A stretch of DNA of 54,297 nt from the NCBI GenBank assembly GCA_947624385.1, contig CANQJZ010000011.1, forward strand, positions 1 through 54,297. Direction: 5' to 3'. Position 1 is the stretch's first letter; every line of letters begins with the position of its first letter. Shown piece by piece: positions 1 to 54,297 of this stretch. This DNA is from an uncultured Oscillospiraceae bacterium (GTDB lineage: Bacteria > Bacillota > Clostridia > Oscillospirales > Oscillospiraceae). The translations under genes and the position numbers were made by a program. The notes beneath the pieces were generated by a model, which saw only the letters and a list, made by a program, of their open reading frames with translations, did not search any database and had not been told where the DNA came from.

Positions 1-2
1 TG

Positions 3-80
3 CGGGAACTTGGATATGACCCTGCAGTGATCGGAGATTCCCGCGTAAAAGGTATTGCGTATCACATTACCAAGGAATAG
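3..80 (+). CDS. C-terminal end of an unrecognised protein (5' partial)
   Basis: An open frame enters from the left edge and ends with TAG at 78-80, giving 25 residues that finish in the motif GIAYHITKE. The start lies outside the window. The frame is followed 12 bases later by another ATG with a plausible ribosome site, so the two are probably co-transcribed. I do not recognise the family. Confidence 0.4.
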   Translation, partial: RELGYDPAVIGDSRVKGIAYHITKE

Positions 81-92
81 AGGATATAACCG

Positions 93-356
93 ATGAAGAA
101 TGACAGCCAAGAGCAGAAGTGTTGGGCATGCCACAAAACAATAGTCGGGAAAGCCCATTTCGGACTTTGCTCCGCCTGTGCGAATAAATATGGGACTCCT
201 GTAGTGAGTCTTTTCGCACTAGCTGGTGGTGGCATTATTACGTTTCTTGGGAAGAACGTGCGCAAAAAAGAGGGTGTCCATATAATATATGGATGCCCTC
301 TTTCTATGAGTGCGCCCGAAAAACAAACTTCTTTCCAGAAATTCACTCGGCGCTGA
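93..356 (+). CDS. Small zinc-ribbon-like hypothetical protein
   Basis: 87 residues. Residues 10-30 carry two Cys pairs, CWAC and CSAC, spaced as in a small zinc-binding knuckle, followed by a Gly/Ala/Ile-rich hydrophobic stretch (about 37-53) that could be a membrane segment. A GAGG ribosome site lies about 9 bases before the ATG. The last third of the frame runs through an inverted repeat at 267-303, and its end overlaps the end of the convergent gene at 343-780, so the true C terminus may have been altered by a rearrangement. Function unknown; it is probably part of the phage or plasmid-derived region. Confidence 0.4.
   Translation: MKNDSQEQKCWACHKTIVGKAHFGLCSACANKYGTPVVSLFALAGGGIITFLGKNVRKKEGVHIIYGCPLSMSAPEKQTSFQKFTRR
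267..303. terminator. Inverted repeat, likely terminator of the leftward gene
   Basis: Arms of 17 bases (AAAGAGGGTGTCCATAT and ATATGGATGCCCTCTTT) pair with two adjacent mismatches around a very short AT loop. T-runs exist on both sides, so it could stop transcription in either direction. It sits 40 bases past the stop of the leftward gene 343-780. Confidence 0.5.
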
Positions 357-780
357 AGCAGCGTTCTTCCTCCATCAGCTGGGAATTCACTTGCTCCACA
401 TAATCGTAAAGCTCGCCAGAGCGCACACACTTATCCATGCCGCTCGACGTCCGGTCAACGATAGTCTTGACGTAGTTCCCCATGCCAATGGTCACCTGAT
501 AATGGTGTCCATCTATGACCTTTTCCCAGGTCGAGTTCACAAACTTCCCCCGGTCTGCTCTGACTTCGGCGGTTTGTAACGTCCATGTCTCTGCATCAAA
601 GTCAAGCAGAGCCGCCAGAACCTCCGGAGGGATATCCCTCTCTGACACACGCTTTTTATAGTGGGTGCCATCAAGGTATAGCTTATGGGCGTCTTTCATC
701 TTAAATCGGACACGTTCAAACAGGGAGGGAGGCCCAAACTGAATATGGAACCTCGCTTTGGGATAGCTTTCTCTGTACAT
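343..780 (-). CDS. Hypothetical protein of the accessory region
   Basis: 145 residues, soluble, no signal peptide. It contains a compact alpha/beta-looking stretch with HYKKRVSERDIPPEV followed by strands and the segment YQVTIGMGNYVKTIV. This arrangement resembles small phage or mobile-element proteins of the DUF4258 / RNase-toxin-like type, but I cannot assign it with confidence. Immediately upstream lie the remnants at 814-912, so the gene stands at an old recombination boundary and its own promoter may be lost. Confidence 0.4.
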   Translation of the reverse strand: MYRESYPKARFHIQFGPPSLFERVRFKMKDAHKLYLDGTHYKKRVSERDIPPEVLAALLDFDAETWTLQTAEVRADRGKFVNSTWEKVIDGHHYQVTIGMGNYVKTIVDRTSSGMDKCVRSGELYDYVEQVNSQLMEEERCFSAE

Positions 781-813
781 TATCTGTCCCCCGGATTCGA
801 CAAAGAAGCGGCC

Positions 814-912
814 TCAATCATCGTGCTCATAGAAATAGTCTTCCGCATCCTCGTAATCGACAAAGTCATCGTAGTGGTCATAGTAAAAATCATCCGGATC
901 TGAATAGTCATA
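814..912 (-). pseudogene. Acidic, tyrosine-rich C-terminal tail of a truncated gene
   Basis: On the minus strand this frame reads as an acidic tail of Asp, Glu, Tyr and Phe (motifs YDHYDDF and EDYFYEHDD) ending in TGA at 814-816. Composition this biased over 33 codons is unlikely to be noise. There is no start codon and homology-looking sequence stops near 912, exactly where a plus-strand remnant begins. I read it as the 3' end of a gene cut off by a deletion. Confidence 0.35.
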
Positions 913-1222
913 CCTAGCTGCGGAGCACGATGCTGGGCCATGGCATGACTACTTTTATTGCGACCCCACAACGGGCAAACTGAACGACTGCATCCACATG
1001 GAGCAGTTCATGGACAGGAACCATGGCGTAAATTTTGAAAAAGTCCGCAATAAGCCCATCAGCGAACTGACTTTCACGGAGGTCTGCACTTACCTCACCG
1101 CGATCTTCCGGCATAACCGAACAAGCGAAGGAACAGTCACGCGGTTCACCGAAGATGGCACTATCAAGAGGCTCCTGATGCGGTGTTTGGAAGTAGAGCC
1201 GGAATCTGAGGAGGGGATTTGA
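908..1222 (+). pseudogene. Truncated hypothetical (possibly DUF6508-like) fragment
   Basis: The frame is open from 908 and coherent from about 923 (PWHDYFYCD) to the TGA at 1220-1222, but has no start codon before the internal ATG at 998. The C-terminal part (LTFTEVCTYLTAIFRHNR, then DGTIKRLLMRCLE) resembles the end of DUF6508-type proteins; this is a recollection of the family pattern, not a search result. The 5' part was lost at the junction near 908-925. The next gene starts directly after the stop. Confidence 0.4.
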
Positions 1223-1756
1223 GTGGTCAAAAATGCGATCTATGGCCTTGCCGTTGGTGACGCCTTGGGCGTTCCTGCAGAGTTCCAGGACAGGGCCGCG
1301 CTCAAGCTGAAGCCCATCACCACGATGATCGGTGGCGGTTTCCACGGTCAGCCTGCGGGAACATGGTCAGACGACACCAGCATGATCTCATGTACGCTCA
1401 ACGGAAAGAAATACTCTGTGGACTTCGTTGCCGGTCGTGCGCTCCGGGAGATGGAGCCTGCCGCAAAAATGTATGGACGTATCGTCGCCATATCCAACGC
1501 GGCTATCAAAGGAGAAACACTCCCTGATGCCAAGGATTTGTCCATAAAGGATGCCATTGATACCATGATCCGCTGGTTCTGCATCCTGTTCAACAACCAG
1601 TTCACCCCGGACGAGGTGCTGGACTACTACCCAGCGGACCGGCTCATGCACGACATTGCCCTGGCGCTGATGGCGGTACAGACACAGACCACCGAGGTGC
1701 TGAACGAGTTCCCTACGAAGGCAGCGGTGCCGGAGGAGACGGACTCTCCGGCATGA
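1223..1756 (+). CDS. Chimeric ORF: DraG-like N terminus fused to a phage tail assembly chaperone
   Basis: Residues 1-53 (start GTG at 1223) match the start of ADP-ribosylglycohydrolases: GLAVGDALGVPAEF and GTWSDDTS, which supply the first metal-binding residues of that fold. From the Met at 1382 the sequence changes to a phage tail assembly chaperone (gpG-like) of about 124 residues, with SVDFVAGRALREME, the helical WFCILFNNQFT segment and YYPADRLMHDIALALMA. The rest of the hydrolase is absent, so it cannot be active. The ATG at 1382 is the likely native chaperone start. It is followed with a 4-base overlap by the short companion ORF at 1753. The fusion is in frame, which points to deletion between two DNA modules. 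Confidence 0.65.
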   Translation: MVKNAIYGLAVGDALGVPAEFQDRAALKLKPITTMIGGGFHGQPAGTWSDDTSMISCTLNGKKYSVDFVAGRALREMEPAAKMYGRIVAISNAAIKGETLPDAKDLSIKDAIDTMIRWFCILFNNQFTPDEVLDYYPADRLMHDIALALMAVQTQTTEVLNEFPTKAAVPEETDSPA

Positions 1757-1944
1757 CGCTGCCTGATTTTATATACTCCACCTATAACTCCCTGCTGGAG
1801 AGCGACTGGAGAATGGCCGAGATAGATCAATGTGATCTGCTCGGCTTTTTGCATATCCGGGCGTGGGGAGCCAGAAAGAAACAGCAGGACTCCAAGCCAA
1901 AACCCGGCTACATTGATACTGTGTGGCCAAGCTTGAAACCCTGA
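1753..1944 (+). CDS. Short phage tail-assembly companion protein (gpGT-like)
   Basis: 63 residues overlapping the chaperone ORF by ATGA. It has the pattern seen after tail assembly chaperones in siphoviruses of Firmicutes: YSTYNSLLESDW, then a Leu-Arg-Ala-Trp helix (LGFLHIRAWGARKK) and a C-terminal VWPSLKP. In many phages this product is made as a programmed frameshift extension of the chaperone, which then recruits the tape measure protein. Here the overlap would also allow simple translational coupling. The tape measure gene, normally next, starts only at 3268. Confidence 0.55.
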   Translation: MTLPDFIYSTYNSLLESDWRMAEIDQCDLLGFLHIRAWGARKKQQDSKPKPGYIDTVWPSLKP

Positions 1945-2016
1945 AGCGGTTTTGGCTTGGTGCTCCTTGCAGAACCGGCTTGTCATTTAGTAGTGCGATA
2001 AAGTTTTAGGAATAAC

Positions 2017-2045
2017 TTGTAAGAACCACGTCTAACCGTTATAAT
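2017..2045 (+). promoter_or_regulatory. Sigma-A type promoter of the nucleotidyltransferase/HEPN pair
   Basis: TTGTAA at 2017-2022 and a perfect TATAAT at 2040-2045 are separated by 17 bases. A GGGGAGG ribosome site and ATG follow at 2078. This gives the inserted genes their own expression inside the tail operon. Confidence 0.75.
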
Positions 2046-2077
2046 AGGGACAGAATACAAACGGGGAGGCGAGTATC

Positions 2078-2392
2078 ATGCCGACACGGGAAATCGAAGA
2101 ACTGAAGAACCGATTTGTAGAGCAGCTTTCCCCGTTGCAGGTGTACCTGTTTGGCTCTTTCGCGGACGGGACCGACCGGGAGGACAGCGACTTTGACTTT
2201 TACATTGTTGTTGACGATGACAGTCCCAGCCCTATGGACTTGGCTGCGGAGGCATACAAGGCCATTCGCCATGTTAGGACACGTCCTGTAGATATTCTTG
2301 TAGGGAAAAAGTCTCGTTTTGAGGCCCGGAAGAATATGCCGACGGTAGAGCGAGAAGTGTACCGAAAAGGGGTGCTGCTCTATGGCGAATAA
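2078..2392 (+). CDS. MNT-type nucleotidyltransferase, antitoxin-like (MntA family)
   Basis: 104 residues, the usual size of a minimal nucleotidyltransferase. The family signature is complete: GSFADG at residues 25-30 followed by DSDFDFYIVV, giving the GSx10DxD arrangement whose Asp residues bind metal; a third acidic position lies in the strand PVDILV. In MntA-HepT modules this enzyme AMPylates the HEPN toxin and so silences it. The stop overlaps the start of the HEPN gene (TAA 2390-2392, ATG 2382), the arrangement expected for such a pair. It carries its own promoter and a terminator follows the pair, so it behaves as an independent cassette in the phage tail region. Confidence 0.8.
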   Translation: MPTREIEELKNRFVEQLSPLQVYLFGSFADGTDREDSDFDFYIVVDDDSPSPMDLAAEAYKAIRHVRTRPVDILVGKKSRFEARKNMPTVEREVYRKGVLLYGE

Positions 2393-2780
2393 TGCTTTTG
2401 AGTGGCTCGAATACGCGGAAAAGGATTTTGGCGTGGCAAAGCATCTTTTTGAGACGTTTCGCCCGATGCCCATAGAAATCATCTGTTTCCACTGCCAGTA
2501 GGCGGGGGAAAAGGCGCTCAAGGCGGCAATCCTGTCAAAGGGCATTTCGGATGAAGCACCCAAAACACATGACTTGGCTTTCTTGCTGGCACAGCTAGAA
2601 GGCTGCTTGAAGATCGACGAACGTTACTACGACTATGCAGAGACGCTTACTCCTTATGGTGTAGCGGTGCGGTACCCCAGTGAGACTGGCATGGAAGAGC
2701 GCCATGTCCAAGCGGCACTATCGTATGCGGATGCCATATTAGAGTGGGCAAAAGATATTGTATCCAGAACGGATTCTTAA
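2382..2780 (+). pseudogene. HEPN-domain (HepT-like) gene with an in-frame TAG
   Basis: Read through one TAG at 2499-2501 the frame encodes 132 residues typical of HEPN proteins: WLEYAEKDFGVAKHLFE, then CFHCQ-stop-AGEKALKA, and a C-terminal helix VQAALSYADAILEW. Family members have HCQQAAEKALKA at this point, so the stop replaces a Gln codon (CAG to TAG). The RNase motif of HEPN toxins (R-x4-6-H) is not obvious in the remaining part. Either the gene is dead, leaving an orphan nucleotidyltransferase, or the amber codon is read through. A second ATG at 2574 could start only a 68-residue fragment. Confidence 0.7.
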
Positions 2781-2810
2781 AGGTGTAGTTGATACGAAGT
2801 CAATATACTG

Positions 2811-2843
2811 AGGTCGAGAGGAAACAATCTCTCGACCTTTTAT
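2811..2843 (+). terminator. Rho-independent terminator after the MNT/HEPN pair
   Basis: A perfect 10-base stem (AGGTCGAGAG with CTCTCGACCT) closes an 8-base loop and is followed by TTTTATT. It lies 30 bases after the HEPN stop codon. Confidence 0.85.
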
Positions 2844-2896
2844 TATACCTAGTAGCTGCTGTGGTTGAAGGGCCATGGAGTGCAGTGAGCTGACGC

Positions 2897-3154
2897 TTAT
2901 GGATTTGTCTTCACTGCTCTGATCTCTTTGACCAGGCTGACCACATCATCCTCTGATGTCAGACCCAGCTCGTCTGCCAGCCCCGCAAAGGCGTCCTGTG
3001 CATCCCGCAGCGCCAGCATGGTCGGGTTCGCCAGAACATACTGGCCATCCTTTTCCACAAAAGCGACCTTGTCACCATCCTTCAGCTTCAGTGCGCGGCG
3101 GATGGTGATCGGCAGGGTGATCTGTCCTTTGCTTGTGATTTTCGCAAGTTCCAT
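2897..3154 (-). CDS. AbrB/SpoVT-type antitoxin-like DNA-binding protein
   Basis: 85 residues from the ATG at 3154, chosen because AAGGAGG lies 10 bases upstream; a longer frame to 3184 has no such site. Residues 1-45 form a swapped-hairpin AbrB domain: ITSKGQITLPITIRRALKLKDGDKVAF. The C-terminal 40 residues are helical and acidic. Proteins of this kind are usually antitoxins (MazE/VapB-like) or small regulators. No toxin ORF lies on either side, so it is an orphan here. It is transcribed against the phage tail genes and sits between the MNT/HEPN pair and the tape measure gene. Confidence 0.8.
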   Translation of the reverse strand: MELAKITSKGQITLPITIRRALKLKDGDKVAFVEKDGQYVLANPTMLALRDAQDAFAGLADELGLTSEDDVVSLVKEIRAVKTNP

Positions 3155-3199
3155 GTCAAATTGCCTCCTTCCAAGGAAAACCATGGATTCCTTACTTTT

Positions 3200-3228
3200 A
3201 TTATACCCACTATCCCGCAGGATTGCAA
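3200..3228 (-). promoter_or_regulatory. Promoter of the AbrB-like gene, inside a terminator palindrome
   Basis: On the minus strand TTGCAA (3223-3228) and TATAAT (3200-3205) are spaced by exactly 17 bases. The -35 box begins at the last base of the left arm and extends into the loop of the hairpin at 3212-3250, so promoter and terminator share DNA. Confidence 0.75.
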
Positions 3229-3250
3229 GTTGATCCTGCTGGGATTTTTT
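3212..3250 (+). terminator. Terminator hairpin just before the tape measure gene
   Basis: ATCCCGCAGGAT pairs with ATCCTGCTGGGAT around a 9-base loop and is followed by a T-run (3245-3250). On the plus strand it would stop transcription entering the tape measure gene, isolating the insert between 1945 and 3250. Confidence 0.7.
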
Positions 3251-3267
3251 GCATCGAGGTGAAATAA

Positions 3268-6138
3268 ATGCCCGATTCCCTCCGCGACCTTGTGGTGTCG
3301 CTTTCCCTGAATACCGAGAATTTCACCCGGAACATCAAATCGGTCAATAAGCAGATACAAGAAGCGGAGAGCTATTTCAAGCTGGCGGCTTCGGGTGTGA
3401 CCGGCTTTGAAAAAACCGCCGAGGGGCTGTCTGCAAAGCTGACCATGCTGCAGCGCAAGCTCCAGCTCCAGAAGGATGTGGTAGGGCAGTATGAGCGGGC
3501 GTTGACTCAGGCGACCAGCAAGCTCACTGAATGCACCACCCGCCAGATGGACTACGCCATGCGGTTGGAAGCGGCAAAGCAGAAGCAGGCCGCTCTTGCC
3601 CAGCAGGTACAGTCTGCAGCAGCCGCCTATGAGCACTATAAGACCACGCTGGGAGAGAACAACTTTACTACCCAAGTGGCAAAGGCCAACCTGGACGCCC
3701 TGGACGCACAGTACAAAGAGGCGTCGGATGATGTAAAGAAGCTCTCCGGCCAGAACGATGCGCTCCAGAAGGCGACCCAAAACGCAGCGGACGCCGTTTC
3801 CACCCAGCAGACCCAGCTGAACAAGGCGAAGGCGGCGCTCAAGGATACGGAGGCCGCCATCCGCAGCACCAACAAGGAGTTGGCAACGGCCAGGTCTGCG
3901 TGGACCGCGGCGGGACAATCCCTGGAGGAGTTCGGTGCCCGGTGTACGAGGGCGTCGCAGACCATGATCACGGTCGGCAGGTCCCTGTCCATGTACGTCA
4001 CCGCCCCTATCGTTTCTCTGGCGGCTTCATCCGTCAAAGCGTCCTTAGACTTTGAATCTTCCTTCGCCTCTGTGCGCAAGACCGTGGAGGCGACCGAGGA
4101 GGAGTTCGCGGAGTTGGCACAGGCATCCAAGGAGATGTCCACCGAGATCGCAGCCTCTACGACCACCATCAACGAGGTCATGGCCACCGGTGGTCAGTTG
4201 GGCATCGCCAATGAGCACCTGCAGGAGTTCACCAAGGTCATGATCGACCTGGGCAACTGCTGCGAAGATCTGTCGGCAGATGAGGCGGCGACATCCATTG
4301 CCAAGTTTGCCAACGTCATGGGCACCGACCAGGGGCTGTTCCAGAACATCGGCTCCACAATCGTCGAACTGGGCAACAACTTCGCCACCACCGAGAAGCC
4401 TATCGCAGAGATGGCCCAGCGCCTGGCCGGTGCTGGCAAACAGGTGGGGCTTACGGAGCCGCAGGTTCTGGCTTTTGCTGCCGCTCTGTCCTCCGTGGGC
4501 ATCCAGGCGCAGATGGGCGGTTCTTCGCTGTCCAAGGCCCTGATCAAGATGGAGGTGGCCTGTGCCACTGGCGGGCAGGCCCTCACCGACTTTGCCGACG
4601 TGTGCGGTGTGACGGAGGATCAGTTCAAGACCCTGTTTGAGTCTGACCCCGCCGCTGCTTTCCAGCTCTTTATTACTCGCTTGGCACAGATGGACGAGGC
4701 CGGTGAAAGCTCCATTGCTGTCCTTAATGAAATAGGTATCAGCGAAATCCGGCTCCGTGATACCTTGCTCCGGTCCGTCAACGCCAACGAGCTTTTTGCC
4801 CGTGCGCAGGACATGGCGAACCGCGCCTGGGAGGAGAACACCGCGCTGACCGTCGAGGCCAACAAGCGGTATGCCACCACAGCCAGCCAGCTCACCAACC
4901 TGAAGAACAAGGCGGTGCTGTTTGGCCAGCAGCTGGGCGACGACCTCAATCCCATGCTCCGCAAGGCCATGGAGGGAGTCAGTGACTTCCTGGACAAGCT
5001 CCTGGAGATGGACGAGGCCGAGCGGATGCAGCTCATGCGCAACGCGGCCATTGTTGCCTCCATCGGCCCGGTGCTCCTGGTGCTGGGCAAGGTGACAAAG
5101 GGCGTCGGGACCCTGTCCACCGGCATCGGCAAATTCGCCACCGCCGTGGGAAAGGCCGGAGGCGGCTTCAAGGGCTTCCTGACTACCCTGGGGAAATCCC
5201 CCTCCGTCTGGCTGGCGATTGCAGCCGCGACCATCGCTGCAACTGTCGCCATTGCCGATTACGTTTCCGGAGCGAAGCAGGCGCGGGAAGCTCTCAAAGG
5301 TATGCAGGAAACCGCAGATAAGTGGAAGGACACCGCCGCCGAGACCTTCTATGGTCGCAGCGAGGGGCTGTCCTTTTTTGGTATGAGTCAGGAGGACTTC
5401 ACACGGGAGCAGCGAAACGTCGAGCAGTGGCTGGATGGCGTGATTGCCGCGTGGTCGGACGGTCAGGAGGACACAGATGAGGTCGTTTCCCAGTGGACGG
5501 AATCTTTCAAAAGCCTGACGGACAACACGCGCACCGAGCTGCAGAAGATGAAGGAGGACGCCCAGGAAAGCGGCTACACCTCCATGGTCAGTCAGCTGGA
5601 ATCGGACCTCGCCACTCTGGACGACCTGGACGCGGAGATCGCGGCCCTGCTGAAGAACCGCCAGAACGGTTACCTCTCCGATGGCGATAAAATCCGCCTA
5701 CAGGAGCTGATCGACACCCGCGAGGCCATTGAGGTGAAGTACCATCTGACCCCGGCAGACGTGGATGGCTTCGATACCATCCGGCAGAAGCTGGAGGCCG
5801 AGGTCGCCAGGGCTCAGGCGCGGGGCAAAGAGGACGCGGACGTTTCCGTGTACGAGAACGCCGTGGTCGCCGCCGCCCAGGGCATGGCCCAGCTCAACTC
5901 GCAAATCGACGACCAGTACGACAAGGAGTTCGCTCTGATCCAGGCCATGGAGGATTCCACGGCCCGGCAGTCTGCCATGGAGGAGCTGAACGCCAAGTAT
6001 GCAGAGGATCGCTGTGCCGCTGCTCAGGAGTATGCTGCGCTGCTGGCGGACATCGTCCCCCAGGTATGGGAGAGCGATGGAATCCAGCAGGCGGCCTCGG
6101 ATATCGAAACGCTGACTCTGAAGCTACTATGCCATTGA
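3268..6138 (+). CDS. Phage tail tape measure protein, C-terminally truncated
   Basis: 956 residues starting 7 bases after GAGGTG. Residues 20-210 are a long Ala/Gln/Lys-rich coiled coil (KLQLQKDVVGQYERAL and similar). Residues 225-480 form the TP901-type tape measure core, with SVKASLDFESSFASVRKTVE and EVMATGGQLGI. Residues 590-665 are Gly/Ala/Ile-rich hydrophobic segments as expected for a protein that enters the host membrane. The C terminus ends abruptly (ETLTLKLLCH) and later tail genes are missing, so a deletion near 6115 removed the rest. It is a prophage relic and no tail could be assembled from this window. Confidence 0.85.
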   Translation: MPDSLRDLVVSLSLNTENFTRNIKSVNKQIQEAESYFKLAASGVTGFEKTAEGLSAKLTMLQRKLQLQKDVVGQYERALTQATSKLTECTTRQMDYAMRLEAAKQKQAALAQQVQSAAAAYEHYKTTLGENNFTTQVAKANLDALDAQYKEASDDVKKLSGQNDALQKATQNAADAVSTQQTQLNKAKAALKDTEAAIRSTNKELATARSAWTAAGQSLEEFGARCTRASQTMITVGRSLSMYVTAPIVSLAASSVKASLDFESSFASVRKTVEATEEEFAELAQASKEMSTEIAASTTTINEVMATGGQLGIANEHLQEFTKVMIDLGNCCEDLSADEAATSIAKFANVMGTDQGLFQNIGSTIVELGNNFATTEKPIAEMAQRLAGAGKQVGLTEPQVLAFAAALSSVGIQAQMGGSSLSKALIKMEVACATGGQALTDFADVCGVTEDQFKTLFESDPAAAFQLFITRLAQMDEAGESSIAVLNEIGISEIRLRDTLLRSVNANELFARAQDMANRAWEENTALTVEANKRYATTASQLTNLKNKAVLFGQQLGDDLNPMLRKAMEGVSDFLDKLLEMDEAERMQLMRNAAIVASIGPVLLVLGKVTKGVGTLSTGIGKFATAVGKAGGGFKGFLTTLGKSPSVWLAIAAATIAATVAIADYVSGAKQAREALKGMQETADKWKDTAAETFYGRSEGLSFFGMSQEDFTREQRNVEQWLDGVIAAWSDGQEDTDEVVSQWTESFKSLTDNTRTELQKMKEDAQESGYTSMVSQLESDLATLDDLDAEIAALLKNRQNGYLSDGDKIRLQELIDTREAIEVKYHLTPADVDGFDTIRQKLEAEVARAQARGKEDADVSVYENAVVAAAQGMAQLNSQIDDQYDKEFALIQAMEDSTARQSAMEELNAKYAEDRCAAAQEYAALLADIVPQVWESDGIQQAASDIETLTLKLLCH

Positions 6139-6406
6139 CAAGATGGAACACGTTGATCCCGATATGCTCTCTCGCATGGGGATAAACGACATGATAGCAA
6201 ACCCACCGTATAGAAAAGCCATGAAATTCCCGCCCCGATGGGCGGTGGCTGGGTGCTCTGGAGGTGGGCGCCCTCCGACCGTGGCCCGACAGACGGGATC
6301 TTAAAACAAAATACCAATGCCTGAGTGCGCACGACGGCGGCGGGATACATACAGCGGAACACAAGTTAGAAACTTATGTAAACCGACATGTACCCACCGA
6401 GCTTTG
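6139..6406. other. Inter-remnant region with a short unidentified coding fragment
   Basis: Directly after the tape measure truncation a plus-strand frame reads from about 6125 to a TAA near 6302, with YAIDKMEHVDPDMLSRMG and MIANPPYRKAMKFPPRW, but it has no start codon. It looks like the 3' end of a foreign gene joined at the deletion point. The rest, up to the transposase fragment, shows no promoter, repeat or gene that I can support. Confidence 0.3.
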
Positions 6407-7015
6407 TCATGCGCATTTTTGAGCATCCAGCCGGTGGATTCTGAAACACCGGCTTTTATTGTGTCCTGCCGCCAGGCCCACCTTGGCGGAAAGGGACACA
6501 AATCGCTTGCTCGCCCGTTCGCCTTGCTGGACGAGGATGGCGCAGATCTTGTCCGCTCCAAATATCTGGTGGTTCTCCTCGTATATCTCCCGGACCTTTT
6601 CACCGATTTCCGCCCGCCGCCGGGCATACCATGTGTTGTCCCGCTTATTTCGCAGAATGTGGTTGTAGAACGTTCCCCGGGAGACCTCCAGCGCGTCACA
6701 GAGCGTGTGGACGCTGAATTGGCCGTACAGCGGCTCCAGTGCTTCCAGCTTTTCTTTCAGTGGAGCTGAGACGGTGCAATTCACGCTTTTGAGGACCTGG
6801 ATGATGGCCGCCTGCTTCTCAATTTTCCGACGCAGAGCATCAAAGGCCTGGGGCGTGACCAACACACCGGTCTCTGTGACTGTCGTTTGGAATGGTTTGA
6901 TCCAAGAGTAGAACGTGCTGCGGGCTATGCCCGTCTTCGCACAAATGTGTGCCACGCTTTCACCGGCTTGGTAGCGCATGACCAACTGGCGTTTTTCTTC
7001 TGTTGTGTGTCGCAT
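6407..7015 (-). pseudogene. IS3-family transposase, truncated
   Basis: 202 residues. The N terminus is a helix-turn-helix (EKRQLVMRYQAGESVAHICAKTGIARSTFYSW) as in IS3 OrfA, followed by a leucine-rich linker and the beginning of OrfB: YGQFSVHTLCDALEVSRGTFYNH and IYEENHQIFGADKIC. It then breaks off before the DDE catalytic core; the last 29 residues no longer resemble the family. OrfA and OrfB are in one frame here rather than joined by frameshifting. No intact terminal inverted repeats were found, so this is a dead fragment, which probably marks the site where the prophage tail was cut. Confidence 0.75.
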
Positions 7016-7353
7016 GGGGGGTGCCTCCTTTTGATGATATGCAGTATATCAAAAATGAGGTATCACTGTGCTTAGGAAACCAAAGTTGTGGCGAGTTATA
7101 TTTAAGCCCTTACAATCTGTTTTTAAGTTTTTCGAGCACTCCTTTGGTGGTGTTAAAACAAGCCAAAAAAATCAATTAAAACCCCGAAATTTCAACAATT
7201 CTGTTTGGGTGATAGAAAAGAAACAAATGGGCGTTAGAGCAAAAGCGTATAATTGCATTCATAAAACTTTTAAGACAAAAAATCAAAGTTCTTATTGACG
7301 AACAACGATGCGTGTGATACTATATAGAAAAAGCAAAAAGGAGACTACCAACC
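7016..7353. other. AT-rich intergenic region
   Basis: About 340 bases, clearly richer in A and T than the flanks. Apart from the promoter at 7295-7323 and a ribosome site AAAGGAG at about 7337-7343, I see no supported gene. Short frames here lack ribosome sites. Confidence 0.5.
7295..7323 (+). promoter_or_regulatory. Promoter of the winged-helix protein gene
   Basis: TTGACG at 7295-7300 and TACTAT at 7318-7323 are 17 bases apart, with TG one base before the -10 box (extended -10). Confidence 0.7.
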
Positions 7354-8142
7354 ATGGCCGATAAAAGCGCACTATATCCGAGATTGACATGGGCCGAATG
7401 CCTTGACTTTGTTCGCACCGTATCAAGCTTCAACCTTAAGTCGGTCTCTTATACGGAGATTGCTCGAAAATATGGCCTTACAAGCCCCACCGCTAAGTCA
7501 TTTACGGCGAAAATCAGTTCAGCTAAGCAGTTTGGACTCATCACAACGTCTGACGGTAACGTAGTTCAACTTACGGATACATGTAAACGTATCCTATTTC
7601 CTGTGGACGAGGATACTCGTTCAATCGAACGAGCGTGTTTTAGCCTTCCGCCACTCTATAGCAAGCTAATCGCTGCCTATGATGGAAAGGCTCTGCCAAA
7701 TCAGACCTTGCTGTCCAACGTTTTGATGAATAGTTATAGAATCCAGCGGGGCGCAAAGGATGTGGCGGCAGATGCTTTTCTCAAGAGCGCCGAGCAGCTG
7801 GACCTCATTAGAGGGGGGATTCTTTGCTATTCGCAGGCAGAGGAATTGCCGAAGCAGGCCCAAGAGCTCGAGGCAGAAACCGGAGTCTCTGATGACGAAA
7901 CGCAGGGGCTACAAGCGCCAGTAGAGTCTGGAATTGTAGCTAGTACCCCTATCATCCAGACGAGTTCCTCGCTTGCCAGTGGTATTAGTGAGGCGGACTA
8001 TATCACACAAGCAATTCCTGTAAATTCAGGAAAAATCGCGAGATTCATTATTCCGGTGGATTCGACACAGGATGACCTTCTCCTTCTGCGAGATATGTTC
8101 GACGTGCTGCTTAAACGGAAGTTTAAGATAGACATTGAATAG
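7354..8142 (+). CDS. Putative winged-helix DNA-binding protein of a mobile element
   Basis: 262 residues. Residues 10-75 look like a winged helix (YTEIARKYGLTSPTAKSFTAKISSAKQFGLI followed by a beta wing, VVQLTD). Residues 90-160 are helical, 160-215 low-complexity and acidic, and the C terminus (ARFIIPVDSTQDDLLLLRDM) forms a short alpha/beta segment. The layout is similar to DUF5343-like proteins found on plasmids and integrative elements, though I cannot name the family. It has its own promoter and terminator, so it is a single-gene unit. The base composition is lower in GC than the chromosomal genes, suggesting transfer. Confidence 0.55.
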   Translation: MADKSALYPRLTWAECLDFVRTVSSFNLKSVSYTEIARKYGLTSPTAKSFTAKISSAKQFGLITTSDGNVVQLTDTCKRILFPVDEDTRSIERACFSLPPLYSKLIAAYDGKALPNQTLLSNVLMNSYRIQRGAKDVAADAFLKSAEQLDLIRGGILCYSQAEELPKQAQELEAETGVSDDETQGLQAPVESGIVASTPIIQTSSSLASGISEADYITQAIPVNSGKIARFIIPVDSTQDDLLLLRDMFDVLLKRKFKIDIE

Positions 8143-8146
8143 AAAA

Positions 8147-8176
8147 GCAGACCACCCATAGGTGATCTGCCCTCTT
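8147..8176 (+). terminator. Terminator after the winged-helix gene
   Basis: A 10-base stem with one C-A mismatch (GCAGACCACC with GGTGATCTGC), loop CATA, then CCTCTT. It starts 5 bases after the stop codon. Confidence 0.55.
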
Positions 8177-8299
8177 GAACCTGTGTGCCAGCACAGATTC
8201 CGCCGACACATGTATGCCGGGGTGCAATGCACAATCAAAATGTACCATACTGTTTCGCGGATTTCAAGAGGGACCTTCTAAAAAAGGAGGGAAGGCCCT

Positions 8300-8431
8300 A
8301 TGGCTGACAAAAGTGATTATGTGCTGGTTTTTACGCCATACATCACCCGTCGGGGGACTCGCATCTGGGCATTTCAATATGGATTGACAGCTTTTTGCTT
8401 GAGAATCCCTCGTGAGAAATATCGCGGCTGA
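8300..8431 (+). CDS. Small conserved-looking protein, 43 residues
   Basis: An ORF of 43 codons with a strong ribosome site (GGAGGGAAGG) just upstream and a perfect terminator 9 bases after its TGA. The product has a patterned sequence: YVLVFTPYITRRGTRIWA, then FQYGLTAFCLRIPREKYRG. Its basic, aromatic character and its clean expression signals argue for a real gene. I recall similar very short proteins (VFTPYIT... AFCL pattern) on conjugative elements of clostridia, but cannot give a function. Confidence 0.5.
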   Translation: MADKSDYVLVFTPYITRRGTRIWAFQYGLTAFCLRIPREKYRG

Positions 8432-8439
8432 CTAATGGA

Positions 8440-8472
8440 GGGAGCTTGTTCCGGCGCAAGCTCCCTTTTCTT
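8440..8472 (+). terminator. Rho-independent terminator after the 43-residue gene
   Basis: Perfect 9-base stem GGGAGCTTG / CAAGCTCCC, 8-base loop, then TTTTCTT. Confidence 0.85.
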
Positions 8473-8501
8473 CTAATTTGACATTTGTTGCTGCACTGGC
8501 G

Positions 8502-8810
8502 TCATATCAATCGCTCGTAATCGCTGGGGCCGTAGAAGAAGCGGAGAATATAGACGGTTTTGCGCTCTTCGTCAACGCGGTACACCATGATATAATTTTG
8601 AATGCTGACACGCCTGTAACCAAGAGCCTGCAATCGCAGATTCTGACACTGGCCGTACATGTATGGCGTGCGCGACAAATCGTCATAGCACGCGGCTATT
8701 TTGTCGGCCAGAGAAGCGGCGGCCTGGGGATTGGCGAGCACAGTCACGATATACCCGATGATCTCGTCCAAGTCCGCATCGGCGGCATCACTGATCTTTA
8801 CCTTATACAT
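8502..8810 (-). CDS. RelE/ParE-family toxin
   Basis: 102 residues with the RelE/ParE fold order: a first strand YKVKISDAADADLDEIIGYI, two helices, then strands with LGYRRVSIQNYIMVYRV and the C-terminal strand VYILRFFYG followed by SDYERLI. The conserved Arg and Tyr/Phe residues typical of this family (YRR, YRVDEE, RFFYG) are present. It overlaps the 3' end of the antitoxin gene by 8 bases, so translation is coupled. ParE-type proteins poison gyrase and RelE-types cut mRNA on the ribosome; the sequence alone does not decide between them. Confidence 0.85.
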   Translation of the reverse strand: MYKVKISDAADADLDEIIGYIVTVLANPQAAASLADKIAACYDDLSRTPYMYGQCQNLRLQALGYRRVSIQNYIMVYRVDEERKTVYILRFFYGPSDYERLI

Positions 8811-9063
8811 CGTACTTTTCGCGCAGCGCCTTCAGAGCGGTCCGAGCGTCCTTGGCATGACCAGCTTGAATATCGTCCTCCGCCTGGGCCAACCTAGTGT
8901 AGACGTCCAGCATCAGCATCTTTTCCTCGTAGGCTTTCATGCTCATAATGACCATGTCGCCATAGCCGTTTTTCGTGATATACACCGGATCATTGGATTC
9001 CTGGCACATTCTGGAAATGGAAGCGGTGTCTTTCAGGTCTTTTATAGGAATGATATGGGGCAT
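8803..9063 (-). CDS. Phd/YefM-family antitoxin
   Basis: 86 residues from the ATG at 9063, which has AAGGAGG 7 bases upstream. The N-terminal 55 residues are the Phd/YefM DNA-binding domain: IIPIKDLKDTASISRMCQESNDPVYITKNG and MVIMSMKAYEE. The C-terminal part is a helix rich in Ala, Glu and Lys that would wrap the toxin. The gene precedes the toxin as usual, and its promoter overlaps repeated sequence that may be its own operator, consistent with the autoregulation known for this family. Confidence 0.85.
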   Translation of the reverse strand: MPHIIPIKDLKDTASISRMCQESNDPVYITKNGYGDMVIMSMKAYEEKMLMLDVYTRLAQAEDDIQAGHAKDARTALKALREKYDV

Positions 9064-9085
9064 ACCGGCACCTCCTTGTGGCCTT

Positions 9086-9114
9086 ATTGTACCATGATAT
9101 GGCCATGATATCAA
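9086..9114 (-). promoter_or_regulatory. Promoter and likely operator of the Phd/RelE pair
   Basis: On the minus strand TTGATA (9109-9114) and TACAAT (9086-9091) are 17 bases apart. The spacer holds two direct copies of ATATCATGG and the palindrome ATGGCCAT, a plausible binding site for the antitoxin. The -35 box overlaps the stop codon of the upstream FRG-domain ORF. Confidence 0.7.
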
Positions 9115-10337
9115 GGCTTATTCTGTTCTTCTAACGAATAGACACCTGTCTTTCTTGTCGAAAGCTGTATCCCATAATATTCCTCGATGGAAAACCCCAT
9201 ATCTTTCCTGTTGGCTTGTCTGATCCGCTGTCTGGTCGCGCCGAACGACGGATGCTCGTTGCAAATGTGTATAGGAGCGGGGCAAATATGGCTCTGTTCC
9301 AGCGCACGCTTGTATTGCTCGGCGTTCGCAGCCAGATCGTTCTTTTCCAGCGCATATTGGAAGGCCTCATCCGAGAAGTCCGTGGCATAAATGATGCAGT
9401 CAAGGATATCGTAGAAATCGCTCAGGCCCTCCTGTGGGTATATTTTTTCTCCGCCGCCCATGAGTTCATAAACATCCTGCGACAGTTTTTCGCTGTGGCG
9501 AAAGCGAAACTGCTCAAGGATGGGATTATCCTGAAGCGGGACCGAATCCTTCATATGCATGCTGTATCCGTATTGGGTGTGGCAGCGCATAAACGGCTGG
9601 TAGCCTATCGGCAGGATCGCCCCCTCCGCGCGTTTAAACTCTTGTTCACTGAGGACCGCCATGTTCTTTAAGTTAACACTGAACGCTTGTGCGCGGAAGA
9701 TCACGCCATATTGGGTGTCGCACTTTTTCCCAGTCTGCGCTCTCGTCAGCGGGAACCATTTTCTTACATTGTTATCCCAGTAGCAGGTGGCAAAGAAAAG
9801 CGCCACATTGAAATCATTCGTGATATCCAGCCAATCTGTCTCCAGGCCGTAGTGCTGCGCCAAAGCGTCCACGAGCACCGTCAACCCGTTATCATCCCAG
9901 CACTTTACCCGGTCAAACTTCCTGATGAAAAACGCAAATTCGGCGATGCGCATGTCCGCCACGAGCCGATACAGCAGCTTGTCCTTATCCGATTCGATTT
10001 TACGTAGTGGACGGCTCAACGTAGTGCCGCTCTGTGTATATATTTTCTTCTCTCCCCGGTAATAGTGTTCCGTGACCTCCGCACCGTTGCGGAAGCGGAA
10101 CACCAGCCGGCCGTCGGCATGGACCGTAACGTGGTCCACCGTGGCTGTCCAGAGGGCAGGGTCGAAGTCCAGCGGGAGAGTGTCCAGCGAGTAGATGGCG
10201 AAGAGGAAGCCGCTGAGCTCGTCCGCCTGGATCTGCCGCCGCTCCCGCTTCTTTTGCAGCCCATCGTGGCGGGCCTGCAGCTTCTCATACCGCGCCGCCA
10301 AGGCGTCATACCGGGCCGTATATTCGGCCTGGTCCAT
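9111..10337 (-). CDS. Chimeric ORF: serine-recombinase C terminus fused to an FRG-domain protein
   Basis: 408 residues. Residues 1-92 match the C-terminal tail of Tn4451-type large serine recombinases: a coiled coil (EKLQARHDGLQKKRERRQ), then GFLFAIYSLDTLPLDFDPALW and VDHVTVHADGRLVFRFRNG. At about residue 92 the sequence switches to an FRG domain, starting HYYRGEKKIY, with the family's conserved AQHYGLETDWLDITNDF and NVALFFA. FRG proteins are widespread in accessory DNA and several occur beside defence genes; their biochemical role is not settled. The recombinase frame is open upstream to about 10404 but blocked by a stop, so only internal ATGs are available. The native N terminus of the FRG protein is lost. 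Confidence 0.7.
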   Translation of the reverse strand: MDQAEYTARYDALAARYEKLQARHDGLQKKRERRQIQADELSGFLFAIYSLDTLPLDFDPALWTATVDHVTVHADGRLVFRFRNGAEVTEHYYRGEKKIYTQSGTTLSRPLRKIESDKDKLLYRLVADMRIAEFAFFIRKFDRVKCWDDNGLTVLVDALAQHYGLETDWLDITNDFNVALFFATCYWDNNVRKWFPLTRAQTGKKCDTQYGVIFRAQAFSVNLKNMAVLSEQEFKRAEGAILPIGYQPFMRCHTQYGYSMHMKDSVPLQDNPILEQFRFRHSEKLSQDVYELMGGGEKIYPQEGLSDFYDILDCIIYATDFSDEAFQYALEKNDLAANAEQYKRALEQSHICPAPIHICNEHPSFGATRQRIRQANRKDMGFSIEEYYGIQLSTRKTGVYSLEEQNKP

Positions 10338-10404
10338 GGCCCTGTCGGCGTTCTCCTTTTGTCGATAGACGGATAGCCGGTCGGTGCTCTTTTGCTCATA
10401 ATAC
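10338..10404 (-). pseudogene. Upstream remnant of the serine recombinase frame
   Basis: The recombinase frame continues from the chimeric ORF up to a TGA near 10405, reading YYEQKSTDRLSVYRQKENADRA. There is no start codon and the recombinase catalytic domain is missing. A related 33-base segment recurs at 11607-11639. Confidence 0.5.
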
Positions 10405-10445
10405 CCTCCCGATCAAGAAAATATGTACTATAGGGGCAATAATTC

Positions 10446-10513
10446 GCCTATATAATTTATGTAATGATAGCATAATAGCCCATATAATTCAAGTAAAAAT
10501 GAATTATATAGGC
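10446..10513. promoter_or_regulatory. Three copies of a 14-base operator before the XRE gene
   Basis: GCCTATATAATTTA (10446-10459), GCCCATATAATTCA (10478-10491) and, inverted, TGAATTATATAGGC (10500-10513). The second and third copies form a near-perfect inverted repeat around an 8-base centre; the first is 18 bases further upstream. The TATAAT within the second copy may itself be the -10 box of the XRE gene, so binding would block transcription. Confidence 0.6.
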
Positions 10514-10523
10514 AGGAATGGGT

Positions 10524-10856
10524 ATGGATCACTACGCGATCGGACAGAGGATACGGAAAATACGAAAGGCGCGGGGGCTGTCACAGGAGGAACTGGCGGA
10601 GCAGGTGGGCATCTCCACTACGCACATGAGCCACATAGAGACGGGCAACACGAAAATGAGCCTGCCCATCTTCGTTGCGCTGGCTGCCGCGTTGGAGGTT
10701 CGGACGGACGAGCTTCTGTATGACGAGACCCCGGCGGGGCGGAGCGCGTCGCTGACGCATATCGCGGAGCTTCTGGACGGATGCACCACACCGCAGGTGC
10801 GCGTCATCGAGGACATTGTGAAAGCGGCAAAGGAATCTTTTCAGGCAAACATGTAA
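10524..10856 (+). CDS. XRE/Cro-CI family transcription regulator
   Basis: 110 residues from the ATG at 10524; the alternative ATG at 10518 is only one base from the AGGA element and is less likely. Residues 8-62 are a standard five-helix XRE domain: IGQRIRKIRKARGLSQEELAEQVGIS, then THMSHIETGNTKMSLPIF and the fifth helix ending TDELL. The C-terminal 45 residues are helical and may dimerise. Three operator-like repeats immediately upstream suggest autorepression. It may originally have controlled the mobile element whose recombinase remnants lie alongside. Confidence 0.85.
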   Translation: MDHYAIGQRIRKIRKARGLSQEELAEQVGISTTHMSHIETGNTKMSLPIFVALAAALEVRTDELLYDETPAGRSASLTHIAELLDGCTTPQVRVIEDIVKAAKESFQANM

Positions 10857-10927
10857 AAATTATGTAAACCGCATCCCTCTGATATCAGGATCTGTATCCA
10901 AATGAACTGTAAAATTATCGCGCCATG

Positions 10928-10956
10928 TTGACATTCTGACAAAAGCGGTTTATACT
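10928..10956 (+). promoter_or_regulatory. Promoter of the glutathione peroxidase-like gene
   Basis: Consensus TTGACA at 10928-10933 and TATACT at 10951-10956 with 17 bases between. AAAGGAGGA follows before the ATG at 11007. Confidence 0.8.
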
Positions 10957-11006
10957 AAAATCAATCTCGCAAGATTAAATATACGTGGATCAAAGGAGGA
11001 CGCACT

Positions 11007-11546
11007 ATGAACATTTATGACTTCACGGTAAAGGCGCAGGACGGCAGCGAGGTCTCGTTGGCGGCTTATAGGGGCAAGGTGCTGGTCATCGTCAATACCG
11101 CTACCGGCTGCGGTTTTACGCCACAGTACAGCGAGCTGCAGGACCTTTACGAGCTGCACCGGAAGGACGGGCTGGAGATACTGGACTTCCCCTGCAACCA
11201 GTTCATGGACTAGGCCCCCGGCAGCGACGAGGAGATACACGCCTTCTGCACCGGCCGCTTCGGCATCACCTTCCCCCAGTTTTCCAAGATCGACGTGAAT
11301 GGTGAAAACGCCATCCCGCTTTACAAATATCTCACGGCCAACACTGCCTTCGGCGGGTTCTCAGGTCCCATGGGGCTGGTGCTGAAGCCCATCGTGAAGA
11401 AGATGGACAAGGACTATAAAAATAACGGCAATATCAAGTGGAACTTCACCAAGTTCGTCATCGACAGGGAGGGCAGCATCGCCGGGCGGTTCGAGCCCAC
11501 GGACGCCATGGACAAGCTGAAGGCCAAGGTGGAGGAACTGCTGTGA
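11007..11546 (+). pseudogene. Glutathione/thiol peroxidase gene with an in-frame TAG
   Basis: Reading through one TAG (11211-11213) gives 179 residues with the whole GPx fold: NTATGCGFTPQYSELQDLY with the peroxidatic Cys at residue 35, the strand LEILDFPCNQF, then stop, then PGSDEEIHAFC, FPQFSKIDVNGENAIPLYKYL and the C-terminal motif IKWNFTKFVIDREG. The Trp and Asn of the catalytic site lie in WNFTKF. Homologues have Gln-Ala-Pro-Gly or similar at the stop, so a Gln codon has become TAG. Promoter and ribosome site are perfect and nothing else is damaged, so either the mutation is recent or the amber codon is suppressed. Without readthrough only residues 1-68 would be made, which should be inactive. 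Confidence 0.8.
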
Positions 11547-11611
11547 TGTTTCACTGCGACTATGTGGCGGAGAACGCCTGCTCCCGGCTCATCAGCATGG
11601 ACCTGGACGGA
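11546..11611 (+). pseudogene. Short ORF overlapping the peroxidase stop
   Basis: An ATG overlaps the peroxidase TGA and opens a 21-codon frame (CDYVAENACSRLISMDLDG) that ends in TAG inside the recombinase-like repeat. The Cys-containing pattern recalls the start of a small TSCPD-type protein, but it is too short to name. It was probably truncated by the same insertion that left the recombinase remnant. Confidence 0.25.
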
Positions 11612-11639
11612 TAGCCGGTCAATGGTTTTTCGCTCATAG
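11607..11639. repeat. Divergent copy of a recombinase segment (other copy near 10370-10402)
   Basis: The 15 bases GACGGATAGCCGGTC are identical in both places and the following 18 bases match at 13 positions. On the minus strand both encode a Tyr-Glu-(Arg/Gln)-Lys-x-x-Asp-Arg-Leu-Ser-Val stretch of a large serine recombinase. This is a second, separate trace of such an element. Confidence 0.45.
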
Positions 11640-11655
11640 TAACTAATATATTTTC

Positions 11656-11690
11656 ATCCCCCGGGGTAGCTAAAGGCCGTCCCGGGGGAT
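11656..11690. repeat. GC-rich inverted repeat
   Basis: ATCCCCCGGG and CCCGGGGGAT flank a 15-base loop. There is no T-run after either arm, so it is a stable stem without clear terminator character; it may still end the peroxidase transcript. Confidence 0.4.
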
Positions 11691-11784
11691 GGAATTTGGT
11701 CGGCGGCCCGGGTGGCAGTTCTTCGCCTGTGTGGGGCGGGAAGATGCAATTCAGGTCGTTTTTTGTCGATTCAGGACGAACCCC

Positions 11785-11814
11785 TTGACGATCCGGGCGG
11801 ATTTTCCATTATAT
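11785..11814 (+). promoter_or_regulatory. Probable promoter of the secreted protein gene
   Basis: TTGACG at 11785-11790 and TTATAT at 11809-11814, 18-base spacer. The ATG at 11900 is preceded by AAGGAGG. Confidence 0.55.
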
Positions 11815-11899
11815 ATAGGCGTTGCGACGGCGCGCCGCTTCGATCGCGGGCAGCGCCGGTCAAACAAAATTTTCTGAAACACAAGGAGGAACACAAACA

Positions 11900-12559
11900 A
11901 TGAAAAAGCTGCTAGCCGTCATCCTGAGCGCCGTGCTCATGCTCAGCGTCTGCGCCTTTACGGAGGGCCCGGAGGCCGGCACCTGCTACTGCCTGTCCGG
12001 CATCTCCCTGGAGGAGAGCGTCAACCCCGAGAAGACCGTCACCATCGACGAGGACGTCACCGACCCGGATACCGGCGAGGTGCTGGTGCCCGCGGGCGAC
12101 TATAAGGTGTCCTCCTTCACCGTGGATAAGGAGCTGCTTATCAAGATCCTGGGCAACATGACCCTGAACGGCGAGCCCATCCCCAACGTGGAGATGCTGA
12201 AGGACGAGAACACGGACGCCATGCTGACGGGCGCCATCTATGAGGGCCAGGGCGATCTGCAGACCAGCGTGGGCTATATGTTCATCACCGCCTCCGACGG
12301 CGAGGTCGAGGGCTATAACGGCGGGTACTATTCAGGCGCGTTTTGCAAAAATCATGAGGAGGAACCGAATGAAACTCGTGAAGAAGCTCGTGTCCGCGAT
12401 TCTTGCGGCGGCGCTGGTGGCCTCCCTGGGCGGCAGCGCCCTGGCCTGCACCACGGTGGCGGTGGGCAAGAACGCCTCCGCCGACGGCTCCGTGCTGGTC
12501 TCCCACACCTGCGACGGCTGGTACGACCACCGCGGATATCGTCAGCCCCAACGGCATGA
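11900..12559 (+). CDS. Secreted protein of unknown function, 3' end damaged
   Basis: The frame gives 219 residues but only the first 150 or so look native. Residues 1-22 are a Sec signal peptide (KKLLAVILSAVLMLSVCAF). The body is Asp/Glu/Thr-rich with beta-like stretches (KTVTIDEDVTDPDTGEVL, KVSSFTVDKELLIKIL) and an end like GYNGGYYSGAF. From about 12360 the frame overlaps the dipeptidase gene in another phase and turns Arg/Gly-rich, which is shadow coding; the original stop was lost. I do not recognise a domain. It may have been co-transcribed with the dipeptidase, as a ribosome site for the latter lies inside its end. Confidence 0.5.
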   Translation: MKKLLAVILSAVLMLSVCAFTEGPEAGTCYCLSGISLEESVNPEKTVTIDEDVTDPDTGEVLVPAGDYKVSSFTVDKELLIKILGNMTLNGEPIPNVEMLKDENTDAMLTGAIYEGQGDLQTSVGYMFITASDGEVEGYNGGYYSGAFCKNHEEEPNETREEARVRDSCGGAGGLPGRQRPGLHHGGGGQERLRRRLRAGLPHLRRLVRPPRISSAPTA

Positions 12560-12950
12560 TGGTCATCGCGAACCTGGAGCAGATCGGGCTGGCCCGGGCC
12601 GACAGCGCCAGGGAGTGCGTGCAGATCATGGGCCAGATCGCCGAGCGGTACGGCTACTGCGACGGCGGCGAGTGCCTGCTGGTCGCCGACAACGATGAGG
12701 TGTGGATATTCGAGATATGCGGCGGCGGCCCCCAGTGGACGGCCGACAGCGGCGCGCCGGCGCTCACTGGGTCGCCCGCCGGCTGGGCGACGACCAGGTC
12801 TTCGTGGGCGCCAACCGGTCCCGCGTCGGCGTGATCGACTTTGACGATTCGGACAACTTCATGTGGTCCACCGACATCACCGCCCTGCCGGAAGAGCTTG
12901 GCCGGTGGAAGCAGGGCGAGCCGTTCAATTACTCCAGTGAGCCGGACCGG
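12369..12950 (+). pseudogene. C69-family dipeptidase, internally deleted and frameshifted
   Basis: From the ATG at 12369 (GAGGAGG upstream) comes a signal peptide ending in ALA followed by CTTVAVGKNASADGSVLVSH, where the Cys is the N-terminal nucleophile of PepD-like C69 peptidases. After GWYDH the frame changes near 12533 to a piece with RECVQIMGQIAERYGY and DNDEVWIFEI, and near 12768 to a third piece with HWVARRLGDDQVFVGANRSR. Each is a recognisable family segment, but about 100 residues between the first two and the whole C-terminal half are missing. A terminator follows at 12958. The gene cannot encode an active enzyme. Confidence 0.75.
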
Positions 12951-12957
12951 ACAAGAG

Positions 12958-12995
12958 AAAAGACTGCTTTCCCGTGCCGGGAAGGCAGTCTTTTA
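12958..12995. terminator. Bidirectional rho-independent terminator
   Basis: AAAAGACTGC pairs with GCAGTCTTTT; the 17-base loop region is itself partly self-complementary (TTCCCG / CGGGAA). It lies between the broken dipeptidase and the convergent pyk gene. Confidence 0.75.
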
Positions 12996-13047
12996 CTATC
13001 GCACGGCCATGCTGTCGCTGGCGTGGCAGTAAATTATGTAAACTCAG

Positions 13048-14481
13048 TCACAGCAAATCGTCCTCGTCGATGACGTGGGCCTTGAGAAGGTTGGTGTGAC
13101 CGGTGCGGCCCAGGGGCACGCCCGCGGTGATGACCACCGTGTCGCCCATCTTCACGAGCCGCTCCTTCACCGCCACCTCGCAGGCCATGGCCATGATCCG
13201 GTCGGTGCTGGTCACCTCGCCGGTGAGCACTGGGATGGTGCCCCAGCACAGGGCCAGCTGCCGGCGGACCCGCTCGTGCATGGTCAGGGCCACCACCGGG
13301 CAGGCGGGCCGGAACCGGGCGATCATGCGGGCGGTGCTGCCGGAGGCCGTGGCGGTCAGGATGGCCGCGGCGTTCAGGTCCTTGGCGGTGATGGCGCTGG
13401 TGTGGGTGATGGCGTCGCTGATGGAGGGGGCCGAGACCAGCTCGAACTCCTTGAACTCCCGCCAGTAGCCCGCGGCGGACTCCGCCTCCGTGACGATATC
13501 GGCCATGGCGGTCAGGGCCTCGATGGGGTACTTGCCGCTGGCGGTCTCGCCGGAGAGCATGACGCAGCTGGTGCCGTCGAACACGGCGTTGGCCACGTCG
13601 GACACCTCCGCCCGGGTGGGGCGGGGATTGCGTATCATGGAGTCCAGCATCTGGGTGGCGGTGATGACGGGCTTGCTCTCCAGCAGGCACTTGTCGATCA
13701 TCTTCTTCTGGATGATGGGCACACGGGCGGCGGGGATCTCCACGCCCAGGTCGCCGCGAGCCACCATGACGCCGTCGGCGGCCATGATGATCTCCTCCAT
13801 GTTGTCCACGCCCTCCTGGTTCTCGATCTTGGCGATGATGCGCACGCCGTCGCCGCCGCATTCATGCAGCACCTCGCGGATGGCCTGCACGTCGCTGGCC
13901 TTGCGGACAAAGGAGGCGGCGATGAAATCGAAGTCGTTCTCCACGCCGAAGCGGATGTCCTCGATGTCCTTTTCCGTGATAGCGGGCAGATGGATGCTGG
14001 CGCCGGGGATGTTGATGGACTTGTGGTTGGACAGAACGCCGCCGTTCTCCACCCGGCAGACGATCTCCCGGCCGTCGATCTTCTCCACCCGGATGGCCAC
14101 CAGGCCGTCGTCGATCAAAATCTGCTGGCCGGGGGCCACCTCGTTGTGCAGCTCCTTATAGGTGACCGCCACACGATGGCTGTCCCCCACCGCGTCCTCG
14201 GTGGTCAGGGTGAAGGTGTCCCCCTCCGTCAGGGTCACGGAGTTTTCCGCAAAGGTGCGGATGCGGATCTCCGGGCCCTTGGTGTCCAGCACCGTGGCCA
14301 CGGGGCGGCTGATGGTGTCCCGCACGGAGTTGAGCAGATGGAGCCGTTTCAGATGTTCTTCATGGGTCCCGTGGGAGAAATTGAACCGGGCGGCGTCCAT
14401 GCCGGCGCGGATCAGGCCACGGATCTTTTCCTCGCTGTCCACGGCGGGACCAAGCGTGCAGATGATCTTTGTCCTTCTCAT
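13048..14481 (-). CDS. pyk: Pyruvate kinase
   Basis: 477 residues from the ATG at 14481, which has GGAGGG 8 bases upstream. It converts phosphoenolpyruvate and ADP to pyruvate and ATP in glycolysis. The sequence shows RRTKIICTLGPAVDSEEKI, ARFNFSHGTHEEH with the nucleotide-binding Arg/Asn/Ser, the Mg and substrate segment VMVARGDLGVEIPAARVP, and NPRPTRAEVSDVANAVFDG. The C-terminal domain ends at DEDDLL, so there is no extra PEP-utiliser domain of the kind found in Bacillus enzymes. It is a single-gene unit on the minus strand between two stretches of rightward genes. Confidence 0.97.
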   Translation of the reverse strand: MRRTKIICTLGPAVDSEEKIRGLIRAGMDAARFNFSHGTHEEHLKRLHLLNSVRDTISRPVATVLDTKGPEIRIRTFAENSVTLTEGDTFTLTTEDAVGDSHRVAVTYKELHNEVAPGQQILIDDGLVAIRVEKIDGREIVCRVENGGVLSNHKSINIPGASIHLPAITEKDIEDIRFGVENDFDFIAASFVRKASDVQAIREVLHECGGDGVRIIAKIENQEGVDNMEEIIMAADGVMVARGDLGVEIPAARVPIIQKKMIDKCLLESKPVITATQMLDSMIRNPRPTRAEVSDVANAVFDGTSCVMLSGETASGKYPIEALTAMADIVTEAESAAGYWREFKEFELVSAPSISDAITHTSAITAKDLNAAAILTATASGSTARMIARFRPACPVVALTMHERVRRQLALCWGTIPVLTGEVTSTDRIMAMACEVAVKERLVKMGDTVVITAGVPLGRTGHTNLLKAHVIDEDDLL

Positions 14482-14525
14482 ATCGTGTCCCTCCTGCAAG
14501 AAGTCTGTTTTTGCGCTATGACGCT

Positions 14526-14554
14526 ATTATACAGGATATCCGCGGGTTTTTCCA
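14526..14554 (-). promoter_or_regulatory. Promoter of pyk
   Basis: Minus strand TATAAT (14526-14531) with a weak -35 TGGAAA (14549-14554) at 17 bases. Confidence 0.6.
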
Positions 14555-14606
14555 TAGCGCGCCGGCAAAAACACTGGCCCGGTGGTCGGCGAGCGCGGGC
14601 GAGGAA

Positions 14607-14655
14607 AGCAAAAAGCTCCCCAAATGGGGAGTTTTTTGCTATAATAGCGCAAATG
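14607..14655 (+). repeat. Terminator-plus-promoter repeat, copy 1
   Basis: About 49 bases: AGCAAAAAGCTCCCC, short loop, GGGGAG with a T6 run, then TGCTATAAT and GCGCAAATGA. The second copy is at 15982-16031. The hairpin with T-run is a rho-independent terminator, and the TGCTATAAT directly after it is an extended -10 promoter element. Confidence 0.65.
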
Positions 14656-14682
14656 AGAAAGTTATAATGTACATGAAAAGGC

Positions 14683-14711
14683 TTGTCAGGACAACAAGTG
14701 TTTGCTATACT
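14683..14711 (+). promoter_or_regulatory. Promoter of the duplicated-domain secreted protein
   Basis: TTGTCA at 14683-14688 and TATACT at 14706-14711 with 17 bases between and TGC before the -10 box. The ATG is at 14778. Confidence 0.7.
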
Positions 14712-14777
14712 ACAACATAATGAAAGCATAGCATATACAGCGCAAGTATTCAAAACTTATTCTAAAGGGAGCGCAAT

Positions 14778-15956
14778 ATGAAAAAGAGAGTGGTTTCAGT
14801 TTTGGTCGTATGTTGTTTATTCTTGTTTGTGGGTGTGGGTGCTCTGGCTGCCAACGAGGTCGATACAGACCAAGAGATGTCTGACGATCTTTACAGCTTC
14901 CAGTTGAAAATCGATGGTGACCTCTATCAATTCCCAATGCCCTTTGAAGACCTGCTTGCACTGGGGTGGAGGTGCATGGAGGATTCCTTTGATATGGAAG
15001 AGAATTCGGTTGCATCAATTGAATTCAAAAAGGGATATCTTGGATTGGATTTTGAGTTGATCAACCAGGGAGAAGAAACGATCTCTTCCGAGGAATCACT
15101 GGTTGGCGGGGTCGGTATTTATTCTTACGATTTAGAAGACATGCCCGAAACAAGCGTAGAATTACCCGGCGGTATCGTCTATGGCGTTTCCGGAACAGAG
15201 GATATCATTGCCGCGTATGGGATGCCGGAAAACTGTAATGACTATATTATTGATGAAAATACTTCGTCGCTTCGCTATCAATATTGGACATACCGGTTCG
15301 TAAGCCTTCAAGTGTATGATGGAGTGCTTTCAGCTATAGAGCTATGGAACTTTGTTGACACAGCTAATGCAAAAGCCGCGCTGTCAGACGGCTCTGACGT
15401 CACACCGTGTGAGCTTGTCGAAAATTACGTCGCGCCTGAGGAATTGGGCGAAGAGCCGCTCTCCTATATCATGGAGTTTGAAGGAGACCTTTATCAAATT
15501 CCGGCGCCGTTATATGCTTTTTTGGAAAACGGATGGAAGATCCAGACGGAGTACAGTGACAGCATGGTCGATTCCTATGAGTATGGCAGCGTAAGCATTA
15601 TGCGGGACAATCAAACGATCCGGGTAGCCGTTGTCAATTATGATACGGTCGCTAGGGAGGTTGAAAACTGTTTTGTTCCGTTGATAAAGGTGGACAATTA
15701 TTCTGATGTATTTAGCATGACGATACCGTCCGGGATCACGACAGGTATGAGTGATGAGGATGTCCGCAGCACGCTGGATTCGATACCAAAGGAGTATCTT
15801 CCCAAGTACTGGGTAAATAGCCCCAGTGAGGATACCACTGAATATGAGCTGCGAGATTTTGACTATGACAATCAGGGTATCAAGATTTTGGTCAACAAGA
15901 CAACGAATATTTTAACAAAGATAGAAATTTATCACTTGCCGGAGCGTCTTTCCTAA
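14778..15956 (+). CDS. Secreted protein with an internal domain duplication
   Basis: 392 residues. Residues 1-25 are a Sec signal peptide (VVSVLVVCCLFLFVGVGALAA). The mature part contains two related halves: about residues 38-190, opening SFQLKIDGDLYQFPMPFEDL, and about residues 228-390, opening YIMEFEGDLYQIPAPLYAFL. Each half starts with the GDLYQ(F/I)P motif, has a Gly-Trp pair about 16 residues later and ends in a beta-rich segment. The protein is very acidic. GC content is visibly lower than in flanking genes, which suggests recent transfer. No catalytic motif is seen; a binding or inhibitor-like role on the cell surface is possible but unproven. Confidence 0.7.
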   Translation: MKKRVVSVLVVCCLFLFVGVGALAANEVDTDQEMSDDLYSFQLKIDGDLYQFPMPFEDLLALGWRCMEDSFDMEENSVASIEFKKGYLGLDFELINQGEETISSEESLVGGVGIYSYDLEDMPETSVELPGGIVYGVSGTEDIIAAYGMPENCNDYIIDENTSSLRYQYWTYRFVSLQVYDGVLSAIELWNFVDTANAKAALSDGSDVTPCELVENYVAPEELGEEPLSYIMEFEGDLYQIPAPLYAFLENGWKIQTEYSDSMVDSYEYGSVSIMRDNQTIRVAVVNYDTVAREVENCFVPLIKVDNYSDVFSMTIPSGITTGMSDEDVRSTLDSIPKEYLPKYWVNSPSEDTTEYELRDFDYDNQGIKILVNKTTNILTKIEIYHLPERLS

Positions 15957-15981
15957 AATTACATCCTCAACAATGCCTAGA

Positions 15982-16031
15982 AGCAAAACCCTCCCCAATT
16001 GGGGCGTTTTTTGCTATAATGGCACAAATGA
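15982..16031 (+). repeat. Terminator-plus-promoter repeat, copy 2
   Basis: AGCAAAACCCTCCCC, short loop, GGGGCG with T6, TGCTATAAT, then GCACAAATGA. The hairpin terminates the preceding gene (stop 15954-15956) and the extended -10 (TATAAT 16015-16020) is correctly placed to start the uvrA-like transcript about 25 bases before its ATG. Confidence 0.7.
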
Positions 16032-16050
16032 CAATTTGGGAGGGGCAGTC

Positions 16051-18576
16051 ATGAACAGGGGAGAGCCAAACACGCCGGACAGGATCGTCATACGGGGCGG
16101 GCGGGTACACAACCTGAAAAACATCGACGTGGACATACCGCTGGGCAGGATCGTGGCCATCGCGGGCGTGTCCGGGTCCGGCAAATCCTCCCTGGCGCTG
16201 GGCATTTTGTACGCGGAGGGGTCCAGGCGGTATCTGGAGTCTCTGTCCACCTACACCCGCCGGAGGATGACCCAGGCGGAAAAGGCACAGGTGGACCAGG
16301 TGCTGTACGTCCCGGCGGCGCTGGCCCTGCGCCAGCGGCCCGGCGTGCCCGGTATCCGCAGTACGTTTGGCACCGGTACGGAGCTTTTGAACAGCCTGCG
16401 GCTGATGTACTCCCGGCTGGCCAGCCACCGCTGCCCGAATGGACACTATGTGCCGCCGTCGCTGCGTGTGGCGGCGGGTCTGCCGCTGGCGTGCCCCGTG
16501 TGCGGCGAGAGCTTTTTCGCCCCCGGCGCGGAGGAGCTGGCCTTCAACAGCCAGGGCGCGTGCAAGACATGCGACGGTACGGGCGTGGTGCGCACCGTGG
16601 ACGAGACCACGCTGGTGCCGGACGAGTCTTTGTCCATCGACCAGGGGGCGGTGGCACCGTGGCAGACGCTGATGTGGTCGCTGATGAAGGACATCGCCCG
16701 GGAGATGGGCGTGCGCACCGACGTGCCCTTCCGGGAACTGAGCGAGAAAGAGCGGGACATCGTCTTTCACGGTCCCGCCGTCAAGAAAAATATCATCTAT
16801 CAGAACAAGACAAGCGGCGCGGCCGGGGACATGGACTTCACCTACTTCAACGCCACTTATACCGTGGAAAACGCCCTTTCCAAGGTGAAGGACGAGAAGG
16901 GCATGAAGCGGGTGGAGAAATTTCTGCGCCAGGACGTGTGCCCGGATTGCGGCGGGACAAGGCTCTCCGACGCGGCCCGCGCGCCAAAACTCCGGGGCAT
17001 ATCGCTGGCCCAGGCGTGCCAGATGACCCTGGCCGAGCTTGTGGAATGGGTGGACGGCGTGCCGGGGTCCCTGCCGGAGGAAATGCGGCCCATGGCGGAG
17101 AGCATCTGCCAGTCGTTCCAGGGCGCGGCAAAGCGCCTGACGGACCTGGGGCTCTCCTACCTGACGCTGGACCGGGCCGCCTCCACACTGTCCACCGGCG
17201 AGCGCCAGCGGATGCAGCTGGCACGGGCCGTGCGCAACCGCACCACCGGCGTGCTGTACGTTCTGGACGAGCCATCCATCGGCCTGCACCCGTCGAACCT
17301 GGAAGGGCTGACCGGGGTGATGCAGGACCTGGTGGCCGACGGCAACTCGGTGGTGCTGGTGGACCATGACACGAACGTGTTATCTCAGGCGGACTGGCTC
17401 ATCGAGCTGGGTCCGGGGGCGGGCGCGGATGGCGGGCAGATCGTCGTCCAGGGTCCGCTGGCCCGGGCAGAACGTGACCCGGCCTCCCGTATCGGCGGGT
17501 TTCTCACGGGGAAAAGCACCGTCCGGGTGGGCAGGCACGTCCCGCCGGAGGAGATGTTCGATCTGGGGACTATCCGCCTGTCCACAGATCGGATACACAC
17601 GGTGAAGCCGTTGGAGGTCGATTTTCCGAAAGGGCGGCTGATCGCGGTGACCGGCGTGTCCGGCTCGGGCAAGACGACCATGGTGCTGGAAAGCCTCATC
17701 CCGGCGCTGGAGGCGTCCATCCGTGGCGGCCGGCTGCCGGCGCATGTGAAGGCCGTTTCCGCCGACGGTATCGGGCAGGTCAAGCTCATCGACGCCACGC
17801 CCATCGGCGTCAACGTGCGCTCCACGGTGGCCACCTACGCCGACGTACACGACGAGCTGCGCAAGGCCTACGCCCGCACGGCGGACGCGAAGGCGCAGGG
17901 GTATAAGGCCGGGGATTTTTCCTACAACACCGGACGGCTGCGCTGCCAGACCTGCGACGGCACCGGCGTTATCCAGCTGGACGTGCAGTTTTTGCCGGAC
18001 GTGCAGATACCATGCCCGGACTGCGGCGGGTCCCGGTACGGGAAAAAAGCCGGCCTGGTCCGGCGCGTGCCCAAAGGCGGCGGTCAGGCGTACGCGCTGC
18101 CGGAGCTGATGGACATGAGCGTGGACCAGGCCCTGGCCGTGTGTAAGGACCTTCCTCTGGTGGCACGGCGGCTGGACGTGCTGCGGGAGCTGGGACTGGG
18201 CTATCTCACCCTGGGGGAGGAGACGCCAAGCCTCTCCGGCGGAGAGGCCCAGCGGTTGAAGCTGGCCAGCGAAATGGGCAGAGGCCAGAACGACGCGGTG
18301 TTCGTCTTTGACGAGCCCACCATCGGTCTGCACCCCCTGGACGTGCAGACGCTGCTGCACGTGTTTGAGCGGCTCATGGAAAACGGCGCCACCGTCATCG
18401 TCATCGAGCACGATCTGGACGTGATCGCAAACGCTGACTATGTGATCGACATGGGCCCGGACGGGGGCGCGCAGGGCGGCGAGATCGTCGCGGCCGGCAC
18501 GCCGGAGGAACTGTGCGACTGCGAACAAAGCAAGACGGGGCGGTATCTAAGGCGGCATATGGCCGACGGGCGATGA
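16051..18576 (+). CDS. UvrA-like ABC ATPase (short UvrA2-type excinuclease subunit)
   Basis: 841 residues from the ATG at 16051, preceded by GGGAGGGG. It has the duplicated ABC layout of UvrA: Walker A GVSGSGKSSLALG near residue 38 and GVSGSGKTTMVLE near 540, signatures STGERQRMQLARA and SLSGGEAQRLKLASE, Walker B VLDEPSIGLHPS and VFDEPTIGLHPL. Zinc CxxC pairs are seen in CPVCGE, CKTCDG, CPDCGG, CQTCDG and CPDCGG. It is about 100 residues shorter than canonical UvrA because the UvrB-binding insert is reduced, as in UvrA2/DrrC-type proteins linked to drug or DNA-adduct tolerance. It stands alone with no uvrB or uvrC nearby. Confidence 0.9.
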   Translation: MNRGEPNTPDRIVIRGGRVHNLKNIDVDIPLGRIVAIAGVSGSGKSSLALGILYAEGSRRYLESLSTYTRRRMTQAEKAQVDQVLYVPAALALRQRPGVPGIRSTFGTGTELLNSLRLMYSRLASHRCPNGHYVPPSLRVAAGLPLACPVCGESFFAPGAEELAFNSQGACKTCDGTGVVRTVDETTLVPDESLSIDQGAVAPWQTLMWSLMKDIAREMGVRTDVPFRELSEKERDIVFHGPAVKKNIIYQNKTSGAAGDMDFTYFNATYTVENALSKVKDEKGMKRVEKFLRQDVCPDCGGTRLSDAARAPKLRGISLAQACQMTLAELVEWVDGVPGSLPEEMRPMAESICQSFQGAAKRLTDLGLSYLTLDRAASTLSTGERQRMQLARAVRNRTTGVLYVLDEPSIGLHPSNLEGLTGVMQDLVADGNSVVLVDHDTNVLSQADWLIELGPGAGADGGQIVVQGPLARAERDPASRIGGFLTGKSTVRVGRHVPPEEMFDLGTIRLSTDRIHTVKPLEVDFPKGRLIAVTGVSGSGKTTMVLESLIPALEASIRGGRLPAHVKAVSADGIGQVKLIDATPIGVNVRSTVATYADVHDELRKAYARTADAKAQGYKAGDFSYNTGRLRCQTCDGTGVIQLDVQFLPDVQIPCPDCGGSRYGKKAGLVRRVPKGGGQAYALPELMDMSVDQALAVCKDLPLVARRLDVLRELGLGYLTLGEETPSLSGGEAQRLKLASEMGRGQNDAVFVFDEPTIGLHPLDVQTLLHVFERLMENGATVIVIEHDLDVIANADYVIDMGPDGGAQGGEIVAAGTPEELCDCEQSKTGRYLRRHMADGR

Positions 18577-18631
18577 GGGTTATTTATCGAGCCACTATTT
18601 CACAGAGATTGAATTGCAGACATTGTCTTTT

Positions 18632-18762
18632 TCGACCAGGGCATCGACATGTTGTCCTATGAAGAGCGCCGTGGAGGACGCCAACGCCACCAGCGTGTGG
18701 CTGCGGGACCGGGAAAAGCTGGCCCGGATGGTCATGGACACGACGGAGGGCGCAGATAGCTG
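18632..18762 (+). pseudogene. Decayed paralogue of the adjacent Mrr-like nuclease
   Basis: Two pieces match the neighbouring gene: one reads DQGIDMLSYEE (compare NDQGIDVLAYKD in the intact gene) and the second reads EDANATSVWLRDREKLARMVMDTTE (in two parts: EDANATSVWLRD, REKLARMVMDTTE; compare EAANATGVWLWD, REKLAQMVMDATE). The middle, including the catalytic Gln-x-Lys strand, is deleted and the pieces are in different frames. It is a broken tandem duplicate. Confidence 0.6.
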
Positions 18763-18869
18763 ATATAGCAGAATGAGAACATCAAATCTTTTTTTGCTCC
18801 AACATCCGTTTATCTCCGATCTACGTTATTCTTCAAAGCTCTTATGAATGCTCTGCCCAGAATAAAAAG

Positions 18870-18910
18870 GCCCTGCAAATGCTGTGTTTTCAGCACTTGC
18901 AGGGCTTTTA
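18870..18910 (+). terminator. Rho-independent terminator
   Basis: GCCCTGCAAATGCTG pairs with CAGCACTTGCAGGGC with one mismatch and a 6-base loop, followed by TTTTA. Confidence 0.8.
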
Positions 18911-19011
18911 ATATACCAAATAATACCGCCGTATCACTGGATGACGTTATCTGTATTTCTATTTTGTCGAGGGGTGTATCTGGCATATATCCTCACCACC
19001 AAATATGAGCC

Positions 19012-19040
19012 TTGATTTGTCTTGTGTAGGTGTATTATAT
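19012..19040 (+). promoter_or_regulatory. Promoter of the Mrr-like nuclease gene
   Basis: TTGATT (19012-19017), 17 bases, TTATAT (19035-19040); then AGTAGGAG before the ATG at 19061. Confidence 0.55.
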
Positions 19041-19060
19041 TCAAAGTAGGAGTGATTTTT

Positions 19061-19597
19061 ATGGTTTATGTAATAATTGGTTTTGTTGTCATATATTTTG
19101 CGCAAGTCTATCCGTGGGCTTGGCTTCTGCTGATTCTCGATCTTTTTTTGCCGTTGATAGTTCTTCTCATAGAGCGGAAAATCAAAAAGAACGATACCGA
19201 TTCTACTAATTCCTTCCTGACACTTTCATCAAGCATCGACGTCATGAACGGTCACACCTTTGAATACTGGTGCGCCGAGCTGCTCCGGCAAAACGGCTTC
19301 ACCGATGTGTCTGTCACACCCGGCAGCAACGACCAGGGCATCGACGTGTTGGCCTATAAGGACGGGCTGAAATACGGCGTCCAGTGCAAGTGCTACTCCA
19401 ATGACCTGGGCAACAAGCCGGTCCAGGAGGCGACGACGGGACGGGCCGTGTATGGCTGTGACATCGCCGTCGTTATGACCAACCGACACTTCACCAAGGG
19501 AGCCGTGGAAGCCGCCAATGCCACCGGCGTGTGGCTCTGGGATAGGGAAAAGTTGGCCCAGATGGTCATGGATGCGACGGAGGCGAAAGGTAGATGA
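19061..19597 (+). CDS. Membrane-anchored Mrr-type restriction endonuclease-like protein
   Basis: 178 residues from the ATG at 19061, chosen for its ribosome site. Residues 2-45 form two hydrophobic segments (YVIIGFVVIYFAQVYPWAW, LLLILDLFLPLIVLLIE). Residues 65-178 are a PD-(D/E)xK Mrr_cat domain: HTFEYWCAELLRQNGFTDV, then GSNDQGIDVLAYKDG with the catalytic Asp, YGVQCKCYS with the Gln-x-Lys, and TNRHFTKGAVEAANATGV. Such proteins are often called restriction endonucleases; the membrane anchor is common in Firmicutes and its target is unknown. It overlaps the next gene by 4 bases, and a decayed paralogue lies just upstream. Confidence 0.85.
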   Translation: MVYVIIGFVVIYFAQVYPWAWLLLILDLFLPLIVLLIERKIKKNDTDSTNSFLTLSSSIDVMNGHTFEYWCAELLRQNGFTDVSVTPGSNDQGIDVLAYKDGLKYGVQCKCYSNDLGNKPVQEATTGRAVYGCDIAVVMTNRHFTKGAVEAANATGVWLWDREKLAQMVMDATEAKGR

Positions 19598-19983
19598 AGG
19601 CCGTTGATGAAATTCTCTTGTCAAGGAAAGAAAAGCGTCTACTTCGCAAAATCGAGAAAAAAGAAATCCTACTGGAAGCTCCAGAAACAAAAACGGCAGA
19701 GTTTAGCGTATTGATCAGGTATGGGATGCTTGAACGAACGGTTTCTGATAAGTTTTCAAAAGAAATCGATCCTTACGGGAACCCAATAGTCAATGCCTAT
19801 AAAGCATCTAACGATGTGCCCCGCTATTGGCTATATCAGAAGAAGCAGAAAAGGACTTCACGCAAAGAAACCATGCGGTATTTGATCACAACCGGCATCG
19901 CAATTGCGGCTCTTGTTAAGTCCTTCGAGTCAGAAATCATTATAGTAGCTGAGAAAGCATTGCAACTGTTAGGGCTACGATAG
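19594..19983 (+). CDS. Hypothetical protein with a C-terminal membrane helix
   Basis: 129 residues, start overlapping the nuclease stop (ATGA). The N-terminal 40 residues are highly charged (RKEKRLLRKIEKKEILLE), the middle has YWLYQKKQKRTSRKE, and residues 95-115 are one hydrophobic helix (YLITTGIAIAALV). No family recognised. Coupled translation suggests it works with the Mrr-like protein at the membrane, for example as an accessory or regulator; this is inference from context only. Confidence 0.6.
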   Translation: MKAVDEILLSRKEKRLLRKIEKKEILLEAPETKTAEFSVLIRYGMLERTVSDKFSKEIDPYGNPIVNAYKASNDVPRYWLYQKKQKRTSRKETMRYLITTGIAIAALVKSFESEIIIVAEKALQLLGLR

Positions 19984-20021
19984 AAGGCCACATTGGGAAA
20001 TATGAGTTTCAAAATCGCAAC

Positions 20022-20055
20022 GCGGCGGGGTCATTACCCCGCCGCGGCGTTTTTT
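20022..20055 (+). terminator. Terminator after the nuclease operon
   Basis: Perfect 9-base stem GCGGCGGGG / CCCCGCCGC with loop TCATTA, followed by GGCG and T6. Confidence 0.85.
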
Positions 20056-20090
20056 GCGACGGCTTGCCGTCGGGAAAAACACGGCGTTTT
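20045..20090 (+). repeat. Structured dispersed repeat R1, copy A
   Basis: 46 bases that recur at 31806-31851 with 44 identities. The centre is a stem CGACGG / CCGTCG with loop CTTG, flanked by two copies of CGGCGTTTT. The two differences from the other copy are a paired change (A-T to G-C) in the stem. Confidence 0.7.
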
Positions 20091-20122
20091 CAGGCCGTCA
20101 AAAATGCATTTTTGACGGCCTG
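20091..20122. terminator. Perfect 32-base palindrome between convergent genes
   Basis: CAGGCCGTCAAAAATG and its exact reverse complement, with no loop spacing. The A5/T5 runs lie inside the arms. It follows the R1 repeat and lies 3 bases beyond the stop of the leftward esterase gene, so it probably serves as its terminator or transcript end. Confidence 0.6.
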
Positions 20123-20124
20123 CA

Positions 20125-20901
20125 TCATTTGTCGAGCCACAGGAAGTCCATGAAGCCGGGGACGAGCTTTTCCCAGCTGGCCTCGTTGTGCCCGCCGCCC
20201 TGCTGGCATTCGACCCGTGTCACCGCGCCCTTGTCCGCCAGCAATTGGGCCAGCTCCAGGTTGTGCTTCGCGGTGGGCGTTTCATAGTCGTCCAGCTTGC
20301 TCCGGGGGCGCTTGGCCTCTTTCGTGCCCCAGGAGAGATAGATCCGGCTGTCCGGGTCCATGGGCGCGTTCCGAATGTCCCGGCGCAGACTGGGCATGCA
20401 GGGGTTGACGGAGCTGGATACGCACGCGGCCTTGGAGTACACGCCGTTATATTTCACGGCGGCGTACAGACTCATGAGCCCGCCCATGGAGGACCCGCCG
20501 ATGGCCGTGGCCGCCCGGCCGGGGTATGTACGGTATTCCCGGTCGATCATGGGTTTTAATTCCCCGGCCATAAAGTCCATGGTCTTGTCCCCCGATCCAA
20601 ACAGGTCGCCCCAGAACTTGCCCCGAAAGTGGTAGGGGCAGTATTCGCGCAGCCGCTCGTTGCCCTCGTGGCCGCACTCGATGCCCACGACGATGAGCGG
20701 CTTTTCCCAGCTTTGCAGAAAGTCCATAAGCCCCCAGCACTTGCCGAAGGTGGCGTCCGCGTCGGTGAAGAGATTGTGGCCGTCGAAAAAGTACATGACC
20801 GGGTAGCGGTCCGTGGAGTTGTCGTAGCCGTCCGGCAGCCAGATGTGTAGCGGGCGGTTCCTGCCCGCGGGGGTGAAGAGCATGTCGCGCTTTATCAGCA
20901 T
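20125..20901 (-). CDS. Putative esterase (alpha/beta hydrolase, EstD/IroE-like)
   Basis: 258 residues, no signal peptide, cytoplasmic. The fold markers are RPLHIWLPDGYDNSTDRYPVMYFFDGHN at the start (esterase family strand-turn), the nucleophile elbow IGGSSMGGLMSLYAA with catalytic Ser near residue 137, an acid near DSRIYLSWGTKEA, and the C-terminal His in QQGGGHNEASWEKLVP. These proteins hydrolyse esters such as S-formylglutathione, acyl-sugars or siderophore lactones; the substrate here cannot be told. It is a stand-alone gene transcribed leftward. Confidence 0.85.
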   Translation of the reverse strand: MLIKRDMLFTPAGRNRPLHIWLPDGYDNSTDRYPVMYFFDGHNLFTDADATFGKCWGLMDFLQSWEKPLIVVGIECGHEGNERLREYCPYHFRGKFWGDLFGSGDKTMDFMAGELKPMIDREYRTYPGRAATAIGGSSMGGLMSLYAAVKYNGVYSKAACVSSSVNPCMPSLRRDIRNAPMDPDSRIYLSWGTKEAKRPRSKLDDYETPTAKHNLELAQLLADKGAVTRVECQQGGGHNEASWEKLVPGFMDFLWLDK

Positions 20902-20973
20902 CGGAAAAGCCTCCCAGAAATTGGTTTTTCTGTTATCATAGCACGATTTGTTTCATACGTCCATGGTTTGCTC

Positions 20974-21003
20974 TTGCGTTTTCCCGTCCGCGTATGGTAT
21001 ACT
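20974..21003 (+). promoter_or_regulatory. Promoter of the leader ORF and MFS gene
   Basis: TTGCGT (20974-20979), 18 bases, TATACT (20998-21003). Confidence 0.5.
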
Positions 21004-21033
21004 TGGTCTATCCTATGCAAGGAGGGCGCGGCG

Positions 21034-21117
21034 ATGCGGTGGATCAACGGCTCCGTTTTACGTTGTCTTGGCTGCGATATGGCCATCCACGGGATCAGTG
21101 CGCCCTTTTTCCGGTGA
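21034..21117 (+). CDS. 27-residue leader peptide before the MFS transporter
   Basis: An ORF of 27 codons with an excellent ribosome site (AAGGAGG, 8 bases before the ATG) and a TGA at 21115-21117. The product begins MRWINGSVLRCLGC and ends SAPFFR. It lies between the promoter and the terminator-like hairpin that precedes the MFS gene. The position is that of leader peptides whose translation by drug-stalled ribosomes controls resistance genes. No other role is apparent. Confidence 0.55.
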   Translation: MRWINGSVLRCLGCDMAIHGISAPFFR

Positions 21118-21139
21118 CCACAGGTCACAGGTAATGGTC

Positions 21140-21179
21140 GCGCCGATCCTTTTCTTATGATGAAAAGAAAGGATGGCGC
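21140..21179 (+). terminator. Attenuator-like hairpin directly before the MFS start codon
   Basis: GCGCC-ATCCTTTTCTT on the left pairs with AAGAAAGGAT-GGCGC on the right, followed by TATTTTT that runs into the ATG at 21187. A smaller hairpin GTGACC/GGTCAC (21114-21128) overlaps the leader stop codon. The right arm could also pair with GCGCCCTTTTT at the end of the leader ORF, giving two alternative folds. Confidence 0.6.
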
Positions 21180-21186
21180 TATTTTT

Positions 21187-22293
21187 ATGCCCAAAAATCA
21201 TAAACAATTTTCTATTTCCAGACAAAAACGGGCCCTTCTCGTCCTGGAATGGTCGGTGGGCTTCCGTCCGGCGGGGAGCGTGTGGGTCCTGCTGCTGGCG
21301 CTGCGGGGGTTCTCCCTGGTCCAGATCGGCATGGCGGAGGCGGTGTTTCACGTGGTGAGCCTGTGCTGCGAGCTGCCCTCCGGCCTTCTGGCGGACGTGC
21401 TGGGCCGGAAGCGGACACTGATAGCCAGCCAGGCGATGTTCATGCTCTCCGCCCTGCTGATGGCGGCATCCCGGGGGATGGACGGGGTGTGTCTGTCCCT
21501 GGCGTTTTCCGCCCTGGGGTACAACCTGGAGTCCGGCACGCGGGAGGCCATCACCTATGAGTCCATGGTGCAGGCGGGGCAGGGAGCGGACTATCTGCGC
21601 TTTTCCTCCTTGCAAAACGGGATATACCGCTTCAGCAGCAGCGGCGCTATGCTTTTGGCGGGGGCCACGGTGCTCCTGGGCTGGCGAATGGCGTACCTGT
21701 TGGACGCGGGGATCGCCCTGGTCGGTCTGGCGGCCGCGTGGACCGTCACGGAACCTGCGCGGGATGTCCCGGCGATAACGCTGCGGACGCTGCCCGCGGC
21801 CCTGGCAGAGACGGTCCGGGGCGCCTGGGCGCTCCTGCGCTCGGACGGCGTGGCCGTCCGGATCATGGTGTGCAACGCCCTGGTGGGGGCGTGCGCCACG
21901 CTGACGGGATTTTACCTGCAGGAGAAGGTGGAGGCGGCGGTGACGGTCCCGGCGCTGCTGGGTCCGGCGCTGGTCGCGCTGGAGCTGGGCGGCGGTATGG
22001 CGGGGCTGCTGACCGGTCGGCTGGACCGGCTGTCCTATCCCAAGGCGGCGGCCCTCACCGGGGCGGGCGTCGGGCTCTGCGCCCTGGCGGCCCGGGGGAC
22101 GGGTCTGCCGGTGCTGATGCTCTCCGGCCTGCTGGCCGGGCTTTTGGACGACAGCATCCAGTTAGTAAGCGACAAGAGGCTGAACGAGCGCTTCCCGTCC
22201 GCCCGGCGGGCCACGCTGATCTCCGTTTCCTCCATGATCTTCTCGGTTTTCATGATACCGCTGGCGCCGCTTTTCGGCTGGTGGTTCACATGA
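21187..22293 (+). CDS. Major facilitator superfamily transporter, drug-exporter type
   Basis: 368 residues from the ATG at 21187; ATGs at 21157 and 21160 lie inside the hairpin and lack ribosome sites. About 11-12 hydrophobic segments are visible. After the second comes the MFS loop LPSGLLADVLGRKRTLIASQ, equivalent to motif A (GxLaDrxGrr). Motifs ALLMAASRGMDGVCLSLAFSA and GTREAITYESMVQ follow as in MFS exporters of the EmrD/YcaD-like type that expel drugs or metabolites. A promoter, leader peptide and terminator-like hairpin precede it, which suggests inducible expression. It ends 70 bases before the cobalamin riboswitch but is not part of that operon. Confidence 0.85.
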   Translation: MPKNHKQFSISRQKRALLVLEWSVGFRPAGSVWVLLLALRGFSLVQIGMAEAVFHVVSLCCELPSGLLADVLGRKRTLIASQAMFMLSALLMAASRGMDGVCLSLAFSALGYNLESGTREAITYESMVQAGQGADYLRFSSLQNGIYRFSSSGAMLLAGATVLLGWRMAYLLDAGIALVGLAAAWTVTEPARDVPAITLRTLPAALAETVRGAWALLRSDGVAVRIMVCNALVGACATLTGFYLQEKVEAAVTVPALLGPALVALELGGGMAGLLTGRLDRLSYPKAAALTGAGVGLCALAARGTGLPVLMLSGLLAGLLDDSIQLVSDKRLNERFPSARRATLISVSSMIFSVFMIPLAPLFGWWFT

Positions 22294-22360
22294 GCCGCTA
22301 TTTCCGGTTGCGGAACGGGTGGCGGTTGTGGTATAGTTTCTATGTAATTAAATACGGAGA

Positions 22361-22552
22361 AAACGTCCGGTGCCCCTGACCGCGGTCTGCCGCGGGGCCA
22401 GGGGGTAAAAGGGAAGCGGGTGTGAATCCCGCACGAACTCGTCACTGTGTTCGGGGAGCATAAGGCATGGCGCGAAAAGCGCGGTCACTGCCGATAAGGT
22501 GGGAAGGCTGTCTTGTGCGGATAAAAACCCCGTCAGCCAGGAAACCTGCCGG
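22361..22552 (+). promoter_or_regulatory. Cobalamin riboswitch (AdoCbl-type)
   Basis: The conserved elements are in order: CGGTGCCCCTGAC, the GGGGTAAAAGGGAAGCGGG segment, GTGTGAATCCCGCACGA, GTCACTG...GGGGAGC, GGTCACTGCCGATAAGGTGGG with GGGAAGGC, and the B12 box GTCAGCCAGGAAACCTGCC near its 3' end. It lies 5' of the whole cobalamin gene run. Ligand binding is expected to favour the terminator at 22665-22700 and so shut the operon when cobalamin is plentiful. Confidence 0.95.
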
Positions 22553-22664
22553 CGCGTTTGGTACAGGGGCTTTCAGCGGGCCCCAGGCCACGAGGGACTT
22601 GGCCGTATCGGTACCGGCGCTGCCGTGGGGGCAAACGCTCCCGCGGCGGGGCCTGGGTCGTTGC

Positions 22665-22700
22665 CGCCTTTTGTCCCATGTGGGACAAAGGGCGTTTTTT
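22665..22700 (+). terminator. Expression-platform terminator of the cobalamin riboswitch
   Basis: CGCCTTTTGTCCCA pairs with TGGGACAAAGGGCG around a 2-base turn, followed by T6. It lies between the aptamer and the ATG at 22764, so control is probably by transcription termination. Confidence 0.8.
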
Positions 22701-22763
22701 GCGCCCCCGACCGTCCACACGCCCTCGCTCCGGGAACGCTGTATCAAAAAAGGAGTGTGTATC

Positions 22764-24449
22764 ATGAAAAAGATCCTATCCATCCTATTGGCCGCGCTGC
22801 TGACGTTCTCTCTGACGGCCGCCGCGTTCGCCGACGAGGGAGCCGAGGAGGACGAGGAAAACTACGAGACCGGCGACGCCTCCCTGGACGATCCCCGCAA
22901 CGGCGACGACATCGGTGAGAACGAACTGATGGTGGTCAGCTTCGGCACCAGCTTCAACGACAACCGCCGCCTGACCATCGGCGCCATCGAGACGGCGCTG
23001 GAGAAGGCGTTTCCCGACTGGAGCGTGCGCCGGGGCTTCACCAGCCAGATCGTCATCGACCACGTGCTCGAGCGGGACGGGGAGGTCATCGACAACGTGG
23101 ACCAGGCGTTGCAGCGGGCCGTGGACAACGGCGTGAAGCGGCTGGTGGTCCAGCCTACCCATTTGATGGACGGCTATGAGTACAACGACCTGGCGGACGC
23201 GGTGGCTCGGTACGCGGACGATTTTGAGGCGGTGGCGCTGGGCAAGCCGGTCCTGGCCGACGACGCCGACTTTCAGGCGGTGGCAAAGGCTGTCACCGCC
23301 GCCACGGCGGCATACGACGACGGCCAGACCGCCATCGTATTCATGGGCCACGGCACCGAGGCCGCATCCAACGGCGTGTACGCCAAAATGCAGCAGGCGT
23401 TGACGGACGGGGGCTATGCAAACTACTTCGTGGGTACCGTGGAGGCCAAACCCGATCTTGACGACGTGCTGGCCGCCGTGTGCGAGGGAGAATATACCCG
23501 GGTAGTGCTCCGCCCCCTGATGATCGTGGCGGGCGACCACGCCAACAACGATATGGCCGGGGACGGGGAGGACTCCTGGAAGAGCGCTTTCCAGGCCGCC
23601 GGGTACGACGTGGCGTGCGTCGTGCAGGGCCTGGGGGAGCTGGCGGACATACAGGCGCTTTTAGTGTCCCATGCAAGGGCCGCTATGGACACACTGGGCC
23701 AGGGAGAGCTTGCCCCGGCGGCGGGACAGGATGAGGCGAACGGTCCCGTGTACGCGGAGGACCTGCTGGACGGCGCATATGACATCGCCGTGGATTCCAG
23801 CTCATCCATGTTCCGCGTGGTCTCCTGCACCCTGACGGTGGCCGACGGCGCTATGACCGCCGAAATGACCATGGGCGGCACGGGGTATCTGTACGTCTAC
23901 CCCGGCACGGCGGACGAGGCCGCCAAAGCGGATACGGCGGACTATATCCCCTATGGAGAAAACGGCGACGGCGCGCATGTGTTTTCTGTGCCGGTGGAAG
24001 CTCTGAACGCCGACGTACCCCTGGCGGCGTTCAGCAAAAATAAGCAGACCTGGTACGACAGGACCCTGGTGTTCCGCTCCGACGCGCTGCCAGAGGACGC
24101 TTTTGCCGAATCGGACGGCCTGGACCTGGCCGACGGGACGTACACCGTGGCGGTGACCCTCTCCGGCGGGTCCGGGAAGGCCACCGTGGAAAGTCCCGCC
24201 GCGCTCACGGTGGAGGACGGCCAGGCCACGGCCCATATCGTGTGGAGCAGCGCCAATTATGATTACATGAAGGTGGACGGCGTGCGGTACGACATGGCCA
24301 ACACCGAGGGCAACTCGGCCTTCGACATCCCCGTGCCGGCCTTCGATGAGGACATCCCCATCGTGGCGGACACGGTGGCCATGGGCACGCCCCACGAGAT
24401 CGAGTACACCCTGCGCTTCGACGGCGCGTCTATCCAGGCCCGGCCGTGA
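22764..24449 (+). CDS. cbiK: Secreted CbiK-type cobaltochelatase with two NEAT-like domains
   Basis: 561 residues from the ATG at 22764 (AAAGGAG upstream). Residues 1-23 are a Sec signal peptide (AAFA-DEG cleavage). Residues 45-315 are a CbiK sirohydrochlorin cobaltochelatase domain: LMVVSFGTSFNDNRRLTIGA, QPTHLMDGYEYND, IVFMGHGTEAASNGVY with the metal-site His, and LMIVAGDHANNDMAGDGEDSW with the second His. Residues 330-440 and 445-555 are two beta domains like NEAT or iron-transport-associated domains: LLDGAYDIAVDSSSSMFRVV and DGTYTVAVTLSGGSGKATVE with IVWSSANYDYMKVDG. There is no sorting signal or C-terminal membrane helix. It is the first gene of the riboswitch operon and overlaps the binding-protein gene by 4 bases. 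A chelatase outside the cytoplasm is hard to reconcile with cytoplasmic corrin synthesis. Confidence 0.85.
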   Translation: MKKILSILLAALLTFSLTAAAFADEGAEEDEENYETGDASLDDPRNGDDIGENELMVVSFGTSFNDNRRLTIGAIETALEKAFPDWSVRRGFTSQIVIDHVLERDGEVIDNVDQALQRAVDNGVKRLVVQPTHLMDGYEYNDLADAVARYADDFEAVALGKPVLADDADFQAVAKAVTAATAAYDDGQTAIVFMGHGTEAASNGVYAKMQQALTDGGYANYFVGTVEAKPDLDDVLAAVCEGEYTRVVLRPLMIVAGDHANNDMAGDGEDSWKSAFQAAGYDVACVVQGLGELADIQALLVSHARAAMDTLGQGELAPAAGQDEANGPVYAEDLLDGAYDIAVDSSSSMFRVVSCTLTVADGAMTAEMTMGGTGYLYVYPGTADEAAKADTADYIPYGENGDGAHVFSVPVEALNADVPLAAFSKNKQTWYDRTLVFRSDALPEDAFAESDGLDLADGTYTVAVTLSGGSGKATVESPAALTVEDGQATAHIVWSSANYDYMKVDGVRYDMANTEGNSAFDIPVPAFDEDIPIVADTVAMGTPHEIEYTLRFDGASIQARP

Positions 24450-25561
24450 GACGGACGCTGTGCTGGCTGCTGGCGGCGCTGTGCCTGGGGCTGTGGGCCG
24501 TTCCCGCGCATGCGGCGGAAGGGCCCGTGGGCTCCATGGAGCTTGCTTACGCCCAGCAGTTTTCCGTGGACTATTACCCGGACGGGGCCGCGCTCATCAC
24601 CATAGCGGGCCGGGAGCGGTACTGGCTGACGCCCGAGGGCGGGTCTGTCCCGGACGATCTGGACGAGGACATCACCGTGCTGCGCGGGCCGCTGGACCGG
24701 GTGTACCTGGCCGCGTCGGCGGCGATGGACTTTTTCCGGGCGCTGGACGCGCTGGACGCGGTGCGCCTGACCAGCACCACCGCCGCCAACTGGACGCTGC
24801 CGGAGGTGGTCCAGGCCCTGGACGATGGCAGCATGCTCTACGCGGGCAAGTACGCCTCCCCGGACTATGAGCTGGTGCTGTCGGAGCGTGCCGACATCGC
24901 CATCGAGTCCACCATGATCTGGCACAGTCCGGAGACCGCCGAACAGCTGGAGGCGCTGGGTATCCCCGTGCTGGTGGAGCGGTCCAGCTATGAGCCGAAC
25001 CCTTTGGGGCGCATGGAGTGGATAAAGCTCTACGGCCTGCTCACCGGCTGGGAGGACGAGGCCGCGGCCTTTTTCGACGCTCAGATGGAGCGGCTGGCGA
25101 CCGTGCTGGAAAGCGCTGAGAATAATGACGGCGGCCCCGCCGTGGCGTTTTTCTTCATCAACTCCAACGGCGCCGTGAACGTGCGCAAGCCGGGGGACTA
25201 TATCGCCCGGCTGATCGAGATGGCCGGGGGCGAATATGTCCTCCACTCTGACGGTGAGGACGACAACGATCTGTCCACCATGAACATGCAGATGGAGGCG
25301 TTTTACGACGCCGCTCGCGACGCGGACGTGCTCATTTATAACAGCACCATCGACGCCGAGCTGGAAACGATAGACCAGCTGCTGCAAAAAAGCCCGCTGC
25401 TGGCGGATTTTAAGGCCGTGCAGAGCGGGGACGTGTGGTGCATGGGCCGGGATATGTACCAGCGGGCCACGGGTCTGGGGGACCTGCTGGCGGATCTGTA
25501 CGCCGTGATATCCGGCGACGGTGACGAGGCCGATTTGACTTTCCTGCACCGGCTCACATGA
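24446..25561 (+). CDS. ABC transporter substrate-binding protein (BtuF/FepB-like)
   Basis: 371 residues with a signal peptide (LCWLLAALCLGLWAVPAHAA). The mature protein has the two-lobed class III layout with a long connecting helix: VDYYPDGAALITIAGRERYWL, TVLRGPLDRVYLAASAAMDF, then LGIPVLVERSSYEPNPLGRMEWIKLYGLLTG (parts LGIPVLVERSSYEPNPLGRM and EWIKLYGLLTG) and the C-terminal lobe with RKPGDYIARLIEMAGGEYVL. This family binds corrinoids, haem or ferric siderophores. No lipobox Cys is present at the cleavage site, unusual for a monoderm. It is coupled to the preceding chelatase (ATGA) and to the permease, so the four proteins probably form one uptake system, for a tetrapyrrole, corrinoid or cobalt complex. 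Confidence 0.85.
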   Translation: MRRTLCWLLAALCLGLWAVPAHAAEGPVGSMELAYAQQFSVDYYPDGAALITIAGRERYWLTPEGGSVPDDLDEDITVLRGPLDRVYLAASAAMDFFRALDALDAVRLTSTTAANWTLPEVVQALDDGSMLYAGKYASPDYELVLSERADIAIESTMIWHSPETAEQLEALGIPVLVERSSYEPNPLGRMEWIKLYGLLTGWEDEAAAFFDAQMERLATVLESAENNDGGPAVAFFFINSNGAVNVRKPGDYIARLIEMAGGEYVLHSDGEDDNDLSTMNMQMEAFYDAARDADVLIYNSTIDAELETIDQLLQKSPLLADFKAVQSGDVWCMGRDMYQRATGLGDLLADLYAVISGDGDEADLTFLHRLT

Positions 25562-26598
25562 GAAAGGGGGCCGCGACTTTGGCCCGAAAAAAACGGTATA
25601 TGCTGGGCTACGCCGTGCTTCTGGCGCTGCTGTTGGCGCTGCTGGCCCTCAATTTGGGTATCGGCACCGTGGGCATGCGGCCGGGAGAAATTCTGGCGCT
25701 GCTGCGCCATCCGGACGGCCAGAGCGCCCAGGCGCGGATACTGTGGCAGATACGCTTTCCCCGGACGCTGGCGGCGGCGCTGCTGGGCGGGGCGCTGGCA
25801 CTGTCAGGATTTTTGCTGCAAACGTTTTTCGCCAACCCCATCGCGGGACCATTCGTGCTGGGCATTTCCTCCGGGGCCAAGCTGGCGGTGGCGCTGGTGA
25901 TGGTCGCCGCCCTGGGCCGGGGGCTGGCGCTGCCGTCCGCCGCGCTCATAGCCGCGGCCTTCGCCGGGTCGCTGCTGTCCACGGGGTTTATACTGGCCGT
26001 GTCCGGCAAGGTCCGGCGCATGGGCACGCTCATTATCTGCGGCGTGATGATCGGGTACATATGCGCCGCCATCACGGACCTTCTGGTCACCTTCGCGGAC
26101 GACGCCAACATCGTGAACCTGCACAACTGGTCTCTGGGCAGCTTTTCCGGCGTCACCTGGGCCAATGTGTACACCATGGCGCTGGTGGTGCTGGCGGGGT
26201 TTGGCTGCGCCATGGCGCTTTCCAAGCCCATGGGGGCCTATCAGCTGGGGCCGGTGTACGCGGCCAACATGGGCGTGAACGTGCGGCGGCTCCGGGCGGC
26301 GCTCATTGTGCTGTCCAGCCTTCTGTCCGCCTGCGTCACGGCCTTCGCGGGGCCGGTGTCCTTCGTGGGCGTGGCGGTGCCCCATTTGGTGAAGAGCCTT
26401 TTCGGCACCGCAAAGCCCCTGGCGGCGCTGCCGGCCTGCTTTCTGGGCGGGGCGGTGTTCTGCCTTTTCTGCGATTTGTTGGCCCGGACGCTGTTCGCGC
26501 CCACGGAGCTGGCCATCGGCTCCGTGACGGCGGTGTTCGGCGCGCCGGTGGTCATCTGGCTCATGCTCCGGCGACAGGGAGGGCGGGACGATGGGTGA
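25558..26598 (+). CDS. FecCD/BtuC-type ABC permease
   Basis: 346 residues with about nine to ten membrane helices, the first at residues 13-35. Family markers: WQIRFPRTLAAALLGGALAL, SGFLLQTFFANPIAGPFVLG, ISSGAKLAVAL, NLHNWSLGSFSGVTW and the ATPase-contacting loop FAGPVSFVGVAVPHLVKSLFG. Members form homodimers that carry vitamin B12, haem or siderophores. It overlaps the binding protein by 4 bases and the ATPase by 8 bases. The B12 riboswitch upstream makes a corrinoid or precursor the likeliest cargo, but the sequence does not prove this. Confidence 0.92.
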   Translation: MRKGAATLARKKRYMLGYAVLLALLLALLALNLGIGTVGMRPGEILALLRHPDGQSAQARILWQIRFPRTLAAALLGGALALSGFLLQTFFANPIAGPFVLGISSGAKLAVALVMVAALGRGLALPSAALIAAAFAGSLLSTGFILAVSGKVRRMGTLIICGVMIGYICAAITDLLVTFADDANIVNLHNWSLGSFSGVTWANVYTMALVVLAGFGCAMALSKPMGAYQLGPVYAANMGVNVRRLRAALIVLSSLLSACVTAFAGPVSFVGVAVPHLVKSLFGTAKPLAALPACFLGGAVFCLFCDLLARTLFAPTELAIGSVTAVFGAPVVIWLMLRRQGGRDDG

Positions 26599-27379
26599 CG
26601 GGCTGCTCTATACGAACGACCTGGCCGTGGGCTACGGCGGCGTGACCGTGGTAAATGGCATCGAAATTTCCGTACAGCCGGGGCATATCGTCACGCTCAT
26701 TGGCCCCAACGGGGCGGGCAAGTCCACGGTCCTGAAAACCCTCACCCGCCAGCTTGCCCCCACAGGCGGCGCGGCATATTTAAATGGCCGGGATTTGCGC
26801 GCTGTGCCCGACCGGGACCTGGCCAGGACCGAGGCGATCTTGATGACGGCACGGCCCGCGCCGGAGCTGATGACATGTTTCGATGTGGTCAGCGCGGGGC
26901 GGTATCCGTACACCGGGCGGCTGGGGCTGCTCACGGACGGCGACCGGGCGGAGGTCCGGCGGGCCATGGACCTGGTGGGCGTGACAGCGCTTGCGGATAA
27001 GGACTTTACCCGGGTCAGCGACGGGCAGCGCCAGCTTGTGATGCTGGCAAGGGCCATATGCCAGCGGCCAAGGCTGCTGGTGCTGGACGAGCCCACGTCG
27101 TACCTGGACGTGCGGTACAAGCTGAAGCTGTTGACGGTGCTGAAGGACCTGGCGGCGCGGGAAGGGCTGGCCGTGCTCATGAGCCTGCACGAGCTGGCCC
27201 TGGCCCGCCGGGTATCGGACACGCTGGTGTGCGTGGCGAACGGGACCGTAGACCGCATCGGCCCGCCGGAGGACATCTTCACCCCCGGCACTATGGCGCG
27301 GCTGTTCGGCGTGACGGAAGAGCTGCTGGCCCAGGCACGGGCCGAAGGGCTCAGGTGGGAGGAGCTCTATGGCTTTTGA
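26591..27379 (+). CDS. ABC transporter ATP-binding protein (BtuD/FepC-like)
   Basis: 262 residues. Walker A GPNGAGKST at about residue 38, Q-loop region around LMTARPAP, signature VSDGQRQLVMLARAI (SDGQ in place of SGGQ), Walker B RLLVLDEPTSYLDV and the switch His in LMSLHELALARR. It powers the FecCD permease encoded directly upstream. The gene ends 11 bases inside cbiD, so translation continues into the biosynthesis genes. Confidence 0.93.
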   Translation: MGDGLLYTNDLAVGYGGVTVVNGIEISVQPGHIVTLIGPNGAGKSTVLKTLTRQLAPTGGAAYLNGRDLRAVPDRDLARTEAILMTARPAPELMTCFDVVSAGRYPYTGRLGLLTDGDRAEVRRAMDLVGVTALADKDFTRVSDGQRQLVMLARAICQRPRLLVLDEPTSYLDVRYKLKLLTVLKDLAAREGLAVLMSLHELALARRVSDTLVCVANGTVDRIGPPEDIFTPGTMARLFGVTEELLAQARAEGLRWEELYGF

Positions 27380-28511
27380 GCACTATGTCCGGGCGGGACA
27401 GAAGCTGCTGCGCTGCGGCTATACCACCGGCACCTGCGCGGCCCTGGCGGCCCGGGGGGCTGCCACGCTGCTGCTCACCGGTGAGATTCCCAAGGCGCTG
27501 GAACTGACCACGCCCAAGGGCGTACCCGTGTCCGTGGCGCCGCTCTATTGCCGCATGGAGGGCGACGCCGCCCAATGCGCCGTGGAGAAGGACGCGGGCG
27601 ACGACGCGGATGTGACCGACGGGCTGGCCATCGTGGCCACGGTCCGGCGGACGAGCACCCCCGGTATCACCATCGACGGCGGCGCGGGCGTGGGCCGGGT
27701 GACGAAGCCGGGGCTGGACCAGCCGGTGGGCGCGGCGGCCATCAACAGCGTCCCAAGGCGCATGATCGAGGCCCAGGTCCGCTCCGTCTGCGAAAACTGC
27801 GGCTATACGGTTGGGCTGGCTGTCACTATATCGGTCCCCGGCGGGGAAGAAGCGGCCAAGCGCACCTTCAACCCCCAACTGGGGGTGGAGGGCGGCATCT
27901 CCATTCTGGGCACTTCCGGCATCGTGGAGCCCATGAGTGAAAAGGCCCTGATCGACACCATTGAATTGGAGCTGCGCCAGGCCGCGTTAAACGGCGGGCG
28001 GCTCATTTTGACGCCGGGCAATTACGGCATGGACTATGTGCGCGCCCAGGGCTGGGACGCGCTGGCGCCGGTGGTGAAGTGCTCCAATTTCATCGGCGAC
28101 GCTCTGGACGCCGCCGCACAGCTGGGGTTTTCGGAAGTGCTTCTGGCGGGGCATATGGGCAAGCTGGTGAAGCTGGCGGCGGGGGTCATGAACACCCACT
28201 CCCGCTATGCCGACGGCCGGGCGGAGATATTTTGCGCCCACGCCGCGCTGGCCGGGGCGGACCGGGCATTATGCCTGGCGCTCATGGACGCGGCCACGGC
28301 GGACGCCGCTCTGGCGCTCTTAGATGAAGCGGGTCTGCGCCAGCCGGTGCTGCAAAGCATATTGACCGCCATCCAGCGGCATCTGGACCAGCGGGTCCGG
28401 GGGGCTTATAAAATCGGCGCGGCGGTGTTTTCCAACCAATACGGCCCGCTGGGTCATACGGACGGAGCCGGGGCTATTTTGGCAAGCTGGCGGGGAGGGG
28501 CAAAGCTATGA
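27369..28511 (+). CDS. cbiD: Cobalt-precorrin-5B (C1)-methyltransferase
   Basis: 380 residues, the usual length. CbiD methylates C-1 of cobalt-precorrin-5B using S-adenosylmethionine in the oxygen-independent pathway. Family markers are LRCGYTTGTCAALAARGAAT at the start, GDDADVTDGLAIVATV, ITIDGGAGVGRVTKPGL, GGISILGTSGIVEPMSEKAL and ILTPGNYGMDYVR. The presence of CbiD, CbiG and CbiK marks the anaerobic route. Start ATG follows GGAGGAGC and overlaps the ATPase gene by 11 bases. Confidence 0.97.
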   Translation: MAFEHYVRAGQKLLRCGYTTGTCAALAARGAATLLLTGEIPKALELTTPKGVPVSVAPLYCRMEGDAAQCAVEKDAGDDADVTDGLAIVATVRRTSTPGITIDGGAGVGRVTKPGLDQPVGAAAINSVPRRMIEAQVRSVCENCGYTVGLAVTISVPGGEEAAKRTFNPQLGVEGGISILGTSGIVEPMSEKALIDTIELELRQAALNGGRLILTPGNYGMDYVRAQGWDALAPVVKCSNFIGDALDAAAQLGFSEVLLAGHMGKLVKLAAGVMNTHSRYADGRAEIFCAHAALAGADRALCLALMDAATADAALALLDEAGLRQPVLQSILTAIQRHLDQRVRGAYKIGAAVFSNQYGPLGHTDGAGAILASWRGGAKL

Positions 28512-29266
28512 TACATTTTGTGGGCGCAGGTCCCGGCGCGGCGGACCTCATCACATTGCGGGGCGCGGAGCATTTGCGCACAGCGGACGCGATCGTGTAC
28601 GCGGGAAGTCTGGTGAACCCAGCCCTGCTGGCCTATGCCAAGGACGGCTGCCGGGTGTACAACAGCGCGGAGATGACGCTGGAACAGGTGCTGGACGTGC
28701 TGCTGGCCGCGGAAAAGGCGGGCCAGACCGCCGTGCGGCTGCACACCGGCGACCCCAGCCTTTATGGGGCCGTGCGGGAGCAGATGGACGCGCTGAAAGC
28801 CCAAGGCGCTGCTTACGACGTGACGCCGGGGGTGTCCAGCTTTTGCGGCGCGGCCGCGGCATTGAACGCCGAGTACACCCTGCCCGGCGTGAGCCAGACG
28901 GTCATCATCACCCGCCTTGCCGGCCGGACGGCCGTGCCGGAGCGGGAGGCGCTGGCGTCTCTGGCCGAACACGGGGCAAGCATGGTGCTCTTTCTCTCCG
29001 CCGGGATGCTGCCGGCGGTGCGGGAGGCCCTGCTGCAGGGGGCTTACACCCCCGACACCCCCGCCGCGCTGGTGTACAAGGCCACCTGGCCGGAGCAGCG
29101 GGTGGCGCGCTGCACGGTGGGCACGCTGGCCCAGCTTGGCGAGGAGACTGGTATACATAATACGGCGCTGATTCTGGTGGGGGACTTTCTGGGTCCGGAC
29201 TACGAGCGAAGTAAGCTTTATGACCCGGCCTTCACCACCGGCTTTCGCCAGGGGGAGGCGACATGA
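28508..29266 (+). CDS. cbiF: Cobalt-precorrin-4 (C11)-methyltransferase
   Basis: 252 residues of the tetrapyrrole methylase fold. FVGAGPGAADLITLRGAEHL holds the SAM-binding Gly loop, followed by IVYAGSLVNPALL, AVRLHTGDPSLYGAVREQM and YDVTPGVSSFCGAAAAL. The YAGSLV and GDPSLYG motifs are those of CbiF/CobM. It methylates C-11 in the cytoplasm. Overlaps cbiD and cbiG by 4 bases each. Confidence 0.95.
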   Translation: MIHFVGAGPGAADLITLRGAEHLRTADAIVYAGSLVNPALLAYAKDGCRVYNSAEMTLEQVLDVLLAAEKAGQTAVRLHTGDPSLYGAVREQMDALKAQGAAYDVTPGVSSFCGAAAALNAEYTLPGVSQTVIITRLAGRTAVPEREALASLAEHGASMVLFLSAGMLPAVREALLQGAYTPDTPAALVYKATWPEQRVARCTVGTLAQLGEETGIHNTALILVGDFLGPDYERSKLYDPAFTTGFRQGEAT

Positions 29267-30258
29267 AGCTATACTATCTGGCCTTTTCGGATAGGGGCAT
29301 GGAGCTGGCCGATAAGCTGGCCGACGCATTGGGCGGCGAGGCTGCCCGGTGCGGAGAGCCGCTGGACCTGGACGGGTGGACGGCGGCGCGGTTTAAGTCC
29401 GGCGCGGGGTTGATATTCGTGGGCGCGGCGGGTATCGCCGTGCGGGCCATCGCGCCCTATATCCGGGACAAGAGCCGGGACCCGGCGGTGGTGGCGGTGG
29501 ACGAATACGGCCATTTCGCCGTGCCCCTTTTGAGCGGGCATTTGGGCGGGGCAAACGACCTGGCCCGGTCCATCGCCCGTGTCTGCGGCGCTGTGGCCGC
29601 CGTCACCACGGCAACGGACGCGGGGGGCGTGTTCGCTGTGGACGCCTGGGCGCGAGTGCAAAACTGCGCCGTGCTGGACCCTGAGAAGATCAAGACGATC
29701 TCCGGCCGGCTGCTCTCGGGCGGGTCCATACGGCTGCACAGCGTCTGGCCCATCCAGGGCCAGCCTCCGACGGGGGTCGAGCTGACGGACGATGAAAATT
29801 GCGACGTGTGCCTGGACGTGCGGGATGCGCAGACGGACGCCCTGCGGCTGGTGCCCAAGATCGCCGTGCTGGGGGTGGGGTGCAAAAGCGGCATCGCACA
29901 GGCCGCGCTGGAGGACGCCCTGACCGACGCGTTGGAGATGACCGGGCTGCGCCCGGAGGCAATCTGCGCCGTGGGGTCCATCGACCTTAAAAAAGACGAG
30001 CCGGGGCTGCTGGGGTTTTGCAGCGCCCACGGCTGGCCGCTTTTGACCTACAGCGCCGACGCGCTGGGCAAAGTCCCCGGCGAATTTACCTCGTCCGCTT
30101 TTGTCCGCCAAATGACCGGGGTGGACAACGTGTGCGAGCGGGCGGCGGTGCTGGCCTCCGGCGGGGTTTTGCGGTGGAAGAAGATGGCCGGCGGCGGCGT
30201 CACCATGGCCGTGGCGCTCAGGCCCTGCCGGTTCACGTGGAGGTGGCTCGATGGGTAA
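29263..30258 (+). CDS. cbiG: Cobalt-precorrin-5A hydrolase
   Basis: 331 residues. CbiG opens the delta-lactone of cobalt-precorrin-5A and releases acetaldehyde. The N-terminal part has the CbiG markers GLIFVGAAGIAVRAIAPYI, DKSRDPAVVAVDEYGHFAVP and LLSGHLGGANDLARSIA; residues from about 205 on are the CbiG C-terminal domain with AVLGVGCKSGIAQAALEDAL and AVGSIDLKKDEPGLLGF. Overlaps cbiF by 4 and cbiH by 8 bases. Confidence 0.95.
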   Translation: MKLYYLAFSDRGMELADKLADALGGEAARCGEPLDLDGWTAARFKSGAGLIFVGAAGIAVRAIAPYIRDKSRDPAVVAVDEYGHFAVPLLSGHLGGANDLARSIARVCGAVAAVTTATDAGGVFAVDAWARVQNCAVLDPEKIKTISGRLLSGGSIRLHSVWPIQGQPPTGVELTDDENCDVCLDVRDAQTDALRLVPKIAVLGVGCKSGIAQAALEDALTDALEMTGLRPEAICAVGSIDLKKDEPGLLGFCSAHGWPLLTYSADALGKVPGEFTSSAFVRQMTGVDNVCERAAVLASGGVLRWKKMAGGGVTMAVALRPCRFTWRWLDG

Positions 30259-30982
30259 GCTGTTCGTGGTGGGCATCGGCCCCGGCGACCCGGCAATGAT
30301 GACCGGTCAGGCACGGGCCGCGCTGGACGAGGCCGACGTGCTGTGCGGCTATGACACGTATGTAGGCCTCATCCGGGACCTGTACCCCGGCAAACAGACG
30401 GTTACCACGCCCATGCGCCGGGAGCCGGAGCGGTGCCGTGCCGCGCTGGAAATGGCGGCGGCGGGAAAAACCGTGGCGCTGGTGTGCGGCGGTGACGCCG
30501 GGGTGTACGGTATGGCCGCACCGGTGTTGGAGCTGGCGGAGGCGTACCCGGAAACGGACATCGAGGTCGTCCCCGGCGTGACGGCGGCGCTGGCGGGTGC
30601 GGCGGCGCTGGGCGCGCCGTTGGGCCACGACTTTTGCGTGCTGTCCCTGTCCGACCTGCTCACGCCCTGGGACATGATCCAGCGGCGGCTGCGGGCAGCG
30701 GCGGCGGGGGACTTCGCGCTGTGCCTATATAACCCCGCGTCCAGCCGGCGGCCGGACCATCTGCGCCGGGCCTGCGACATCTTGCTGGAAGCCGGGAAGA
30801 GCCCGGACACCGCCTGCGGCTGGGTCCGCAACATCGGCCGAGCGGGTCAGACCTGCCGTATCCTGCCCCTGGGGGCGCTGCGGGAAGAAGCCGTGGACAT
30901 GTTCACCACCGTGTTCGTGGGCAGCAGCGCCACTTTCGTGCGGGGCGACAGGCTCATCACGCCGAGGGGGTATGCTCTGTGA
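30251..30982 (+). CDS. cbiH: Cobalt-precorrin-3 (C17)-methyltransferase
   Basis: 243 residues, tetrapyrrole methylase fold. The markers are LFVVGIGPGDPAMMTGQARA, VLCGYDTYVGLI, VCGGDAGVYGMAAPVLELA, VVPGVTAALAGAAALGAPLG and the CbiH/CobJ motif DFALCLYNPASSRRPDHL. It methylates C-17 with ring contraction. Short form without the CbiG or ferredoxin-like extension of some homologues. Ends 4 bases inside the cbiJET fusion. Confidence 0.95.
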   Translation: MGKLFVVGIGPGDPAMMTGQARAALDEADVLCGYDTYVGLIRDLYPGKQTVTTPMRREPERCRAALEMAAAGKTVALVCGGDAGVYGMAAPVLELAEAYPETDIEVVPGVTAALAGAAALGAPLGHDFCVLSLSDLLTPWDMIQRRLRAAAAGDFALCLYNPASSRRPDHLRRACDILLEAGKSPDTACGWVRNIGRAGQTCRILPLGALREEAVDMFTTVFVGSSATFVRGDRLITPRGYAL

Positions 30983-33039
30983 AGATCGTGGTATTCGGCG
31001 GAACGACCGAGGGCCGGGAACTGTCCCACGCGCTGGCGGCGCTGGGCGCGTCGGTCACGGTCTGCGTGGCCACGGACTATGGCCGGGAGCAGCAGGGCGA
31101 GGCCAAGGGCGTTGATGTCCGCACCGGACATCTGGACGCGGGCGGCATGGTGGTGGTTTTATCCGGGGCCGATTTGTGCGTGGACGCCACCCACCCTTAC
31201 GCTACGGCCGCCACGGACAATATCCGGGTCGCGTCAGAACGGGCGGGAGTGGTTTATAAGCGGCTGCTGCGGCCGGCAAGCGAGCTGCCTGAAAATGCCG
31301 TGACTGTGCCGGACGCGGAAAGTGCGGCGGCGTATCTGGTGGAAAAACCGGGCAACGTGCTTCTGGCCACCGGGTCCAGGGAGCTGCGCGCCTTTGCCGG
31401 ACTGGACAGTGCGCGGCTGTACCCACGGGTGCTCCCGGCGGCGGAGAGCCTTGCGCTGTGCGCTTTGGCGGGCATCCCCAGCCGGAACATCATCGCCATG
31501 CAGGGACCGTTTTCCACGGAGCTGGACCTGGCGCTGCTGCGGCAGTTTGATATCCGCTATCTGGTGACCAAGGACGGCGGCGGGCCCGGCGGGTTCGATG
31601 CAAAGGCCAGGGCCGCGTCTGAAGCGGGCGCGACGCTGATCGTCCTGCGCCGGCCGGAGGACGCCGGCGAGGACTACAAGACGGTGCTGCGATATTGTAA
31701 GGAGCTGCTATCAAGCAAGGGGGAGCTCGAGGGGGACGGGAGTCCCGCCTCGAATGGGATAAATAGCCGCCATGCGCCTGCATTGCAGACGCGTGGGCCG
31801 CGGAGCGGCGTTTTTTGCGGCGGCTTGCCGCCGGGAAAAACACGGCGTTTTAAATTAACGCTGATCGGCGCGGGAGCCGGACCGGATACACTGACCGCCC
31901 AGGCTTTGGCGGCTCTGACCCGGGCACAGGCTGTGGTGGGCGCGCCAAGACTGTTGGAGAGCCTGGCGGGCGTATGCGCGGGACCGCAGTACCCGGCCAG
32001 CTCTGCCCGCGATATGCTGGCCGCGCTGGAAGCGCTGGACTGTGAGCGGGCGGCGGTGGTGTTCAGCGGGGACGGCGGCTTTTTCTCCGGGGCGCGGTCA
32101 TTGTTGCCGCTTTTGGACCAGCGGGGCTGGGAGGCGCGGGTGCTGCCCGGTATATCCAGCGTGCAAATGCTGGCCGCACGGCTGGGCCGGCCCTGGCAGG
32201 ACTGGCGGCTGGCGTCGGCCCACGGCGTGGACGCGGACGCGCCGGCGGAGCTCATGGGTGGGAAACCCGTGTTCTTTTTGACCGGCGGAAAGCTGGGTCC
32301 GGCGGCGCTTTGCGGGCAGCTCGTCCGGGCGGGGCTGGACAAGCTCTCCGTCACGGTGGGGGAAAACCTGGCGTGCCCCGACGAGCGCATTATTTCCGGC
32401 ACGGCGGCGGAGCTGGCGGGTAAGTCTTTCGCGCCCCTGAGCGTGCTGCTGGCGGAGGCGGCCCCGGTGCTGCCACGCCGGGCTCCCGGCTGGCCGGACG
32501 ATGTGTTTATCCGAGGCAACACGCCCATGACAAAACAGACGGTCCGGGCGGCGGTTTTATCCAAGCTGGCGGTGACGCCCCATGACGTGTGCTGGGACGT
32601 GGGCGCGGGCACGGGCAGCGTCAGCGTGGAGCTGGCGGCGATGGCAAGGCGGGTGTACGCCGTGGAGCGAGACACCGACGCCTGCGGCCTCATAGAGCAA
32701 AATCGGGAGAAATTCCACGCCTGGAACCTGGCTGTCATCCAGGGGTCCGCCCCAGAGGCGCTGGCGAATTTGCCCGCGCCGGACGCGGTATTTATCGGCG
32801 GCAGCGGCGGGCATCTGGGGGCCATTTTGGACGCGGCCTTTGCAGGAAACCAAGCCGTGCGTGTGTGCGTCAGCGCGGTGACGCTGGAGACGGTGCATGC
32901 CGCGCTGGAGGGCTTTGCCCGCCTGGGGCTGGAGCCGGACATCGTGCAGATCGCCGTGAGCGGGGTGAAGCGGGCGGGGCAGCTTCATATGCTCGCGGCC
33001 AACGACCCGGTGTTTCTCATCACGGGGGGCCGGTCATGA
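30979..33039 (+). CDS. Fusion of cobalt-precorrin-6A reductase (CbiJ) with CbiE-CbiT methyltransferases
   Basis: 686 residues in three parts. Residues 1-243 are CbiJ/CobK (VVFGGTTEGRELSHALAALG, DATHPYATAATDNI, LATGSRELRAFAGL, AMQGPFSTELDLALLRQF), which reduces the ring. Residues 244-291 are a Gly/Pro/Arg/Ser-rich linker encoded by two dispersed repeats. Residues 293-500 are CbiE (LTLIGAGAGPDTLTAQALAA, VFSGDGGFFSGAR), and residues 508-686 are CbiT (GNTPMTKQTVRAAVLSKL, VCWDVGAGTGSVSVELA, AVFIGGSGGHLG), which together methylate C-5 and C-15 and decarboxylate. CbiE-CbiT fusions (CobL) are common; the addition of CbiJ through repeat DNA is not. The start is GTG at 30979, overlapping cbiH. Confidence 0.93.
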   Translation: MKIVVFGGTTEGRELSHALAALGASVTVCVATDYGREQQGEAKGVDVRTGHLDAGGMVVVLSGADLCVDATHPYATAATDNIRVASERAGVVYKRLLRPASELPENAVTVPDAESAAAYLVEKPGNVLLATGSRELRAFAGLDSARLYPRVLPAAESLALCALAGIPSRNIIAMQGPFSTELDLALLRQFDIRYLVTKDGGGPGGFDAKARAASEAGATLIVLRRPEDAGEDYKTVLRYCKELLSSKGELEGDGSPASNGINSRHAPALQTRGPRSGVFCGGLPPGKTRRFKLTLIGAGAGPDTLTAQALAALTRAQAVVGAPRLLESLAGVCAGPQYPASSARDMLAALEALDCERAAVVFSGDGGFFSGARSLLPLLDQRGWEARVLPGISSVQMLAARLGRPWQDWRLASAHGVDADAPAELMGGKPVFFLTGGKLGPAALCGQLVRAGLDKLSVTVGENLACPDERIISGTAAELAGKSFAPLSVLLAEAAPVLPRRAPGWPDDVFIRGNTPMTKQTVRAAVLSKLAVTPHDVCWDVGAGTGSVSVELAAMARRVYAVERDTDACGLIEQNREKFHAWNLAVIQGSAPEALANLPAPDAVFIGGSGGHLGAILDAAFAGNQAVRVCVSAVTLETVHAALEGFARLGLEPDIVQIAVSGVKRAGQLHMLAANDPVFLITGGRS
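31711..31763 (+). repeat. Structured dispersed repeat R2, copy within cbiJ-cbiE
   Basis: 53 bases, TCAAGCAAGGGGGAGC... to GGGATAAA, recurring at 44060-44113. It folds as TCGAGG, GGGAC, loop GGGA, GTCCC, CCTCGA. Two of the three differences from the other copy are a paired A-T to G-C change in the inner stem. Translated here as part of the enzyme linker. Confidence 0.7.
31806..31851 (+). repeat. Structured dispersed repeat R1, copy within cbiJ-cbiE
   Basis: 46 bases matching 20045-20090 at 44 positions; stem CGGCGG / CCGCCG, loop CTTG. It contains a T6 run that is read as Val-Phe-Cys in the fusion protein. Confidence 0.75.
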
Positions 33040-34376
33040 TCCGGCTGCTGGTGACCGCGCCGGCCTCCGGCGGCGGTAAAACGGCCCTCACATGCGCCCT
33101 GCTGCGGGCCATGCAGCGGCGGGGCGTGGACGTATGCGCCTTTAAATGCGGGCCGGATTACATAGACCCCATGTTCCACCGGACGGCCCTGGGGGCGGAC
33201 AGCCACAACCTGGACCTGTTTCTGGCCGGGGAGGACAATGTACGGACACTGTACGTCCGGTACGCGGCCGGGCACGGCGCGGCGATCTGCGAGGGCGTCA
33301 TGGGCCATTACGACGGCCTTGGCGGCACGGACCGGGCCAGCGCCTGGCATTTGGCAGACACGCTGGACATGCCGGCGGTGCTGGCGCTGCGGCCAAAGGG
33401 AGCCAGCCTGACGCTGGCGGCGCTGGTACAGGGGCTGGATAAGTTTCGCACGCCCAGCCGTTTGGCCGCCATACTGCTCGATGACTGCACCCCCGCCCTG
33501 GCGGAGAGTCTGGCGCTCATGCTGGAGCGGGAGACGGGCCTGCCCGTGGTGGGGTTTCTGCCTCACGTGGACCAGGCGGCCCTGCCCAGCCGCCATTTGG
33601 GGCTGGTGACCGCCGATGAAATACCGGCGCTGTCTGTGCGGCTGGACGCGCTGGCGGCGGCTTTGGAGGAAAACGCCGACATGGACCGGCTGCTGGCCCT
33701 GTGCGACGGGCCCGCGCCGGAGGCGGTGACGGTGACACGTACGCCGACAATGGCGCGTATCGCCGTGGCCCGCGACGAGGCGTTCTGCTTCGCCTACGCC
33801 GAGAGTTTGGACGCGTTGGTTGACGCGGGGGCGGAGCTTGTCTTCTTCAGCCCAATACATGACAAGGCTCTGCCGGAGCATATCGGCGGGCTGTACCTGC
33901 CCGGGGGGTACCCGGAGCTGCACGCCCGGGCTCTGGCGGACAATGTGAGCATGCGCGCCGCCGTGGGGCAGGCGGTGGAAAACGGGCTGCCCACCGTGGC
34001 GGAGTGCGGCGGGTATCTCTACCTCTGCCAAAGCCTGACGGACGAGACGGGCCGGCGCTTTCCCATGGTCGGCGTGCTGCCCGGCGAGGGCACCAGGCGG
34101 GACCGGCCCGTGCGCTTTGGGTACGCCCATATGACCGCCGGGGAGGACGGTCTGCTGTTCCGGGCCGGGGAGACAGTGCCTGTACACGAATTTCACTATT
34201 GGGACACGGAATGTCCCGGCGGGGCGTTCCGGCTGCAAAAGCCCGTGACGGGCCGGGAATGGTCTGAGGGCTATGCCTCGCCCACGCTGTACGCCGGGTT
34301 CCCCCACATCTACTTCGCCGGTCGGCGGGAGCTTGCCAGCCGGTTCGTGCTGGCCGCAAAGGAGGCAAGTCGATGA
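33036..34376 (+). CDS. cbiA: Cobyrinic acid a,c-diamide synthase
   Basis: 446 residues from the ATG at 33036 (ATGA overlap). CbiA amidates the a and c side chains using glutamine and ATP. The N-terminal synthetase part has APASGGGKTALTCALLRAM (P-loop), FKCGPDYIDPMFH and EGVMGHYDGLGGTD. The C-terminal glutamine amidotransferase part from about 235 has GLYLPGGYPELHARALADN and VAECGGYLYLCQSL with the nucleophile Cys, then RFGYAHMTA and HEFHYWD. Complete and normal in length. Confidence 0.96.
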   Translation: MIRLLVTAPASGGGKTALTCALLRAMQRRGVDVCAFKCGPDYIDPMFHRTALGADSHNLDLFLAGEDNVRTLYVRYAAGHGAAICEGVMGHYDGLGGTDRASAWHLADTLDMPAVLALRPKGASLTLAALVQGLDKFRTPSRLAAILLDDCTPALAESLALMLERETGLPVVGFLPHVDQAALPSRHLGLVTADEIPALSVRLDALAAALEENADMDRLLALCDGPAPEAVTVTRTPTMARIAVARDEAFCFAYAESLDALVDAGAELVFFSPIHDKALPEHIGGLYLPGGYPELHARALADNVSMRAAVGQAVENGLPTVAECGGYLYLCQSLTDETGRRFPMVGVLPGEGTRRDRPVRFGYAHMTAGEDGLLFRAGETVPVHEFHYWDTECPGGAFRLQKPVTGREWSEGYASPTLYAGFPHIYFAGRRELASRFVLAAKEASR

Positions 34377-35434
34377 ATTACTCTATCCCTCCTGCCGACG
34401 AGGCCGCACGGGCCGCCGCCCACGAGCGCTGGGCCAACTGCGCCCACCCGCTGGGCAGTCTGGGGCTGCTGGAAACGGCCCTGGAGGATATAGCGGCGCT
34501 GACGGGCAGCGCGGACATCGCCCTCAGGCCCCGGACGCTGGTCGTATTTTGCGCCGACAACGGCGTGGTGGCCCAGGGCGTGACCCAGACGGGCAGCGCC
34601 GTCACCGGCGTTATCGCCCGGGCTCTGGCGGCGGGCGCGTCCACGGCCAATCAAATGGCGGCGGTGGCGGACTGCCGGGTCCTGCCGGTGGACATGGGCA
34701 TGCTGGATTTCGCGCCCTGCCCCGGCGTGCTGGACCGGCGGGTGGGCAATGGCACCGCCGACATCACTCGCGGTCCCGCTATGAGCCGGACCCAGGCGGA
34801 GCGGGCGGTGGAGATAGGCGTCCAATTGGCGGCGGAGGAAAAAGCCCGTGGGACGCGCCTTCTGGCCGCCGGGGAGATGGGCATCGGCAACACGACGACC
34901 GCGGCGGTGGTGGCGTCGGCCCTGCTGGGGCTTACGCCGGAGGATACCGTGGGCCGGGGGGCAGGGCTGTCCGACGCGGGGCTGGCCCGCAAGCGCTGCG
35001 CGGTCAAGACGGCGCTGGACCTGAACATGCCGGACCCGACTGACCCGCTGGACGTGCTGGCCAAGGTGGGCGGGTTCGACCTGGCGGGGCTGTGCGGTCT
35101 CTATTTGGGCGGGGCGCTGTACCGGCTGCCAGTGGTCATGGACGGGGCCATCAGCGCGGCGGCGGCGCTGTGCGCGGTGCGTCTCGCGCCGGAGGCGGGC
35201 CGGGCCATACTGGCAAGTCATTTATCCGCCGAGCCGGTGGGGGCGCGGCTATTGGAGGCCTTGGGTAAAAAGCCGATTATCACGGCGGGGCTGCGCCTGG
35301 GCGAGGGCACCGGGGCCCTGGCGGCGCTGGGGCTTCTGGACATGGCCCTGGCGGTGTATGCGCGGGGCAGCACATTTTCCGACTACGGCATACCGGCCTA
35401 CCGGCCGTTGGGAGGCGAGTCATGTTCACACTGA
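34373..35434 (+). CDS. cobT: Nicotinate-nucleotide--dimethylbenzimidazole phosphoribosyltransferase
   Basis: 353 residues. CobT activates the lower-ligand base as alpha-ribazole phosphate. Markers: WANCAHPLGSLGLLE at the start, VVFCADNGVVAQGVTQTGSA, LPVDMGMLDF, LLAAGEMGIGNTTTAAVVAS, and the catalytic Glu region GLRLGEGTGALAALGLLDMA. No bluB or bza genes for making the base are in the window, so the base may be salvaged or made elsewhere. Overlaps cbiA by 4 and cobU by 13 bases. Confidence 0.95.
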   Translation: MNYSIPPADEAARAAAHERWANCAHPLGSLGLLETALEDIAALTGSADIALRPRTLVVFCADNGVVAQGVTQTGSAVTGVIARALAAGASTANQMAAVADCRVLPVDMGMLDFAPCPGVLDRRVGNGTADITRGPAMSRTQAERAVEIGVQLAAEEKARGTRLLAAGEMGIGNTTTAAVVASALLGLTPEDTVGRGAGLSDAGLARKRCAVKTALDLNMPDPTDPLDVLAKVGGFDLAGLCGLYLGGALYRLPVVMDGAISAAAALCAVRLAPEAGRAILASHLSAEPVGARLLEALGKKPIITAGLRLGEGTGALAALGLLDMALAVYARGSTFSDYGIPAYRPLGGESCSH

Positions 35435-35949
35435 TCGTGGGCGGCGCGGCCAGCGGCAAGAGCCGCTATGCCGAGGATTTGCTTTTGCGCTGCACGGATA
35501 CGCCTCGGGTCTATATCGCCACCATGGAGCCGTTCGACGGCGAGTGCCGGGAGCGTATCGCCCGCCACCGGGCTATGAGGGCGGGCAAGGGGTTTCGGAC
35601 CGTGGAGCGGTACCGGGACCTGGCAAACGCGGACGTGCCCGCGGGCTGCGCCGCGCTGCTGGAGGACGTGGGCAATCTCGCGGCCAACGAGCTCTATGGC
35701 CCCGGTGGCGCGGGGGAGGACACGGTAAACGCCGTGGTGCTTGGCGTGGAGGCGCTGCTTAAAAAATGCCGGACGCTGGTGGTGGTGTCCAACGACACCC
35801 ACTCCGGCGGCGCGGACTATGAAGGCGACACGGCGCGCTATCTGCGTGTACTGGGACATATCAACCGGGCGCTGGCGGAAAGAGCGGACAACGTGGCCGA
35901 GCTTGTCTGCGGCGTGGCCGTATATCACAAGGGGAGGGAGCCGCATTGA
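35422..35949 (+). CDS. cobU: Adenosylcobinamide kinase / phosphate guanylyltransferase
   Basis: 175 residues, normal length. P-loop LIVGGAASGKSRYAEDLLLR, strand YIATMEPFDGECRERIARH with the guanylylated His region RHRAMR, then LLEDVGNLAANELY and VVVSNDTHSGGADYEGDTARY, a variant of the usual NEVG loop. CobU phosphorylates adenosylcobinamide and transfers GMP to it, preparing for CobS. Confidence 0.92.
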   Translation: MFTLIVGGAASGKSRYAEDLLLRCTDTPRVYIATMEPFDGECRERIARHRAMRAGKGFRTVERYRDLANADVPAGCAALLEDVGNLAANELYGPGGAGEDTVNAVVLGVEALLKKCRTLVVVSNDTHSGGADYEGDTARYLRVLGHINRALAERADNVAELVCGVAVYHKGREPH

Positions 35950-36713
35950 GGACCGTATTGCAGACCGTGGCCGTGGCCTTTTCCATGTTCAGCGCCGTGC
36001 CCATGCCGCAATTTGCCTGGAACGGGAAAAACATGCGCTATGCCCTGTGTGCCTTTCCGCTGGTGGGGGCCTTGTGCGCGCTGGTGTGGACGGTGCTGTC
36101 GGTGCTGCCCCTGCCGGGATTTTTGCGGGGTGTGCTGCTCTGCCTCGCGCCCGCCGTTATCACCGGTGGCATCCACCTGGACGGCTACGCCGACACCGCC
36201 GACGCGCTGGCCAGCCTGGGCGACAGGGAGAAAAAGCAGGAGATCCTGCACGACCCCCACTGCGGGGCCTTCGCCGTCATACGGCTTATCTGCTGGTTTT
36301 TACTGTACCTGGCCCTGTGCGTGACGCTTCAGCCCACCGGGCGGGCCGTGGTCTGCGCGGGGCAGGGGTTCGTGCTCAGCCGCGCCCTGTCCGGCTGGGC
36401 CATCGCCACGCTGCCCATGGCCCGGGATACGGGGCTGGCCCATACGTTCGCGTCCGCGGCGGACAAGAGGACCGTGGGGCGGGTGCTGGGGGCGCTGGCG
36501 GTGCTGCTGGCGGCGGGTCAGATCGTGCTGGTCGGCTGGGCCGGGGCCGCGATGGCGCTGGCGGCGCTGCTCACGCTGTGGCAATACGCCCGGGTCGCGA
36601 AAAAGCAGTTCGGCGGCATATCCGGCGATCTGGCCGGGTGGTTTTTGCAAAAATGCGAGCTGTGGCAGCTGGCGGCGCTTGTATTATGTCAACTTCTGGG
36701 GGTGGGTCCATGA
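35946..36713 (+). CDS. cobS: Adenosylcobinamide-GDP ribazoletransferase (cobalamin synthase)
   Basis: 255 residues, integral membrane protein with about six helices. Markers: AFSMFSAVPMPQFAW, ALCAFPLVGALCALVW, TGGIHLDGYADTADALAS with the acidic metal-binding residues, and KQEILHDPHCGAFAVIRLI. It joins GDP-cobinamide with alpha-ribazole (phosphate) at the membrane. Overlaps cobU and the following short gene by 4 bases each. Confidence 0.95.
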   Translation: MRTVLQTVAVAFSMFSAVPMPQFAWNGKNMRYALCAFPLVGALCALVWTVLSVLPLPGFLRGVLLCLAPAVITGGIHLDGYADTADALASLGDREKKQEILHDPHCGAFAVIRLICWFLLYLALCVTLQPTGRAVVCAGQGFVLSRALSGWAIATLPMARDTGLAHTFASAADKRTVGRVLGALAVLLAAGQIVLVGWAGAAMALAALLTLWQYARVAKKQFGGISGDLAGWFLQKCELWQLAALVLCQLLGVGP

Positions 36714-37030
36714 TCTTCGTCACAGGGCCGCTTTTTAGCGGCAAGGCCGGTTATGCCCGGACGCTCTGTCCGGAGGGGGAGCTGCTTTTAAACGCCCACG
36801 AGCTGGCCGATGGGACAAGCGATCTGACCGCGCTGGCGGAGGAGCTGGCGGCTCGGTACGCGGTCATCACCGCCGCGGAGGTGGGCGGCGGGGTGGTGCC
36901 TGTGGACCCGGTGCAGCGCTCCCAGCGGGAGGCGGCCGGACGGCTGGCCTGTCTGCTGGCGGCCAGAGCGGACACGGTGGTGCGGGTGTTCTGCGGCATC
37001 CCCACGGTCATCAAGGGGGAACTGCCGTGA
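36710..37030 (+). CDS. Short CobU-like protein (second cobU paralogue)
   Basis: 106 residues, about 60% of CobU length. It starts with a P-loop-like FVTGPLFSGKAGYARTL and ends with the CobU C-terminal pattern EVGGGVVPVDPVQRSQREAAG and LACLLAARADTVVRVFCG followed by IPTVIKG. The middle of CobU, including the His that carries GMP, is missing. The NEVG-like loop absent from the full-length CobU at 35422 is present here (AEVGGG). It sits between cobS and cobC with ATGA overlaps on both sides. Possible roles are a partner subunit or accessory of CobU; this is inference. Confidence 0.7.
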   Translation: MIFVTGPLFSGKAGYARTLCPEGELLLNAHELADGTSDLTALAEELAARYAVITAAEVGGGVVPVDPVQRSQREAAGRLACLLAARADTVVRVFCGIPTVIKGELP

Positions 37031-37629
37031 AGGTGTATCTTCTGCGCCACGGGGCCACGGAATATAACGCCCGGCGGCGCTATCAGGGCACCACGGACAG
37101 CCCCTTGTCAACCGCAGGGCGGGACGCGCTGCGGCGGGCGGACATGGAGCCGGACGTGGTTTACATAAGTCCAACACTTCGCACCCGGGAGACAGCGGAG
37201 ATAGTATTTCCCAACGCGGCGCTGGTGGAAGTACCGGACCTGCGGGAGATGGACTTCGGCGCCTTCGAGGGGAGAAACTATATTGAGATGGAACACGACG
37301 CCGATTATCGGGCCTGGGTGGACGGGGGCTGCGCAGGGCCTACCCCCGGCGGCGAGGACCGGGCGGGGTTTTCCCGGCGGGTATGCCGCGCCTTTGCCGC
37401 GCTGGTGGAAAGCGCCCTGGCCGAGGGGCGTGAGGCGCTGGTGATCGTGGCCCACGGGGGCACGCAAATGGCGGCGCTGGAGCGGTTCGGCAGGCCGGCG
37501 CGGGATTACTGGGACTGGCAGTCGCCTCTGGGCGGCGGGTTTGTGCTGGAGACGGACGACGCCCAATGGGCCAAAACGCGGACGCTGACGCTGGTGGGCG
37601 CTGTGCGGTACGCAAAGGAGCCGTCATGA
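37027..37629 (+). CDS. cobC: Alpha-ribazole phosphatase-like histidine phosphatase
   Basis: 200 residues of the histidine phosphatase superfamily: YLLRHGATEYNARRRYQG with the catalytic His and Arg, YISPTLRTRETAEIVFPNA, LREMDFGAFEGRNYIEM with the acid, and ALVIVAHGGTQMAALERFG with the second His. In this operon it most likely removes the phosphate from alpha-ribazole phosphate or from adenosylcobalamin 5'-phosphate. Related phosphoglycerate mutases look alike; the context decides. Confidence 0.9.
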   Translation: MKVYLLRHGATEYNARRRYQGTTDSPLSTAGRDALRRADMEPDVVYISPTLRTRETAEIVFPNAALVEVPDLREMDFGAFEGRNYIEMEHDADYRAWVDGGCAGPTPGGEDRAGFSRRVCRAFAALVESALAEGREALVIVAHGGTQMAALERFGRPARDYWDWQSPLGGGFVLETDDAQWAKTRTLTLVGAVRYAKEPS

Positions 37630-38591
37630 CCGTCACGCTGGCCATTTTATGCGGCTGCGTGCTGGACGCGCTGCTGGGGGACCCGGTCGTCCCAAATTTT
37701 CCCCACCCGGTGGTGGTCATGGGCCGGGCCATTACTCGGCTGGAAAAGGTGTTGCGCCGCCGCTTTCCCGCCACGCCTAAGGGCGAACGGGCGGCGGGAG
37801 CTTGTCTCGCGGCGCTGCTGCCATTGGGTGCCCTGGCCGTGACAGGCCTTATTTGCTGGGGCGGCGCGGCATTGCACCCGGCGGTGGGGTTTTTCTTCCA
37901 GACCCTGTGGTGCTGGCAGGCGCTGGCGATGCGGGACCTTTCCCATGAGAGCCGGGGCGTTTACGACGCGCTGGCCTCCGGCGATTTGACCGCCGCACGG
38001 AAGGCGGTGGGCCGTATCGTGGGCCGGGACACGGACGCGCTGACCGAACAGGGCGTGGTCAGGGCCGCCGTGGAGACGGTGGCGGAGAACTTCTCCGACG
38101 GCGTTTTCGCTCCGCTTTTTTACATGCTGCTGGGCGGCGCGCCCCTGGCGATGGCATACAAGGCCGTGAACACCATGGACAGCATGGTGGGGTACAAAAA
38201 CGCCCGGTATCTGCACTTTGGCCGGGCGGCGGCGAAGCTGGACGACGGGGCCAACTTTATCCCCGCACGGCTGGCGGCGCTGTTTTGGATAGGCGCGGCA
38301 GGGCTCACGGGCCACGATATGGCCGGGGCGTGGCGCATTTGGCGGCGGGACAGGCGGAAACATGCCAGCCCCAACGCCGCCCAGTGCGAGGCCGCGTGCG
38401 CCGGGGCGCTGGGCGTCCGATTGGCGGGGCCGGCCAGCTATTTCGGCGAGAGGTACGACAAGCCCACCATCGGGGACGATATGCGCCCGGTGGAGCCGAG
38501 GGATATTCTGCGGGCCAACAAGATGCTGTACGCCGCCAGCTTTCTCGCGGCGGCGGTGGGGCTGCTACTGCGGTTTTTCGTTGTGAGGTGA
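37626..38591 (+). CDS. cbiB: Adenosylcobinamide-phosphate synthase
   Basis: 321 residues from the ATG at 37626, overlapping cobC by 4 bases. An integral membrane protein with about five helices. Markers: LDALLGDPVVPNFPHPVVVMG, MRDLSHESRGVYDAL, ETVAENFSDGVFAPLFYMLL, VNTMDSMVGYKNARYLHFGR and YDKPTIGDDMRPVEPRDI, split here as YDKPTIGDDMRP and VEPRDI. CbiB joins (R)-1-amino-2-propanol O-2-phosphate to cobyric acid. Confidence 0.95.
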   Translation: MTVTLAILCGCVLDALLGDPVVPNFPHPVVVMGRAITRLEKVLRRRFPATPKGERAAGACLAALLPLGALAVTGLICWGGAALHPAVGFFFQTLWCWQALAMRDLSHESRGVYDALASGDLTAARKAVGRIVGRDTDALTEQGVVRAAVETVAENFSDGVFAPLFYMLLGGAPLAMAYKAVNTMDSMVGYKNARYLHFGRAAAKLDDGANFIPARLAALFWIGAAGLTGHDMAGAWRIWRRDRRKHASPNAAQCEAACAGALGVRLAGPASYFGERYDKPTIGDDMRPVEPRDILRANKMLYAASFLAAAVGLLLRFFVVR

Positions 38592-38595
38592 GGGC

Positions 38596-39645
38596 ATGGG
38601 ACACGACCACGGCGGCGATTGGGCCGGATTTGAACAGACGTATGGGAAACTGCCCCTGGACTTTTCCGCCAGCGTCAGCCCCCTTGGCGTACCGGAAAGC
38701 GTTCGGCGGGCGGTGCAGGACGCCATAGAGCAGGCGGACCGGTACCCGGACCCGGCATGCCGGGCGCTGCGGGCGGCCATCGGGGAAAAAGAGGGCCTGC
38801 CGGCGGCGTATGTCCTGTGCGGCAACGGGGCGGCGGACCTGATCTACCGGGCCGTGCTGGCCCGAAAGCCAAGGCATGCGCTGGTGACGGCCCCGACATT
38901 TTCGGAATACGAGGCAGCGCTGCACGCGGCCGGGTGTCAGGTGTCTTACTACCCGCTGGATAAGGACGCGGGCTTTGTCCCGGACGAGGGGATCATAGAC
39001 GCCGTTGACGGGATGGATATGGTGTTTTTATGTCAACCAAATAACCCCACGGGCGTGGCCGTGCCCGTGCCGCTATTGGGGCGGGTGCTGGACCGGTGCC
39101 GCGGGACCGGCGCGCTGCTGGTGGTGGACGAGTGCTTCGCGGACCTGACGGACGAGCCGGCGGCGCTCACGCTGACCGGGGCGCTGGACGGGGGCGGGCT
39201 GCTCATTTTGAAGTCCTTCACCAAGCTTTACGCCATGGCGGGGCTTCGGCTGGGGTATTGCCTCAGCGCCGACGGGGCGCTGCTGGCGGCGATGGAGGCC
39301 GCGGGGCCGCCCTGGTCCGTGTCGGGTCCCGCCCAGGCGGCGGGGCTGGCGGCATTAGGTGATACGGCCTACGCCGAACGCATGCGGGCGCTTATCCGGG
39401 AGCAGCGGCCAAGGCTGAAGGCGGCGTTGGAGGCGCTGGGGCTGTTCGTCGTGCCCGGCGAGGCCAATTATCTGCTGTTTCAAAGTCCCGTGGACCTGGC
39501 GGGGCCATTGGCGCGGCGGGGGATATTGCTGCGCAATTGCGGGGGCTTTCGGGGTTTGGACAGGAGTTGGTACCGAGCCGCCGTGCGCACGGTGGCGGAC
39601 AACGAAAGGCTCATAAACGCCATCGGGGAGGCGCTCAAACAATGA
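38596..39645 (+). CDS. cobD: L-threonine-O-3-phosphate decarboxylase
   Basis: 349 residues, class I/II PLP aminotransferase fold. GHDHGGDW at the start matches the usual CobD N terminus; then LDFSASVSPLGVPESV, VLCGNGAADLIYR, LCQPNNPTGVAVP, LLVVDECFADLTDE and LKSFTKLYAMAGLRLGY with the PLP Lys. It makes the aminopropanol phosphate used by CbiB. The threonine kinase PduX that would supply its substrate is not in the window. It has its own ribosome site GAGGTGAGGG and is separated from cbiB by only 4 bases. Confidence 0.94.
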   Translation: MGHDHGGDWAGFEQTYGKLPLDFSASVSPLGVPESVRRAVQDAIEQADRYPDPACRALRAAIGEKEGLPAAYVLCGNGAADLIYRAVLARKPRHALVTAPTFSEYEAALHAAGCQVSYYPLDKDAGFVPDEGIIDAVDGMDMVFLCQPNNPTGVAVPVPLLGRVLDRCRGTGALLVVDECFADLTDEPAALTLTGALDGGGLLILKSFTKLYAMAGLRLGYCLSADGALLAAMEAAGPPWSVSGPAQAAGLAALGDTAYAERMRALIREQRPRLKAALEALGLFVVPGEANYLLFQSPVDLAGPLARRGILLRNCGGFRGLDRSWYRAAVRTVADNERLINAIGEALKQ

Positions 39646-41120
39646 CCAGACGAATCATGATACAGGGCACCATGTCCGGCGCGGGCAAGAGTCTGCTGTG
39701 CGCCGCGCTGTGCCGCATATTTAAACAGGACGGACTGCGGCCCGCGCCGTTCAAAAGCCAGAATATGGCGCTGAACAGCTTCGTGACGGCTGACGGGCTG
39801 GAAATGGGCAGAGCCCAGGTTTTGCAGGCCCAGGCCGCCGGGGCGGAGCCGGACGTGCGCATGAATCCGGTGCTGCTCAAGCCGTGCAGCGACACGGGCA
39901 GTCAGATCGTCGTCAACGGAACGGTCCGGGGCCAGATGGCGGCGCAGGAGTATTTCCGGTACAAGAGGTCGCTCATCCCGGACATTCTGGCGGCGTACGA
40001 GAGCCTGGCGGCGGAATACGACCCCATCGTGATCGAGGGCGCGGGCAGTCCGGCGGAGATCAATCTGCGGGAAAACGACATCGTGAACATGGGTCTGGCA
40101 GAGCTGGCGGACGCGCCGGTGCTGCTGGTGGGGGACATCGACCCCGGCGGGGTGTTCGCCCAGCTTTACGGGACCGTGGCGCTGCTGAAGCCGGCGGAGC
40201 GGGCCCGGGTCAAGGGCCTGATCGTCAACAAGTTCCGGGGGGACGTGGAGATCTTAAAACCGGGCTTGGGCATGCTGGAGGAGCTGACCGGGCTGCCCGT
40301 GCTGGGGGTGGCGCCCTGGCTGCGGCTGGACCTGGACGAGGAGGACTCCATGGCGCCGAGCCTCCGGCAAAAAGCCGCCCATAAGGCCGTGGACATCGCG
40401 GTCGTACGGCTGCCGCGCATTTCCAATTTCACCGACTTTTCGCCCCTGGATTCTCATCCGATGCTGGGGGTGCGGTACGTGGACCGGCCGGAAGCGCTGG
40501 GCCAACCGGATATGCTCATTTTGCCCGGGACGAAGAGCACGGTGGGCGATCTTCTCTGGCTGCGCCGGTCCGGACTGGCCGACGCCATATTTTCGCTGGC
40601 CGGGTCAGGTGTGCCGGTTCTGGGGGTGTGCGGCGGCTATCAGATGCTGGGCCGGACGCTGACGGACCCGGACGGTACGGAGGGCGGCGGGCCGGAGTCG
40701 GTCCAGGGCCTGGGGCTGCTGCCCGCGGACACGGTGTTCGGTCCGGAAAAGACACGGGTACGGGTCCGAGGCAGGTGCCTGGCCGGACCTGTCGCGGGGG
40801 CCAAAGTGGAGGGCTACGAGATACACACCGGCCAGACAGTTTCGGCCGGTCCCGCCTTCTGCCGCCTGGACGACGGGCGGGAAGACGGCTGCGTGCGGGG
40901 GAGCGTGTGCGGGACCTATCTGCACGGGCTGTTCGACACCGGCGAGGCCGTGAACGCCCTGGCCTGGACGCTGTGCCGGCGCAAGGGCGTGGCATACGAG
41001 GACGATGGGTATGTTGACCGGGCCAAAAGGCTGGACGGGCAGCTGAACACGCTGGCGGAGGCGGTGCGCCGGGCGCTGGACATGGACGCGGTATACCGCA
41101 TATTGGAGGGGACGGCATGA
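39642..41120 (+). CDS. cbiP: Cobyric acid synthase
   Basis: 492 residues from the ATG at 39642 (ATGA overlap with cobD). Synthetase part: IMIQGTMSGAGKSLLCAAL (P-loop), FKSQNMALNSFVTADGLEMG, NPVLLKPCSDTGSQIVVNG and VLLVGDIDPGGVFAQLYGT. Glutamine amidotransferase part: LILPGTKSTVGDLLWL, VLGVCGGYQMLGRTL with the nucleophile Cys, and GTYLHGLFDTGEAV with the His. It amidates the b, d, e and g side chains of adenosylcobyrinic acid diamide. Confidence 0.96.
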   Translation: MTRRIMIQGTMSGAGKSLLCAALCRIFKQDGLRPAPFKSQNMALNSFVTADGLEMGRAQVLQAQAAGAEPDVRMNPVLLKPCSDTGSQIVVNGTVRGQMAAQEYFRYKRSLIPDILAAYESLAAEYDPIVIEGAGSPAEINLRENDIVNMGLAELADAPVLLVGDIDPGGVFAQLYGTVALLKPAERARVKGLIVNKFRGDVEILKPGLGMLEELTGLPVLGVAPWLRLDLDEEDSMAPSLRQKAAHKAVDIAVVRLPRISNFTDFSPLDSHPMLGVRYVDRPEALGQPDMLILPGTKSTVGDLLWLRRSGLADAIFSLAGSGVPVLGVCGGYQMLGRTLTDPDGTEGGGPESVQGLGLLPADTVFGPEKTRVRVRGRCLAGPVAGAKVEGYEIHTGQTVSAGPAFCRLDDGREDGCVRGSVCGTYLHGLFDTGEAVNALAWTLCRRKGVAYEDDGYVDRAKRLDGQLNTLAEAVRRALDMDAVYRILEGTA

Positions 41121-41617
41121 TCCATTTATATTGGGGCGACGGCAAGGGCAAGACCACCGCCGCGCTGGGTCTGGCCCTGCGGGCGCTGGCGGCGGGACAA
41201 AAGGTGGCCGTGGTGCAGTTTTTGAAAAGCGCTCCATCCGGTGAGGTGGAGTCATTGGAGGCGCTGGGAGCGAAATTTTTCCGGGGAAAGAGCACCGAGA
41301 AATTCGTCTCCCAAATGGACGGGGACGAGCGGGCCGAGACCCGGCGGGTGCAGGACGAAAATTTGCGGGCCGCGCTGGCCTGTGGGCCGGACACGCTGAT
41401 ACTGGACGAGGCATGCGCCGCGTGGCGGCTGGACATGGTAGACCGGGCGCTGCTGCGCGCCGCCGTGCTGGAGGCGCCGGTCGGCCGGGAGATCGTGCTC
41501 ACGGGCCGGGACCCGGCGGACTGGATGCGGGCATGCGCCGACTATGAGACGGAAATGCGCTGCCACCGGCACCCCTATCAAAAGGGCGTGAAGGCCAGAA
41601 AGGGCGTGGAGTTTTGA
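41117..41617 (+). CDS. cobA: Cob(I)yrinic acid a,c-diamide adenosyltransferase (CobA/BtuR type)
   Basis: 166 residues. P-loop LYWGDGKGKTTAALGLALRA, then VAVVQFLKSAPSGEVESLEA, TLILDEACAAWRLDMVD (Walker B) and IVLTGRDPADWMRACADYETE. The short family member that moves the 5'-deoxyadenosyl group from ATP to cobalt. It overlaps cbiP by 4 bases and cbiC by 4 bases. Confidence 0.95.
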   Translation: MIHLYWGDGKGKTTAALGLALRALAAGQKVAVVQFLKSAPSGEVESLEALGAKFFRGKSTEKFVSQMDGDERAETRRVQDENLRAALACGPDTLILDEACAAWRLDMVDRALLRAAVLEAPVGREIVLTGRDPADWMRACADYETEMRCHRHPYQKGVKARKGVEF

Positions 41618-42276
41618 GCGGGAAATTTACGGACCCGGCCGCCATCGAGCGGGCCAGCATGGAGATCATACGCGCCGAGCTCACGGGCCGGGGCATCGTC
41701 TTACCGCCGGAAAACGAGGCGGTGGTCCTGCGGGCCATCCACGCCACGGCCGACTTTGACTTCGCCGAGAATCTCACGTTCACGCCGGGGGCGGTAGAAA
41801 AGGCCGTGGCCGCGTTAAAGGCCGGGGCGGACATCGTCACCGACACCAATATGGCCCGGGCCGGGGTGAGCAAAGCCGCGTTGGGAAAGCTGGGCGGCGG
41901 CGTATATTGCTATATGGCCGACGAGGCGGTGGCGGCGCGGGCCAGGGCCCAGGGCGTCACGCGGGCGGCGGTGTCCATGGAAGTGGCCGCGAGAGAGCAC
42001 CCCGCCGCCCTGTACGCCGTGGGAAACGCCCCTACGGCGCTGCTGGCCCTGTGCGGGCTTTTGGACCGGGGGCTGCGTCCGGCGCTGGTGATCGGCGCAC
42101 CGGTGGGGTTCGTGAACGTGGTCGAGAGCAAGGAAAAAATTCTCGCGGCGTGCGAAAAAACCGCCGTACCCGCCATCGTGGCCACCGGGCGCAAAGGCGG
42201 CAGCACCGTGGCCGCCGCCATATGCAACGCCCTTATCTACACCGCCGCAGGAACATTGGACCCAAAGGACCGATAA
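41614..42276 (+). CDS. cbiC: Cobalt-precorrin-8 methylmutase
   Basis: 220 residues starting at TTG 41614; this start overlaps the cobA stop (TTTTGA) and gives the expected N terminus GKFTDPAAIERASMEIIRAEL (KFTDPAAIERASMEIIRA). The first ATG, at 41659, would cut into the conserved region. Further markers are AIHATADFDFAENLTF with the catalytic His, DTNMARAGVSKAALGKLGGG, GNAPTALLALCGL and GAPVGFVNVVESKE. CbiC shifts the methyl group from C-11 to C-12, giving cobyrinic acid. Last gene of the operon; no clear terminator follows in the 29 bases before the convergent gene. Confidence 0.94.
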   Translation: MSGKFTDPAAIERASMEIIRAELTGRGIVLPPENEAVVLRAIHATADFDFAENLTFTPGAVEKAVAALKAGADIVTDTNMARAGVSKAALGKLGGGVYCYMADEAVAARARAQGVTRAAVSMEVAAREHPAALYAVGNAPTALLALCGLLDRGLRPALVIGAPVGFVNVVESKEKILAACEKTAVPAIVATGRKGGSTVAAAICNALIYTAAGTLDPKDR

Positions 42277-42305
42277 GACGCGGCGCGCCCCCACCGGTCG
42301 AGAGT

Positions 42306-43439
42306 TCAACCATAGGTCTTATATTCTGCCAATAGTTCGGGAGCAGGTTGCTGCTTGCAGCCAACTGCAGCCTGCGTGTCTGTGACAGAGGTTTGTGCGT
42401 CAGAGTCATAGTCGAACAGTATCATCGTATCGCCGTCAGATGTGGGTTTGGAGATCTTCCGTCCGGCCTGAATGTCCCTTAAGGTCTGCTCATATTGGAC
42501 GATCGTTTCATCCACCATTTCCTGTGTCCAGGTAAACCAGCCTGTGGAAGGCGTCCAGCCCCTGGAGCCGATGATAGACTGGAGATCGACCTTCTCCCGT
42601 TCCAGCCAGGCAGAATACTCCTCCGCTGTCCACCATTCCACATTGTCCCAGCCAGATGCGGCACTGAATTCTTCGTCGGTCATGGGTATCCAGGTGTTGC
42701 CATCATCCATGCTGTAACAGGTTTTCCCGTCCGCAGGGTCAGTGTAGGACATTACCGTGTAGCCGCTCATGGCAGTCTCAATGGCATTAGCGGTGCCGTT
42801 CTGCGCTATGTCGCTTTCCGCCGCAGCCTGCCCGGAGGTGGCAAACGCCGTGGTGACACCTGTAACCAAATTGTCATCCCAATTTATTTGTTTTGGAAGG
42901 AGGATCACCGGGCAAAACACACCGTAGGTCAGCGGAGCGGAGATCCTGTCCGACTGTCGAAGCCGGATCGAGCGGCAAAGCCGGTGCTCCTTGAGCCAGT
43001 CCTGCGCGAAATCGCGATCCACGGGCAGCGCCTCCCGGAGCTCCCGGCGGCATCTCAGATAAGCTGCTGTAAAAAACGCAGCACAGACCAACGCCCCTGC
43101 CATCCAAACCAATCTATATGGCGGAACGGCTGGAGAAGCAGCCGAGGCAGTGGGAACCGAAGGCGCTATGCCAGTACCGGGTACAAGTAAACTGGCCGGT
43201 TGGACCGCAGAAACGCTGGCCCTGAACGGCTCTGTCTTTGCCGGAGAAAGGAGTTTGCCAAACAGCGAGTACACGCTGAACGCTGAGGGCACAGAATAAG
43301 GAACCAACAACCGCGTCAGTGTAATGCCCCACAATGCCAAAAAGGTTTTCTTCGGCAGGCGGTTGATCGCCAGAGCGCGAATGACGACAATAACCAAAAT
43401 CATCACAGCTCCGGAGAGGCTCATTTCCAATAGGCTCAA
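42306..43439 (-). CDS. BlaR1/MecR1-like (M56) membrane protein lacking its protease core
   Basis: 377 residues. The N-terminal 210 residues are M56-like: membrane helices MILVIVVIRALAINRLPKKT and FLALWGITLTRLLVPYSVPS, a helix near 110, then HRLCRSIRLRQSDRISAPLT, YGVFCPVILLPKQI. In this family the next segment is the zinc protease motif HExxH in the cytoplasmic loop. Here PKQINWDD is followed directly by NLVTGVTTAFATSGQAAAES, an extracytoplasmic-type tail with DGKTCYSMDDGNTWIPM. About 100 or more residues including HExxH are missing without a frameshift. It cannot cleave BlaI by the known mechanism. It overlaps blaI by 4 bases. Confidence 0.75.
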   Translation of the reverse strand: MSLLEMSLSGAVMILVIVVIRALAINRLPKKTFLALWGITLTRLLVPYSVPSAFSVYSLFGKLLSPAKTEPFRASVSAVQPASLLVPGTGIAPSVPTASAASPAVPPYRLVWMAGALVCAAFFTAAYLRCRRELREALPVDRDFAQDWLKEHRLCRSIRLRQSDRISAPLTYGVFCPVILLPKQINWDDNLVTGVTTAFATSGQAAAESDIAQNGTANAIETAMSGYTVMSYTDPADGKTCYSMDDGNTWIPMTDEEFSAASGWDNVEWWTAEEYSAWLEREKVDLQSIIGSRGWTPSTGWFTWTQEMVDETIVQYEQTLRDIQAGRKISKPTSDGDTMILFDYDSDAQTSVTDTQAAVGCKQQPAPELLAEYKTYG

Positions 43440-43810
43440 GTGTCCGCCTCCCCATCCAGATCACCGACGATCTGCCGGAGTTTTGCGATCTGCTCCGCGG
43501 TCAGCTTCCGTCTGTCCAGAAGAGAAGCGAACAGTTTGTCGGCGGAGCCGTCGAACATCTTGCCGATCAATTCGTCCGTCTCGGCTTCCTGTGCCTCCTG
43601 TTTGGTGATCAGTGCGTGGCATCGAAAGTTTGGTTCACTGCGTTCGATGGCCCCCTTTGCGATGCACTTTTTAATGACTGTATAAGTCGTGTTCATGTTC
43701 CAGCCGATCTCCGCTTTGAGAATGTCAGAGATCTGTTTTGCGGTGGTGTCACCTTCTTTCCACAAAACGCCCATGACCTTCAGTTCAGAATCAAAGAGCT
43801 TGATCGCCAT
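43436..43810 (-). CDS. blaI: BlaI/MecI-family transcriptional repressor
   Basis: 124 residues, normal length. Winged helix at residues 5-70: LFDSELKVMGVLWKEGDTTA, KQISDILKAEIGWNMNTTYT, VIKKCIAKGAIER; then the dimerisation part with ADKLFASLLDRRKLTAEQ. In the family the repressor is cleaved after an M56 sensor detects a signal (a beta-lactam in the classical case). Three dyads at 43837-43904 upstream are the likely operators. No resistance target gene adjoins; the only co-transcribed gene is the truncated sensor. Confidence 0.9.
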   Translation of the reverse strand: MAIKLFDSELKVMGVLWKEGDTTAKQISDILKAEIGWNMNTTYTVIKKCIAKGAIERSEPNFRCHALITKQEAQEAETDELIGKMFDGSADKLFASLLDRRKLTAEQIAKLRQIVGDLDGEADT

Positions 43811-43836
43811 ATCATCCTATCCTTTCATCGAGCTGA

Positions 43837-43904
43837 ACTATTGCAATAGTTTACATTGGCATACCATCACAATAGTTTCCGCCTGTCAACACTATTCTGA
43901 TAGT
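43837..43904 (-). promoter_or_regulatory. Promoter and three BlaI-type operators
   Basis: Dyads of the form ACTAT-N4-ATAGT: ACTATTGCAATAGT (43837-43850, perfect), ACCATCACAATAGT (43863-43876, one mismatch) and ACTATTCTGATAGT (43891-43904). Centres are 26 and 28 bases apart. On the minus strand TTGACA (43884-43889) and TGGTAT (43861-43866) with 17 bases between form the promoter, overlapped by the middle operator. Confidence 0.75.
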
Positions 43905-43925
43905 TTCGGAAGAATAATAAGATCG

Positions 43926-44021
43926 ACTAATGAGTGGTTCGCCAAGGACACCAGCCGAAAGGTGAAAGCGGCCCTCCGGGCCAAGCACGCCGCAGGGCAG
44001 CTTGACCCGGGGGACAGGTGA
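43926..44021 (+). pseudogene. Internal fragment of a large serine recombinase
   Basis: The frame reads TNEWFAKDTSRKVKAALRAKHAAGQ and then ends in a TGA at 44019-44021. The stretch with Asp-Thr-Ser-Arg-Lys and Lys-Ala is the conserved helix after the catalytic domain in Tn4451-type recombinases. Nothing else of the gene remains. Confidence 0.6.
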
Positions 44022-44059
44022 GATATTATCCGGCCCGTCAAAGAAAGAGAAGATTTAAG

Positions 44060-44113
44060 TCAAGCAAGGGGGAGCTCGAGGGGGGCGGGAGCCCCGCCTC
44101 GAATGGGATTAAA
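44060..44113 (+). repeat. Structured dispersed repeat R2, intergenic copy
   Basis: 54 bases matching 31711-31763 except for a paired change in the inner stem (GGGGC / GCCCC here) and one extra T near the end. It lies between a recombinase fragment and a terminator. Confidence 0.7.
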
Positions 44114-44117
44114 CGAA

Positions 44118-44150
44118 ACACCGTTCACGAAAGCCGTGAACGGTGTTTTT
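44118..44150. terminator. Rho-independent terminator
   Basis: Perfect 12-base stem ACACCGTTCACG / CGTGAACGGTGT, 5-base loop, T5. It can serve the leftward gene ending at 44167, whose side has an A-run on the plus strand. Confidence 0.85.
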
Positions 44151-44166
44151 ATGCTGTTTTTGACCC

Positions 44167-45186
44167 TTAGAACGACGCCACGTTGTCCGGGCCGATGTCG
44201 GCCAGGGTGGGGGTACCGCACATGGTCATGGTGTCCCTGAGCTCCGCAATTATTTTGTCCAGGTAGACCCTGAGGCCCTCGGCGCCGGCGGCGTACACGA
44301 AGGGAACTACAGGCCGGCCCAGCAGCACCGCGTCGGCTCCCAGGGCCAGGGCACGGAACACGTCTGTGCCGGAGCGGATGCCGCCGTCCACGAAAATGGG
44401 CACCTGGCCCTTTACGGCCTTGGCGATGGCGGGCAGGACCTCCGCCGTGGCGGGTACGCCGCCCAGCACCCGGCCGCCGTGGTTGGACACCACGATGGCC
44501 GCCGCGCCGCCCTCGATGGCCTTTTCCGCGCCCCGGACCGTCATGACGCCCTTGACGATGAAGGGCATTTTGGCGTAGGCGGTGATCTCACGAAGTTCGG
44601 AGACGGACTTGCTGCCGGCGTTGGGGTTCATGGCCTTCAAGAAGGGCAGGCCCGCGCCGTCCACGTCCATGGCCGCGGCGAAAATGCCCCTGGCGTTCAA
44701 AATGTCCAGCTTTTCAAACACGGCCTCCTTGTTCCAGGGCTTGATGGTGGGGATACCCACGCCCTGGACCTTTTCCATGTCCTGCACGGCGCTTTTCATG
44801 ATCTCCGGGTCCACCCCGTCGCCGGTGAAGGCGGCCACGCCGTATTCATAGCAGGCGGGCACCAGCACGCTGTTGTAGGCAAAGTCGTCGTACTTGTCCC
44901 CATAGTGCAGTTTTAAAGAGCCCAGGGGCGCGATGAAAACGGGGGCCTTGAAATCCCGGCCAAAGAGCCTGAAGGACGTGTCGATGGGCGCGTTGGGGCA
45001 GAGGGTGTCCATGTTCACCAGGACCTCCTGCCACTTGGCGTAGTTGCGGGCGGCGGTGTTGTTGGGCGCTTTGCAGCCCGGACCGGGTATGGTGTTGGCG
45101 CAGGCCAGGCCGTTGCACACCGGGCACGCCTTGCAGTACGGCCCCACCTGGTCCCGGGCGGCTTTCAATATCTCGTCATATGTCAT
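44167..45186 (-). CDS. FMN-dependent alpha-hydroxyacid dehydrogenase-like enzyme
   Basis: 339 residues from the ATG at 45186, which has GGGAGG upstream. TIM-barrel of the lactate oxidase/glycolate oxidase family: FKAPVFIAPLGSLKLHYGDK, FIVKGVMTVRGAEKAIEGGA with the flavin Lys, VVSNHGGRVLGGVPATAEVL with the catalytic His and Arg, and IFVDGGIRSGTDVFRALALG, ADAVLLGRPVVPFVYA. A Cys-rich N terminus (CKACPVCNGLACANTIPGPGC in parts CKACPVCNG and ACANTIPGPGC) is not part of classical members and could hold a metal or disulfide. Often annotated as alpha-hydroxy-acid oxidising protein in clostridia; substrate unknown. Divergent from the TRAP transporter, which could import an organic acid. Confidence 0.85.
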   Translation of the reverse strand: MTYDEILKAARDQVGPYCKACPVCNGLACANTIPGPGCKAPNNTAARNYAKWQEVLVNMDTLCPNAPIDTSFRLFGRDFKAPVFIAPLGSLKLHYGDKYDDFAYNSVLVPACYEYGVAAFTGDGVDPEIMKSAVQDMEKVQGVGIPTIKPWNKEAVFEKLDILNARGIFAAAMDVDGAGLPFLKAMNPNAGSKSVSELREITAYAKMPFIVKGVMTVRGAEKAIEGGAAAIVVSNHGGRVLGGVPATAEVLPAIAKAVKGQVPIFVDGGIRSGTDVFRALALGADAVLLGRPVVPFVYAAGAEGLRVYLDKIIAELRDTMTMCGTPTLADIGPDNVASF

Positions 45187-45528
45187 GGTATCGTCCTCCC
45201 AAAGTGCGTTTTTCACCATTATACCATGTCGTGCGGTTCCGGCGCAAGCCGGGAGCACGACCGGTATTTTGAGGTATAACGGTGGCTTTGCCGCTGTTAT
45301 ATAACATGGGTCACAAAAGTCAATGCGCGTCCGGCGTTGTACAAATCCACCAAAACGGGATAAGATGAGGGGAGATTATTGGCGAAAGCGATAAAATGAA
45401 AGTTTTGGAATACAAAAATTCATTTTTCACTTGAAACTTCGGGAAAAACCGCTTATAATGTGCTTACATTGCAGATTCGACAAATAAAAACTGCAAACGC
45501 GAGAAACATCACAAGGAGGAAACATATC
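45187..45528. other. Divergent intergenic region
   Basis: 342 bases between two divergent genes. The rightward promoter at 45431-45459 is clear. No gene, stable hairpin or repeat is supported in the rest. Confidence 0.5.
45431..45459 (+). promoter_or_regulatory. Promoter of the TAXI-TRAP transporter genes
   Basis: TTGAAA (45431-45436), 17 bases, TATAAT (45454-45459). AAGGAGGA precedes the ATG at 45529. Confidence 0.8.
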
Positions 45529-46506
45529 ATGAAGAAGTCCCTTAAGAAGGCTTTCGCGCTGACGCTGGCGCTGGTCATGGTCCTGAGCCTGAGCGCCACG
45601 GCGTTCGCCTCCGGCAGTCTGGCCATGGGCACCGGCGGCGAGTCCGGCACCTATTACGCTTACAGCGGCGTGCTGGCTACCTACCTGAAGCAGGAGACCG
45701 GCGTGGACATCACCGTCAACGCCACCGGCGGTTCCGCCGCCGACATCACCGGCATCGACCAGGGCCTGTACGATCTGGCCACGGTCCAGTCCGACGTGAT
45801 GACCTATGCCTACAATGGCACCAACTCCTATGAAGAGACCGGCGCCATCACCAGCTTTGTCACGCTGGGCGCCCTGTACGCCGAGACCGTGCAGCTGGTC
45901 ACCTGCGACCCCGACATCAAGTCCATTGCCGACCTGAAGGGCAAGGACGTGTGCGTGGGCGACGCCGGCTCCGGCACGGTCTACAACACCAGCGACATTC
46001 TGGCCGCCTATGACATGACCATGGACGACATTAACCCCATCTACCAGAGCTTCGGCGACTCCACCGAGAGCCTGAAGGACGGCAAGATCGACGCCGCCTT
46101 CCTGTGCGCCGGCGCGCCCACCCCCGCCATTACCGACCTGGCCTCCAGCAACGATGTTTACCTGGTCTCCATTGACGACGAGCACATGGAAAAGCTGCTG
46201 GACACCTGCCCCTGGTATGCTTCCCTGACCATCCCCGCCGGCACCTACAAGGGCTTTGACGAGGACTGCACCACCATCACCGTGAAGGCCACCATGATCT
46301 GCAGGGCCGACCTGGATGAGGACACCGCCTATACCATCGTGTCCACGATTTTCAATCCTGACAACAAGGACGCCATCACCGAGCTGCACGCCAAGGGCGC
46401 GGAGCTTGACCTGACCTTTGCCACCGACGGCATCGCCGTTCCCTTCCATCCCGGCGCGGCAAAGTTCTTCGCCGAGAATGGCATCGAAGTGGATGTGGCC
46501 GAGTAA
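45529..46506 (+). CDS. TAXI-family TRAP transporter solute-binding protein
   Basis: 325 residues from the ATG at 45529. Signal peptide KAFALTLALVMVLSLSATAFA, then the TAXI start LAMGTGGESGTYYAYSGVLA, NATGGSAADITGIDQGLYDLA, ATVQSDVMTYAY, KDVCVGDAGSGTVYNTSDIL and GKIDAAFLCAGAPTPAI. TAXI proteins deliver organic acids such as glutamate or other small anions to a TRAP permease. No lipobox Cys is visible; in monoderms some anchoring would be expected. Followed by a stem-loop and the fused permease. Confidence 0.93.
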   Translation: MKKSLKKAFALTLALVMVLSLSATAFASGSLAMGTGGESGTYYAYSGVLATYLKQETGVDITVNATGGSAADITGIDQGLYDLATVQSDVMTYAYNGTNSYEETGAITSFVTLGALYAETVQLVTCDPDIKSIADLKGKDVCVGDAGSGTVYNTSDILAAYDMTMDDINPIYQSFGDSTESLKDGKIDAAFLCAGAPTPAITDLASSNDVYLVSIDDEHMEKLLDTCPWYASLTIPAGTYKGFDEDCTTITVKATMICRADLDEDTAYTIVSTIFNPDNKDAITELHAKGAELDLTFATDGIAVPFHPGAAKFFAENGIEVDVAE

Positions 46507-46527
46507 GGACTGACCCAACCGAGCACA

Positions 46528-46558
46528 GGGAGTGCCGCTTGCCAAGAGCGGCACTCCT
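46528..46558 (+). terminator. Intercistronic stem-loop between TAXI protein and permease genes
   Basis: AGGGAGTGCCGCT pairs with AGCGGCACTCCT around a 7-base loop. No good T-run follows (TTGATTG), so it more likely trims or stabilises the transcript and allows more binding protein than permease to be made. Confidence 0.55.
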
Positions 46559-46600
46559 TGATTGAAATCATCCATCATCGCACAGCCACGGAGGTACCCT

Positions 46601-48592
46601 ATGGACAAGGAAAAGAAACTGGAACTGGAACACGAGATCGCCGAGCACCGGGCCGAGGAACATATGTTCGACCAGGCCGCGGTGGACGAGGTCATGAAAA
46701 AGTATGACCGGGAGTCCAATACCCGCGTCTGGGAGGGATGGCAGAAGTGGACCGTGGCCGGCATACTGGCCGCGTTCTCCTGCTTCTCTATCTATGTGAC
46801 GCTGTTCGCCACCTGGCTGGACCTGATACGCTATCCGTCCTTTTTGGGCTGCATCATTGTCATCGGCTACCTGACCTTCCCCATCAAAAAGGGCGAGCAG
46901 AAGGTCAACCATATGCCCTGGTACGACTGGGTCATTATGATCATGGGCGCGGCGGCGTTTTTCTATGTGGTGGTCAACGCCAAGAGCCTGACCATCCGGC
47001 TGGGCACCATGAACATCAAAACCTATGAGATCGTCATCGGCGTCATCGGCGTGCTGGCGCTGGTGGAGCTGTGCCGCCGGAGCGTGGGGCTGCCCATTTT
47101 GTGCGTGGCGGGCGCGTTTTTCCTCTACGCGCTGTACTATTACTGGTTCGGCCGGGGCTTGGGTCCGGGCCGGGCGATCCGGCAGATCACCATCGGGCTT
47201 TTCTACCAGACCACCGGCGTGCTGACCACCCCCGTGCAGGTGTGCGCCAAGTTCATCGTGGTGTTCATCATCTTCGGCGCGTTTTTGGAGCGGACGGGTA
47301 TCTCCGACTTCTTTATTAACCTTGCCAACTGCGTGGCGGGCGCGTCCTCCGGCGGACCGGCCAAGGTGGCGGTCATCTCCTCCGCCCTGTGCGGCATGGT
47401 GTCCGGCTCCTCCGTGGGCAACACGGTCACCACCGGCTCCGTCACCATCCCCATGATGAAAAAAACCGGGTACAAGCCGGAGTTCGCCGGGGCCGTCGAG
47501 GCGGCCGCGTCCACCGGCGGGCAGATCATGCCGCCCATCATGGGCGCGGCGGCGTTCCTGATGGCGGAGTACGTGGGCGTACCCTATTCCAACATCATCG
47601 TCCGGGCCATTTTGCCGGCGGTGCTGTACTTTTTGGGCATCTTTATCTGCGTACACCTGGAGGCCCGGCGGCTGGGGCTCAAGGGCATCCCGAAAGATGA
47701 GCTGCCCAAGTTCGGCCACCTGATCGGCAAGATATACCTGCTGCTGCCGCTGATCGTGCTGGTGTATCTGGTGTCCAGCGGGAGCAAGACCATGGCCTTT
47801 GCCGCGGCGCTGTCCATCGTGGTGGCCGTGGCGGTGAGCATGTTCAACAAGGAGACCCGCATGACCCCCGCCACGTTCCTGGACGCGCTGGCGGCGGGCG
47901 CAAAGAGCTGCATCACCGTGGCGGCGGCCTGCGGCATGGCCGGCGTCATCTCCGGCTGCATCAACCTGACGGGCCTGGCCAGCAAGCTCATTACCGCCAT
48001 CGTGTCCGTGTCCGGCGGACATCTCATCGTGGCGCTGTTTCTGACCATGCTGTGCTGCATCGTGCTGGGCATGGGCGTGCCCACCACGGCCAACTACTGC
48101 ATCATGGCCTCCACTTGCGCGCCGATACTTATCCAAATGGGCATCCCCCAGATGGCGGCGCACTTTTTCGTATTCTACTTCGGCATCGTGGCGGACATCA
48201 CCCCGCCGGTGGCTCTCGCGGCCTACGCCGGGTCCGCCATCGCCAAGGCCCCGCCCATGAAGACGGCCTTCAACGCCACAAAGCTGGCCATCGCCGCCTT
48301 CGTGGTGCCGTACATATTCGCGCTGAACCCGTCCATGCTGCTCATCGACACCACCGTTTTGGAGGTGGTGCAGGTGATCGTCACCTCCGTGCTGGGCATC
48401 GTGGCCCTGGGCGTGGGGCTGGAGGGGTATTTGAAGGGCAATGTGCCCTGGGCGCTGCGGATCATCGCCCTGGCGGCGGGATTATTCCTCATCTACCCCG
48501 GTACCGTCAGCGACGTCGTGGGTCTGGCCGTGGTGGCCGGCATCTTCCTGTTCCAGACCTTCATGGGCAAGAAGACGAAGGCGGCCGCGTAA
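46601..48592 (+). CDS. TRAP transporter permease, fused small and large subunits (DctQM-like)
   Basis: 663 residues from the ATG at 46601 with GGAGG upstream. The cytoplasmic N terminus (45 residues) is highly charged; then about four helices of DctQ type and twelve of DctM type. Markers of the TAXI-associated fusion: GAFLERTGISDFFINLANCV, SSGGPAKVAVISSALCGMVS, GSSVGNTVTTGSVTIPMMKK, STGGQIMPPIMGAAAFLMAE and LGMGVPTTANYCIMASTCAP. It uses an ion gradient to import the substrate bound by the TAXI protein. Confidence 0.95.
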   Translation: MDKEKKLELEHEIAEHRAEEHMFDQAAVDEVMKKYDRESNTRVWEGWQKWTVAGILAAFSCFSIYVTLFATWLDLIRYPSFLGCIIVIGYLTFPIKKGEQKVNHMPWYDWVIMIMGAAAFFYVVVNAKSLTIRLGTMNIKTYEIVIGVIGVLALVELCRRSVGLPILCVAGAFFLYALYYYWFGRGLGPGRAIRQITIGLFYQTTGVLTTPVQVCAKFIVVFIIFGAFLERTGISDFFINLANCVAGASSGGPAKVAVISSALCGMVSGSSVGNTVTTGSVTIPMMKKTGYKPEFAGAVEAAASTGGQIMPPIMGAAAFLMAEYVGVPYSNIIVRAILPAVLYFLGIFICVHLEARRLGLKGIPKDELPKFGHLIGKIYLLLPLIVLVYLVSSGSKTMAFAAALSIVVAVAVSMFNKETRMTPATFLDALAAGAKSCITVAAACGMAGVISGCINLTGLASKLITAIVSVSGGHLIVALFLTMLCCIVLGMGVPTTANYCIMASTCAPILIQMGIPQMAAHFFVFYFGIVADITPPVALAAYAGSAIAKAPPMKTAFNATKLAIAAFVVPYIFALNPSMLLIDTTVLEVVQVIVTSVLGIVALGVGLEGYLKGNVPWALRIIALAAGLFLIYPGTVSDVVGLAVVAGIFLFQTFMGKKTKAAA

Positions 48593-48609
48593 AAAAATCA
48601 AATGAACGA

Positions 48610-48640
48610 ATGACCTCCGAAGTTCGGAGGTCATTTTTTT
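48610..48640 (+). terminator. Terminator of the TRAP operon
   Basis: ATGACCTCCGAA / TTCGGAGGTCAT perfect stem, then T7. Confidence 0.9.
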
Positions 48641-48842
48641 ATAGAATTTTCCATGCTATTTTCCCGCCCCGGGGACACGATATTGATGTAAACAAATCAT
48701 ATGGCAAAACCTGTCTTTGCCCGCCGAGGCCCGCGTGACGGCGCTTTCGGGGCCGGTGGAAGCAAAGAGATATTTTAGCGCGGTTTCGAGACCCGTTTTC
48801 TCGCATACTGAATGGGCCGGCAGAAAGACGGGAGGAGTAATT

Positions 48843-49850
48843 ATGGCAAAACGATGGGTACTGCGTCTGCCTGTGGCAGCCGCAGTCTGGTTCATGACGG
48901 TCGTCTGTACGGTGACGGCCTACGCGGACAGGACACTGATCCCCGTGGGGGAGACGGTGGGTATACAAATCGAAATGCAGGGCGTATTGGTGGCGGGCGT
49001 GACGCCGGTCGAGACGGCCGAGGGCCAGAAAAATCCCGCCGAGAGCGCGGGGCTCAAGGCGGGAGACGTGATCGCGGCCGTGAACGGCCAGAATGTGGAC
49101 GATGCCGCCGGGCTCATAAAGGCGCTGGAGAGCTGCGGCGGCCAGAGCGTGGAGCTGACCGTCCGGCGGGACGGCCGGGACATGCGCGTGTGCGTGTGTC
49201 CGGCTCAGGACGTGAACGGCGGCTGGCGGCTGGGCCTGTGGCTCCGGGACGGCGTGGCCGGTATCGGCACCGTCACATATCTGGACCCGGACACAGGCGC
49301 CTTTGGCGCTCTGGGCCACGGGGTGAACGACACGGATACGGGCGTGCTGGTACCGGTGGGCAGCGGCCAGGTCTGCAAGGCGCAGATCGTGGACGTGAAG
49401 CGCGGCGCGGCCGGCGCGCCGGGTGAGCTGGCCGGGAGCTTTGACGCGGGGGACGTGATCGGCTGCATCAACAGCAACACCCCCTGCGGCATCTTCGGTG
49501 TGGTCAAAGGCGGGCTGGACACGGTCTGCCCGGCCCTGCCCGTGGGCACGCCGGCGGACGTGCAGCGGGGTCCCGCCACCATATTGGCCTGCGTGGCCGG
49601 CAGGCAGATCGAGGAATATGACGTGGAGATCGCCCGCACGGGTATGGCCAGCGGCGCCGGCCGGGACCTGACCGTACACGTGACGGACCCGGACCTGCTG
49701 GCCCGCACCGGCGGCATCGTCCAGGGCATGAGCGGCAGCCCGATCATCCAGGACGGCAAGCTGGTCGGCGCGGTGACGCATGTGCTGGTGAACGACCCGA
49801 CGCGAGGGTATGGGATATTCATCAACACCATGCTCTCCGCCGCGGCGTGA
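48843..49850 (+). CDS. spoIVB: SpoIVB-like S55 serine peptidase
   Basis: 335 residues from the ATG at 48843 (GGGAGGAG upstream). One N-terminal membrane/signal segment (LPVAAAVWFMTVVCTVTAYA). A PDZ domain covers about residues 45-125 (NPAESAGLKAGDVIAAVNGQ). The S55 peptidase follows with the His in FGALGHGVNDTDTG and the Ser in IVQGMSGSPIIQDGKLVGAV, then THVLVNDPTRGYGIFI. In Bacillus SpoIVB is made in the forespore and cuts SpoIVFA to activate sigma-K in the mother cell. About 90 residues shorter than the Bacillus protein. Single-gene unit. Confidence 0.93.
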   Translation: MAKRWVLRLPVAAAVWFMTVVCTVTAYADRTLIPVGETVGIQIEMQGVLVAGVTPVETAEGQKNPAESAGLKAGDVIAAVNGQNVDDAAGLIKALESCGGQSVELTVRRDGRDMRVCVCPAQDVNGGWRLGLWLRDGVAGIGTVTYLDPDTGAFGALGHGVNDTDTGVLVPVGSGQVCKAQIVDVKRGAAGAPGELAGSFDAGDVIGCINSNTPCGIFGVVKGGLDTVCPALPVGTPADVQRGPATILACVAGRQIEEYDVEIARTGMASGAGRDLTVHVTDPDLLARTGGIVQGMSGSPIIQDGKLVGAVTHVLVNDPTRGYGIFINTMLSAAA

Positions 49851-49868
49851 GCGGCACTGGGCAAGAAA

Positions 49869-49900
49869 TAGCGCCCGGAAACGTGTGTTTCCGGGCGCTT
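49869..49900. terminator. Bidirectional terminator between spoIVB and ribU
   Basis: AGCGCCCGGAAAC / GTTTCCGGGCGCTT stem of 13 bases with loop GTGT, between two convergent genes. Confidence 0.7.
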
Positions 49901-49914
49901 GGTGGTGCAATATT

Positions 49915-50601
49915 TTACAGCACGCCAAGCATGACCAGGATGAACAGCGCGCCGGTGAGGGTCAGGGCCGCGCCCAGCAGCACCATGCCCCAGTTCAAGC
50001 CGCCCTTGCCGCCGTGGCCGGAGGACGGCGCTACCAGGTTCGCCCGCCGCAGGGCGGTGACCATGGGCTTATACAGCAGCAGCGTCAGCCCCGCATTGAT
50101 GGTGCCCTTGACCAGGTTGAAGGGCAAAAACAGCGTGGGCAGCAGCGCGGCCACGGCCTCCCGGGGCTGGCCCATGTAAAAGGGCGTGATGATATAATTC
50201 CACAGGCACATCATCGCCGTCATGCTGGCCACGGCCGCGGCCAGGCCGCCGACGGCGCCCTTGGAGGTGCGCCAGCGCTGGTATATGAGCGCGGCGGGCA
50301 CCGCGAAAGAGCAGGTCTGCACGGTGTTCATGATGAAGCCGTACACGCCCGTGGACGACACGGTGACCATCTCCACCAGGTCCACGATGACGGTGATGAG
50401 CACGGCGGTGAGCGGGCCGAAGATGAAGCCGCTGATGACGATGATCACGTCCTTGGGGTCGTAGCTGAGGAACATGACAGGCGGGATGAGCTGGCCTATG
50501 AGCATGACCACATAGGCCACGGCGCACAGCATGCCGATGGCGGCGGGCCGGCGGGCGTTGGCGGGTCTGGGGCTTGCGTTGGTCGTGGGATGGCTGTCCA
50601 T
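49915..50601 (-). CDS. ribU: Riboflavin ECF transporter substrate-binding subunit
   Basis: 228 residues from the ATG at 50601 with CGGAGG upstream. Six hydrophobic helices from about residue 20: AIGMLCAVAYVVMLIGQLIP, SYDPKDVIIVISGFIFGPLT with the RibU-type Asp-Pro-Lys-Asp, AVLITVIVDLVEMVTVSSTG, GVYGFIMNTVQTCSFAVPAA and LFLPFNLVKGTINAGLTLLL. The SYDPKD and FNLxKG motifs are those of RibU. The ATPases and EcfT of the energy-coupling module are not nearby, as is normal for group II ECF systems. Expression is controlled by the FMN riboswitch upstream. Confidence 0.92.
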   Translation of the reverse strand: MDSHPTTNASPRPANARRPAAIGMLCAVAYVVMLIGQLIPPVMFLSYDPKDVIIVISGFIFGPLTAVLITVIVDLVEMVTVSSTGVYGFIMNTVQTCSFAVPAALIYQRWRTSKGAVGGLAAAVASMTAMMCLWNYIITPFYMGQPREAVAALLPTLFLPFNLVKGTINAGLTLLLYKPMVTALRRANLVAPSSGHGGKGGLNWGMVLLGAALTLTGALFILVMLGVL

Positions 50602-50627
50602 GGAAGGGTACCTCCGATAATAAATTT

Positions 50628-50661
50628 GACACCTGGAAGCTGCGTGTGCCTTCCAGGTGTC
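50628..50661 (-). terminator. Expression-platform hairpin of the FMN riboswitch
   Basis: Perfect 12-base stem GACACCTGGAAG / CTTCCAGGTGTC, loop of 10 bases, followed on the minus strand by AAATTTATTATC and then the ribosome site of ribU. It could end transcription or act near the ribosome site. Confidence 0.6.
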
Positions 50662-50727
50662 CATATCGGGCCGCGTCCATGGGGCGGGGCGTTCAAACGC
50701 CCGCCGCCATAACGGCGCCGCTCAACA

Positions 50728-50838
50728 CATCTTCTTCCATCCAGACTATACTGTCGGTCCCGGAGTTCCACCGGATCTGCTTTCGCTCGCGGACTGTACC
50801 GCCGATCGGGAATTGCACCCTGCCCTGAAGACATCGTT
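50728..50838 (-). promoter_or_regulatory. FMN riboswitch (RFN element)
   Basis: On the minus strand the conserved blocks are in order: TCTTCAGGGCAGGGTG, AATTCCCGATCGGCGGTA, CAGTCCGCGAGC, GATCCGGTGGAACTCCGGG, ACCGACAGTATAGTCTGGAT and GGAAGAAGAT. Complete aptamer upstream of ribU. Confidence 0.96.
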
Positions 50839-50861
50839 CGCTTGTTCGGTTGTCAACGCTT

Positions 50862-50890
50862 ACTATAGCACGCTAAAACGGAAAATGCAA
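50862..50890 (-). promoter_or_regulatory. Promoter of the FMN riboswitch-ribU transcript
   Basis: Minus strand TTGCAT (50885-50890), 17 bases, TATAGT (50862-50867). The -35 box directly abuts the stop codon of the threonine aldolase gene. Confidence 0.7.
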
Positions 50891-51919
50891 CTACAGATTT
50901 TGGATGTCCGCCGTCAGCGCGGCGATATCCTCGTCCGAGGTGTACCAGCTGGTGCAGAACCGCACGCACATGTGGGTTTTGTCCACGTGGTGGTCCGGCT
51001 CGAAGACGTACTTTTTCTCCAGCGCCTCGATCTGGTCATGGTCCAGGACCACGAACTGCTGATTGGTGGGGCTGGGCACATAGACGGGTATGCCCCTGGC
51101 CTCAAAGGCGGCGCGAATTTGCATCGCCTGGTCCACGGCCCGGCGGCAGATGTCGAAATAGAGCCCGTTTTCAAACAGCGCGTGAAACTGCACCCCCAGC
51201 AGCCAGCCCTTGGCCAGCATGGCGCCGTTTTGCTTGATATAGCTGCGGAAGTTGGGCTTGAGGGCCGGGTCAGTGATGACCAGCGCCTCGCCGAACAGCG
51301 CCCCGCACTTGGTCCCGCCGATGGAGAACATGTCCGCCAGCCGGGCCATATCCCGGAGCGTCACGTCCGAGGCGGCCAGACCGTAGCCCATCCGCGCCCC
51401 GTCCACGAACAGCACCATGCCGTATTTGTCGCACACGGCGCGGATGCGCTTGAGCTCCGCCAGGGAGTACACGGTGCCGTACTCGGTGGGGAAGGAGATG
51501 TACACCAGCCTGGGCTGGGTGATGTGCTCCTGAATGGGGCTGGAGCGGTACGCCTCGGCGACGGCCTCGATCTGGTCGGCGTCCAGCTTGCCGTCCGTGG
51601 CGGGGAGGGTCAGTATCTTGTGGCCTCCGTGCTCCAGCGCGCCGGTCTCGTGGGCGTGGATATGGCCGGTCTCGGCGCTGACGGCGGACTGGAAGGGCAG
51701 CAGACACGCGGCGATGGCGATCATATTGGTCTGGGTGCCGCCCACCAGAAAGTGTACCGCCGCGTCCGGCTTATCCAGATGCTTTTTGATCTCGTCGGCG
51801 GCCCTCTCACACCAGGGGTCGATGCCGTAGCCTCCGTAGCTTACGGCGTTGGTCTCGGCCAGTGCCTTTAACACGGCGGGGTGCGCGCCCCGGCTGTAGT
51901 CGTTGTTGAATCGGATCAT
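50891..51919 (-). CDS. ltaE: Low-specificity L-threonine aldolase family enzyme
   Basis: 342 residues, PLP enzyme of the beta-eliminating lyase group. MIRFNNDYSRGAHPAVLKAL, FLVGGTQTNMIAIAACLLPF, AVSAETGHIHAHETGALEHG with the stacking His, LFVDGARMGYGLAAS with the Asp, and FSIGGTKCGALFGEALVI with the PLP-bound Lys. It splits L-threonine or allo-threonine into glycine and acetaldehyde. Members with the NNDYS start and this length are common in clostridia. Start ATG at 51919 with GGGAGGCAGCT upstream. Confidence 0.93.
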   Translation of the reverse strand: MIRFNNDYSRGAHPAVLKALAETNAVSYGGYGIDPWCERAADEIKKHLDKPDAAVHFLVGGTQTNMIAIAACLLPFQSAVSAETGHIHAHETGALEHGGHKILTLPATDGKLDADQIEAVAEAYRSSPIQEHITQPRLVYISFPTEYGTVYSLAELKRIRAVCDKYGMVLFVDGARMGYGLAASDVTLRDMARLADMFSIGGTKCGALFGEALVITDPALKPNFRSYIKQNGAMLAKGWLLGVQFHALFENGLYFDICRRAVDQAMQIRAAFEARGIPVYVPSPTNQQFVVLDHDQIEALEKKYVFEPDHHVDKTHMCVRFCTSWYTSDEDIAALTADIQNL

Positions 51920-51986
51920 AGCTGCCTCCCTCGGTCATATTCAGGTAAAGTATAACACACCAAGTCCCCCGACGCAATTGGTCCGC

Positions 51987-52874
51987 TCAGCGCATATGGG
52001 TGTGCTCGTCGTCCTCATGCTCGCCCGGCAGCGGCAGGTTTTCCCGTGCGTCTTCGGCTGTTGCCCTGGCTCGGTTTGCCCTGGCCCGTACCCGCCTGGG
52101 CATGTGCGCCTCCACGTCGATCTGCGCGCCGAACAGGGCCTTTAAAAGCCACAGCAGGACCAGCATTACCAGCACCGGTATGCCGCAGATGACCACGATC
52201 AGCTCCGCGATGGACTCCAGGAATTTGTTCAACAGCATCTCACCCTTTTCCACCAGGGCTGTGACGCCGCCCTTGATCTTTTCCAGCGCCCGCTCCAGAA
52301 AATTGCCCTCGGGGTCCCGGCTCTCATTGATCTCGTCGGTGAGTTCCTGCGCCTCGGTGACGGTGGTCTCAAAGGTGGCGTCCAGCGTCCGTTCCAGCGC
52401 GTTGGCGGCCCATAAGCTCAAAGGCACGGTGGCGTACAGGGCCACGCCGAACACGAACAGCTTTATGCCCAGAGCTTTCAGAAATCTTTGATCCCAAAAC
52501 AGCCCACATATCATCACCACAAACAGCACCGCCAGCATGACCAGAAACCCGGACGTGCCGGTGAGGACCACCAGCAGCTTTTCGACATACAGCGCCGCCA
52601 GCACCACCAGAAAGCAGGAGGCCATGTCTGCGATCTCGTCCGCCACAGGCGTGGTCACGTCGCTGGGGACCGCGGCCAGCGCCGTGGCGGCGGCCGCTGC
52701 CGACGCCGTCAGCTCCAACACGGTCGTCTTGTTCCGATCGATGGCTTCCAGCGTTTTTTGGGCGTCTATGGGCTTACCCGCCATATTGGACACGCCCACG
52801 ACCGCCAGAATGACGGCGAATACCACGATGATGGCGATGGCATTGCGGCGCACGCCCCGTCTTTGTTCGTCCAT
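51987..52874 (-). CDS. Membrane protein of unknown function
   Basis: 295 residues with a basic N terminus, a signal-anchor helix (AIAIIVVFAVILAVVGVSNM), then hydrophobic segments around residues 85-110, 112-130, 135-155 and 230-250. Residues 165-225 form an amphipathic, coiled-coil-like region (RTLDATFETTVTEAQELTDE). The C terminus is Arg-rich and ends in a His/Asp/Glu tail (GEHEDDEHTHMR) that might bind metal. No family recognised. Ribosome site GAAAGGAGCGC precedes the ATG at 52874. It lies just after pnp on the same strand, but a terminator separates them. Confidence 0.7.
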   Translation of the reverse strand: MDEQRRGVRRNAIAIIVVFAVILAVVGVSNMAGKPIDAQKTLEAIDRNKTTVLELTASAAAAATALAAVPSDVTTPVADEIADMASCFLVVLAALYVEKLLVVLTGTSGFLVMLAVLFVVMICGLFWDQRFLKALGIKLFVFGVALYATVPLSLWAANALERTLDATFETTVTEAQELTDEINESRDPEGNFLERALEKIKGGVTALVEKGEMLLNKFLESIAELIVVICGIPVLVMLVLLWLLKALFGAQIDVEAHMPRRVRARANRARATAEDARENLPLPGEHEDDEHTHMR

Positions 52875-52939
52875 TGCAGCGCTCCTTTCTTTTTTCGCAC
52901 AGACACGTCAAATTATACGCGTTTTTTCCCATATGTAAA

Positions 52940-52971
52940 GCAAAAAGCGCAGACCTGGCGAGGTCTGCGCT
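52940..52971 (-). terminator. Terminator of pnp
   Basis: AGCGCAGACCT / AGGTCTGCGCT stem with a 4-base loop followed on the minus strand by T5. Confidence 0.85.
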
Positions 52972-52985
52972 TTGGTTTGTTGAGC

Positions 52986-54297
52986 TTATTCCGGGTCGGG
53001 GCCGTCGATGGGCAGGCCGGCCTGCTGGCGCTCCTTGATGGCGTCCTTGCGGCTCAGGTTCACACGGCCCCGGTCGTCGATCTCGCTGACCTTGACCCAG
53101 GTCCAGTCGCCCACGTTCAGCACGTCCTCCACCTTCTCGGTGCGCTTGAACTCCAGGTCCTTGATGTGGACCATGCCGTCCTTGCCGGGGACAAGCTCGA
53201 TGAACGCGCCGATGGGGATGACGCGTACGCACTTGCCGTAGTAAAGCTGGCCCACCTCGGGCACGAAGACGATGTTGTCGATGGTCCGCTTGGCGGCCCG
53301 GCAGGCCTCGATGTCCTCGGAGGCGATGTAGATGGTGCCGTCGTCCTCGATATCGACCTTGCAGCCGGTGTCGGCCTGGATCTTCTGTATCACCTTGCCG
53401 CCGGAGCCGATGACCTCCCGGATCTTGTCCGGATCGATGGTCATCTTGATCATCTTGGGGGCGGTGGCGGCCAGCTCATGGCGCGGCTCGCTGATGACGG
53501 GCAGCATGATCTCGTCCAGGATCTGCAGCCGGGCCTCGTGGGTCATCTCGAAGGCCTTCTTCACGATCTCGTGCTTCAGGCCGTCGTTTTTCAGGTCCAT
53601 CTGGATGGCGGTGATGCCCTTCTTGGTGCCGGCCACCTTGAAGTCCATCTCGCCGTGGAAGTCCTCCACGCCCTGGATGTCGATGAAGGTGGTGAAGTCG
53701 TCGCCGTCCTGGATAAGGCCGCAGCTGATGCCGGCCACGGGGGCCTTGATGGGCACGCCGGCGGCCATCAGGCTCAATGTGGTGCCGCAGATGGAGCCCT
53801 GGGAGGTCGAGCCGTTGGAGCTGAGCACCTCGCTGACCACGCGGATGGCGTAAGGGAACTCGTCCACGGAGGGGATGACGGCCTCCAGGGCCTTCTCCAC
53901 CAGCGCGCCGTGGCCGTACTCACGGCGGGAGGTGGACCGACTGGCCCGGGCCTCGCCGGTGGAATAGCTGGGCATGTTATAGTGGTGCATGAACCGCTTC
54001 TCGGTCTCTTCCCAAATGGTATCCAGCTTCTGGGAGGCGGAGAGGGTGTTCAGGGTGGTGATGGACAGCACCTGGGTCTGGCCCCGGGTGAACAGCGCCG
54101 AGCCGTGTACGCCGGGTATCACGTCCACCTGGCTGTCCAGCGGGCGTATCTCGTTCATGGCCCGGCCGTCCACGCGCTTGCCGGCCAGCAGCCACTTCTT
54201 CACGACCTTCTTTTGCAGCTTGTAGAGTATCTCGTCCATGTACTGCATCATGTCGGGGTGGTCCGCCTCGTACTTTTCCTGCATGGCGGTGACCCAC
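52986..54297 (-). CDS. pnp: Polyribonucleotide nucleotidyltransferase, C-terminal part (5' partial)
   Basis: The frame is open to the right edge; 436 residues are visible, roughly the C-terminal 60% of PNPase. The second RNase PH domain shows KRVDGRAMNEIRPLDSQVDV, GSALFTRGQTQVLSITTL, SYSTGEA with SRREYGHGALVEKALEAVIP and SNGSTSQGSICGTTLSLMAA. Then come KH (IREVIGSGGKVIQKIQADTG) and S1 (YYGKCVRVIPIGAFIELVPG, DGMVHIKDL). It degrades RNA 3' to 5' by phosphorolysis in the cytoplasm. The N-terminal PH domain lies outside the window. Confidence 0.97.
   Translation of the reverse strand, partial: WVTAMQEKYEADHPDMMQYMDEILYKLQKKVVKKWLLAGKRVDGRAMNEIRPLDSQVDVIPGVHGSALFTRGQTQVLSITTLNTLSASQKLDTIWEETEKRFMHHYNMPSYSTGEARASRSTSRREYGHGALVEKALEAVIPSVDEFPYAIRVVSEVLSSNGSTSQGSICGTTLSLMAAGVPIKAPVAGISCGLIQDGDDFTTFIDIQGVEDFHGEMDFKVAGTKKGITAIQMDLKNDGLKHEIVKKAFEMTHEARLQILDEIMLPVISEPRHELAATAPKMIKMTIDPDKIREVIGSGGKVIQKIQADTGCKVDIEDDGTIYIASEDIEACRAAKRTIDNIVFVPEVGQLYYGKCVRVIPIGAFIELVPGKDGMVHIKDLEFKRTEKVEDVLNVGDWTWVKVSEIDDRGRVNLSRKDAIKERQQAGLPIDGPDPE

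Follow-up and report, generated by a model that had tools for sequence, protein, structure and literature searches.

The window, that is, the whole stretch of DNA analysed (54,297 nucleotides from the genome of an uncultured Oscillospiraceae bacterium), carries cbiJ, cbiE and cbiT joined in one open reading frame, without a stop codon or frameshift across 686 codons (Table 1). Pfam placed CbiJ at residues 2-240 and TP_methylase at residues 292-480, and the models TIGR00715 (168.7 bits), TIGR02467 for CbiE (127.1) and TIGR02469 for CbiT (109.4) all scored above their own cut-offs.

The sequence between CbiJ and CbiE had been proposed, from the letters alone, to consist of two separate structured repeats whose insertion fused the genes. 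The repeat pairs of this original prediction were recovered: 31711-31763 agrees with 44060-44112 at 94% without gaps, the second member carrying one extra T, and 31798-31851 with 20037-20090 at 91%. Compensating stem changes were likewise confirmed: the left hairpin changes from A-T to G-C close to its tip, and the right hairpin from G-C to A-T. Both outside copies lie between open reading frames, beside hairpins. The repeat sequence in the fused gene is open throughout, as predicted, but corresponds to residues 245-291 and not 244-291.

Table 1. Positions of the fused gene, the element and other features in the window
Feature	Position	Strand	Details	Evidence
Fused ORF cbiJ-cbiE-cbiT	30979..33039	+	686 aa, GTG start; order CbiJ, linker, CbiE, CbiT	
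Core of the mobile structured element	31711..31851	+	141 bp, without terminal inverted repeats; residues 245-291	Own-genome search, alignment, model R1
Left unit	31711..31763	+	Hairpin CTCGAGG..CCTCGA and conserved flanks	Repeat pair, fold
Right unit	31798..31851	+	T-run hairpin and closing stem	Repeat pair, fold
Net-insertion span	31707..31857	+	151 nt against 15 nt in two same-genus relatives (overlapping cbiJ stop/cbiE start)	Junction comparison
Partial copy, left unit only	44060..44113	+	Between ORFs, with a terminator-like hairpin after it	Repeat pair, own-genome search
Partial copy, right half	20037..20122	+	With right-end hairpin CAGGCCGTCAAAA...TTTTTGACGGCCTG	Repeat pair, end-pattern search
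Cobalamin riboswitch	22351..22567	+	Upstream of the cbi region	Rfam
FMN riboswitch	50725..50836	-		Rfam
54-bp repeat pair (87%)	14606..14659 and 15981..16034		GC hairpin, then TTTTTTGCTATAAT; second copy and the beginning of an ORF overlap; this ORF has ABC-transporter and UvrA DNA-binding matches	
102-bp direct repeat (80%)	18662..18763 and 19496..19597		Bounds a segment that includes an Mrr-type restriction endonuclease domain	

Copies of the element in the genome and the genus

A search of the window's own genome (2.18 Mb, a draft of 65 contigs) with positions 31700-31860 as query returned 46 matches at E ≤10, 44 of them at E <0.001; the two weakest (E 0.09 and 3.7) carry no weight, and the best non-self match (E = 2.1e-58) excludes chance. 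Ten matches are full-length: the window copy, eight of 139-141 bp that cover query positions 12/14-152 at 93-95% identity, and one (L010) at 86%. Since the whole stretch recurs elsewhere in the genome, the two repeats belong, as its ends, to a single element of 141 bp that also takes in the middle, and the view that they are separate elements had to be given up; two independent repeat families are ruled out by the same search. There were also 34 partial matches, mostly to the left part alone. Four partial matches end at query position 97, one of which (L013) runs off its contig, and in the other three (L011, L012 and L014 on contigs C5, C52 and C4 of the own genome, G000) the right part resumes after about 109 bp. 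These three represent a longer form of the element, with about 109 bp of additional GC-rich hairpin sequence between query positions 97 and 102.

Element matches were found in 23 of the 35 same-genus genomes, own included. A total of 26 distinct full-length copies, including that of the window, were collected, all from the own or same-genus genomes. At three loci (L161, L066 and L067) the element and its flanks occur in tandem repeats. Pfam analysis of open reading frames spanning the element was performed for 20 of 94 rows; the window's frame is the only one of the 20 with domains on both sides, while that of L119 has one domain far to one side and 18 have none.

Structural conservation and spread of the element

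A structure of 43 pairs was examined on the alignment of the 26 full-length copies, in which 97.1% of the cells hold standard pairs. Changes on both sides of a pair were observed at nine pairs, in 34 cells, against 8.9 in shuffled and at most 5 in slid controls. The weak point of this alignment lies in its 18 pair types, an unexceptional number reached by 66 of 500 shuffles, and in helix 4, which pairs in 79% of cells. Model R1, a covariance model built from the 26 copies, matches window positions 31710-31851 with 169.6 bits (E 2.9e-42), this copy being part of the training set.

The covariance model matched 105 times across 89 loci, with 98 matches reported over model positions 1-142; the loci had been preselected as holders of the core among the matches listed. 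Nine of the loci represent nine other genera of the family, and 80 come from a named genome collection, again among the matches listed (at least 111 stretches in the pattern scan). The titles of these 80 include Dysosmobacter, Oscillibacter, Pseudoflavonifractor, Intestinimonas, Galloscillospira and Pelethomonas among others, the remaining ones reading Oscillospiraceae, Ruminococcaceae, Clostridium sp., or only Clostridiales, Clostridia or bacterium; the set includes some same-genus loci, at least three (L118, L122 and L143) bear one isolate name, and a few records are present twice. In the extended alignment of 103 distinct rows, 36 of the 43 pairs show changes on both sides (556 cells, against 128 shuffled and 60-119 slid), and helix 4 pairs in 71%. 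This alignment follows the model, and the pattern used to find the 80 loci included the first hairpin, whose invariance therefore proves nothing; helices 2-5 lie outside the pattern. Covariation of the core fold is seen both inside the genus and outside it, and the window copy is predicted still to form this fold. Two of the checks suggested by the original prediction, a search for genome-wide copies and for covariation, thus yielded many copies and a covarying fold.

Rfam gave no gathering-score hit on the element in a search of the whole window, the FMN and cobalamin riboswitches being the only hits. For 12 of 30 loci, at E ≤1, four matches of 19-29 bits were obtained against gathering scores of 50-114, and one of these, isrG at E 0.3, falls on the element copy in L007. 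A known Rfam RNA was rejected on these searches, as no match reached a gathering score. The literature searched, through titles and the openings of abstracts, yielded no name or description of the element, in keeping with the earlier surmise that the family may be undescribed. Model R1 applied to 117 genomes of the order matched only the own genome (1 of 117), a weak negative with at most 27 first-look candidates scored per genome under stricter filters; it counts weakly against wide spread and contrasts with the 89 core-preselected loci. The plasmids and phages searched had no match to the element and the viral contigs searched had one.

The cbiJ-cbiE junction in related genomes

The 35 same-genus genomes, own included, were searched with the first 514 residues of the fused reading frame. 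Eight match, of which, besides the own genome, only G017 and G022 hold cbiJ and cbiE genes; the remaining five (G012, G013, G027, G029 and G030) match around the linker alone, through copies of the element. At the G017 junction, AAGGAGCTTTTGAAATGCAAGTGACGCTGATC, the ATG of cbiE stands a few bases before the TGA of cbiJ in a different frame, and the G022 junction is similar. Both same-genus relatives of the window thus keep the genes separate and overlapping. The net gain of 136 nt in the window equals 1 modulo 3, which shifts cbiE into the frame of cbiJ, and the ATG of cbiE is gone from the junction. The right junction of the window, GTTTTAAATTAACGCTG, resembles CTTTTGAAATGCAAGTGACGCTG of the relatives; a target duplication is not recognisable at the window copy, and this resemblance supports no claim of one.

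A protein-conserved linker common to the relatives is ruled out, as G017 and G022 are without it, and their junctions agree with the central proposal that an inserted structured repeat fused the two genes. What would speak against an insertion had been set beforehand, namely a conserved linker in relatives or a want of further copies and covariation; with relatives that are without the linker, and with copies and covariation in abundance, these considerations favour insertion. The alternative of an assembly chimera at a repeat might be raised by the 65-contig draft and the repetition of the element, but it is barely credible, considering that both flanks are the orthologous neighbours found in G017 and G022, in unchanged order, and that the window copy differs from each of the 25 other distinct full-length copies.

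A search of the family gave matches in 93 of 250 genomes at E 1e-20, and 31 junctions were examined, comprising the 29 best-scoring loci of this search together with G017 and G022. Adjacent genes in different frames were found at 21 junctions, natural fusions at five, genes in the same frame with intervening stops at two, and no cbiE beside cbiJ at three. The five natural fusions indicate that fusion is tolerated elsewhere in the family. Like the window, they hold CbiJ and CbiE in one stop-free frame; they differ in a gap of 18-21 nt (141 nt in the window by the same measure), with 6-7 residues between the domains and no element, against 47 residues in the window. Novelty therefore does not extend to the CbiJ-CbiE-CbiT architecture, which was known, but applies, as far as the searches go, to a fusion made by an element with the empty site at hand.

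The fused protein

Between the window and G017 or G022, dN/dS is 0.27-0.30 for CbiJ and 0.22-0.25 for CbiET, the values between the unfused G017 and G022 being 0.23 and 0.21, respectively. These ratios indicate that purifying selection acts on the three domains of the fused frame. They bear on the notion that the insertion broke the pathway and left a decaying pseudogene, a notion to which the lost ATG of cbiE and the possible harm of a 47-residue insert to folding lend some weight. Such decay appears very improbable in view of the 686 codons without frameshift or stop, the CbiET ratio close to that of the unfused relatives (a very recent insertion would show no decay yet), the natural fusions of the family, and the neighbouring cbi/cob genes, four of five tested exceeding a curated cut-off and the CbiG-like one scoring 237 bits against 326.

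An AlphaFold model of the fusion (39 sequences) has a mean pLDDT of 88.8 and a pTM of 0.55. The linker is predicted to be disordered because pLDDT falls below 50 at residues 252-287, and a floppy linker of 47 residues seems to be what the repeat DNA encodes. The only in-frame start-like codons of the linker are TTG at 31783 and TTG at 31825, the latter 11 codons ahead of the TLIGAG of CbiE, at which CbiE could restart. CbiE would then still be made separately by ribosomes restarting at one of the two codons within the element, read-through being incidental, much as the relatives keep separate genes. This is distinctly unlikely: CGGCGTTTTTTGCGGCGGC ahead of 31825 shows by eye no purine-rich ribosome-binding site, the codon falls in the loop of a hairpin predicted to be stable, and the lack of a stop between the domains means that read-through yields the fusion regardless.

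Ends of the element and target hairpins

Complete copies typically span CAGACTGTCAAAGAA to TTTTTTGACGGCCTG. The unit measures about 200 bp between its ends, as counted on L004, is multicopy and has no transposase gene. Flanks were compared for 152 unique core occurrences, requiring a direct repeat score of at least 14 between the left and right flanks; duplications were detected in 73 of the 152 copies, and 79 have none at this cut-off, whereas shuffling the right flanks among loci left duplications in 3 of 152. Ten rows of seven loci (tandem, long or composite) were dropped and the other 63 duplications examined for hairpins. A stem of at least 8 is present in 57 of the 63 (100 of 1890 random segments) and a stem of at least 9 in 56 (48 of 1890); the control at a stem of at least 6 was too lax (553 of 1260) and was redone at stems 7-10. 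For the 59 of 63 with a stem of at least 6, the duplication is 23-43 bp long (median 31), with a Spearman correlation of 0.68 with hairpin length that is partly built in, as the hairpin is measured inside the duplication.

In the 57 hairpin duplications, an A-rich stretch precedes the left copy in 40 and the right copy in 5, and a T-rich stretch follows the right copy in 45 and the left in 19, a placement suggesting cuts at about the two feet of the hairpin. As target terminators, 12 of these 57 have a T-tract only, 7 an A-tract only, 33 both and 5 neither; there is therefore no clear strand bias, and no evidence for a role at the RNA rather than the DNA level. At several loci (L112, one of two in L134, L168, L174, L176, L188 and L199) the loops are opposite, the right one being the reverse complement of the left while the stems agree, which would fit a flip of one hairpin at the time of insertion or later. 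A small number of duplications (e.g. L053 and L038) consist of non-hairpin sequence. The element in L127 and L154 is flanked by non-hairpin duplications of 73-86 bp, alike between both loci.

The window copy is without both terminal repeats, and among the 26 full-length copies the same holds only for L038, which sits between 16-bp non-hairpin repeats. The window copy may have entered either as a full insertion that was later trimmed or by movement of an end-less form.

With its fold covarying over many loci and still formed by the window copy, the element might also be viewed as a regulatory RNA of the cbi mRNA, retained for a purpose such as translation coupling or mRNA decay. This appears unlikely, as the element is absent from the site in G017 and G022, many of the other copies sit at hairpins of gut bacteria where no connection to cbi genes was apparent, and Rfam gave no gathering hit.

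Relationship with the IS1182 family

A PF13751 search of the genus gave a match in 12 of the 35 genomes, in nine of them over the cut-off. One locus (L250, genome G011) encodes a 474-aa IS1182 transposase (NF033551, 406 bits against a cut-off of 270) that lies within CAGTCTGTCAAAGAA...TTCTTTGACAGACTG, with the hairpin GGACACGCATTCGCGTGTC on each side. The ends CAGACTGTCAAAGAA and TTTTTTGACGGCCTG of the element family match these IS ends, CAGTCTGTCAAAGAA and TTCTTTGACAGACTG, the window copy being without ends. The target type is also the same, a hairpin being duplicated around L250 and around many copies of the element, though this is not seen at the window copy. Loci L258, L260 and L261, with weaker transposase matches, have similar end sequences beside hairpins. 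No trace of the structured core was seen in the examined end sequences of the L250 IS.

This complete IS with matching ends belongs to a genome other than the window's. In the own genome, PF13751 gave one partial match (contig C19, 95 of 125 positions, in a 149-aa open frame). The pattern CAGRCYGTCAAA occurs there at 35 sites, seven of them away from the element. An IS with the element's ends was sought at these seven and rejected, the sites looking by eye like plain coding or intergenic sequence over about 70-110 bases on each side; one of them is a lone right-end hairpin.

The element is best read as a miniature (MITE-like) relative of an IS1182-family IS, from which it differs in having no transposase and in a structured core not seen in the IS ends. 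Most economically, an IS1182 transposase would move the small element into terminator hairpins. According to the available part of the report on IS1272, an IS1182-family member, that IS targets inverted repeats without a common sequence and replaces the hairpin without duplication, and duplication of the whole hairpin was drawn as pathway b of its model (PMC5678879). Hairpin targets and, through L250, matching ends are shared with the family including IS1272; whereas IS1272 replaces the hairpin, the copies described here duplicate it whole, which fits pathway b in that part of the report.

Origin of the fusion

The reading preferred here, with a probability of roughly 0.83, is that 31711-31851 represents the core of an IS1182-related, non-autonomous element that inserted at the overlap of cbiJ and cbiE and joined their frames, most likely giving a single fusion protein with a disordered linker. 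An ancestral element, probably mobilised in trans by an IS1182 transposase, would have inserted where the genes overlap; its ends would have been lost by a process that we infer, and the remaining net 136 nt would have removed the start codon of cbiE and united both frames. The cell would most likely make one CbiJ-CbiE-CbiT protein, in which the domains presumably work as before, joined by the disordered linker of 47 residues that the element writes. At the level of sequence, this reading draws on the copies, the empty site, the frame change, the domains, purifying selection, the hairpin duplications, the IS1182 carrier and covariation.

A broader reading is offered tentatively, as it is judged somewhat more likely to be wrong than right: the element may be a mobile carrier of an as yet undescribed Oscillospiraceae structured RNA, whose core an IS1182-type transposase would put, by way of terminator hairpins, into the 3' ends of mRNAs with termination kept, the module in the window being read instead as protein, as a new linker. 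Duplication of the hairpin would tend to leave a left copy without and a right copy with the T-tract, and with the T-tract staying on the right copy the core would therefore enter the 3' end of the host mRNA and leave termination unharmed.

Comparison with known elements and significance

Rickettsia palindromic elements (RPEs) are described, in the part of the account available, as short mobile palindromes that are translated in frame as part of ordinary metabolic proteins, with nearly half of those first reported lying in genes (PMC10969869). The window element is apparently alike in being in frame and open, with domains on both sides. By description, it differs in occurring in other bacteria and in an insert that joined two genes; RPEs are often genic, whereas here one of the 20 tested spanning frames has domains on both sides. 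The earlier idea of repeat DNA acting as a protein linker thus stands as regards reading in frame, but translated mobile repeats were already known from Rickettsia (PMC10969869), as were IS1182 members that target palindromes (PMC5678879), to judge from the available parts of both sources. As far as the searches go, what is new is the element family with its covarying core, the large number of whole-hairpin duplications, and a fusion of two genes made by such an element, with an empty site in relatives.

The finding thus presents a structural module that covaries in several Oscillospiraceae genera, without a gathering-score hit in Rfam, and many natural duplications of whole hairpins, which are among the outcomes that the published model of structure-dependent transposition for IS1272 depicts, in the part available. 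In the window, a mobile element appears to have been caught in the act of fusing two genes, in a lineage other than Rickettsia and with relatives that still show the empty site.
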